DNA from: an uncultured Actinomycetes bacterium
Lineage (GTDB): Bacteria; Actinomycetota; Actinomycetes; Nanopelagicales; Nanopelagicaceae
Reading direction: 5' to 3'
NCBI GenBank assembly: GCA_903891755.1
Contig: CAITFY010000072.1
Span: 1-43,569, forward strand
Length of the DNA: 43,569 bases
In this document: positions 1 through 43,569 of the stretch, in pieces
Layout: every line of letters starts with the position of its first letter
Position numbering within the stretch: the first letter of the stretch is position 1
Notes under the pieces: generated by a model
The model's input: only the letters and a program-made list of their open reading frames with translations
Database searches by the model: none
What the model was told of the DNA's origin: nothing
Program-made: the position numbers and the translations under genes

Positions 1-2
1 CA

Positions 3-125
3 ATCTATGTTGAAGTTTGTTCTGCTTGCCATCCTATCTACACCGGAAAGCAACGGATCCACGATACCGGCGGCCGCGTAGCAGCCTTCGAAAAGCGTTT
101 AGGTAAGGCAACAGAAACTAAGTAG
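3..125 (+). CDS. rpmE: 50S ribosomal protein L31, C-terminal part (5' end outside window)
   Basis: Frame 3 reads [35 protein letters not shown]..., the typical L31 C-terminus with CxxC and YTGKQ; followed by a terminator and prfA. Confidence 0.93.
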
Positions 126-134
126 CTTTTTTCT

Positions 135-180
135 AGAGACCGCTGCTCATCCTTCTTGGATGGGCGCGGTCTCTTTTATT
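135..180 (+). terminator. Rho-independent terminator after rpmE
   Basis: Inverted repeat AGAGACCGC (135-143) / GCGGTCTCT (166-174) with inner CATCC/GGATG, followed by TTTTATT. Confidence 0.88.
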
Positions 181-214
181 TTGTTAAGGCCAAAGTTTTA
201 AGAGAGGAGATCTG

Positions 215-1306
215 ATGAGCCAGGCACACGACAAGTTTGGAAATGTCCACGAGTTACTCGATGAGTACGTCGAACTCGAAAAAGAGCTTGCAGATCCCTC
301 TATCCATAGCGATCAAGGGAAGGCCCGTCGGCTAGGAAAGCGCTACGCAGAGCTTGGCCCGGTAATCGCGGGATACCGTTCTTGGAAGAGCGCCACTGAA
401 GATTTAGCCGCAGGTCGTGAGATGGCCGCTGAGGATCCAGATTTCGCCGCCGAAATTCCAGCGTTAGAGGCCGCACTCGAAGAGAGTGAATTGAAGCTTG
501 AAGAACTCCTCTTGCCACGTGACCCTAACGATGACCGCGATGTCATTATGGAAATTAAAGCGGGCGTGGGTGGAGATGAGTCAGCTCTCTTTGCAGGTGA
601 CTTGCTTCGTATGTATCAGAGATATGCGGAGCGCCAAGGTTGGAAAACAGAAATTATTGATGCCACCGACTCTGAAATGGGTGGCTATAAAGATGTATCG
701 ATGGCTATTAAATCTAGAGGAACTGGCGAACCGGGTAAGACCCCTTACGCGAAGCTGAAATTTGAAGGTGGAGTTCACCGCGTACAGCGCGTTCCAGAAA
801 CTGAATCTCAGGGGCGCATTCATACCTCGGCTGCCGGAGTTTTGATCTTGGCTGAAGCCGATGAAGTTGATGTGGAGATTCGTCAGCAAGATTTACGTAT
901 CGACGTTTACCGCTCCTCTGGCCCGGGCGGACAATCGGTTAACACAACCGACTCCGCAGTTCGCATCACCCACATTCCAACGGGAATCGTTGTCTCCTGT
1001 CAGAACGAGAAATCCCAATTACAGAATAAAGAGTCCGCGCTTCGTATCTTGCGCGCCAGAATGTTGGCTGCAGCTCAAGAGGAAGCTGATCGGATTGCCT
1101 CCATCGAGCGAAATGCTCAAGTCCGTTCCGTAGATCGCTCAGAGCGAATCAGAACGTACAACTTTCCAGAGAATCGCCTTAGCGATCACCGCGTTAATTT
1201 CAAGGCGAATAATCTCGATGCCGTTCTCAATGGAGAACTCGAAGATGTTATCGCCTCGCTATTGGAAGCAGATAAGGCGACCAAACTCGCATCCGGAGAT
1301 CATTAA
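215..1306 (+). CDS. prfA: Peptide chain release factor 1
   Basis: GGQ motif in [40 protein letters not shown]; length 363 aa; located between rpmE and prmC. Confidence 0.96.
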
Positions 1307-1312
1307 GCGCTA

Positions 1313-2149
1313 ATGGGTAAGGATCTACTCCGCCAAACGCGGGATTACTTTAAGGCTCAAGGTATTCCGGAAATTGATGCCTCTTTACTGTTGGAGCATT
1401 TACTCCAATGCAGTCGGAGTGAAGTTCAGCTTAAGTTGCTTCGAATGAGTGATGAAGAGGTCGATACGCTCGATCGGGAACTTCGTCGTTTAGTTCTTCG
1501 CCGCCAGAATGGTGAACCAGTCCAATACATCACCGGCAACGCTCCATTTAGATATTTGGAGTATCAGGTCGGCCCTGGTGTTTTAATCCCTCGCCCTGAG
1601 ACTGAATCGCTCGTCTCTTTGGTTCTAGAGGAAGTTGATAAATCAGGCAGCCAACCACAAACTCTTATTGATCTTGGGTCGGGAAGTGGATGCATTGCCA
1701 TCTCTTTAGCGAGTGAGCGCAAAAACCTCGCTGTAACCGCAGTCGAGAATTCAAAAGATGCCTTTGCCTGGCTGGAGAAGAACATTGCGACCTTGGCCCC
1801 GCAGGTGCGTGTGGTTCTTGAAAGTGCTGAGAGCGCCTGTAAGGGTGAAACCTTTGATTATGTGGTGGCGAACCCTCCATATATCCCTGTGGGCCAGGTG
1901 CTACCCGCAGAAGTTCGCAAGGAGCCGGAATCCGCCCTATTTGGGGGAGATAAGGCGGGAATTGCTATCCCGACTGCATTCTTAACGGCTGCAACGAGAT
2001 TGCTTAAAACTGGTGGATTTCTCGCGCTGGAACATCATGAAACCCAAGGAACTTTGATTGCTGATTTGTTAGCTGCAAAATATACCGACATCAACACCAT
2101 CAAAGACTTAACGGGAAGAGTGCGATTTACAACTGCAAGAAAATCTTAA
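1313..2149 (+). CDS. prmC: Release factor glutamine methyltransferase
   Basis: SAM motif DLGSGSGCIAISLA and NPPYIP motif; directly downstream of prfA. Confidence 0.95.
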   Translation: MGKDLLRQTRDYFKAQGIPEIDASLLLEHLLQCSRSEVQLKLLRMSDEEVDTLDRELRRLVLRRQNGEPVQYITGNAPFRYLEYQVGPGVLIPRPETESLVSLVLEEVDKSGSQPQTLIDLGSGSGCIAISLASERKNLAVTAVENSKDAFAWLEKNIATLAPQVRVVLESAESACKGETFDYVVANPPYIPVGQVLPAEVRKEPESALFGGDKAGIAIPTAFLTAATRLLKTGGFLALEHHETQGTLIADLLAAKYTDINTIKDLTGRVRFTTARKS

Positions 2150-3255
2150 CGCGCAGTTACATACGTTGGTCTCTGGCCAACTCTTTGAAACACGCACTGA
2201 ATAAGTTGCAGATCTCCCGCTCTAAATCCCGCTGCTGATGAGAACAAGTAGTAATCCCACATGCGACGAAAACGTTCATCATATTGAGGTATTTCACTCC
2301 ACGTGGAAGAAATATTCTTCTGCCACTCCAAGAGCGTTCGATCGTAATCGGGTCCAAAGTTATGGACATCTTCAATGATGAAAGTGTTCTCCACCGCAGA
2401 TGCGATTTGCGCTAGAGATGGAAGTACACCTCCGGGAAATATATATCGATCGAAGAATGGGTCCGTAACCTGCTTCGTTACATTAGAAGCGATGGTGTGA
2501 TGCAGCATCCGACCATCTTTTGTTAATAGCTCATCGCACTTTCCAAAGAAAGTTTTATAGTTCTTGGGACCTACATGCTCCATCATTCCAATCGAAACGA
2601 TGCGGTCGAATTCACCTTTTACATCTCGATAATCTTGTTGGAGAAAGGTGATGCCTAACCCTTCTGAACGCTCCCGAGCCAAATTAATCTGGTTGTCCGC
2701 AGGTGAGATTCCAACGGCTTCGACGCCGTAATTTCGAACGGCGTAGCGCAAGAACCCACCCCATCCGCTTCCAATGTCGAGTAAACGCATACCTGGCTGG
2801 AGTTCTAACTTGCGACAGATAAGGTCAAATTTAGCGAGCTGCGCTTCACCCAGCGTCTTCGCTTCTTTCCAGTAGGCGCAGGAGTAGACCATCTCTTCAT
2901 CGAGCATCCGCGAGTAGAGATCATTTCCGATGTTGTAGTGGTGTTTCGCATTCTCTGCGGCGCGGTGCTTGGTCTGATTATTTCGAAGGTATGAGCGGGT
3001 CACATGTAGAGCCAAGGCGGGACTTGGCTTAAGGAGTGAGAGCACATTGATGGAGAGCAACTTAGTTAGCGCTACATCGAGTGCGTCGCAATCCCACCAA
3101 CCATCCATATAGCTCTCCGCAAAGCCCAACTGCTTCTGGGAAATTACACGATCCCATATCTTCTCGTTATGGACTCTGATGCTCCACGGTTCATCGCTAT
3201 TGAGTGGAATCCCTGCCGCACTCAAGATCTCTAGAGCGATATCCCGGCTAGACAT
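2146..3255 (-). CDS. Cyclopropane-fatty-acyl-phospholipid synthase family methyltransferase
   Basis: HHYNIGNDLYSRMLDEEMVYSCAYW and LLDIGSGWGGFLRYA motifs typical of CFA synthases. Confidence 0.93.
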   Translation of the reverse strand: MSSRDIALEILSAAGIPLNSDEPWSIRVHNEKIWDRVISQKQLGFAESYMDGWWDCDALDVALTKLLSINVLSLLKPSPALALHVTRSYLRNNQTKHRAAENAKHHYNIGNDLYSRMLDEEMVYSCAYWKEAKTLGEAQLAKFDLICRKLELQPGMRLLDIGSGWGGFLRYAVRNYGVEAVGISPADNQINLARERSEGLGITFLQQDYRDVKGEFDRIVSIGMMEHVGPKNYKTFFGKCDELLTKDGRMLHHTIASNVTKQVTDPFFDRYIFPGGVLPSLAQIASAVENTFIIEDVHNFGPDYDRTLLEWQKNISSTWSEIPQYDERFRRMWDYYLFSSAAGFRAGDLQLIQCVFQRVGQRPTYVTAR

Positions 3256-3319
3256 GAGAGAAGTTTCCTACGAAAACTTTCACCCTTCAAGGATTAATAA
3301 TCCAAGGTAGCGTTCTCGC

Positions 3320-3640
3320 ATGCTTGGTGGGGTGGATAACGGGTTATTTTTTAAAAGCTTCGCCGGGTTTGCGGTCATCCTCGTCTTTATCGTTATTCTG
3401 CGTTGGACATTTAGTCGAGGCCACTCGCTTATTCCGAGCCCCAGTAAACGAGGCAAAGTTGATCAATATGGATTACTGCGCCCTGTCGCCTCTCCAACAA
3501 ATTTCATTGAAGGGGAGATGCTTCGCCAAAAATTATTAGCAGTTGGAATAAAGGCAAACCTAACTCAAACCCTAGAGGGACCGCGCTTGATGGTTTTCGA
3601 GAGAGATTTAAAGACCGCTCGAGCGATACTGGATTCATGA
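3320..3640 (+). CDS. Small membrane protein with DUF2007-like C-terminus
   Basis: Single N-terminal TM, then EGEMLRQKLLAVGIKANLTQTLEGPRLMVFERDLKTARAIL, resembling DUF2007. Confidence 0.55.
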   Translation: MLGGVDNGLFFKSFAGFAVILVFIVILRWTFSRGHSLIPSPSKRGKVDQYGLLRPVASPTNFIEGEMLRQKLLAVGIKANLTQTLEGPRLMVFERDLKTARAILDS

Positions 3641-3652
3641 TTTAATGGCGCA

Positions 3653-4552
3653 ATGCCTCAAGGACGTAGCACAAAGTGGTTGCCGGGTTTTATAGCACTT
3701 GGAATTACTTGGGGCGCATCTTTTCTCTTTATTAAGTGGGGACTCTTATCCCTCAACTCCATCGGCGTCGCATTTATGCGCGGGGCAATCGGGGGAGTAA
3801 CGCTCCTTATTTACTGCCTCGCTACCAAAACAAAACTTCCGAACAAGGTGCGGGAGTGGGGTCATATCGCTGTCGTTGCAATGTTGCTCAACGCAATCCC
3901 GGGCTATCTCTTCGCACTGGGTGAAACCCATGTATCGAGTGTGATGGCAGGGTTGCTCAATGCGACCACTCCACTGATGACGGTGCTGGTAATTTCGGTC
4001 GGATTTCGCGAGCAGAAGATTGATCGCAATCAGGGGCTCGGGGTCTTTATTGGTTTCTTTGGAATCATCTTGGTCACAGGTGCCTTCTCTGGACTCAGTT
4101 CAAATTCGTGGCGCGGAGTTCTTGAGTTGCTTGGTGCAACTCTGTGCTACGGAATCTCCTTCCCTTACTCCAAGCGCTACGTAAATGTCTTGGATTACTC
4201 ACCTCGTTCATTAGCTGCTACTCAAGTATCAATTAGTGCGCTCTTGTTGGCGCCATTCGCCTTGATTCACGGCATAACTCACGCGCCATGGAGCGCGAAA
4301 TCCATCTGGGGAATCTTGGTTTTAGGCGCTCTCGGTACGGGATTTGCCTACATCTGGAACTTCCGAAATGTTCGTTTGGCGGGAAGCCTGATTGCAAGCA
4401 CCGTCACATTTATTACCCCAGTGGTAGCGACAATTCTTGGAATTTGGTTACTCCACGAGAGCTTCAAATTCACCCAAGTTATCGGGGGAGTCTGCGTGCT
4501 GCTCTCCGGCGCGTTAGTTCAGAAGCGAATCAAACTGTTACGGATTTCTTAA
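3653..4552 (+). CDS. EamA/DMT-family transporter
   Basis: About 10 TMs; WGASFLFIKWGLLSL and the C-terminal EamA repeat. Confidence 0.88.
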   Translation: MPQGRSTKWLPGFIALGITWGASFLFIKWGLLSLNSIGVAFMRGAIGGVTLLIYCLATKTKLPNKVREWGHIAVVAMLLNAIPGYLFALGETHVSSVMAGLLNATTPLMTVLVISVGFREQKIDRNQGLGVFIGFFGIILVTGAFSGLSSNSWRGVLELLGATLCYGISFPYSKRYVNVLDYSPRSLAATQVSISALLLAPFALIHGITHAPWSAKSIWGILVLGALGTGFAYIWNFRNVRLAGSLIASTVTFITPVVATILGIWLLHESFKFTQVIGGVCVLLSGALVQKRIKLLRIS

Positions 4553-5702
4553 AACTCTCCATACATCCTGGTGCGCAGAAGTAATACGTAACGCCATCGT
4601 GCTCAAAGACAGCTGCAGCGGTGGCTTTTTCGACCTGCATGCCACAGATTGGATCTTTTGCGTAAGGACTATCTTCACCCTTATTCCTGGTGAGGTACAA
4701 GCCAATGATGGCAATTGAAAGTAGCAATGCGATCAGATTCATCCAACTCGTGAAGTTGTTTCCGATTCGTGAGGCATGAGCGACGAGTGCGTGGTGCTTA
4801 GGGAGTGCACCTAAGAGATCGAATATCTTCTCAGTGAGAAATCCGCTAAGACTCATGGTGAACCAGAAAACCGCTACCAGCTTGAGAGATAACTTCGTTC
4901 CGTAGAACTTCTTATAGATAAGTACTAATGGAAGAGCAACTAGGTCAGCAAAGATGAAGGAGATTGTTCCTCCGAAAGAAATTCCAGAATTCCAAAGTGC
5001 TGCCCCGAGTGGAACATTTCCCACCGAACATACAAAGCTAATAAAGGCGATGAAGGGGCCGAGAATTACATTCTCAAGTGTTGATAGCACTCCATGGCCG
5101 GATAGAAATAGGTGATGCCACCAAGAGATTGGAATTAAGGTATCTGCGAGTCCCGCTACCAGAAATCCCACAACTAATTCGGTGCGGACCATCGTGAGAT
5201 CGCCGATTGTGAATCCTGCTGCGTCATGCCATGTTGACTTCACTTCTGGCTTTGAATCGTCGGCCATTGCAAGCAGGCGAATGCGACGAGGAATCTTTAA
5301 TTTCGGAAGGATGAGAGTCAGGAGCGCAATCATGATAAAGCCACCGATAAATTCGGCGAGAGCAAATTGCCAACCTAGCAAGGTCCACATCACCAGGCCT
5401 AGTTCAAAAACCAAATTGGTACTGGCAAACATAAATATGATCGCCGTTGTGAAATCAGCACCCTTCTCCACCAAACTCTTTGAGATGGCGCTTGCGGCAT
5501 AAGAACAACTTGAACTGATGGCACCCAGGAAAGATGCTTTGATGATTGTCTTTGGTTTGTGATTGCCAAGAGAGGCGAGTGCTTTCTCTCGCGAGGTAAA
5601 AGCTTGAATCGCTCCAGAGATGGCGAAACCAATTACCAAAGCCCAGAAGGTGTCAAAGAACATCCACCAGCTATCTTGCAGACCAGCGCCAATCTTGCTC
5701 AT
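4530..5702 (-). CDS. COG0701/ArsP-like permease with C-terminal YHS domain
   Basis: Polytopic N-terminus (SFLGAISSSCSYAASAISKSLVEKGADFTTAIIFMFASTNLVFELG), then DPICGMQVEKATAAAVFEHDGVTYYFCAPGCMESFKK, a YHS domain. Confidence 0.85.
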   Translation of the reverse strand: MSKIGAGLQDSWWMFFDTFWALVIGFAISGAIQAFTSREKALASLGNHKPKTIIKASFLGAISSSCSYAASAISKSLVEKGADFTTAIIFMFASTNLVFELGLVMWTLLGWQFALAEFIGGFIMIALLTLILPKLKIPRRIRLLAMADDSKPEVKSTWHDAAGFTIGDLTMVRTELVVGFLVAGLADTLIPISWWHHLFLSGHGVLSTLENVILGPFIAFISFVCSVGNVPLGAALWNSGISFGGTISFIFADLVALPLVLIYKKFYGTKLSLKLVAVFWFTMSLSGFLTEKIFDLLGALPKHHALVAHASRIGNNFTSWMNLIALLLSIAIIGLYLTRNKGEDSPYAKDPICGMQVEKATAAAVFEHDGVTYYFCAPGCMESFKKSVTV

Positions 5703-5778
5703 AGGCTCAGTATTCCACTTTGATTTCTGAGGGGTAGCCCGAGTCGGGGACGCCTACATCACAGTTGAGAGTCGTAAG

Positions 5779-6495
5779 ATGTGGAGCATGTCCTTGGCTA
5801 TTAGTTGCTCGCAACTAAATGTGGTTCGAGGCAAGAACCATATTCTTCATGCTCTCAATCTGGAAGTTCCACGCGGTGAAATCATGGGTCTATTAGGGCC
5901 AAGTGGCAGCGGGAAGACGACCCTTATGAGGGCCATTGTCGGCTTGCAGAAGATTCAAAGTGGTGCGATTGAAGTGCTCGGTCAACCCGCGGCCTCTAAA
6001 CCGCTTCGAGAGGTCATCGGTTATTCGACACAGAGCGCCAGCGTCTACTCCGATCTAACATGCATCGAAAATATTCGATATTTCTCTGCGCTCTACGCTC
6101 ATAACGAGAAGAGTCCGGAAGAAATCCTTGAAGAGGTAGATCTGACGAGAAATTCACATCAAATGGCAGATTCACTCTCTGGCGGTGAACGTGCGCGATT
6201 GGCTTTAGCAACGACGCTGGTAGGTAGCCCTGAACTGTTGGTTCTCGATGAGCCGACCGTTGGGTTAGATCCTGTGCTTCGAGTTCAACTCTGGAAGCTC
6301 TTTTATGAACTAGCTGCACAAGGAAAAACATTGCTCGTTAGTAGCCATGTTATGGATGAAGCCGATAGTTGCAACTCTCTCGTTCTCTTACGAAATGGAA
6401 AGACGCTAGCTCAGGGAACACCCGCAGAGCTTAGAGAGCGCACGCAGAAGCAGAGGATGGATGAAGTATTCATTGCATTGATTGGTGGAGAATGA
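5779..6495 (+). CDS. ABC transporter ATP-binding protein
   Basis: Walker A GPSGSGKTT, signature LSGGERAR, Walker B LLVLDEPT. Confidence 0.95.
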   Translation: MWSMSLAISCSQLNVVRGKNHILHALNLEVPRGEIMGLLGPSGSGKTTLMRAIVGLQKIQSGAIEVLGQPAASKPLREVIGYSTQSASVYSDLTCIENIRYFSALYAHNEKSPEEILEEVDLTRNSHQMADSLSGGERARLALATTLVGSPELLVLDEPTVGLDPVLRVQLWKLFYELAAQGKTLLVSSHVMDEADSCNSLVLLRNGKTLAQGTPAELRERTQKQRMDEVFIALIGGE

Positions 6496-7220
6496 AAATT
6501 TCAAGGCTATTCGCGATGACAAAGCGGGTTCTCCAACAACTTGGACACGATCCACGAACCTTGGCCCTGCTTTTTATTTCTCCCGCCTTACTGATGACGA
6601 TTCTTAAATATGTTTACTGGAGTAATTCAGATTTATTCCAACGAGTTGCGGGATCGATGCTTGGGGTATTCCCAATGCTTGTCATGTTCCTGATTACCTC
6701 CGTCGCCACTTTAAGAGAGCGCACGAGCGGAACTTTGGAGAGGTTGATGATCTCTCCACTAGGTAAAGCTGAATTTATTGCTGGCTACGCCATTGCTTTC
6801 GGCATTGCAAGTCTCATCCAAGCGACCGCGGTCTCAACATATGCCATTTGGGTCCTAGGGCTAAAGATTGCAGGTTCTCAATTTGTGCTGATTTATACCG
6901 CGATATTAGATGCCCTCATTGGTTTAGCAATTGGTTTGGCGGTGAGTACTTTTGCCAAGACAGAGTTTCAAGCAATTCAATTTATGCCAGCAATTTTACT
7001 GCCTCAGCTTTTGCTAAGTGGTCTGCTGGTTCCCCGTGAAGCGATGCCTCGCTTATTGACCGATATTTCAAATTACCTCCCACTCTCATATGCGATTGAT
7101 GCGACCAAGAAAGTGATTTCAAATCAAGGTTCGATCGTTAACGACTCGTGGATCATTGCTCTCTTCCTAGTACTTTTACTTACTGCAGGTTCGCTCACTC
7201 TTAAGAGACAGACAAAGTAG
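6492..7220 (+). CDS. ABC-2 type transporter permease
   Basis: 6 TMs; RERTSGTLERLMISPLGKAEFIAGY; overlaps the ATPase gene by 4 nt. Confidence 0.9.
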   Translation: MKISRLFAMTKRVLQQLGHDPRTLALLFISPALLMTILKYVYWSNSDLFQRVAGSMLGVFPMLVMFLITSVATLRERTSGTLERLMISPLGKAEFIAGYAIAFGIASLIQATAVSTYAIWVLGLKIAGSQFVLIYTAILDALIGLAIGLAVSTFAKTEFQAIQFMPAILLPQLLLSGLLVPREAMPRLLTDISNYLPLSYAIDATKKVISNQGSIVNDSWIIALFLVLLLTAGSLTLKRQTK

Positions 7221-7224
7221 GCGT

Positions 7225-8523
7225 ATGAGTTACTTAAGCGAATTACTCCCAAGTCGCCAGGATTACTCACAGGCGAAGAGCGTTTGGCGCCATGATGTGA
7301 TGGCGGGTGTGACAGTTGGCATCGTCGCTTTGCCACTTGCGTTGGCCTTTGGCATCACCACGGGGGCAGGGGCTAGGGCTGGACTCATTACTGCTATTTA
7401 CGCTGGCTTGATCGCGGCTGTGTTCGGCGGCTCTAACTACCAAGTAAGCGGACCAACTGGCGCAATGACTGTCGTGCTTGTTCCGATTGTTATCAAGTAT
7501 GGAGTGGGCTCTTTGGCTCCATTAGGACTGCTGGCTGGCGCCATAGTTGTGGCGATGGGGTTCACGCATCTCGGAGGGTTGATTAAACGCGTTCCGTGGC
7601 CGGTCATGGAGGGTTTTACTCTCGGAATTGCCCTTGTTATTGCGATGCAACAGCTTCCCTCAGTTCTCTCTGCAAAGAGTGTGAGCGGACCAAATACTCT
7701 CGTCACAGCGTGGCGAACAATTCGAGCGGCCATCAACGCAGGGCTTCATTGGAGTTCGTTGGTATTAATGGCGCTGACACTGGTTGTTAAGTTTGGTTAT
7801 CCGAAGTTATCGCATCGTCTTCGCATCAAAATTCATATTCCTGCCAGCTTTATTGCAATTGTTGTCGCAACGTTTGTCGTACAAATCTTTTCAATCAAGG
7901 TTCCGCAAATAGGGAATCTTCCTCGATCGCTCTTCGCTCATGTTTCATTGACCGCGAGTCATATTGGTTTCTCGGCGTTGCTCATCGGGGCAATCCAGAT
8001 TGCTTTGCTGGCTGCGATTGAATCTCTCCTCTCTGCTCGCGTCGCAGATCAAATGGTTCACATTCACGAGTCAGCTTTGAGTTATAAACCGAATCGAGAA
8101 CTTGTGGGTCAAGGACTTGCAACGATGGTCTCTTCAATGGTTGGCGGAATGCCAGCTACTGGGGCAATTGCTCGAACGAGTGTGAACATCAGATCTAAGG
8201 CGCAGAGTCGAATCTCATCCATCACCCATGCCTTGTTCCTGGTGCTTGTGGTGCTAGTGCTGAACCCCGTGATAGCGCACGTTCCAATCGCCGCACTTGG
8301 CGCTGTTTTGATTGGAACCTCCTACCGCATCGCAAGTCCAGCAAACCTTAAGGAACTTCTTAGAACAACCAAGTTAGATTCTGCGACCCTTCTCGTCACA
8401 GCAGCGATGGTCGTCGTTATTGGATTGATTTGGGCGATAGCACTCGCTACAGCAGGTTATATTTTTGCGACAATTGTGATTGCCCGGCGCCAGAAGAAGG
8501 CCGCGGCGAAAGGAAGCAAGTAA
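7225..8523 (+). CDS. SulP-family anion transporter, apparently without a STAS domain
   Basis: RHDVMAGVTVGIVALPLALAFGITTGAGARAGLITAIYAGLIAAVFGGSNYQVSGPTGAM is the SulP signature; the ORF ends right after the TM region. Confidence 0.92.
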   Translation: MSYLSELLPSRQDYSQAKSVWRHDVMAGVTVGIVALPLALAFGITTGAGARAGLITAIYAGLIAAVFGGSNYQVSGPTGAMTVVLVPIVIKYGVGSLAPLGLLAGAIVVAMGFTHLGGLIKRVPWPVMEGFTLGIALVIAMQQLPSVLSAKSVSGPNTLVTAWRTIRAAINAGLHWSSLVLMALTLVVKFGYPKLSHRLRIKIHIPASFIAIVVATFVVQIFSIKVPQIGNLPRSLFAHVSLTASHIGFSALLIGAIQIALLAAIESLLSARVADQMVHIHESALSYKPNRELVGQGLATMVSSMVGGMPATGAIARTSVNIRSKAQSRISSITHALFLVLVVLVLNPVIAHVPIAALGAVLIGTSYRIASPANLKELLRTTKLDSATLLVTAAMVVVIGLIWAIALATAGYIFATIVIARRQKKAAAKGSK

Positions 8524-8526
8524 GAA

Positions 8527-8880
8527 ATGGCACGAGCATTGATTGTTGGAAATGAAGTAATGCTTCAGCTTTCCGCGGGGGAGAAGTTCTGGGGCTTTCA
8601 TAGCTCCCCTCGAGCACCACTCTCTGATCTTGTTAGAGTGGAGAGAATTGATAATTTTTGGAAGTACTCCGGTTGGCGAGGAATTCGTGCGCCAGGTACG
8701 GGTATTCCAGGAACTGTGGCGCTGGGAACATGGCGCAAATTAGGCGCGAAAACGTTCTGCGCTGTTTACAAGCGAGAGCCAGGCTTTAAGGTCACTCTCA
8801 AGAACAATGAATTTGAATCCTGGTTATTTAGCGCACCAGAGATTCCATCAGACCTCGAAAAATTCCTGAAGACTCCTTAA
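8527..8880 (+). CDS. Hypothetical protein, possibly PH-like fold
   Basis: 117-aa ORF, 3 nt after the SulP stop; GTGIPGTVALGTWRKLGAKTFCAVYKREPG pattern. Confidence 0.6.
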   Translation: MARALIVGNEVMLQLSAGEKFWGFHSSPRAPLSDLVRVERIDNFWKYSGWRGIRAPGTGIPGTVALGTWRKLGAKTFCAVYKREPGFKVTLKNNEFESWLFSAPEIPSDLEKFLKTP

Positions 8881-9308
8881 CGCGGATTTTGTACGTAATC
8901 CACTAGGGCACTTCGCTCTGAGTCGATTTCGCTCACATGCGATTTAACAACATCACCGATAGAGACAATTGAGATTAAATCTCCCGCATCATTAACAACA
9001 GGTACGTGGCGGATTCGCTTATCAGTCATAAGTGTCATTAATTCCGCAACGGTTGATTGAGGAGTGCAGGTAGTTACATTTACCGTCATGATGTCACGGA
9101 CATGCAAACGTCCGAGTTCATGAAAATGAATCGGAAGCGCAGCGACTATGTCGCGTTCTGAAACAATTCCCGCGATTCGAAGCCCGTCTGGGGAGACGAC
9201 AAGCGCTCCAACTTTTAGAGATGCAAGCATTTCAACGAGTGATGCGATAGATGTTTCGGCCGTAACGGTATAAACCGCTTTGCCGCTGATCAAGGACGAA
9301 ACTTTCAT
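8877..9308 (-). CDS. Tandem CBS-domain protein
   Basis: Two CBS motifs (VGALVVSPDGLRIAGIVSERDIV; KRIRHVPVVNDAGDLISIVSIGDVV). The MKVSSLISG start at 9308 is preferred over the longer ORF, which overlaps the divergent gene. Confidence 0.88.
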   Translation of the reverse strand: MKVSSLISGKAVYTVTAETSIASLVEMLASLKVGALVVSPDGLRIAGIVSERDIVAALPIHFHELGRLHVRDIMTVNVTTCTPQSTVAELMTLMTDKRIRHVPVVNDAGDLISIVSIGDVVKSHVSEIDSERSALVDYVQNPR

Positions 9309-9408
9309 GAGAACCCCTTTGTTCGCTGGGTTTGAATAATTCTCCTTTCCCAGCCTCGTGACAAGGGTTTTGGCGGAAGGCTTGTTAAATACTCGGTAAC
9401 TTATCCCA

Positions 9409-10182
9409 GTGAAAATAGGCATCCAGAGGTTCGCCGAACGCTTTCCAGCGCCAGTGGCGAGCAAAGTACCTGAGATTGGCCTCTCTTTTTGGGTAATCAA
9501 GATTCTGAGTACGGGAATGGGTGAGGACACCTCCGATTTTCTGGTCCACCAATTCGGCAAGGCTCCAGCAGTTATATCTGGATTAATTATCCTTCTCGCC
9601 GGACTTTACTTTCAGTTTAAAGCAGTTCGATATAACAGATGGATATATTGGTTTGCAGTGGTGATGGTCAGCGTATTTGGAACCATGGCCGCGGATGTAC
9701 TACATCTTGGCCTGGGAATTCCTTACTTAATTTCAACAATATTTTTCCTCTTTGCACTCATTGCCGTTTTTTGGACGTGGAATAAGGTTGAGGGAACTCT
9801 TTCAATTGAGAGTATTAGTACCCAACGCCGAGAATTATTTTATTGGCTCGCCGTGTTAACAACTTTTGCTTTAGGAACTGCGGCTGGGGATATGACGGCC
9901 CACACTTTGAACTGGGGTTTTCTTTCATCTGGAGTCTTTTTCGCTGTCACCTTTGCACTTCCCGGTTTGGGTTACATTGCATTCAAGTATTCTGGCGTTG
10001 CAGCATTTTGGATTTCATACATAATCACCAGACCATTTGGAGCTTCATTTGCAGATTGGTTCGGCGCAGATAAGGCAAAAGGCGGGTTAGGGTATGGATT
10101 CGGAAAGACCGCACTGGTATTAACCGTTGGAATTTTAATAATGGTAGCCACTACAACGAAAGAGAAGAATCCCAATGGATAA
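9409..10182 (+). CDS. COG4705-like multi-TM membrane protein, copy 1
   Basis: KVPEIGLSFWVIKILSTGMGEDTSDFLVHQFG and RRELFYWLAVLTTFALGTAAGDMTAH; GTG start. Confidence 0.78.
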   Translation: MKIGIQRFAERFPAPVASKVPEIGLSFWVIKILSTGMGEDTSDFLVHQFGKAPAVISGLIILLAGLYFQFKAVRYNRWIYWFAVVMVSVFGTMAADVLHLGLGIPYLISTIFFLFALIAVFWTWNKVEGTLSIESISTQRRELFYWLAVLTTFALGTAAGDMTAHTLNWGFLSSGVFFAVTFALPGLGYIAFKYSGVAAFWISYIITRPFGASFADWFGADKAKGGLGYGFGKTALVLTVGILIMVATTTKEKNPNG

Positions 10183-10990
10183 CGTTCAAGATCACCTTCA
10201 CAAGCAATTTCACGATAATCGACTTCTCGTAAAGGTCCCTCAAGTAACGCTCTTCTTTTGGATAATTAAAGTGCTCTGTACAACTGTCGGAGAGACCTTT
10301 GCCGACTACCTCAACAACACCTTGGGTTTTGGCCTTAACGGCACCACCGCAGTGACAGTTGTTGCGCTGGTAATTGCACTCTTCTTTCAATTTCGTTCTA
10401 AAACCTACAAACCATTTCTATACTGGCTTGTCGTAGTGCTGATTAGCGTCGCAGGTACTCTCTTTACCGATAATTTAACTGACAACTTCAATATTTCATT
10501 GCTAACTTCAAGCTTGGTATGGGCAGTGCTTCTCGGACTAACTTTTGCAGCTTGGCATCGCTCTGAGAAGACTCTTTCGATTCATAGCATCTTTACCTCA
10601 AAGCGAGAATCCTTTTACTGGCTCACCATTCTCTTTACATTTGCACTTGGAACTGGTGTCGGTGATCTCATTGCGGAACGCTTTGATCTTGGTTATGGAA
10701 TTTCCTTCTTTATTTTTGCGGGGGCAATCGTGATTGTGAGCCTGTTATGGAGATTCAAATTTGTAAACCCAGTACTTGGATTCTGGGCGGTCTATGTAAT
10801 TACTCGCCCACTCGGAGCAGCCATTGGAGATCAAATGGCACAGAACGATCCTAAGTACGGTGGATGGGGATTGGGCACAACCAATACCAGCTACATTTTC
10901 TTGTCACTGATACTGGTGCTTGTAATTTACTTAGGCATCAGCAAGCGCGATCAAATAGTGATTGATCCCGCTTCAGTTGTCACAGACTAA
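10175..10990 (+). CDS. COG4705-like multi-TM membrane protein, copy 2
   Basis: KVPQVTLFFWIIKVLCTTVGETFADYLNNTLG and KRESFYWLTILFTFALGTGVGDLIAE; clear paralogue of the preceding ORF. Confidence 0.8.
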   Translation: MDNVQDHLHKQFHDNRLLVKVPQVTLFFWIIKVLCTTVGETFADYLNNTLGFGLNGTTAVTVVALVIALFFQFRSKTYKPFLYWLVVVLISVAGTLFTDNLTDNFNISLLTSSLVWAVLLGLTFAAWHRSEKTLSIHSIFTSKRESFYWLTILFTFALGTGVGDLIAERFDLGYGISFFIFAGAIVIVSLLWRFKFVNPVLGFWAVYVITRPLGAAIGDQMAQNDPKYGGWGLGTTNTSYIFLSLILVLVIYLGISKRDQIVIDPASVVTD

Positions 10991-11564
10991 ATGAAGGGTA
11001 TTCGTCTGTAACCAGCGCAACGGTATAGCCGTAGATCCGATTCCAGAAGTCAATCGTTCCTAGGACTGTCTTAGCTGCCACTTCTGGGTAATTTCCAGTG
11101 ATTGAGGTTGCGAGCCAAGCGTAAATGGTCAGGAGCGCTGAAATAAGGGCGTAGATAATTCCGACAATATAAAGAGGAATTGCGAGGAACCATTTCACCA
11201 ATGGGAGCCAACGATTGAGCTTCTTTCCGCCTTCAATATCAGGGAATATGACCGCGATATTTGGATTGCGCTCAATTGATGGGTATTCATCAGTCAAAAG
11301 AAAGAGATATGCGCTTACTCGCGTGCTTAGTTCCATCACTGCATGGTTAAAAGTGAGAACATAACTTGGATAAACCTCACGAAAGATTAAAGCCAGCGCG
11401 GCCGGAAGCACGAGCACAGGCGTGCTCCATCCAGCGTGCATCACTTGGTAAAACGAGCCGAAAAATATTGCGACCGGAACAACGAGTACTCCACGCCAAA
11501 AAACCGTGGTTCGGTTGCGGTTTGTGAGTTGGACATCGACAAGTGTTTCTACCTGATTGCTCAT
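10980..11564 (-). CDS. DUF4389-like membrane protein
   Basis: Repeated DEYPS(I/F) motifs with TM segments; RWLPLVKWFLAIPLYIVGIIY. Confidence 0.72.
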   Translation of the reverse strand: MSNQVETLVDVQLTNRNRTTVFWRGVLVVPVAIFFGSFYQVMHAGWSTPVLVLPAALALIFREVYPSYVLTFNHAVMELSTRVSAYLFLLTDEYPSIERNPNIAVIFPDIEGGKKLNRWLPLVKWFLAIPLYIVGIIYALISALLTIYAWLATSITGNYPEVAAKTVLGTIDFWNRIYGYTVALVTDEYPSFSL

Positions 11565-11614
11565 GTGTAGAGGTTAGCCTTGGGATTGGGTCACTTCAAG
11601 GATAAAATCACCTA

Positions 11615-12148
11615 ATGGCGCAAGCACTTGAAAGTTCACGTGTGCTGCTGCGCAGTTGGCAAGAGAGCGATTTGGAACCCTGGATTGCGCTTAACCTTGA
11701 TCCCGAAAATCTCAAGTACTTTCCAAGGGTCTATTCCGCTGAAGAATCTCGTGCAAGTTTCCTTCGTATTCGCGACCTTCTCAACGAGAATTCACTTGGC
11801 CTATGGGCGGCAGAAGAGAAGTCCTTTGGTGCGTTCATGGGTTTTGTGGGGTTGATGCACCACGACATTCCCGGTATCTCTTTTATGCCATGTCATGAAA
11901 TTGGGTGGAGACTAGACAAGAAGTATTGGGGCAAGGGGTATGCAACCGAGGCTGCAAAGGTTGTTCTCGCCTATGGACTCACCGAGTTAAAGATTGAGGA
12001 GATATTCTCCTTTACGGCCAAAGGAAATCTTCCATCGATCAACGTGATGAAGAAAATCGGATTGCACGAGAGGCCAGAGTTAGCTTTTGAGCATCCTCGA
12101 ATTCCAGATGAAAGTCCAGTTAAGTCACACGTTGTGTACTCGACATGA
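11615..12148 (+). CDS. GNAT-family N-acetyltransferase (RimJ/RimL-like)
   Basis: EIGWRLDKKYWGKGYATEAAKVVLAYG and NLPSINVMKKIGL. Confidence 0.93.
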   Translation: MAQALESSRVLLRSWQESDLEPWIALNLDPENLKYFPRVYSAEESRASFLRIRDLLNENSLGLWAAEEKSFGAFMGFVGLMHHDIPGISFMPCHEIGWRLDKKYWGKGYATEAAKVVLAYGLTELKIEEIFSFTAKGNLPSINVMKKIGLHERPELAFEHPRIPDESPVKSHVVYST

Positions 12149-13017
12149 AACTTCGAACTCTATTGTTACTCTTAATTCTTATTGCTCCGATAAGTATTGA
12201 GAGTAGTTCTGCCGCTAATGTGACTATTCCAAGTTCGAGAAGTTTTAGCCTCTTTGTGCCATCAAATTACTCTGCTGCAACACCGGCGCCACTTGTGATT
12301 GCCCTTTCGGGATATAACCAGAGCGGCGCGGATTTTGAGAGATATCTCAAGCTAACTCCGTTAGCGCAATCAAGTGGATTTCTCTATGTGCATCCCGATG
12401 GGAGCAAGGATCTTCACGGAATCAGATTTTGGAATGGAACTCCTGAGTGTTGTGATTTCCAAAACCCTAAAGTCGATGATGCAAAGTACATCATGAGCAT
12501 CATCTCTCAAGTAGAAGCGAAGTATTCTGTTGATCTTAATCGCATCTACATCATTGGACATTCCAATGGGGGATTTCTAGCAAATAACCTGGCCTGCAAT
12601 TACTCAGATCAGATTGCAGCCGTAGTTAATATGGCAGGAGGAAGTTTTACAAACGCTTCTTCGTGTAAACCGAGTTCGCCTATCAGCGTCTTGGAGATCT
12701 GGGGGACCGCTGATGAGACCTACACAATAAATCATATTCTTGGTAAACCTATTCCTGGAGCTCTCAAGATATTTAGTGCATGGGGCGCGGCAAATCATTG
12801 TGATGCTATTACTCAAACCCTTGCGCAGAAATTAGATCTTGATGCGAAAATACTGGGAGCCGAAACTGCGGTTGTTCAATATCAAAATTGTCCCGCAGGA
12901 ACGTCGATTGATTTCTGGAGGATTTCTGGAGCGGGACATACCCCTGAACTAACAATGAACTTTGATCAGAGCGTGATCGATTGGCTTTTTAGTCACCCAA
13001 AAACTCGAGGGATCTAA
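12145..13017 (+). CDS. Secreted LpqC/PHB-depolymerase-like esterase
   Basis: Signal peptide; nucleophile motif IIGHSNGGFLANNLAC; PLVIALSGYNQSGADFERYLKLTPLAQSSGFLYVHPDG. Confidence 0.85.
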   Translation: MKLRTLLLLLILIAPISIESSSAANVTIPSSRSFSLFVPSNYSAATPAPLVIALSGYNQSGADFERYLKLTPLAQSSGFLYVHPDGSKDLHGIRFWNGTPECCDFQNPKVDDAKYIMSIISQVEAKYSVDLNRIYIIGHSNGGFLANNLACNYSDQIAAVVNMAGGSFTNASSCKPSSPISVLEIWGTADETYTINHILGKPIPGALKIFSAWGAANHCDAITQTLAQKLDLDAKILGAETAVVQYQNCPAGTSIDFWRISGAGHTPELTMNFDQSVIDWLFSHPKTRGI

Positions 13018-13150
13018 AGGGAAAGAGTTCAGACTTTTCCTGATTATCGGCTGTGAGTATTCCCGCGTCTCATAATTCCGCCCAACTGCTGAGGTATCAT
13101 CGAGCCATGTTGGGCAAAAAATCTAGGGTTGATGTGAGGGCGGTGCTCTC

Positions 13151-14482
13151 ATGAACCGCGCCGAAACAACGTCTAGATGGGCAAGCCTGGTCCTAGGTCT
13201 GGGTCTCGGACTTTCCTTAGGTATCTTTTTCAAAACCACAACTCTTCATGACTGGAGTTGGCCGTATCCGCTTATCACATCACTTTCACGAATTTGTGCC
13301 ATGTCTGGAACTTACTTGGCCCTCGTAGGTCTCGTTATGGTCTCTCGAATTGCATGGATTGAAAAGGCGGTTGGTCACGATCGCCTGGTGTTGTGGCATC
13401 GCAAATTGGGTCCTTACACCTTGTTCCTGATTGGATTCCATGTTCTCTTCGTGTCGGTTGCCTATGCCGGCAATGATGGGTCGCGAATAGGACAAGAGCT
13501 TTGGCATTTCACATGGACTTACGATTGGATGCTTCCAGCTACCGTTGGTTTCTTCTTCTTTTTACTTGCCGGAATTACTTCATATAAAAAAGTACGCGCA
13601 AAAATGTCCTATGAAACTTGGTGGACAATCCACTTGTATACCTACCTCGCGATTGCGCTAAGTTTCATGCATCAGATTCGTACAGGTCCCATGTTTATGT
13701 TTCATCCGATTTATAAGTGGTATTGGATAGGTTTGTACCTGATCTCCGCGGGAATCGTTTTGTATTGGAGATTTGCAATTCCGATTTACCGTTACTTTAG
13801 ACATGAATTGCGTATCCACAAGATTGTGGATGAAGGCGCAAATATGGTTTCTGTCATCATGCGCGGCCGCGATCTTGATCGGATGAAAGCTCAAGGAGGT
13901 CAATTTTTTAGTTGGCGGTTCTTGACCCCTGGCCATATTTGGGTCTCCCATCCTTATTCGCTTTCGGCGACGCCCACTGATCTCGAGTTAAAAATAACCG
14001 TGAAGAATTTAGGAGATGGTTCTGGTTCTGTCAGCAAAATACCTACAGGTACTCGCGTCTACTTTGAAGGTCCTTACGGTGTATTTACTGCGCAAAAAGT
14101 TACAAAGGGATTGGGCCAAGTGGTTCTGGTCGGCGGGGGAGTCGGAATCGCTCCTCTGTTGGCTTTGATGGATGAGTTTGATGAATCTGTTGCTATCGAC
14201 GTTCTCTTTCGTGTTTCTAAAGAGGAAGAGATTGTTCTCAACCGCGAACTCGATGAATTAGCCAAGCGGCGCGGCGCCCAGGTTCATTATTTGGTCGGGC
14301 CAAGAAAGAAGCATCCGATGAATGCGCGCGAAATTATGAAATATGTCCCCTCCTTCAGATATAGCGATGTCTATGTTTGCGGCCCAACCTCGATGGTCGA
14401 GGCGGTAAGAGAAGCAGCTGAAGCCTGCGGGGTACCAAAGAACCGTTTCCATGCAGAAATATTCGAATTTCATGCAAATTAG
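13151..14482 (+). CDS. Ferric-reductase-like flavocytochrome (TM heme domain plus FAD/NAD(P) domain)
   Basis: N-terminal TM region with conserved His (WHRKLGPYTLFLIGFHVLF; TIHLYTYLAIALSFMHQI), then HPYSLSATP and VGGGVGIAPLLALM. Confidence 0.9.
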   Translation: MNRAETTSRWASLVLGLGLGLSLGIFFKTTTLHDWSWPYPLITSLSRICAMSGTYLALVGLVMVSRIAWIEKAVGHDRLVLWHRKLGPYTLFLIGFHVLFVSVAYAGNDGSRIGQELWHFTWTYDWMLPATVGFFFFLLAGITSYKKVRAKMSYETWWTIHLYTYLAIALSFMHQIRTGPMFMFHPIYKWYWIGLYLISAGIVLYWRFAIPIYRYFRHELRIHKIVDEGANMVSVIMRGRDLDRMKAQGGQFFSWRFLTPGHIWVSHPYSLSATPTDLELKITVKNLGDGSGSVSKIPTGTRVYFEGPYGVFTAQKVTKGLGQVVLVGGGVGIAPLLALMDEFDESVAIDVLFRVSKEEEIVLNRELDELAKRRGAQVHYLVGPRKKHPMNAREIMKYVPSFRYSDVYVCGPTSMVEAVREAAEACGVPKNRFHAEIFEFHAN

Positions 14483-14509
14483 CGTGTCTAGTGAAGGGAA
14501 TGTGAAGTA

Positions 14510-15148
14510 ATGGGTGCAACCAAAGCAACTCTCATAGTCGTTGGCACCGTGGGAGGACTCGGGGCAGTGCTGGCCTATTCGCCTCCACATCACACCGCCA
14601 GCGGTAGTGGAATGGGAAGCGTTCCACTCGGAGGGGTTAAAAAGACGCCAGCCGCTGCTCAGACACCAGCAAGTGAGCCAACCACCCCAGCGCCGGTTGC
14701 AACTTCAGCCGCTCCAGTCTCGACCCCAGCTCCTGTTAAAAGTACGGCTCCGGCAAAGACAACTGTTCCAGCGACTAAGCCATCAAAGAAACCTGTTACT
14801 AAAAAGACTCCATCTGCACCCAAGTTAGCGAACGGTGTATTTACGGGAGCGGCGGCAAGTGCGGAACATGGCGGGACCGTTTACGGTCAAGTTCAAGTTC
14901 AAGTAACCATGGTGAATTCGAAGATCACAAATGTTGTGGTCGTTAAGGCGCCTACTGGACCAATCTCAGATGACATCAATCGCACAGCTGTTCCTGAATT
15001 GATTCAGCAAACCCTTGCTGCAACCACTCATGTTGGAGATATCACTGGAGTGAGTAGCGCAAGTGCCACATCACAAGGTTATTACGACTCTTTGGTTAGC
15101 GCTATTTCAAAAGCTGGACCAACCGCTCTTTCAAACGCCGGTCTATAA
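14510..15148 (+). CDS. FMN_bind-like domain protein with Pro/Ala/Thr-rich linker
   Basis: N-terminal TM, low-complexity linker, then FTGAAASAEHGGTVYGQVQVQVTMVNSKITNVVVVKAP...GVSSASATSQGYYDSLVSAISKA. Confidence 0.8.
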   Translation: MGATKATLIVVGTVGGLGAVLAYSPPHHTASGSGMGSVPLGGVKKTPAAAQTPASEPTTPAPVATSAAPVSTPAPVKSTAPAKTTVPATKPSKKPVTKKTPSAPKLANGVFTGAAASAEHGGTVYGQVQVQVTMVNSKITNVVVVKAPTGPISDDINRTAVPELIQQTLAATTHVGDITGVSSASATSQGYYDSLVSAISKAGPTALSNAGL

Positions 15149-15149
15149 A

Positions 15150-15674
15150 TTATCGGTCGGCGGCGATTCTCCACTTTTCCATGATTGTTAGTTGCTTGGT
15201 CATGGCGGAGTAGTGCGCCAACTCTTTCTTCTGATTCTTTGAGTGGACTGCTAATACGCATTTTTTTGCGGTCGCAACGTTGGTGTAGCACTTTGTTATA
15301 GCTTGCTGTTGGCTCAACTCAAAGGAGTACCAAGAGTATGCCGCTAGATCATAGGACCTAAAAGTTGTGCGAGCTGGGTAGGTAGTATTCGAAGTTGGGC
15401 TCAGATAAGTCCAATTCTTGGCTAAGTCTTTATCGAATGTGACCAATGCGGTTTTGATTGTAAAGAGCTGCTTATTCATCTTCGATACCGCGGCTTGAAC
15501 CGTTGCCGAAGAAGCCTTCGTTGTGATCGTGCCATTGATAACGCTGAAATCATGAATGCTCACTACGGTCGCATCGTATTCTCCAACGAGGTCAACTGCC
15601 TTCGCTGGAGCGGACATCAGCCCCAGCACGCAGAGTGCTAAGGCTGATGTAGCTAAACGTTTCTTTGCCTTCAT
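15150..15674 (-). CDS. Small secreted protein of unknown function
   Basis: Signal peptide MKAKKRLATSALALCVLGLMSAPAKA; ATG overlaps the upstream stop (TAATG), supporting start at 15674. Confidence 0.7.
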   Translation of the reverse strand: MKAKKRLATSALALCVLGLMSAPAKAVDLVGEYDATVVSIHDFSVINGTITTKASSATVQAAVSKMNKQLFTIKTALVTFDKDLAKNWTYLSPTSNTTYPARTTFRSYDLAAYSWYSFELSQQQAITKCYTNVATAKKCVLAVHSKNQKKELAHYSAMTKQLTIMEKWRIAADR

Positions 15675-17404
15675 TATGCCCATTTAGCAACGATAGTGAT
15701 ATCGCCACTTGGGGTAAATGGTGAGGTTATTGGGGTTCCATTGACATCACCATTTGCCCAAGAGAGCGTTAAGGCTCCGTTGGTAAGAGTTGGCAATGTA
15801 ACTGCAGATCCCTGGGCGACCACCATTGAGGTGATATCTGGGCTTGCCAGGTTATTTGTTCCACCGTTGGGATCGATGATAACGATCGAAGAGGTTGAAG
15901 CAGCCGGGATAACCGAGAAGGCGAAGGTCACTTGCGGAGCGGCAAAATATGGTGCTGCTCCAGCTTGATCTGCGTGGATAGTGCAGGTACCAGCAGCGAG
16001 AGCGTGAACTTCAGTAACAGAAGCAACGGTAACAAGTGAGCAAATTGTGCTACTTGTCGTGTCAACCGTATAGGTGACAGGCAGTGAGCTGGATGCTGCA
16101 GCCTGCAGAGCCTGATTAAATCCACCAACACGCATGTGAACAGGGTTGATGTATGAAATCTGCTGATTGATGCCAGCAATAACGGTGAGCGTGAAGTGTG
16201 CGGTAGAACTTCCCGATGCGTTCGTAGCTGTCAATGTATAGGAAGTATTTGCTTGAGCGTTTGTAGGTGCTCCACTCAAAATACCTGTTGTTACATTGAA
16301 TGTGGTCCCCGCAGGTGCAGCAGGGGAGAGAGCGTAACTCGTTACTGCGTCACCGGTATTCTTGATGACGTATCCAGGGATAGCCTCTAACTGATTTACT
16401 GAAATCGCTGAGGTGGAAAGCGTAATTGCAGGAGCTTTCAGAGTGACAGTAATTACGCCACCGGTTCCACCGGTTCCACCGGTTCCATACGAACTTGGCG
16501 GCGGTGGTGGTGGTGGAGAATAAACAGCGTCGGCGGCAAGCACTGTGATATCACCCGATGTGGTTGACCCGTTTGGATAGTCATTCCGAGTGGTTGTAAC
16601 GGTCACGGAAGTCTTGACGCTTGCAGCCAACTTTGTAACTGTGATCTGCCCCGTACTTGAAATAAAGACAGTTCCACCTGCTACATCTTTAGCAGTCCAT
16701 GTAAATGCTGAATCGTAATTAGCAATCTGGACGATGTAGCCATCTTTCGTAGGTGTGATAGTTCCTAAAGTTGGAACCAGCGCAACTGCAGGTGCCGTGG
16801 TTGTAGGAGTAATTGTTGGGGGAGTGACAACAGGTGTTGGAGTAGGAACCGGTACTGGGATGAGTGGAGCAGTGGGCGTTGGTGGTACGAATGGACGCGC
16901 GATTGTTCCGACGGTAGCTAGCTTCAAAAGTTTTGCAGAGAAGAGGACAGATGCTTTGCCCTTGACGGTTACAAAGATAGTCGCGGTCTTAGCGATGGTG
17001 CTCTTGAATGAGAAGGCGAATGTTCCAACCTTGTCAGCGGTGTAAGTGCCGATTGCGGTTTGAGCGGCCTTTGCGTTCTTCAAGAGAGAAAGTCCAAGCA
17101 CTGCCTTTAGCTTCGCGAACTTTGGTCCCGCAGCAAGGGTGTATTGCACCTTTGGGGCTGGCTTTGTTGCTACCACTGGCTTTGTTGTTGACTGAACTTT
17201 GGGGGTTGCAGCCTTGGGTGCTGTCACCTTTGGCGCAGCTGCTGGCTTTGTTTGTGGCATAACCATTCCCGCTGGCATTGGGGTTTGCGTTGGCGTCGCC
17301 GCATTAGCAGATTGCCCAAGGAAGCCAGTTACTGAAATCAATGCCCCGGAAAGGGCGATAGCGAGTATCGCCTTTCCTTGCGCTGTCTTCGAATTGATAT
17401 TCAT
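15674..17404 (-). CDS. Secreted surface protein with He_PIG/Ig-like and InlB-repeat-like C-terminal domains
   Basis: MNINSKTAQGKAILAIALSGALIS signal peptide; Pro-rich linker; YALSPAAPAGTTFNVTTGILSGAPTNAQANTSYTLTATNASGSSTAHFTLTV (He_PIG-like); C-terminal InlB-like module. Confidence 0.78.
   Translation of the reverse strand: MNINSKTAQGKAILAIALSGALISVTGFLGQSANAATPTQTPMPAGMVMPQTKPAAAPKVTAPKAATPKVQSTTKPVVATKPAPKVQYTLAAGPKFAKLKAVLGLSLLKNAKAAQTAIGTYTADKVGTFAFSFKSTIAKTATIFVTVKGKASVLFSAKLLKLATVGTIARPFVPPTPTAPLIPVPVPTPTPVVTPPTITPTTTAPAVALVPTLGTITPTKDGYIVQIANYDSAFTWTAKDVAGGTVFISSTGQITVTKLAASVKTSVTVTTTRNDYPNGSTTSGDITVLAADAVYSPPPPPPPSSYGTGGTGGTGGVITVTLKAPAITLSTSAISVNQLEAIPGYVIKNTGDAVTSYALSPAAPAGTTFNVTTGILSGAPTNAQANTSYTLTATNASGSSTAHFTLTVIAGINQQISYINPVHMRVGGFNQALQAAASSSLPVTYTVDTTSSTICSLVTVASVTEVHALAAGTCTIHADQAGAAPYFAAPQVTFAFSVIPAASTSSIVIIDPNGGTNNLASPDITSMVVAQGSAVTLPTLTNGALTLSWANGDVNGTPITSPFTPSGDITIVAKWA
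16458..16487 (-). repeat. 9-bp tandem repeat (CCACCGGTT x3 plus CCA) encoding Gly/Thr linker
   Basis: Perfect repeats read directly, followed by a ggcggcggtggtggtggtgg poly-Pro-coding tract. Confidence 0.9.
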
Positions 17405-17417
17405 GTTCCTCTGCTTC

Positions 17418-20400
17418 CTATGGGATCTGTACATATACGACGTTGGATGGGTCAGACAAGATGTCAGCTGACGGGAATTGACCCATGTTTTTGACACCGA
17501 TGGTGTCCACAGCTAGGACTCTGTATTGATAATGAACACCTGAGGTGAGAGGAGGGGTATCAGTGAATGTCCACGGTTCTCCCGTGCTCAAACCATAATC
17601 ATCTACGGTTTGGTGCACGTTGTTCCATTTAGGTGCATGGTCATTCAGTTGCTGAACTGGAACCCACGGATCATTTACAGATACGCGACGTTGCAAGATA
17701 AATCCGGTTTCATTCATTGAGTTATCAACGAAGGAGACATTCACGTGAGCTGCAACTGCACCTACTGCTGCCACATATGTTGTGTCAGCGGTTTGTAGAG
17801 CTGTTGGAGATTTCATTGCTACGCCAACTGGAATCTGACGCATGAAGTCATTCTCTTCGTGTCCAAGGAGGTGGCAGTGGAACATATATTCCCAGCCGTA
17901 GTTAACCAATTGGTTGTAGTTAACACTCGTAGCATTGGTTGGATCGTAGTTCGCCATATTCATATCTTGGGAAGTTATTGCAACACCGTTGATATCGAAT
18001 AGCGCAGTCTGTGGATCGCTTGGACGAATGCTATTTGGAAGCTGCCAAGGAACGATTGGAACGATTGGCTTAATCGCTACATACACGATGGTCAATTGAT
18101 CCATCTGGACTGTATCGCGCCATCCCAAGTCATAGGCTGGAAGTGGCTGATTGATACCGTCCCAACCAGTAATTGCAACGATCTGCACGTTAAACATATG
18201 GAAGTGGATGAAGTGAGTATCCACGCCGTTATGTGTAAAGCGCCAGATCTGTGTTCCATCTGGAAGTGAATCGACAGGTTTACCACCGTTTGCAACCAAT
18301 TCATTTGCTGAGTTGGTGTTGATGATCTCTGTCGGATAGTCAACGCTCGACCAAGGCAGAGTGGTCTGATTTACAAAGTTTGTCACAGAAAGTTCAGATG
18401 ACATCGTTGCATTCATACGCCCGTACATATTGTCGAAGAGTTCTTGAATTCCAGTTTCATGGAAGGTCACTGAAACTTGTTGCGAACTCAAGATGGCAGT
18501 TGCAGATGTTGTATCCGTATAGCCATCTGGATAGAGCAGCTCGACAGTAGGGGCTGAGAGGTAACCAGAGCCAGGGTTTGTCACGTTGAGAGATGTGACT
18601 TGTCCAGCGCCAAGGGTAACCGCAGCCGTTGTGTTGTCAGACAAATTAGCTATGTAGGGAGTCCCGGTGACATAGCCTGCGCCTGGATCAACAACAGTAA
18701 ATTGCAACGAACCGACGCTCATCACCGCTGTAGCAGTCGCCGCTGTGCCTGTGGTTGGTGCGTCAATTGTGAAGACTGGTGTTGAGGTGTATCCCAATCC
18801 AGTGCCTGCCGCAATTGTGATAGAGGAAACTGAGGTAGGGGTCATTGAAGCCGTTGCAACCGCAGTCGAAGCGATGTTAAAGCTGATCAGTGGGGTGCTC
18901 GTGAAGTCACTCACCGTATTAGTCTTTGTGATGCTCGCAATTGAGGTAGGAGCAAGGACTGGATCTAGTTGTGCACCGCCAGTTCCTGAGATCGCGATAA
19001 CTGGGTCAGCTGTAAAGCTGCCAAGGTTGGCGGGATCAAGGGTCACTCCAGCAATAGGACCCGGGGTGAGTTGGGCAGTTGCGACAGGAGAAGTAGTACA
19101 AGTCATTCCAACCGGAGTAATGGAAACCGTTGGTGCCGACGTGTAATTAGTTCCGCCGTAGACAACTCCAATTGATTGGAGTGAGGCGTTCGCACCAGAG
19201 ACATGGGCATTACCCATAGCAAATGCTTGGGAAGCAACTACTGCTCCGCCGGTGCGGCCACCCGTCAGCGTCACTGCAAAGTAAGCAAGGGCAGGGTCGT
19301 AAGCGGCGCCCGTAACTGTACAAACACCTGGGTTTGTAACGGTCACAGATTGGACGGAGGTCGATAGGAAGGCAGTAGCGAAAGCATTGCCAGTCGCGCT
19401 TCCTGAAATAGTAATGGTAGGTGCGCTGGTATAGAGACCACCATTGAGAACATTGATGCCAAGAAGCGGTGTTGGGCTCAAGACCGCAACTGCGTTTTGG
19501 ACATCATTATTCACAGTAATGCCAGCAACAGTTACCAACGGAGTCTTCGTGAAAGTTCCGCCGTTATAGATGTTAATTGAGGCGATGCTGGTTGGGCTAA
19601 GTTCCGCAGTAGCTACCGCTGGAACTGTCGCTGCACCACTTACAGTTACGTTTGGAGTCGTGGTGTAACCACTATTGGTGGAGACGGTGACGGTGGAGAT
19701 GTTATTCGCACCAGCCATCTCACTTTGAACAACTGCGGTACGGGCATTTGGACCCGCCGGTGCGGGAGTAATCGAATTTACGGTCGGAGCAGTGGTGTAT
19801 GCGCTTGGGTTAGAAACCGAAACGCTTCCCACGGTATCTGGGGGAGAAATTGTGGCCACGGCTCTGGCGCCGTTTCCATTTCCACCATCCCCTTCAGTAC
19901 CCGTCGCAACATTTATCTGGTCGCCGATGAGAACCTGGGGAGTAGTAGTCTCGAGAGGATTTAACTTTGTTGGGTCAATCGCAATCGCTGCCACACCGGT
20001 TGAAGTTACTGCGAGTGAGGTATCACCAAGTGCTGGATAAAGATTGTCCTTAGTGTTCGTACCCAGGGCTGGGTTATATGCAACCTGAGCGACTACAGGT
20101 GCATCTTGCGATGCCTTGTAATAAGTATGAATTGCATCTGTTAGGGCTGTGGTAACCGTCTGGGTTCCTGGTTGGAAGATTGAAGTTCCTGCTGTACCAG
20201 CGAGATCCCGGTCAACTTGAATCTGCATGATTGTGCGTGTGTTAGGCGCATAACCAGGGATGGTTGCAGGAGCTCCACCGGAAACTGTTTGATCCCAGTC
20301 ACCTGTGAAGTAGTCGAAACGAGGATCCCAACCAGGGAATGGGGCAGGAGCATCGTTGTAGAGGATCAGCGTTGAACCTGCTGGAACATTGGTGAGGTCA

Positions 20401-22901
20401 ACAAGTACATCAGCGCGCTGTGCAGGTCCGAGGATAAGAGCATGCTCCTTGACGTTGGTATTTGTGATGCTCTGAAGGCTGAATTCGAAACCAATTGGGT
20501 TGGCAGGCAATACAGCTGCGTCAGGAAGGATTCCGCCCTCTGATGAGAGCATGACCATTGCAGGGCCAGCCGTACGCATATCTGGTACCAGACCTGAGTA
20601 GTGGTTTTGCAATTGATCAGGGAATACCAAGCCTTGTGTAGCCGGAGTATTTGGAACCGCAGGAACCATTGAAACTTCACCGGCATCGCCACATGCTGGA
20701 GTGGTGTCGGTAGCAGCGTTAGTCCATAGCACTCCGGAGCAGTGCGTGCCATATGTATTTGAATTATCAGATTTTGCGTAATACAAACTGAGGTTCAAAG
20801 AGCGGTCGTTGCTGCCATTGAGAAGGTGTAAGAGATAAACCTTGCGAGCAGCGTGCATTACTGGGTAGGAGACACCATTTACGGTCATTGAGTCCAAGAA
20901 CGCTTCTGGAACTTGTGAAACATTCGGAACGCCAGGGTTCATAGTGTTTTGAGGGACCGGACAGGTTTGAGTATTGAGTTTTCCGCCGACGCAGAGTGGA
21001 TTTGCAACCGGTGGATACATCTCGCTATTTACAGCTGGCCAGAACCATGGGCCGTAATCCCATCGACCTACAGGCGATGCGCCTGGGGAGGTACTGTTTA
21101 CAGGGGTGAGGCCAGGATTTTGGTTTGGCTGATACACGTGTGGGAACCAGAGGCTGCCCATCGATCCCCAAGCCGCGGTGTTCCAGGTTGGATCTTGCAG
21201 CTTCAACTGTGAAGTTGCGGGAACAAAGGTCTTATCTTGAATGACGAGAGTCTTTTCTTGAGCGGTCGCAGTGTTTGGAGCTGAAGCGCTACGAACACCT
21301 GCGGCAACGAGCATCTGTCCTTCTTGCGTGTCATTGAGCAAGTAGCCAGCTACCAAACCTGAGTACACATTGAGGCGCGTGATTCCATCCGAGTGATCGT
21401 GGTAGAACATCAGGCGAGCTGTGTCTTGGTTTGTGTAGTAAAAGGTCATGCGGCCATTACCAGGATTTGTTGATGGATAAGTTGCTGCAGTCTGAAGATC
21501 TTGTTGGAATCCAGTTGGGATGGTGTTTGAATCTCCACCTTTGTAAGTAGTAGGTGCTGCCTTAGAGGTGTAGCAATGGATGTAGCCATAGCAAGAATTG
21601 ATTACAGAACCATCAGCGGCGTACCACATATCAGGTACATAACGTGTGCTCACACCAGCTGGATATTGCTCACTCGATGTGGCAGGTGAAACCCATTGAT
21701 CCATTGTTCCATCGCTGATCCAAGGAGTTACGCCGCCATGTAAATGGATGGTGGCGCGGTTGGTTGAGTAGTAGCCGCCATTTGGTCCGCTACCTGCACC
21801 CATCACTGAAGAATCAACTGGGAGGAATAGGTCTCCGCCGCACGTATTTGCATTGGGACCCGTAAGTTTTGTTCCGCCAGCGACAGTACAAGGCTGCGTG
21901 CCAGATGGAAGGTAGTTATCAAAAGTTACTCGTACTGGAACGCCCTTATTTGCAACGATCGTAGGTCCGAGGTAGCTAAAAGGAGCTTGGGCGTTAACGA
22001 CGGTCTTTGCAGAATCAGTGAAATTCGTTGCAATAAAGCAGACATTTTGTCCGGCGCCATTAGCAATGAAAGCCCCGCTTGGGTATTTCCAGTTGACTTC
22101 GCCAGTTGGGCAAGTGCCAGCGTTCGCGCTATCTACTTGTGCGTAGAGATTGACGGTTGTGTAACCGAGATCGCTACTGAACTGCCACTTAGTACGAAGT
22201 GATGCAATTTCATAGGTATCTGAAGCTGGAATGTAATTGGGATCTCCAACGGTCTTGACCGCAGGTGCGGGGGTTGCTGTAGCAATCGCTAAATCAGGAA
22301 GGTCGGTTGTGAACTTACGCAACCCACGTGCCGTTCCGTAACCTGTGCCTGGGTTTGCCACTCCGATGGAAGTAATACCACCGGTCGTTGAATCGATAAC
22401 GATTGGTCCGCCTTGTGCACCGACTCCGCCGCCGCCAATGACAGAAACTTTGGTGTTGCCTGCATGGTAACCGGAGCCAGGGTTGACCATGTCAAACTGC
22501 TTAATCTTTCCAGCATTTCCGCTTGGATCGCCAGCTGGGTAGTACTCGGCGATGAATAGAGCGCCGACGCCATCACCTTGAATCACAACAGAAGTTGGAA
22601 GTGGGCTGTTTGCAAAGTTACCCGTTGCATATCCTGAAACAGGATCAGCGCTACCGAAGTAATCAGGGGTTGCGGTTGTTGGCGTGTATGGATCGAGTGG
22701 ACTCATCGTTAGATTCGCAGCACCTGGCTTTATTGCAGAAGGCAGCGCCGCAAGGTGTGCTGCAACTGGCTTATTGCTGGTGCTAGGGCTTGGAACTGTC
22801 GGGATCGCGTATGCGCCACCCTGAACTCCAAAGGTGGTTGCGAATACGAGAAGCGCAGCAACGTAGTTGCGTTGACGCTTTCTTTGAATGATTTTTTTCA
22901 T
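17418..22901 (-). CDS. Giant secreted multicopper oxidase with internal repeat insertion and C-terminal FnIII-like region
   Basis: Copper motifs IHLHGGVTPWISDG, FYHDHSDG, HFIHFHMF, HCHLLGHEENDFM; AGGAG RBS before the ATG at 22901; signal peptide. Confidence 0.93.
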   Translation of the reverse strand: MKKIIQRKRQRNYVAALLVFATTFGVQGGAYAIPTVPSPSTSNKPVAAHLAALPSAIKPGAANLTMSPLDPYTPTTATPDYFGSADPVSGYATGNFANSPLPTSVVIQGDGVGALFIAEYYPAGDPSGNAGKIKQFDMVNPGSGYHAGNTKVSVIGGGGVGAQGGPIVIDSTTGGITSIGVANPGTGYGTARGLRKFTTDLPDLAIATATPAPAVKTVGDPNYIPASDTYEIASLRTKWQFSSDLGYTTVNLYAQVDSANAGTCPTGEVNWKYPSGAFIANGAGQNVCFIATNFTDSAKTVVNAQAPFSYLGPTIVANKGVPVRVTFDNYLPSGTQPCTVAGGTKLTGPNANTCGGDLFLPVDSSVMGAGSGPNGGYYSTNRATIHLHGGVTPWISDGTMDQWVSPATSSEQYPAGVSTRYVPDMWYAADGSVINSCYGYIHCYTSKAAPTTYKGGDSNTIPTGFQQDLQTAATYPSTNPGNGRMTFYYTNQDTARLMFYHDHSDGITRLNVYSGLVAGYLLNDTQEGQMLVAAGVRSASAPNTATAQEKTLVIQDKTFVPATSQLKLQDPTWNTAAWGSMGSLWFPHVYQPNQNPGLTPVNSTSPGASPVGRWDYGPWFWPAVNSEMYPPVANPLCVGGKLNTQTCPVPQNTMNPGVPNVSQVPEAFLDSMTVNGVSYPVMHAARKVYLLHLLNGSNDRSLNLSLYYAKSDNSNTYGTHCSGVLWTNAATDTTPACGDAGEVSMVPAVPNTPATQGLVFPDQLQNHYSGLVPDMRTAGPAMVMLSSEGGILPDAAVLPANPIGFEFSLQSITNTNVKEHALILGPAQRADVLVDLTNVPAGSTLILYNDAPAPFPGWDPRFDYFTGDWDQTVSGGAPATIPGYAPNTRTIMQIQVDRDLAGTAGTSIFQPGTQTVTTALTDAIHTYYKASQDAPVVAQVAYNPALGTNTKDNLYPALGDTSLAVTSTGVAAIAIDPTKLNPLETTTPQVLIGDQINVATGTEGDGGNGNGARAVATISPPDTVGSVSVSNPSAYTTAPTVNSITPAPAGPNARTAVVQSEMAGANNISTVTVSTNSGYTTTPNVTVSGAATVPAVATAELSPTSIASINIYNGGTFTKTPLVTVAGITVNNDVQNAVAVLSPTPLLGINVLNGGLYTSAPTITISGSATGNAFATAFLSTSVQSVTVTNPGVCTVTGAAYDPALAYFAVTLTGGRTGGAVVASQAFAMGNAHVSGANASLQSIGVVYGGTNYTSAPTVSITPVGMTCTTSPVATAQLTPGPIAGVTLDPANLGSFTADPVIAISGTGGAQLDPVLAPTSIASITKTNTVSDFTSTPLISFNIASTAVATASMTPTSVSSITIAAGTGLGYTSTPVFTIDAPTTGTAATATAVMSVGSLQFTVVDPGAGYVTGTPYIANLSDNTTAAVTLGAGQVTSLNVTNPGSGYLSAPTVELLYPDGYTDTTSATAILSSQQVSVTFHETGIQELFDNMYGRMNATMSSELSVTNFVNQTTLPWSSVDYPTEIINTNSANELVANGGKPVDSLPDGTQIWRFTHNGVDTHFIHFHMFNVQIVAITGWDGINQPLPAYDLGWRDTVQMDQLTIVYVAIKPIVPIVPWQLPNSIRPSDPQTALFDINGVAITSQDMNMANYDPTNATSVNYNQLVNYGWEYMFHCHLLGHEENDFMRQIPVGVAMKSPTALQTADTTYVAAVGAVAAHVNVSFVDNSMNETGFILQRRVSVNDPWVPVQQLNDHAPKWNNVHQTVDDYGLSTGEPWTFTDTPPLTSGVHYQYRVLAVDTIGVKNMGQFPSADILSDPSNVVYVQIP
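18480..19870 (-). repeat. Degenerate coding repeats inside the multicopper oxidase
   Basis: About ten variants of [ATAxLSPTSIxSIxIxNGGxxYTSAPTVTISG] between the cupredoxin segments; bounds approximate. Confidence 0.85.
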
Positions 22902-22999
22902 GGCGGCTCCTGCAGGGAAAGAAAATGAGTTACTCATGTGGAGATTTATAACTAACTCACAAGGAGTGATGTGTTCATTCGTTATTAATTTTCTCAGAT

Positions 23000-23035
23000 A
23001 GTGGTCAGAGATTTTGACCATTTACTTGACCATTT
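23000..23035. promoter_or_regulatory. Putative regulator site: AGTGGTCAG plus two TTGACCATTT repeats
   Basis: TTGACCATTT at 23014-23023 and 23026-23035; inverse half-site AGTGGTCAG immediately upstream. Confidence 0.45.
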
Positions 23036-23202
23036 CAACTCGCTCTGCGAATTGACTAAAAGTCTAGAAAAACCGGCGAATCTTCAAAATTTTTAGCGGT
23101 TTATAAGGATTTCACGCTGAATTACAAGGTTGTGATTACGCAAGATATCTAGAAAAACTTGTAATAAGTGCTCATTTAGGGTTACTCTCGGTCATATCAC
23201 AG

Positions 23203-23232
23203 ATTGTAAGTTTTCTGAGAGAAAACTACAAT
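23203..23232 (+). promoter_or_regulatory. Hairpin/operator in the leader of the LuxR-type gene
   Basis: ATTGTAAGTTTTCT-GAG-AGAAAACTACAAT: 8-bp perfect core arms extended with one bulge. Confidence 0.55.
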
Positions 23233-23255
23233 TATTAGAGAAGGAAGTAGACCAA

Positions 23256-24044
23256 ATGAGCCCTCGGGATCTCGGAGCAAATGAGATGGGTGATTCAAAC
23301 TCATTTTCGCTATCCGTTCTCAGTTTGCTTGATTGGCTAAATAGCGAACCGAGACTCGACGATATCTGTCGCGGTTTAGTTATTGCTTACCTTCATCAGT
23401 ACCAGCCTTCAAAGGCTCGCATCGTTCAATTTAATAACGACGACTCTCTCACAGTTCTCTCGGATTATGGTTACCTTTCAGCTGTTGGTCATGCTTCAAA
23501 ATCTTTAAATCCAGCACAATGGCGACAATCTACAAATGACTTTTCTAAGCTCCTTGGTTGCCAGGAGAAATTTTATTGGAACCGCAACTCCACAGCAGTT
23601 ATCGTTCCCTTCCGCCCACGAGGAATTGTCTCAGGTGCACTTTCTATTGGCTTTGATCTGCCACAAAGAAAGACAGATGAGATTGGTGCAGTTGCCGCGC
23701 AAATTGGAATGGCGATTGCGCTTTTTGTAAATCTCACCTCGAACAACCGAACTTTTTCGCAAGAACAAAAGCCAATGGCTTCGCAAGGTCAATCTGAATA
23801 TGAAAGTATGCGTGAAGCCTTCACTGGAACTGCGACGCACACCACAAAGAACAGCGGTATGACTGGTCGTCAGCTTCAAATTCTAGAGGGCATGATCGAA
23901 GGCAAGACAAACTTCGAAATCGCCAGCGAATTGGGTTACAGCGTTTCTACTGTGCGTCAAGAAACCATCAAGATTTATCAGACTCTCAATGTCACTGGAC
24001 GCCGCGCTGCTGCGCAGGAAGCGCTAAGACAAAAAATCGTATAA
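23256..24044 (+). CDS. LuxR-family transcriptional regulator with GAF-like N-terminus
   Basis: C-terminal MTGRQLQILEGMIEGKTNFEIASELGYSVSTVRQETIKIYQTLNVTGRRAAAQEA is a LuxR HTH; upstream RBS AGAAGGAAG. Confidence 0.85.
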   Translation: MSPRDLGANEMGDSNSFSLSVLSLLDWLNSEPRLDDICRGLVIAYLHQYQPSKARIVQFNNDDSLTVLSDYGYLSAVGHASKSLNPAQWRQSTNDFSKLLGCQEKFYWNRNSTAVIVPFRPRGIVSGALSIGFDLPQRKTDEIGAVAAQIGMAIALFVNLTSNNRTFSQEQKPMASQGQSEYESMREAFTGTATHTTKNSGMTGRQLQILEGMIEGKTNFEIASELGYSVSTVRQETIKIYQTLNVTGRRAAAQEALRQKIV

Positions 24045-24080
24045 ACCTTCACTAATAATCGTATAAACCTTCACTAATAA
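24037..24080 (+). repeat. Perfect 22-bp tandem duplication across the stop codon of the LuxR-type gene
   Basis: TCGTATAAACCTTCACTAATAA at 24037-24058 and 24059-24080. Confidence 0.97.
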
Positions 24081-24094
24081 AGTGTTCATTTAAA

Positions 24095-24135
24095 TTGACC
24101 ACTTTGCGGTTGTAATAGCCACTGCTTGACCACTT
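24095..24135 (+). promoter_or_regulatory. Two TTGACCACTT direct repeats upstream of the surface/pilus operon
   Basis: 24095-24104 and 24126-24135, 31 bp apart; similar to the repeats upstream of the multicopper oxidase. Confidence 0.45.
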
Positions 24136-24165
24136 CACATATCGATATTGCCCTATAAATACGGC

Positions 24166-26340
24166 ATGAATACGTCTGCTTTCCTCATTTCACTTAAGCG
24201 CGTTGCCGCAATCACTGCCGGCATGGTCGTTCTATCCCTCTGCGGTCAGAGCGTAGCTAGCGCATATCAGTATCCTGCGCTGACTTCGTATCACAAGTAC
24301 CGCATCTTTGTATCGCACAAGGGTGCGAGCAAGGCTCCTGTAGCTGCTGCACTTCGCGCGCTACCTGCAAAGCCTCTAGGAACATCAGCAAATCTCAATC
24401 CCGCCTCCGTAGTTCCAGTTCATATTTTGCCCGTCACTTCAGGTTCTACAACTATTACGGAAGGCGATGCGACTCCGGTATTTACGCCAAGTTATTCGGT
24501 GCCTTCGTACATAACACTGCCCAGCGTTCCAGCGTGTGATGTCATTGAAGCTCCAAATACCCTGCATTTGCTTGCAGGTACGTACCACGTCGATTGCTCG
24601 TTTGCGAATCCCTCTCTTCCGGCATCGATTAGTTACGATGACACGGTCGCGGGAAGTACCTACGTTTACACCTTCATTTATGACCAAGTAACTCTCACTG
24701 TCAACCCAGCGGCAACTCACGCTGTGATCTTTGATGACGGATTTACTGGAACTTTCGCAACTGAAACTTTCACAAATAGTGGAAATGTTGCGCTGCCTTC
24801 AGCTCCAACCCATGCTGGTTATACATTCCTTGGTTGGTCGGAAAGAGTTAACGGTTCCGCAGTCACCTTTCCTTACAGCCCTGCAACCTTTACAGATGTA
24901 ATTCTACATGCCTTATGGCGTACAAATGTAATTACTCATCATGTGACTTACAACCTAGGTGGAGGAGGAGGAACGCTTCCGACTCAAGGCGATGTAGCAG
25001 AGAACACCCAATTTGTGCTCGCTTCGAGCGTCGGTTTAACTAACTCCGGATCAACATTTAACAAGTGGTCAGATGGGACAAATCTCTTTTCACCATTCGC
25101 CACTTACACAATGGGTAATTCAGATGTAACTCTCACAGCAACGTGGACTGCGAACCCATCTTCTACTCCAATCGTTGTGACCCACTCTGTGAGTTACAAC
25201 CTTGCAGGCGGGGCTGGAAAGGTGCCTTCCGCTATAACTGCACCTGTTGGAACCGGCTATACCGTTGCTTCAAATGCCGGCCTCTCAAAAGATGGTTTTC
25301 TCTTTGGTGGCTGGTCTGACGGATTTCAGGTAATCCCAGCGGGCAGCCTTAAATCCGTCGGCAATACTGACATTGTCCTTACCGCGATTTGGAATGCTAC
25401 CCCAACAGGCAGCGGCGAAGCTGCGCCAATCGTCTTGCCTAAGACACCAGTCGTTGCTCCAGTTGCCCAGGTCTTCACCAACCACGCAGTTGCATCAAAT
25501 CTTGTGGCTAACTTTGCAAAAATTGTTGATATAACGTTCAAGTCGACTCTCGTACCGGTGGCTCATGATGCGGGCACTTCACTTCGTCTCACCGATGGAG
25601 TGCAAGCCTCACTTCTCGATCAGTTGAATCTGGTCTTAACTCCAGTGGGAGTCCAAGTTACGGCCGTCAAGGGCTGGACGGGACGCATCTCCTTCCCTGT
25701 TGTGGCAACGCAGAGTGGAAAAGATGTTGAGCTCTTTGTTGGAGTGGAAGAAGATCCTGCCCCGGCATTAGTTCCCATCTTCAATCTCCTGAGCACAAAG
25801 CAAGCAAAAATTTCATGGACAGTAAATAACTCTCAAGTGGAGTTGTACAACATCTATCTTGGAAATCGTCTCGCCTGCACAACTTCAAAGAACACTTGCA
25901 GCTTGCCAATTAACTCAATTTCTAACTTCAAATCAGCTTTGAAGATTGAATCCGTTGGCCATCAGGCGACTTATTCGACTAAGGTTGCTCCGGCATACTC
26001 TTTGAAATCTCTGGTCTCGGCTGGAATCGTCTACTTCGACCTTGGTTCTGCAGCCCTCAAAAAGAGTGCAAAGAAGACTCTTGCTGCTTTGGTTGTAACT
26101 CTAAAGGCCTTAGGTGTCACGAATGTGAATCTCAATGGTCATGCTGATGCAACGGGTCTCGATGCTGTGAACAAGCGACTCTCGGTCTCCCGCGCAAACG
26201 CCGTCAAGGCATACCTTGCGAAGGCGCTTCCAAAGTTGAAGTTCAATGGCAAGGGCTTCTCTTCAACCGTCCCTGTTAAGTCAAATTCAACAGCGGCGGG
26301 TCGCTCCGACAACCGTCGCGTGGAAGTTCTGGTTGGCTAA
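24166..26340 (+). CDS. Surface protein with InlB-like repeats and C-terminal OmpA-like peptidoglycan-binding domain
   Basis: Three modules (VIFDDGFTGTF...LGWSE; VTYNLGGGGGTLP...; VSYNLAGGAGKVP...GGWSDG); C-terminal IVYFDLGSAALKKSAKKTL...LNGHADATGLDAVNKRLSVSRANAVKAYL...GRSDNRRVEVLV. ATG at 24166 preferred over upstream TTG. Confidence 0.85.
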   Translation: MNTSAFLISLKRVAAITAGMVVLSLCGQSVASAYQYPALTSYHKYRIFVSHKGASKAPVAAALRALPAKPLGTSANLNPASVVPVHILPVTSGSTTITEGDATPVFTPSYSVPSYITLPSVPACDVIEAPNTLHLLAGTYHVDCSFANPSLPASISYDDTVAGSTYVYTFIYDQVTLTVNPAATHAVIFDDGFTGTFATETFTNSGNVALPSAPTHAGYTFLGWSERVNGSAVTFPYSPATFTDVILHALWRTNVITHHVTYNLGGGGGTLPTQGDVAENTQFVLASSVGLTNSGSTFNKWSDGTNLFSPFATYTMGNSDVTLTATWTANPSSTPIVVTHSVSYNLAGGAGKVPSAITAPVGTGYTVASNAGLSKDGFLFGGWSDGFQVIPAGSLKSVGNTDIVLTAIWNATPTGSGEAAPIVLPKTPVVAPVAQVFTNHAVASNLVANFAKIVDITFKSTLVPVAHDAGTSLRLTDGVQASLLDQLNLVLTPVGVQVTAVKGWTGRISFPVVATQSGKDVELFVGVEEDPAPALVPIFNLLSTKQAKISWTVNNSQVELYNIYLGNRLACTTSKNTCSLPINSISNFKSALKIESVGHQATYSTKVAPAYSLKSLVSAGIVYFDLGSAALKKSAKKTLAALVVTLKALGVTNVNLNGHADATGLDAVNKRLSVSRANAVKAYLAKALPKLKFNGKGFSSTVPVKSNSTAAGRSDNRRVEVLVG

Positions 26341-27551
26341 TGGCACAACTACTAGCTGTTCCAGCTTTGGGTGGTGATCTAGATGATGCGCCGATTTCAG
26401 ACTTGGTGCAACAAATTATTGATCAAGCCATTCAGGAGCGGGCTAGTGATATTCACTTAGAACCGTACCAAGATAAGTTCTTGGTACGGGCACGCATTGA
26501 CGGTCGCCTCACTAATTATGCGGAATATCCGCCAACATTGGCTGCGGCGATCGTAAGCCGTGTCAAGGTGATGTCTAAGATGAATATTGTCGAAAGACGT
26601 CGTCCCCAAGATGGTCAATTCACGACAAGTTTTCAAGGACGTCAGGTAGACGTACGTGTCGCTACTGTTGCGACAATTAATGGCGAGAAGCTTGTTATGC
26701 GATTGCTTGACTCTTCAAAGCCAACTGTGGAACTTTCAGAACTTGGCATGAGCGAAACTCAGTTGGTTACCTTCCAGCGCATGTTCTCTGCAAATAATGG
26801 ATTAATTCTGGTAGCAGGTCCGACTGGAAGCGGTAAGTCCACCACGCTTCATTCCGCCCTGAAAATTGTGGCGGTTGAGCATAAAAACGTTGTAACAATC
26901 GAAGATCCCGTTGAATATGTGGTTCCAGGAATCACCCAAATTCCGGTTCATGAGGCAAATGATGCTGGGTTTGCAGTTCAGCTTCGCGCCGTAATTCGTC
27001 AAGATCCCGACATAATCATGGTCGGTGAAACCCGCGACGTTGAGACCGCCCGCATTTCAGTGCAAGCGGCACTCACGGGTCACCTTGTATTCAGCACTAT
27101 TCACGCTACTGATGCAGTTGGAGCGATCTATCGCCTCATTCAGATGGATATCGAAGCTCACCTCCTTGCTTCTGCATTCAGAGGTGCAATCTCCCAACGC
27201 TTGATCCGTCGTGTCTGCGAAAATTGTGCAGAACCTTATAAAGCCAACGCTGCTGAAATTAAAATTCTTAGGCTCCAGAAACTTGATGCGACCAATTTAA
27301 GAAGAGGTCGTGGCTGCGCACTCTGTAGAAATACCGGTTATAGAGAACGTATTGCTGCCTTCCAGATCCTGGAGTCAAATGACTTTTTAGGTGAGTTCAT
27401 GATCTCCCGCCCCCAGCCTTCAGTTTTTCGTCAGCATGCAATAGATACAGGCATGACCACAATGGATTACGAGGCTCTTCGCCTCGCTTCAGAAGGTTTA
27501 ACCACAATCGAAGAGGCACTTACTTTGGCGGCAGCTCATGACATTGCTTAA
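26340..27551 (+). CDS. GspE/PilB-type ATPase without the long N-terminal domain
   Basis: Walker A GPTGSGKSTT, Walker B RQDPDIIMVGETRD, Cys pairs CENC and CALC; TAATG overlap with the upstream gene. Confidence 0.94.
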   Translation: MAQLLAVPALGGDLDDAPISDLVQQIIDQAIQERASDIHLEPYQDKFLVRARIDGRLTNYAEYPPTLAAAIVSRVKVMSKMNIVERRRPQDGQFTTSFQGRQVDVRVATVATINGEKLVMRLLDSSKPTVELSELGMSETQLVTFQRMFSANNGLILVAGPTGSGKSTTLHSALKIVAVEHKNVVTIEDPVEYVVPGITQIPVHEANDAGFAVQLRAVIRQDPDIIMVGETRDVETARISVQAALTGHLVFSTIHATDAVGAIYRLIQMDIEAHLLASAFRGAISQRLIRRVCENCAEPYKANAAEIKILRLQKLDATNLRRGRGCALCRNTGYRERIAAFQILESNDFLGEFMISRPQPSVFRQHAIDTGMTTMDYEALRLASEGLTTIEEALTLAAAHDIA

Positions 27552-28809
27552 TTCGAAAGCCTCCTTCAAACTTTTAAAGTTTGGCGAAACAAAACTTGAA
27601 TCGAAGTTATGTGAGTTTACTTATGGGGGAATTAACTCTCAGGGTCAGATGGTAAGCGGAACTTTGTCAGCGATGTCCCGCAGTGAAGTTCGATTTATTC
27701 TTGAGCGTGATGGAGTTTCAGATATTAGTGTTGCCAACAAGAAGCATTGGTATGACATTGAATTTGGACGCCCAGTATCACTTGAGGTCTTACTCCAAGT
27801 AACTCGACAACTTGCCTCCTTCTCTGAGGCTGGAATCCCAGTCGCTAAAGGCATTGGAATTCTCGCTGATACTACGGACGACAAACGTATGGCCGAGATT
27901 CTTGACGAAATTTTGGTTGATATCGAGGGCGGTGCTCAACTCAGCGAGAGCATTAAACAGTACCCGAATGTATTTCCTCGCTACTACAGCGCAATTTTGA
28001 GCTCGGCGGAAAGAAGCGGAAACCTCACTGAGGCCCTTTCCACTCTGAATACATATTTAGAACGCGATTTACGGAGTAAGCGTGCCGTTCGTTCAGCAAT
28101 GATCTATCCAATGGTCCTTCTATCACTGACTTTTGTCGCGATATTGGTGCTATCGGTATTTGTACTCCCTCGCTTCCAGGTGTTCTTTGATTCATTGAGC
28201 GTTAAATTACCAATTACCACACGCATGTTGCTGGCAATCACCCACCTCGTTCAACACTGGTGGTGGATTTTCGCCCTTCTTGCGATCGTGGGCACGATTG
28301 TTTTAGTTGTTATGCGACGCAAACCGCAGGGACGCTTAACTCTCGATCGCATCATTCTCAAGATGCCTATCGCGGGTTCACTCGCCCAACTAGTCGCGCT
28401 CGAACGCTTCTGTCGCGTCCTCTCCACTCTAGTTCGAACGCAAGTGCATCTTCCAGAGGCGCTGGAACTAGCTGGCGCAAGTACAGGCAATCGTGTCTAT
28501 GAAGATGCAATCATGGAGGCTCGCAAGCGAGTACTTCAAGGTGAAGGTCTTGCTGGGCCGCTTGAGCGAGCGAAGATTTTCCCCACCGCTGCCATCCAAA
28601 TTTTTCGCATTGGCGAAGAATCTGGGCAACTCGGTTCGCAATTGAATCAAGCCGCCTCCTTTTACTCTGATGAGCTCGATCATCGATTGAAGAATTTCAC
28701 CGCATTGCTCGAACCAGCTACCTTGATCGTAATCGGTGGAGGCGTCGGTTTTGTTGCGGTCGCCTTGGTTTCAGCCATGTATGGAATTTATAGCGGAGTT
28801 CGTGGCTAA
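27538..28809 (+). CDS. PilC/GspF-type inner membrane platform protein
   Basis: VTRQLASFSEAGIPVAKGIGIL and a duplicated T2SSF domain, FCRVLSTLVRTQVHLPEALELAG. Confidence 0.94.
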   Translation: MTLLNSKASFKLLKFGETKLESKLCEFTYGGINSQGQMVSGTLSAMSRSEVRFILERDGVSDISVANKKHWYDIEFGRPVSLEVLLQVTRQLASFSEAGIPVAKGIGILADTTDDKRMAEILDEILVDIEGGAQLSESIKQYPNVFPRYYSAILSSAERSGNLTEALSTLNTYLERDLRSKRAVRSAMIYPMVLLSLTFVAILVLSVFVLPRFQVFFDSLSVKLPITTRMLLAITHLVQHWWWIFALLAIVGTIVLVVMRRKPQGRLTLDRIILKMPIAGSLAQLVALERFCRVLSTLVRTQVHLPEALELAGASTGNRVYEDAIMEARKRVLQGEGLAGPLERAKIFPTAAIQIFRIGEESGQLGSQLNQAASFYSDELDHRLKNFTALLEPATLIVIGGGVGFVAVALVSAMYGIYSGVRG

Positions 28810-29704
28810 AGTGGAGAAGGCAAAAGATCGCGGAGATAGCCTGCTCGAGGTAATTATCTCAACAGTCATCATGGGCATCATTGGCGTGCTCTTGGTTTCC
28901 TCCATCGCGGTCGCTCGTCCCTTTGCCGACAAAATGTCGCTAGTCGGCGAAACTGTTCAAACTTTAAACTCCTTAGCCGAATCTATTAATTTGCAACCTT
29001 TTCAACCTTGCTCAACGAAAAACTCCGAGCCTTACGCATTTGCAAAGCCTGTCTCTTCTCCCGTTTCGAATTCATCAACATTTGGAATTTCAAATTCTGA
29101 TCTGCCTCCTGTGATGGTGAGTACTGCTACAAAATCAAATCCTTACTCTGCGCATTTGTTAGCTCATGGAGCTCCAGGTCCTGTCACATGGCAGGTGGAG
29201 CCTCTACTCCCTTCTGGTCTTTCTCTTGATCCGAATACGGGAGTTATCAGTGGAACAACATCACAACCGATTACGGCTACCTACGATTTCACGGCGACTT
29301 CCGGAAGCTCTAAGGATATAAAGAGCCTGCTTCTTACAAGCGCATTAGTGAATATCTTGGAAAATGATGGCTCGGCATGGGTCCCATGTGAAAATATTCC
29401 AGTTGATTCGCTCACAGGAATAGTCGGAGATGGCACTCAAGCGACTTACCGTTACACGGGCCCCGCTATTACTAAGGGCTCTACGGTTGCTGTTTGGGGT
29501 ACTGGCAACAAGAGCTTTGAAGGTGCTTCGCTTCAAGTGGCCGATGCAACGACCGATACATTCACTGTTCTAAATCCAACCGTTGCTTCTTCAAATTCCG
29601 GATTTGCCAGCTTCTCTAGCTCTGTCGCTGTTCAGCAAGTTGTGGTGAGCACCGTGGTTTCTGGCTCTCCTGTCCATAAAGTTATTGCAAAGGCAATGTC
29701 ATGA
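28781..29704 (+). CDS. Prepilin/pseudopilin (GspI-like position) with He_PIG-like domain
   Basis: Class III signal KDRGDSLLEVIISTVIMGIIGVLLVSS; He_PIG-like WQVEPLLPSGLSLDPNTGVISGTTSQPITATYDFTATS. Exact start uncertain (ATG 28781 or a downstream GTG). Confidence 0.82.
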   Translation: MEFIAEFVAKVEKAKDRGDSLLEVIISTVIMGIIGVLLVSSIAVARPFADKMSLVGETVQTLNSLAESINLQPFQPCSTKNSEPYAFAKPVSSPVSNSSTFGISNSDLPPVMVSTATKSNPYSAHLLAHGAPGPVTWQVEPLLPSGLSLDPNTGVISGTTSQPITATYDFTATSGSSKDIKSLLLTSALVNILENDGSAWVPCENIPVDSLTGIVGDGTQATYRYTGPAITKGSTVAVWGTGNKSFEGASLQVADATTDTFTVLNPTVASSNSGFASFSSSVAVQQVVVSTVVSGSPVHKVIAKAMS

Positions 29705-30375
29705 AGCATAAGAAGAATTTACGTCAAATGCTAAAGAGCGATCAAGGTTTGAGTCTGGCCGAAGTGCTTGTAGCAGTTGGATTGACTGGTCTTCTCGCAT
29801 TGGGCTGTACTCAGCTGGCTTTAGCCTCCTTTACCTCTGCTAATTACACACAATCCATAGCGGTGAAATCCCTCAATTCTGGAAATGCAAATCGGTTGGT
29901 TACTACCGATATGGAAAACGCTTCAGGTTTTCTGATTCCTGGAAAGAGCGCTCAAAGTCTTAGCTCTGGGGTTTGCACAAGTGCAGATAGTTCATCATTC
30001 GCATCTGGTGCCGTAAATCCATTGGTTGTAATCCAGTATTCAAGCGGAAGTGAAATTGGTTATGAGATCCGAAGTGACAATGGATCGGGGTCATTGTGGC
30101 GAGTCTCCTGCCCAACTGGCGGAAGTGCCTCAGGACCAGAGTCAATGATTCGGAATTTACTGCCTACAGGCGATAGCCCCGTGTGGGACTCCTCTGTTAC
30201 GTGTGCGAGCTTCCCAATTGGCGGGACTCTCCAAACTGCGAATTGCTCAACTGATACTTGGCTTACATCTTCAAGTGTCAATCCAGGGATTGTCTTCACA
30301 ATTCCATCGACGCTTCCAGGTAAGAGCGTTTCGGTCGTTGCCCAGTCGATAGTGGCTGCGAGGAATAGCGGATGA
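29701..30375 (+). CDS. Prepilin-like protein (GspJ/PilW-like)
   Basis: KSDQGLSLAEVLVAVGLTGLLALGCTQLAL; ATGA overlap with upstream gene. Confidence 0.82.
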   Translation: MKHKKNLRQMLKSDQGLSLAEVLVAVGLTGLLALGCTQLALASFTSANYTQSIAVKSLNSGNANRLVTTDMENASGFLIPGKSAQSLSSGVCTSADSSSFASGAVNPLVVIQYSSGSEIGYEIRSDNGSGSLWRVSCPTGGSASGPESMIRNLLPTGDSPVWDSSVTCASFPIGGTLQTANCSTDTWLTSSSVNPGIVFTIPSTLPGKSVSVVAQSIVAARNSG

Positions 30376-30815
30376 AACTTAAGAACTCATTGAAATCTGA
30401 TTCGGGTTACGCGCTGGGATTGGTACTCATTTTTGTCATGGCGGTAGGAACTGTCTTGGGTTCGGTGATGATGGTTACTCAGCTCTCTTCCGATGCCCAA
30501 GGTCGTGGAGTCGACCAACTCACTACTTCAAATAACGTCGCCGTTGCAATCTCTGATGTCGCGGAGCAATTTTCCCAAGATGCCGCCGGTAACTATGCTC
30601 TTCAGCTAGTTGAAAATACGCCTAATTGTGGATTGCCGGAGAATCTGAGTGATATCACCGTCGCTTGCCAACTCCTCCCTAAAGAACCTCTGGCCACGAG
30701 CCAAGTTGTAAAAATTAAATTCGAATCAAAGAGTGGAAAGAGCGTTGAAAGAGCCTTTCTCTTCAGCGTTGATCCTACCTCTGGACTACAAAGGGTTCAG
30801 GAGGCTAATCAATAA
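30372..30815 (+). CDS. Minor prepilin-like protein lacking Glu5 (GspK/PilX-like position)
   Basis: KSDSGYALGLVLIFVMAVGTVLGSVMMVTQL; hydrophobic segment after G but L at position 5. Confidence 0.7.
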   Translation: MKLKNSLKSDSGYALGLVLIFVMAVGTVLGSVMMVTQLSSDAQGRGVDQLTTSNNVAVAISDVAEQFSQDAAGNYALQLVENTPNCGLPENLSDITVACQLLPKEPLATSQVVKIKFESKSGKSVERAFLFSVDPTSGLQRVQEANQ

Positions 30816-30816
30816 A

Positions 30817-31461
30817 GTGAACATAAATAAATTCAAGAATGAGTCAGGTTTCACCATTATCGAACTTTTAGTTGTTCTAACTGTTATAGGTATTCTCTCT
30901 GGAGTAGCTTATGTTGGGCTTAATTCTGCGAGATCGAATTCAATTCAAGATTCTTGTAAATCGGCTTTTCAGGCCATAGATCTTGCGGTTACCAGCTACC
31001 AAACAGATCATGGTGGTTACATGCCCGGATCAATCACAGCGCTAGAGCCAAACTACGTAAGCGCTTCGACAATTGAGTCCTATTCCAAGAATTTCACAGT
31101 TCAACTCGGCAGCTTTTCAGTGACCAGCTACGCAGTAAGTGGCAACACTGTGACCTTAACCTTTGCTTATGGGTATCAGCCGCAGATCACCGTTGGTGAA
31201 AAGCTGATCGTTGCAGGGGTAAATAGCTCCTATGTGGATGGAACCTGGCAGGTAGCCGCGTTTATGCCCAACCCGGATACCAATATTGGTACCGTTTCTT
31301 ATGTGATCAGCAGTTCAGCAACTGTTGCCCCTACCCCCGCACCGGTAGGTGGCTATATCAATGCAGTAAGTAAGGTCGGAGATCCCTTCGACATCTATGT
31401 TTTTGATCCAACTGGTAAGAGAATTGGGACAACTGCACCCGCAGCTTGTTCTTCGCTCTAA
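30817..31461 (+). CDS. Type IV prepilin with inserted beta-rich module
   Basis: NESGFTIIELLVVLTVIGILSGVAYVGL; GTG at 30817 with upstream GGAGG, rather than the 30733 ORF start. Confidence 0.88.
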   Translation: MNINKFKNESGFTIIELLVVLTVIGILSGVAYVGLNSARSNSIQDSCKSAFQAIDLAVTSYQTDHGGYMPGSITALEPNYVSASTIESYSKNFTVQLGSFSVTSYAVSGNTVTLTFAYGYQPQITVGEKLIVAGVNSSYVDGTWQVAAFMPNPDTNIGTVSYVISSSATVAPTPAPVGGYINAVSKVGDPFDIYVFDPTGKRIGTTAPAACSSL

Positions 31462-31498
31462 AGAGACTCGTAAGAGAAGGTAAGGCAAGGGGAAAATA

Positions 31499-32101
31499 AT
31501 GAGAAAGTTACTTGATGATTTACGTCGAAAGCGTGAGAACGGCGATGACGGCTTCACCTTGATCGAACTTCTGGTTGTGATTCTCATTTTAGGTATCTTG
31601 GCAGCAATTGTCGTTGTGGCCCTCTCCGGTTCGTCAGCTGACGCTCGCACAAAGGCATGCTCGGAAGACGCCGCCAATACTTATAACGCTCTCAATAATT
31701 ATGTGCTCCATAATGGTGATCTCTCTGCGCCAGCTGCTGGATTTGATTCCTCAATCAACCTGATTGCCGGTGCTGCAAATAGTTTCCGTGGATCGGTTTC
31801 GCAAATGTCTGCGTCGGTCTACAGAACTCAACCAAATTCCGCAGATCTCGGAGCAGGAAACCTCTATGGCGAACTTTCTTCACTGGTTCCTGGTTATATC
31901 TCCAAGATTCCCACTGATGTTGCGGTTTATTACATCAAGTATCCAGATGCAGCCACGGGTGAGTTTAAATACATCTATGCCGTTGGACCAAACTTCGATG
32001 TTGCGGGAACGTATGGAACTCCACCATCAGCGGCGGGAATCCTTCCGAAATCCCCACTCGCGACTGCCTCTATACAGGGCTGCGTAGTAGCGGGTCTTTA
32101 A
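31499..32101 (+). CDS. Type IV major-pilin-like prepilin
   Basis: DDGFTLIELLVVILILGILAAIVVVAL, canonical class III signal. Confidence 0.92.
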   Translation: MRKLLDDLRRKRENGDDGFTLIELLVVILILGILAAIVVVALSGSSADARTKACSEDAANTYNALNNYVLHNGDLSAPAAGFDSSINLIAGAANSFRGSVSQMSASVYRTQPNSADLGAGNLYGELSSLVPGYISKIPTDVAVYYIKYPDAATGEFKYIYAVGPNFDVAGTYGTPPSAAGILPKSPLATASIQGCVVAGL

Positions 32102-32105
32102 GAAG

Positions 32106-32882
32106 ATGCTTGCAGGAGCCATGTCGGTATCAATTCCGACTTGGCTCCTCTATCTTTTTGTTGGAGTCCTTGGACTTACATTTGGTTCGTTTGCAACTGT
32201 GCTCATCGCTCGAGTACCCACCTCTGAAAGTTTAACGACTCGCTCTAGGTGCGTTCATTGCGCCAAGCAATTAACTTGGTGGGAAAACATCCCATTGTTT
32301 TCTTATATCGCTCTTAGGGGAAAGTGTTCTGCATGCGGTGCGAGAATTTCGTTTCGCTACCCTGGCATTGAAGTATCGATGCTCATCCTTTTTATCTTGC
32401 CGTTAGTACTTCTTAATTCGTGGACCGCAGTTATTCTCTGGCAGGTTATGGCGGCTCTTGGATTGCCACTTTCTATTATTGATGCAGAGCAGCACAGGCT
32501 TCCAGACCTTCTGACGGGTTGCCTCTTTGGAGTTTCGCTCTTAATCATTATCGGTGATGCGATTCACTGGAATCACTTTGATCGCATTGCTCCTAGTTTG
32601 ATGGGGGCAGTTGGTTTAATGCTTTTTTACCTTCTCTTATTGATTATCTCTCGAGGGGGCATGGGAATGGGGGATGTAAAACTTTCCGCGAGCATTGGAT
32701 TAATCTCCGGTTATTTCGGGATTCATGCATTACTCACCGCTTCTTTTTCCGCTTTTTCCCTTGGAGCGCTCATTGGAATTGGGCTGATGCTTATTGGAAA
32801 AGCGGGCAGGAAAACCGCTATCCCCTTTGGACCCTTCATGATCGCAGGTCAGCTCATTTCACTTGTTATTTATGCGCACTAA
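32106..32882 (+). CDS. Prepilin peptidase (PilD/GspO family)
   Basis: CVHCAKQLTWWENIPLFSYIALRGKCSACGARI zinc motif; catalytic Asp in DAEQHRLPD and GMGMGDVKL. Confidence 0.95.
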   Translation: MLAGAMSVSIPTWLLYLFVGVLGLTFGSFATVLIARVPTSESLTTRSRCVHCAKQLTWWENIPLFSYIALRGKCSACGARISFRYPGIEVSMLILFILPLVLLNSWTAVILWQVMAALGLPLSIIDAEQHRLPDLLTGCLFGVSLLIIIGDAIHWNHFDRIAPSLMGAVGLMLFYLLLLIISRGGMGMGDVKLSASIGLISGYFGIHALLTASFSAFSLGALIGIGLMLIGKAGRKTAIPFGPFMIAGQLISLVIYAH

Positions 32883-34531
32883 CTATTGAGGTGAGATGCC
32901 ACTTTCTGAGAAAGTTTGAGCCATTGCGTTATGTCATTTTGATTGTAAGTTAATGTGGAAAGCACGTAAGTTCCTACAAGGATATTTCCTTTGACTTGAA
33001 AAGTAGCGATGAGGTTTTGAGGAGTCTTGTTTATAGTGCTAACGGCCAAGAGTGCACGTGAGGATATTTGAGCTGGGGCGTTGTACTTAATTTTCGTGAT
33101 GGTCGCAACTTTGGTGGAGCAAGAAGCCGAGGCTGCATCGAGTTCTTTAAGAGCCTGGTTTGCCCAAAAAGCAGATTCATACTGAACAGCTTCACTCGAA
33201 ATAAAAGTATATTTAGATGGGTAAATGGGGTTTGCAGCCACCTGTGTTCTGGAGATGCGATGCGCTTCACTCGTATAGTGCGCATTACAGATTTGGAGCG
33301 TCGGATCCGAGAGTTGATTTCCATCTTGCACGGGAGTTACTTGGTATGAACTTCCAAAGTCGCTTGAAGCAAAGGTGTATTTAGATAAATCAGTCGGGGC
33401 AGCAGGAAGTGGCATCAAGTTCACTCCTGGTTTCACAGTGACATTAACTGACGCCTGAGAACCCATAGGGGCGGCTGAAATAGTTACATCTCCCGTGTAT
33501 GAGCTGAAATCCCAACTGGTTGGAGAGCCAGAAGGTACATCTGCGTACTTGTAATCGCTTAAATTAAGCAACCAAACATCGCCGCTTGAGTCGCCCGTAT
33601 ATTTTCCGGTGTATTCAGTGTTCACGGAAATAGTCGAGATCGCTCCGACGGGAGTATCTGATCTAAGGACTGCTAACCCAGCCGAGTAGCCATCAACTGC
33701 AGGCATATATTCAACCCAGTAGACGGCGTTTCGGTCGTGAATGTATAAAGCACGCAGTCCCTGAGTGGAATCGGCAGTACTCATCACATATTGACCGCTG
33801 CTTGAAATCGATGCAATCGAAGCCCCAGTTAACATGCCAAGTCGCCATTGATGGTAGACATTGAGGGGTCCCGTAGTTTCGATGTTGCTCATGATGTCAA
33901 CGGCGCCGCCATATTCGATATTTTGGCAGGAGCTCCATGCCGAGTCGCCAGGACTGGGGCAGCTCATGTAATCTGTATGACCAAGTCCAAGTGCATGCCC
34001 AAGTTCGTGTGTAATCACATATGGAATCGCATTATCTTGAAGTACGGTGATTCCAAAGGGGTTTCGATAATCGCCAACCAAGCTCTTCGCTTCCCACACG
34101 CACTTTCCCGGGAGTTGGGGTAGAAGTATTACTAGATATCGAGTGCCCACATTAAGGTCCTGCGAAACGTAAAACTTAGATGCAACCTCGTTCATGTAAG
34201 CAACGGTGGCGTCGCCATCACAAGGCGCCGGCCCGTCCATTTTGACGGGGGCGGAAGCATCCATTCCGCGGGTGAAATCTATACTTGCATGTGAATGCCA
34301 GTAAGGGGTGGCATAGGCATCTACTGCGGTACGTACTGCTGCAACGGTTGTGGAGGGAGTTGCAGCTTGAGGCCAGGAAACCGAGACTACGTCTATCGGT
34401 CTGGTGAAATCTGCTTGAGCGGGCAGCGTGATCCAGGGATTAAAGAAGCTTGATAAAAGCCCCAGAGCAGCAAAAAAGGTCATGGATCTCCGTTGGGTGC
34501 GCGTCACAACTAACTTTGCTGGGGAGGGCAA
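32879..34531 (-). CDS. Secreted M11/gametolysin-like or matrixin-like zinc metalloprotease
   Basis: Signal peptide; THELGHALGLGH zinc motif; EYGGAVDIMSN...LNVYHQWRLGML resembles the M11 Met-turn region. Confidence 0.82.
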   Translation of the reverse strand: MPSPAKLVVTRTQRRSMTFFAALGLLSSFFNPWITLPAQADFTRPIDVVSVSWPQAATPSTTVAAVRTAVDAYATPYWHSHASIDFTRGMDASAPVKMDGPAPCDGDATVAYMNEVASKFYVSQDLNVGTRYLVILLPQLPGKCVWEAKSLVGDYRNPFGITVLQDNAIPYVITHELGHALGLGHTDYMSCPSPGDSAWSSCQNIEYGGAVDIMSNIETTGPLNVYHQWRLGMLTGASIASISSSGQYVMSTADSTQGLRALYIHDRNAVYWVEYMPAVDGYSAGLAVLRSDTPVGAISTISVNTEYTGKYTGDSSGDVWLLNLSDYKYADVPSGSPTSWDFSSYTGDVTISAAPMGSQASVNVTVKPGVNLMPLPAAPTDLSKYTFASSDFGSSYQVTPVQDGNQLSDPTLQICNAHYTSEAHRISRTQVAANPIYPSKYTFISSEAVQYESAFWANQALKELDAASASCSTKVATITKIKYNAPAQISSRALLAVSTINKTPQNLIATFQVKGNILVGTYVLSTLTYNQNDITQWLKLSQKVASHLNS

Positions 34532-34742
34532 AGGAGGAACTCCGTTCAGGTGGAAGGGGAATTTCCATCTTGAACCTGAGGATAAAGTAGAGGTTTAGGG
34601 TTTCAGTGGAGGTGGAGGGGCAATCCACCGCGTGTCGCACATTCTGTGACTAGTCAGTGAGTTTGATAGGAAAATGCCCAGGGATCGAGATGAAAGGTTG
34701 AGCGACTGTACAATTTCCTCTAACCCCAATTTAGGAGCTCAG

Positions 34743-35834
34743 GTGAATAATTCAGTCAAGAAGGTCGTTGGCGCATCCGCACTAGGAGCAATATCGGTCA
34801 TCGAGTTACTTCACTTGCAACAAGCCAGCGCAACACCAGTAACTTTTACCGGCTCTACCGTCTCTAACCCCAAGGGTGGCAGTGTTCAAGTTGCAATTAC
34901 AGTTGATGGTGCAAGCGGGGTCTACAGGATTACTTCCATCGCCACCCCGGTACAACCGGGTGGCGGGAACGCCTCGTATGCAAATAAAGCTATCCCAACC
35001 TTGACAAATGAAGCCCTTGCCGCCCAAAGCGCCTCTATAAACGGCGTGAGCGGAGCGTCGGAAGTCTCTGCAGCTTGGATCAGTTCCCTCTCTTCCGCGA
35101 TCGCACAGGCGGCCGCTGCGGGTGAGGCGATTGGAACTTCTACGACTCCTCCTGCGCCTGCTCCTGCCGCCGGTGCGACTAGCCCATCCACTTCTGGGGG
35201 AAACCCTGCACCTTCAAATATTGCTCCAACATCATCAGCCATCCCTACATCGGTAGCCACCGCTCCAACTTATGACTGGGTTACGTTAAATAGTTACAGC
35301 GGATCCGGCGGTGGATCGGCTGACCTGACTCAGCCTTTAAACGATCTCTCAAATGCAATTTCACGAATAGCAAGTTCGGGCGGAGAAGGCAGAAGTTCCG
35401 CCATAGCCGCCGCGAACGCCGCTCTCAATAACTTACGGGCCGCCATATCTGGAAGTTCTGGGAATCTTTCGGCAAGCGCCGCCGCATATGTAAATTACAT
35501 AAATCAGCAGATGCAGTTTTCGATCACTCGAGGTAACCAGCAAATGGCTGATTACTTTGCGAAGGTAATTTTAGCGGCGAACAAACTATATGCGGATGCA
35601 GAGGCGTCGGCGGCAGCTATTAAAGCCGAACCCGCCCCAACGGTGACAGTTACGGTTACCGCCACTCCCGCCGTCGCCCCGAAACCTACGATCAACTCTG
35701 TGATTAACAAAAATACGGGAGTTATCAAAAAGACTTTCACCTGTATTAAAACCGTTTCGGGAGTTACAACCAGAAAGACAATTAGCGCGTTTATCGTGAA
35801 GTGCCCAACCGGCTTTACCTTAGTGAAGAAATAG
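34743..35834 (+). CDS. Secreted protein with diverged FMN_bind-like domain and Ala/Ser-rich extension
   Basis: VTFTGSTVSNPKGGSVQVAITVDGASGVYRITSIATPV...INGVSGASEVSAAWISSLSSAIAQA aligns by eye with the 14510 gene product; GTG start with AGGAG RBS. Confidence 0.7.
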   Translation: MNNSVKKVVGASALGAISVIELLHLQQASATPVTFTGSTVSNPKGGSVQVAITVDGASGVYRITSIATPVQPGGGNASYANKAIPTLTNEALAAQSASINGVSGASEVSAAWISSLSSAIAQAAAAGEAIGTSTTPPAPAPAAGATSPSTSGGNPAPSNIAPTSSAIPTSVATAPTYDWVTLNSYSGSGGGSADLTQPLNDLSNAISRIASSGGEGRSSAIAAANAALNNLRAAISGSSGNLSASAAAYVNYINQQMQFSITRGNQQMADYFAKVILAANKLYADAEASAAAIKAEPAPTVTVTVTATPAVAPKPTINSVINKNTGVIKKTFTCIKTVSGVTTRKTISAFIVKCPTGFTLVKK

Positions 35835-35836
35835 TG

Positions 35837-37426
35837 TTACTTAATCACCGTATCTAGGTTTGCCTGCGCCTCTGTAAATGGATCGAGCAAAATCTGAACA
35901 TCTAGATGCCAACTTCCTTTTGCGGGAAGTAGAACCACTGATGAGTAATGGTTTTTCGAGCCCACCAAGGTGACCTGAATATCGGTTAAATTGAGAGCTG
36001 CATTTGAGAAGTAGATATACATATTTTTTGCGCTCTGAATTTTTGGGCCATCCAAATCGATACTTATTTTCGAAGGTGTACCCAGGGTCAGATTCGGAAT
36101 TTCCAGAACCCCTTTTAGACCGTCATCAAAGGTGAGCGGAATTGAGTAACTTCGCTGAGTTAATGAGTTCGATGGAGAGGTTGAGGTCCCACCCTCAACG
36201 GACAATATTTTTGGTGGCGTGAATGAGACCAAGGTGACCGTCGCAATGAGAATTGCCGCGAAGGTAGCCAATTCAAAACGTAGAGAGCGCTTAAAATCGA
36301 AATCCTCCTCAATTCCCAACTTCTTGCTACGCAGGTGGTGGAATGCACCAAGTGCCAAGGTGAGCACGACAAATACAATTTTGATACCTAAGAAGAGAGC
36401 CCAGTTGGACTTTGAATAGAGATTTACCGGCCTGGCTAAGTAAAAAGTGAGAGTCGTGGCAAGTGGAATTAGGCAGAAAATGCTGACGGTATTGATCTTC
36501 CGGGTTAATTCAAATTGCGTACGCGTCTGGCGAAGTAATAATCCGCACACAGAACCTGCCCAGGTGATTGCAAAGAATAAGTGTCCTGCGGCGATGTATC
36601 TCAAAATCACAGGATGTGCTAAATCCAGCGCGTGGCCTTCAAAGAATTCTTGCGAGCTAAAGAGAAGTGCGATGAGAAGCAATTGGGAAGTTCCGAGCCA
36701 ACCAATCTTCTCTTCCCGCTTTGTCTTCTTTGGGCTTAAGACCCAGTTCATAGCTGAGGCTAAGAGCACCGCAAATGTGATTATTGCAAGGAGTGAGATC
36801 TTTGATGAACCGCTATCGAGATATGAACCTGGGAGAATGGAAGAGAGCACCACAATGCGGAGGCCCGCGATGATGATTCCTAGAAAAGCGGTGATGACAA
36901 AGATGAAGTATGAACCGGCAACAATTGAACCAAATGCAAGAATCAGAAGAGCCCAGAAGAGAAATTGCAGAATCTTGTCAGGGTATGAGACGAGGTATGA
37001 TTGAGTTGCCTTGGAAGGTTTTTGATTAACTCCAAAAGAATAGGCGCCTCCGACGAGGTGACCATCTCGACTTACCGCTCTCCAGGAAACAATGTAGGAA
37101 CCTGCGGGAAGAATTTTGCTCGGGGTAAGTGTGACGGTGCTCCGGTGGGTAGCCGCGTCGAGCGTGAGTGAGTAAGAAGTTGCGATTTTTGATCCAGTTG
37201 AGTCGGCCAGCAGAACTTCATCTGAATTAGTCTGAACTTTTTCGCCCCAGGTCAAAGTGATGTTGGCTGGAGCTTTGGTTAAGACCGAATTAGCCAGGGG
37301 ATAGGTGTTGATCAACTGGGCATGCGCTTGTGCAGGAGCAGGGTTTAGGAGGAGAAGAGAGAAGATTGAAATGAGAAAAAAGATGACCCTGCTCTTTCTA
37401 GGTGAAGTTACAGCAGGTCGTCTCAT
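35837..37426 (-). CDS. CopC-CopD fusion protein (copper handling)
   Basis: N-terminal CopC domain HAQLINTYPLANSVL...VSWRAVSRDGHLVGGAYSFGV, then polytopic CopD-like region. Confidence 0.9.
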   Translation of the reverse strand: MRRPAVTSPRKSRVIFFLISIFSLLLLNPAPAQAHAQLINTYPLANSVLTKAPANITLTWGEKVQTNSDEVLLADSTGSKIATSYSLTLDAATHRSTVTLTPSKILPAGSYIVSWRAVSRDGHLVGGAYSFGVNQKPSKATQSYLVSYPDKILQFLFWALLILAFGSIVAGSYFIFVITAFLGIIIAGLRIVVLSSILPGSYLDSGSSKISLLAIITFAVLLASAMNWVLSPKKTKREEKIGWLGTSQLLLIALLFSSQEFFEGHALDLAHPVILRYIAAGHLFFAITWAGSVCGLLLRQTRTQFELTRKINTVSIFCLIPLATTLTFYLARPVNLYSKSNWALFLGIKIVFVVLTLALGAFHHLRSKKLGIEEDFDFKRSLRFELATFAAILIATVTLVSFTPPKILSVEGGTSTSPSNSLTQRSYSIPLTFDDGLKGVLEIPNLTLGTPSKISIDLDGPKIQSAKNMYIYFSNAALNLTDIQVTLVGSKNHYSSVVLLPAKGSWHLDVQILLDPFTEAQANLDTVIK

Positions 37427-37440
37427 TTAATTACTCTGGA

Positions 37441-37968
37441 TTAATTGAGGTTAAGTACAGGGACTGGAGTTGCTGACTCTGCTGGATCTGAACCATCTGC
37501 AGGACGAGGTTGAATCCAGTTAACTTTGAGCCCTTTGGTGCATGATTGGACCGCAGGGAATTTCAGCTGTGAACCTTTGGCACCTGTCGGAGTCAACTTG
37601 AACTTGATATCTGCAGCATTCTTGCCGCCATCAGGTCCGGTGGTGATTGCTGGACCAAAGACTCTGAGGTATGAACGACCTGCAGATTTAACAATCTTTT
37701 CCTGCCAGCCTTTCAATAATTTTCCATGTTGGTAAACGCCGACTGCCGCAAACGTTGAGGTGTTGATTGTTTTAGGGAGTTGAAACTTCACCTCTGTCGT
37801 TTGGGATGCGGCCGTGCAATCGTGCGGCACATTCAAATTCACAACCTGATTCTTATTGGCTTTCACGGAATCTGGGCTGAACTCCACGTGTGCACTTGCG
37901 GTGGCGAGGCCAACTACCGAAATCAAGCAGGTCAGAAGAGCTACTTTCTGCGCTCTCTTCATCTTCAA
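37441..37968 (-). CDS. YcnI-like DUF1775 copper-binding protein
   Basis: Mature N-terminus HVEFSPDSVKANKNQVVNLNVPHDC; VGVYQHGKLLKGWQEKI; upstream of CopCD. Confidence 0.88.
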   Translation of the reverse strand: MKMKRAQKVALLTCLISVVGLATASAHVEFSPDSVKANKNQVVNLNVPHDCTAASQTTEVKFQLPKTINTSTFAAVGVYQHGKLLKGWQEKIVKSAGRSYLRVFGPAITTGPDGGKNAADIKFKLTPTGAKGSQLKFPAVQSCTKGLKVNWIQPRPADGSDPAESATPVPVLNLN

Positions 37969-38014
37969 TCTCCTTAGGCAAATTATCTATGCCTAATGGT
38001 ATCTGACCTGCCTG

Positions 38015-38272
38015 ATGCCGCTGCGCAGGGCGAGTGAAGGTGGATTGTTGCAGGGTGAAGAGGCTGATGTTCTTGTTGGAGCATTTACTGAAATTCATCA
38101 ATTGGTCTTCGATGAGGAGATTGCAGATATTCGCGCCGGTCGCACACCAAATACCTGGATTTCACCTGACTCGCTCGACTCTTTAACCAGACGACACCTA
38201 CGGGAGTCATTTCGTTCAATCAGCAGCATCCAAGGCGTCGTTGATGGCGAGTGGACCAGGCGTTTAAAGTGA
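38015..38272 (+). pseudogene. Stand-alone DUF294 C-terminal fragment (nucleotidyltransferase substrate-binding region), probable remnant
   Basis: EIHQLVFDEEIADIRAGRTPNTWISPDSLDSLTRRHLRESFRSIS matches the end of CBS/DUF294 proteins; no CBS or nucleotidyltransferase region upstream. Confidence 0.6.
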
Positions 38273-38895
38273 GCATTTTCAAAGAAGGCTTAGATAAATC
38301 TTGGCGCGCTTACGAGTATTGCGCTGTTGACGTTGAGGCAACTGGTTTAGATCTTCGCAGAGATGAAGTAATTTCTATCGGGGCTGTAACTATTGCAGAT
38401 GGTCGTTTTAAGGGGGTTGGAAATTTCTACGAGGAGATAGCGCCTTCAAGATCTCCATCTCACTCATCGGTCCAAATTCATGGACTGCGTGGAATTGATC
38501 TTGAAAAGGCTAAGCATGCAGATGAAGTTTTCCCTCAATTGATTACATATCTTTCGAATAAGCGCTTAATCGCACATGCCAGCTGGGTCGAGAAAGCTTT
38601 CTTATCTACCCCTCTGAAGCGTCACGGATATTCATTTCCCAAGAAAGTGGTTGATACCGCATCTCTCGCTCGATTTATCGGGCTTGCAGAAAAAGAGAGT
38701 GGCCACGAACCCGCACTGGAATTTCTGGCGCGTTCTCTCAATCTTCCTGTGTACACACCACACCATGCTTTAGGTGACGCCATGACTACGGCTGCAGTCT
38801 TTCTTGCCCTTGCGACCAGGATTGAGAATGAATTGATGGAGAAATCGGGAGAAATTTTGAGCCTGGAAAAGCTTCTGAATATAAGTAAGAAGTGA
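38269..38895 (+). CDS. DnaQ-like 3'-5' exonuclease
   Basis: DVEATGLDLRRDEVISIGAV (ExoI), HASWVEKAFL (ExoII), HHALGDAMTTA (ExoIII); GTGA overlap with upstream ORF. Confidence 0.9.
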   Translation: MSIFKEGLDKSWRAYEYCAVDVEATGLDLRRDEVISIGAVTIADGRFKGVGNFYEEIAPSRSPSHSSVQIHGLRGIDLEKAKHADEVFPQLITYLSNKRLIAHASWVEKAFLSTPLKRHGYSFPKKVVDTASLARFIGLAEKESGHEPALEFLARSLNLPVYTPHHALGDAMTTAAVFLALATRIENELMEKSGEILSLEKLLNISKK

Positions 38896-38913
38896 TGCAT
38901 ATGGCAGTATCGT

Positions 38914-40182
38914 GTGATGAGTAACTCCAGCAAAAAAGTATTGATTGTTGGCGGCGGCGCGTCGGGTACCATTACCGCCATTGCGTTGATTCGCGCCGGT
39001 GTACTGCCCGAAAATATTGTTATCGCTGAACCGCGTGAGTTACTCGGTGAAGGCTTGGCTTACCAGACGAGAGATGAGCTCCATCGCCTCAACGTTCCAT
39101 CTGGACGATTAAGTGCAGTCGAAGAACTTCCTGATGACTTTGCGCTCTGGGCTGATGCTCCCTCATATTCATTTATGGAGCGTCGGATGTATAGCACCTA
39201 CTTAAGAGAACATCTAGGCAATGGAGTTCGACATCTGAGAGAGATAGTCACAGACCTAGAACCTTCATCGAGTGGAAAAGTATTAGCAACATTCGAGGAT
39301 CATTCCAAAGAGGAATTTGATGCAGTTGTTCTTGCGATGGGACTTGGGAAGGCTAGAGTTCCAAACTTTCTTCACGGAGCACCTGACTCACCACTCATTA
39401 TTAAGGATGTGTGGGATGGCAATCCTCTCCCTGAAGCAAGAACACTGCTTTGTTTTGGAACTGGTTTGACCTTTATAGATGTGGCTTTAACTCATTTAGC
39501 GAGAAACCCTCAAAACCGGGTTATCGCCATTTCCGGTTCGGGGAATTTACCAGAGAGGCATGAGAGATCTCAGATCTCGCCTTTTACCCCCACGCTCTCT
39601 GATGTGAACTCGCTGGAGAAATTACGTCGGTACTTCGCTGAAGCCGGAGAATCATGGCGCGAGGCGGTCGATGGGTTACGACCAATTATGGAATCCATGT
39701 GGCGGTCTTTTAGTTCTGAGGAACGTGAAGAATTTCTACGTACTGATGGGTCAGTGTGGTTTCGCCGTCGCCATCGCATTGCACCAGATGTGGCGGATCG
39801 TGTTGACGCTGAGATTGCAGCCGGACGGATCACGGTGATGAGTGGGAAGGTGGTCGAAGCCTTGGTTAGCCAGAATCAGGTTCATCTAACTTTGGAAGAT
39901 GGCCACACGCATGTTGGCGATTACTTGGCGCTATGTATTGGTCGGGATTATGAACTTTCTGATCCACTGACGCTCAATCTCTTGAAAGGCGGCAAAACTT
40001 CTCGCGGTCCTTTAGGTATGGGATTACATGTTGATGTTTCAACAGGATTGTTATTAAAACCTGATGGCACATCGCTTTCAAACATTTTCGCGCTTGGGCC
40101 ACTTCGTTCAGGTGAAGCTTTTGAGAGCACCGCGATTCCTGAAATCAGGAAGCAGGCTTTCTCCATCGCCAAAAGCTTGTAA
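38914..40182 (+). CDS. FAD/NAD(P)-binding protein
   Basis: VLIVGGGASGTITAIALIRAG dinucleotide-binding motif; LGEGLAYQTRDELHRLNVPSGRLS. Confidence 0.9.
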   Translation: MMSNSSKKVLIVGGGASGTITAIALIRAGVLPENIVIAEPRELLGEGLAYQTRDELHRLNVPSGRLSAVEELPDDFALWADAPSYSFMERRMYSTYLREHLGNGVRHLREIVTDLEPSSSGKVLATFEDHSKEEFDAVVLAMGLGKARVPNFLHGAPDSPLIIKDVWDGNPLPEARTLLCFGTGLTFIDVALTHLARNPQNRVIAISGSGNLPERHERSQISPFTPTLSDVNSLEKLRRYFAEAGESWREAVDGLRPIMESMWRSFSSEEREEFLRTDGSVWFRRRHRIAPDVADRVDAEIAAGRITVMSGKVVEALVSQNQVHLTLEDGHTHVGDYLALCIGRDYELSDPLTLNLLKGGKTSRGPLGMGLHVDVSTGLLLKPDGTSLSNIFALGPLRSGEAFESTAIPEIRKQAFSIAKSL

Positions 40183-40205
40183 TCCACCTGAAATGTGCGG
40201 CTCGT

Positions 40206-40234
40206 GTTAGGAATTCGTTAGGAATTGTTAGGAA
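40206..40234 (+). promoter_or_regulatory. Triple GTTAGGAA direct repeat, putative operator
   Basis: GTTAGGAA at 40206-40213, 40217-40224 and 40227-40234; start-to-start spacing 11 and 10 bp. Confidence 0.65.
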
Positions 40235-40281
40235 CCCTCGATTTGAGGTGACAACCGCAAAATTGAGTCTATTTTTAACTC

Positions 40282-41034
40282 ATGGCCTCGGTCGGAAGTA
40301 AGTCGTTTTGGGAGAAGCTCAGGTGGTTCGCTCCCGTTACAGTTTTATTAGGCGTAATGCCTCTGTCCCTCCTCGCCCTACATTTTTTCTTACAGAAACT
40401 GGGACTCACCGCCAGCACCTTGATTCTCTTGGTGGTGACTGTTTTTTACTCACTTGGTTCGGGTATCTGGGTAGCGATCCTGCTCTCCCTCGAGAGCGAT
40501 CTATACCTCAATTATTACCTGACTAGACCTTTCCACTCCTTCCGAGTCTCCGAGAAAAATGGCGTAACAACACTGATCGTCTACGTCTTAGCGAGCACCA
40601 CAGTCTCTGCGTTAGTGAAGCTCTTAGCCACTAAACAAAATGAGATTCAAGCCCTACTGGCGCGCATAGAAAATCTCGCTTCTAAATCCGGCAACAAGCC
40701 GGCCGAGGCATACACCCTTGGAAATTGGGATGTGAATCTTGCAAAGCGCGCAGTCTCGGATTCCGGGAATGAAAATATCCATGTCCACCTCACCCCTATT
40801 GAATGGAAGATTCTTGAGGTTCTTGTTAAGGCCGAGGGCGGGCTCGTCTCCCAGCAACAAGTCTTGAAAGAGGTTTGGGGGGATAAGTACATGAGCGAAA
40901 CAAATTATTTAAGACTTTATCTCAGCCAACTACGTAAGAAGTTAGAGGCAACTCCAAAACGTCCAGTTTTATTAATAACAGAAGCAGGGGCAGGTTATAG
41001 AGCAATGGCAACTCGTAAGTCGGTCGCAAAGTGA
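40282..41034 (+). CDS. Membrane one-component regulator: KdpD-like DUF4118 TM domain fused to KdpE-like winged helix
   Basis: N-terminal TMs ending SDLYLNYYLTRPFHSFRVSEKNGVTTLIVYVLASTTVSALVKLLA (DUF4118-like); C-terminal VHLTPIEWKILEVLVKAEGGLVSQQQVLKEVWGDKYMSETNYLRLYLSQLRKKLEATPKRPVLLITEAGAGYRAM (KdpE-like). No receiver or kinase motifs. Confidence 0.85.
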   Translation: MASVGSKSFWEKLRWFAPVTVLLGVMPLSLLALHFFLQKLGLTASTLILLVVTVFYSLGSGIWVAILLSLESDLYLNYYLTRPFHSFRVSEKNGVTTLIVYVLASTTVSALVKLLATKQNEIQALLARIENLASKSGNKPAEAYTLGNWDVNLAKRAVSDSGNENIHVHLTPIEWKILEVLVKAEGGLVSQQQVLKEVWGDKYMSETNYLRLYLSQLRKKLEATPKRPVLLITEAGAGYRAMATRKSVAK

Positions 41035-43400
41035 GCAAAACTTGGTTAGATGATGCAAGTGTTCCAACAGCGTTAATCGAACTTCCTGAAGGCAAAGATA
41101 GTTTCTCCTATCGAGTGAAGAAGAAGCTCCTCGGGCTTCCACTCAATAGGCACGAACTTAGTCACCAACGATTGGCTAAACGCTACGCGCTTGGCATTCT
41201 CTCCAGTGACTGCATCTCATCTTCCGCTTATGGAAGTGAGCAGATTCTTATTGCCCTAGTGCCTTTTATGGGCCTTGCTGCCTTCGGTGTCTTGCTCCCA
41301 ATGACACTAGTAATTCTCACCATTTTGGTCTTACTCACACTCTCCTATAACAACGTCATTGCCAAGTACACATCTTCCGGTGGTGCTTACATAGTCGCCC
41401 GAGAAAACCTCGGAAGGTTCTGGTCAATTGTTGCCGCTGTAGCTCTGATTTTGGATTACATCGTGACAATTGCAATTCAAAGCGCTGCCGGCATTGTTGC
41501 GGTCGCTTCCTTCTGGCCATCCTTAACGCCATACACAAACCTGATGACTATTGGAGTAATTCTCTTCTTGACCTACGGAAATCTCAGGGGAGTGAAGGAA
41601 GCCGGTCGTTCCTTTGCCCTTCCAACCTACCTCTTCGTTGTGAGCATGTTCGTGGTATTTGCACTTGGTATCTATCAAGAACTCGCAGGTCACCTTCATC
41701 ATGTTGCTGATCCATCTGGCACCATGTCACTTGGACACCATTCAGGTTTACTTACTGTTGCTTCGGTCTTCATCTTGCTCCGAGCATTTGCGAACGGTGG
41801 ATCTTCTCTTACCGGCTTAGAAGCAATATCTAATGGCGTCTCTCTCTTTAAGTCTCCAGAAGGTCGCAATGCCAGAATCACCATGAATCTCATGAGCGGA
41901 TTACTCGGCACATTGGTCTTCGGTGTCTCTTGGTTTGCATCTCATCTTCAGGTCGTTCCCTATACATCAGGCACACCTTCGGTTATCTCAGTGATTGCGA
42001 AGACAATCCTTGGTAATGGGGTTTTCGGCCACCTCTGGTTTGGTTTCACACAGTTCTCCACCATGCTTATCCTGATTGCCGGAGCTAACACCGTTTACAA
42101 CGCCTTCCCAATCTTGGCCGCAAACATTTCTGAAGATGGTTTCTTGCCTCGCCAATTCGCCTCTCGCGGACACAAGCTGGTCTACTCCAACGGCATAATC
42201 GCCTGTTCATTCTTCGCGATTTCCTTGATCATCTTCACAAATGGATCGGTGAACAAGTTAGTGGCCCTCTATGCACTAGGCGTCTTTACCGCCTTTTCAA
42301 TTACTGGCTTTGGAATGTTCGTGAATGCCCGAAAGTTCAAGGGCAAACTCTGGAGAGCAAAGGCAGTCGTAAGTCTGCTCGCCTCGGTTACATCTCTTCT
42401 CGTTGTCATTATCTTTGCAACCGTAAAGTTCACCGAAGGCGCATGGCTGATTGTCATAGTTGGTCCAGCACTTGTTTTCTTTATGTTCCGCCTGGCAAAC
42501 CAATATCGCAGGGAAGAAGAGGTTCTGAACCTCATCGATGCCAAGGCAAAGTCCTCAACGTATTCCAAGCACGACGTCGCCCTACTTGTTGATTCAGTCG
42601 ATCTGGCCGTTGTAGGGGCTGTGAAATATGCGCTCTCGCTTGCACCTCGCAGTTTGGAGGCGGTCCACTTTGTTCTTGACGATCAGCGAGCCGAAGTGAT
42701 CCAACGTAAGTGGGCCGCAACAGCACAACTAGCCGATATCCCCCTTAAGTTGATTGATTGCCCAGACCGCAGAATCTCCAGGGCAGTTGTGCAGTACGCA
42801 CGTAGATGTACTTCAGAGGTTGGTGTTGAGCTCACACTTCTCCTACCTCGGCGTATCTATACCCAGTTCCTAGGTCGGATCTTGCATGACCAAACTGCCG
42901 AGCAAATTGCATCCTCAATCACGCTGCTGCGAGGCGTTATCGCGACAATCGTGCCTTTTGACGTTGCAAGTCTCCTCTCCGGTGAGATTGAAAAACCAGG
43001 CATGGAGGTCGTTCCTACTGTTGAAACAAAATCAGTTCCGGCTCCCGCTAAAGAAGAACCCAAAGTGATGCTTCAAGATTTCCCATTTACCCACTTCGAA
43101 CCGAACCTGCGCAAAATAGGTGAAGTTGTTTGGCGCCAGCGCTCCCATGTCATGGGTCAAGTCGTTTCCATTACTTCGTCACATCAAGACAAGCCAACTG
43201 TCGATTTAGAAATTTGGGATGAGACCGGTGGCATTACACTGCAATTCTTTGGGCGTAAATCTCTTGCCGGCATCAGGGTAGGAACCATCGTCAAGGCGGA
43301 AGGCATGGTGGGGGAGGATGATGGCAAGTTGACGATTATGAATCCACGTTATGAAGTCATTTTCCATGAATCCTCGGAGAGTTCCCACCAGAACCATTGA
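41031..43400 (+). CDS. KimA/YdaO-like APC-superfamily potassium transporter with C-terminal OB-fold domain
   Basis: LSSDCISSSAYGSEQIL and FILLRAFANGGSSLTGLEAISNGVSLFK; C-terminus GQVVSITSSHQDKPTVDLEIWDETGGITLQFFGRKSLAGIRVGTIVKAEGMVGEDDGKLTIMNPRYEVI is OB-fold-like. Confidence 0.85.
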   Translation: MSKTWLDDASVPTALIELPEGKDSFSYRVKKKLLGLPLNRHELSHQRLAKRYALGILSSDCISSSAYGSEQILIALVPFMGLAAFGVLLPMTLVILTILVLLTLSYNNVIAKYTSSGGAYIVARENLGRFWSIVAAVALILDYIVTIAIQSAAGIVAVASFWPSLTPYTNLMTIGVILFLTYGNLRGVKEAGRSFALPTYLFVVSMFVVFALGIYQELAGHLHHVADPSGTMSLGHHSGLLTVASVFILLRAFANGGSSLTGLEAISNGVSLFKSPEGRNARITMNLMSGLLGTLVFGVSWFASHLQVVPYTSGTPSVISVIAKTILGNGVFGHLWFGFTQFSTMLILIAGANTVYNAFPILAANISEDGFLPRQFASRGHKLVYSNGIIACSFFAISLIIFTNGSVNKLVALYALGVFTAFSITGFGMFVNARKFKGKLWRAKAVVSLLASVTSLLVVIIFATVKFTEGAWLIVIVGPALVFFMFRLANQYRREEEVLNLIDAKAKSSTYSKHDVALLVDSVDLAVVGAVKYALSLAPRSLEAVHFVLDDQRAEVIQRKWAATAQLADIPLKLIDCPDRRISRAVVQYARRCTSEVGVELTLLLPRRIYTQFLGRILHDQTAEQIASSITLLRGVIATIVPFDVASLLSGEIEKPGMEVVPTVETKSVPAPAKEEPKVMLQDFPFTHFEPNLRKIGEVVWRQRSHVMGQVVSITSSHQDKPTVDLEIWDETGGITLQFFGRKSLAGIRVGTIVKAEGMVGEDDGKLTIMNPRYEVIFHESSESSHQNH

Positions 43401-43430
43401 TTAGTTGCTCTGGTTCTGCTTCACTCTTTT
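43389..43430 (+). terminator. Possible terminator overlapping the stop codon of the transporter gene
   Basis: CAGAACCA (43389-43396) / TGGTTCTG (43411-43418), then CTTCACTCTTTT; TGA lies in the loop. Confidence 0.55.
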
Positions 43431-43431
43431 C

Positions 43432-43569
43432 GTGAATCGGAGTCGATCAACGCGATTGGTCGGGTATCTGAGTATCGCACTTGTTCTTGCGGGGTTGGTA
43501 GTGGCCAACTTTGTCATCACTGGGGATGACCACAGGCTTAAATTCAATTCAATGAAAATTGAGTTGAAC
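43432..43569 (+). CDS. N-terminus of a membrane-anchored/exported protein, truncated by window end
   Basis: GTG start; MNRSRSTRLVGYLSIALVLAGLVVANFVITGDDHRLKFNSMKIELN, open to the window edge. Confidence 0.5.
   Translation, partial: MNRSRSTRLVGYLSIALVLAGLVVANFVITGDDHRLKFNSMKIELN

Follow-up and report, generated by a model that had tools for sequence, protein, structure and literature searches.

Tandem repeats upstream of a fused KdpD/KdpE-like regulator and kimA: a probable KdpE-type operator in Nanopelagicaceae

Three direct repeats in front of the gene for a membrane-anchored winged-helix protein are probably a KdpE-type operator: the protein, a fusion apparently derived from KdpD and KdpE, would bind them and control its own operon, which includes the potassium importer gene kimA. 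The locus is found in a window of 43,569 nucleotides, i.e. the whole stretch of DNA that was analysed, and has the following features:

40206..40213, plus strand: repeat 1, GTTAGGAA; first half-site of the conserved 7-N4-7 box, kept at all six fused-regulator genes
40217..40224, plus strand: repeat 2, GTTAGGAA; second half-site, 11 bp from repeat 1, also kept at all six
40227..40234, plus strand: repeat 3, GTTAGGAA; 10 bp from repeat 2, in the three closest species only
40248..40275, plus strand: putative promoter; -35-like GTGACA (40248-40253), 16-bp spacer, -10-like TATTTT (40270-40275)
40282..41034, plus strand: fused regulator, 250 aa; DUF4118, likely remnant of a receiver helix, KdpE-like winged helix
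41031..43400, plus strand: kimA homologue, 789 aa; potassium importer family, C-terminal OB-fold

The repeat array and its conservation

The initial annotation had reported three helically phased direct repeats here, and we do find three copies of GTTAGGAA, starting at 40206, 40217 and 40227 with spacings of 11 and 10 bp. There is no other copy in the window on either strand, and the array is also picked up by Tandem Repeats Finder. It sits within the 99-bp gap between the stop of the preceding gene (38914-40182, an FAD/NAD(P)-binding protein) and the ATG of the regulator at 40282, which is 47 bp past the end of the third copy. Operators of the OmpR/PhoB type are recognised by direct repeats that are spaced by about one turn of the helix and located upstream of the target promoter, and the array shows this arrangement. 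A scan of the window with Rfam gave no RNA family, so a known riboswitch is rejected as an explanation of the leader.

In the 1.27 Mb draft genome two copies of GTTAGGAA separated by 1-4 bp occur at a single locus, while the reversed pattern, used as control, has 0 matches. When the search is relaxed to the 7-N4-7 pattern with at most three mismatches there are 53 matches in the rest of the genome, compared with 131 for the reversed control, and the best site outside the array has two mismatches. As near matches are fewer than in the control, no wider regulon is visible in this genome.

The fused protein is encoded in six of the 32 genomes of the genus, the majority of which are incomplete drafts. 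The five proteins from outside the window are 46-93% identical to the one in it. Beyond these, no fused protein turned up in the rest of 296 genomes from the order, and a sample of 398 genomes from the phylum yielded only that of the window itself.

All six fused-regulator genes have GTTAGGA-N4-GTTAGGA upstream. The orthologue comparison proposed in the initial annotation thus gives at least two copies, 11 bp apart and at the same place, in every case. The box remains beside the gene even where the protein is only 46-47% identical, and the sequence from the box to the promoter has diverged among the six loci. G000, G013 and G005 also have the third copy. In G027 it is inverted (TTCCTAAC), and G028 and G007 have only a degenerate form of it. 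Across these loci the conserved core is the pair with its 4-bp spacer, and the third repeat alone is lineage-specific. The inverted copy in G027 is at the same place, as if the half-site were usable in either orientation. Among the 32 genus genomes the exact tandem occurs in the six with the fused gene and in G019, where it precedes kdpA.

Short tandem repeats are not unique to this locus. A 22-bp unit (AATCGTATAAACCTTCACTAAT) is perfectly duplicated in tandem (2.1 copies) at 24035-24080, between one ORF that ends at 24044 and another that starts at 24148. A 9-bp unit (CCACCGGTT) forms a second perfect array (3.3 copies) at 16458-16487, within the minus-strand ORF 15674-17497. The presence of such repeats in the window could suggest that the array, too, is a chance or neutral tandem repeat with no regulatory role. 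However, its position, spacing and sequence are preserved between species and between different gene contexts, by which we regard this explanation as in practice refuted.

The fused regulator, kimA and the putative promoter

The protein encoded downstream was first described as a DUF4118-wHTH protein, and this holds: it joins DUF4118, the four-helix membrane domain of KdpD (about residues 23-121), to a KdpE-like winged helix of the OmpR/PhoB type (residues 168-240). What is likely a remnant of the last helix of the receiver lies between them, at about residues 115-131. DUF4118 and Trans_reg_C are the only Pfam domains in the 250 residues; histidine kinase and receiver domains were not found by Pfam. 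Together, Pfam and hydropathy show membrane helices and a DNA-binding domain in one chain, with no phosphotransfer domains, i.e. the composition of a transmembrane one-component regulator. The AlphaFold model, taken as evidence for topology alone since the membrane part has pLDDT below 50, has four helices followed by the winged helix.

The best solved relatives of the fused regulator are DNA-binding domains of KdpE. In Escherichia coli, DNA binding by KdpE requires R193, R200 and T215 (PMC3264566), and these align with the identical residues R211, R218 and T233 of the fused protein.

The second gene encodes a homologue of the potassium importer KimA (match to 6s3k, E 5.4e-91). Its start codon and the stop of the regulator overlap by 4 bp, and the two genes are therefore probably one operon. 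The array had first been proposed to be an autoregulatory operator. The box is indeed at the regulator's own gene, but the unit that it would control includes kimA, so the control is probably more than autoregulation. With about 785 aa, the KimA homologues of this family exceed the 607 residues of the solved KimA, and the one here has an extra C-terminal OB-fold.

Between the array and the ATG, the promoter candidate GTGACA-16-TATTTT is a weak match to the consensus, no better than in shuffled sequences. The -10-like element is kept at the same distance from the ATG in the close relatives G013, G005 and G027. Because this element ends 6 nt before the ATG, the transcript is possibly leaderless.

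Other kimA genes are found in the genus. Most genomes have a second, housekeeping-type copy (G000:C7:10574-12922 and equivalents), and where the upstream regions of these copies were read they have no exact GTTAGGA core. Further, three KimAs (L106 in G014, L094 in G003 and L107 in G007) are 71-76% identical to the clade linked to the fused regulator and have neither that regulator nor the box beside them.

The box at sister operons and kdp promoters

A profile search of the family detected a KdpE-like DNA-binding domain and DUF4118 in adjacent genes in two sister genera. The gene order of these operons is a short KdpD, a response regulator and kimA. The short KdpD (475-495 aa) consists of DUF4118, HisKA and HATPase, and the response regulator (about 245 aa) of a receiver and a winged helix; the domains of both proteins were checked in three systems and in G205.

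All six sister operons have the box, at position -70 or -71 relative to the start codon, in sense orientation and with a spacer of 4, where 0.07 of 6 would be expected from shuffles at a score of at least 11 of 14. For G205 the distance is counted from an ATG that is 39 nt downstream of the longest-ORF start. A seventh operon (G780), held out of the definition of the box, agrees in its genes and carries the box at -71. The KdpE site of E. coli, which is activating, is found at -72 to -50 (PMC3264566). The box of the sister operons would have the same position, provided that transcription starts at or near the start codon.

For kdpA we scored the 450 bp upstream of the gene with the GTTAGGA unit of the window alone, the maximum score being 14. 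In the genus all four kdpA regions score at least 12 (shuffles 0.0). Among 50 class-wide actinobacterial kdpA regions 27 score at least 10 (shuffles 4.1), and 26 of these 27 sites are on the sense strand. With a 4-bp spacer 15 of the 50 regions score at least 11, compared with 0.57 in shuffles, and with any other spacer from 0 to 8 only 0-2 regions do so. The 50 genomes are not mutually independent, but kinship alone would not pick one spacer. A clear box is missing at about half of the 50 kdp promoters.

The minimal KdpE site footprinted in Mycobacterium smegmatis is CCGTAAAGAAACCATCAAGGCC (PMC5401905), and it can be read as GTAAAGA-N4-ATCAAGG. Its spacing and first half-site agree with the box; the second half-site matches the consensus poorly. 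According to that study the motif bears no noticeable resemblance to other KdpE sites, and direct repeats are not mentioned in the text (PMC5401905).

The box is best read as an old actinobacterial KdpE operator, GTYARGA-N4-GTYARGA, i.e. a direct repeat with an 11-bp period, and as judged from the sequences compared it is older than the fusion. The boxes at orthologues, sister operons and kdp operons support the original proposal of an operator, with the correction that its core consists of two repeats and not three.

The same box in front of kdpA in relatives with canonical Kdp also fits a different reading: a separate canonical KdpE, or another response regulator of the OmpR/PhoB type, might bind it, and the fused protein would have another target or act as a decoy. 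G005, with the fused gene plus full-length KdpD and KdpE, agrees with this. However, canonical KdpD was not found in the other five fused-gene draft genomes, nor kdpA in any of the six; the fused winged helix retains the DNA-contacting residues, and the box stays beside the fused gene down to the most diverged proteins. We therefore find it unlikely that a separate regulator is the one that binds here.

In G005 the full-length KdpD (840 aa) and KdpE are encoded on contig C64 (L052), alongside the fused regulator, and kdpA was not found in this genome, which is 63% complete. As the fused gene and canonical KdpDE coexist there, strict mutual exclusion of Kdp and the fused regulator is ruled out.

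Origin of the fusion, proposed mechanism and known systems

Both halves of the fused protein point to the sister systems. In a tree of winged helices the fused proteins group with the KimA-linked response regulators (97/92), apart from the canonical KdpE of the genus, and in a tree of DUF4118, which took in only two canonical KdpDs, they group with the short KdpDs of the sister genera (100/100). In the alignment the fourth membrane helix is directly followed by TKQNEIQALLARIEN, which matches SKPFEIEELVARVEA at the end of the receiver. With ungapped alignments of four fused proteins, 0, 0, 0 and 1 of 1000 shuffles reach the similarity seen between the linker and the last helix of the receiver. 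The similarity of the linker to the post-membrane segment of the kinase does not exceed the shuffles in this way. A short-profile HMM for the receiver-helix remnant did not separate real linkers from shuffled ones, and the junction is therefore graded as likely, short of proven: the fusion likely brought the last receiver helix directly behind the fourth membrane helix.

The fused protein is thus best read as a KimA-linked two-component system that has collapsed into one chain. The kinase and most of the receiver would have been lost, and the last receiver helix, the winged helix, the operator and the linkage to KimA kept.

The history of the importer appears less simple. In the KimA tree the KimAs linked to the fused regulator form a clade of their own, together with some KimAs that lack a linked regulator. 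One simple clade of fused-linked and system-linked KimAs is rejected (p 0.0002), and the wider clade, with the kimA of G016 and G019 included, is not (p 0.27). Since the simple joint clade is rejected, the importer gene may have been exchanged. That the two linked sets of KimA are not simply grouped would also agree with an independent origin of the fusion, from a canonical kdp-linked KdpD/KdpE pair instead of the sister system. Against this, the trees place each half of the protein beside the KimA-linked pair, apart from the KdpDE of the genus, which makes such an origin improbable.

Starting from descent from the KimA-linked pair of a short KdpD and a KdpE-like response regulator, we propose the following mechanism. 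The KdpD-type membrane module would respond to low external K+ or to the state of the membrane. With no phosphotransfer, it would alter how the attached winged helices dimerise or cluster, so that these come to occupy the tandem repeats immediately ahead of the promoter, directly in front of their own gene. Occupation of the repeats would activate transcription of the regulator-kimA operon. For KdpD of E. coli two K+-binding parts are proposed, the membrane domain as the extracellular one and the GAF domain as the intracellular one (PMC11018627). The fused protein retains the membrane domain only, with no GAF, and therefore we propose sensing of external K+ or of the membrane state. We lean towards the view that the KdpD membrane domain, here without any kinase, is a lone K+ sensor that directly drives DNA binding.

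We infer binding, the K+ signal and activation over repression, and the direction is the least certain step: activation is suggested by the position of the box and by the precedents from KdpE. Alternatively, the membrane-tethered winged helix could be a repressor that shuts the kimA operon when K+ is plentiful. Rsp of Neisseria, likewise a collapsed regulator, is described as repressing (PMC10269533), and KdpE of Staphylococcus aureus represses kdp (PMC5401905). However, the putative -35 lies downstream of the box, and KdpE activates from its site both in E. coli (PMC3264566) and in M. smegmatis (PMC5401905). Repression is possible on these grounds, though we consider it doubtful.

The proposed system resembles KdpD/KdpE and the operator of kdpFABC (PMC5401905, PMC3264566) in its KdpD membrane domain, its KdpE-like winged helix with the DNA-contacting residues, a direct-repeat site with an 11-bp period and a potassium importer as target. 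It differs in that the regulator is one polypeptide without kinase and with almost no receiver, that the target is kimA and not kdpFABC, and that the half-site is GTYARGA where the E. coli operator has TTTAYA. The sister KimA-linked system (L156-L161, L205) is the closest relative of both halves and has the same box at a similar distance ahead of its first gene, and the same order of regulator and kimA; in contrast, its HisKA, HATPase and receiver domains are intact and divided between two proteins.

A 4-bp spacer between 7-bp direct repeats is also found in the PhoP box. PhoP of M. tuberculosis strictly requires this spacing of its 7-bp motifs, and its binding is tighter at triple than at double repeats (PMC4832192). 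It is, however, another regulator, and its receivers contribute to the tandem dimer (PMC4832192).

The closest precedent for the fusion itself is Rsp, a PilS-PilR chimera and transmembrane transcription regulator of pilin expression (PMC10269533). In both, the membrane receptor of a kinase is joined to the DNA-binding domain of its response regulator, in Rsp of the PilS-PilR type and here of the KdpD/KdpE type, for potassium uptake. The joining of receptor and DNA-binding domain is thus already known. What is added here, unlike for Rsp, is that operons in the uncollapsed state, with the same operator, can be seen in relatives, which allows a direct comparison. Our literature search found no paper on DUF4118 together with a winged helix.

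Two-component systems are usually viewed as having grown from one-component ones, and the collapse proposed here runs the opposite way. A two-component system would have been reduced to one protein, with uncollapsed sister operons still there for comparison. The analysis further offers a simple consensus for the actinobacterial KdpE operator and would tie KimA to control of the KdpDE type. The fused protein may also serve as a natural experiment on the K+-sensing part of KdpD, as it has the membrane module alone, with no GAF, Usp or kinase. If the proposed reading is true, the change from a two-component to a one-component system can be traced here, with the operator and the type of target kept.
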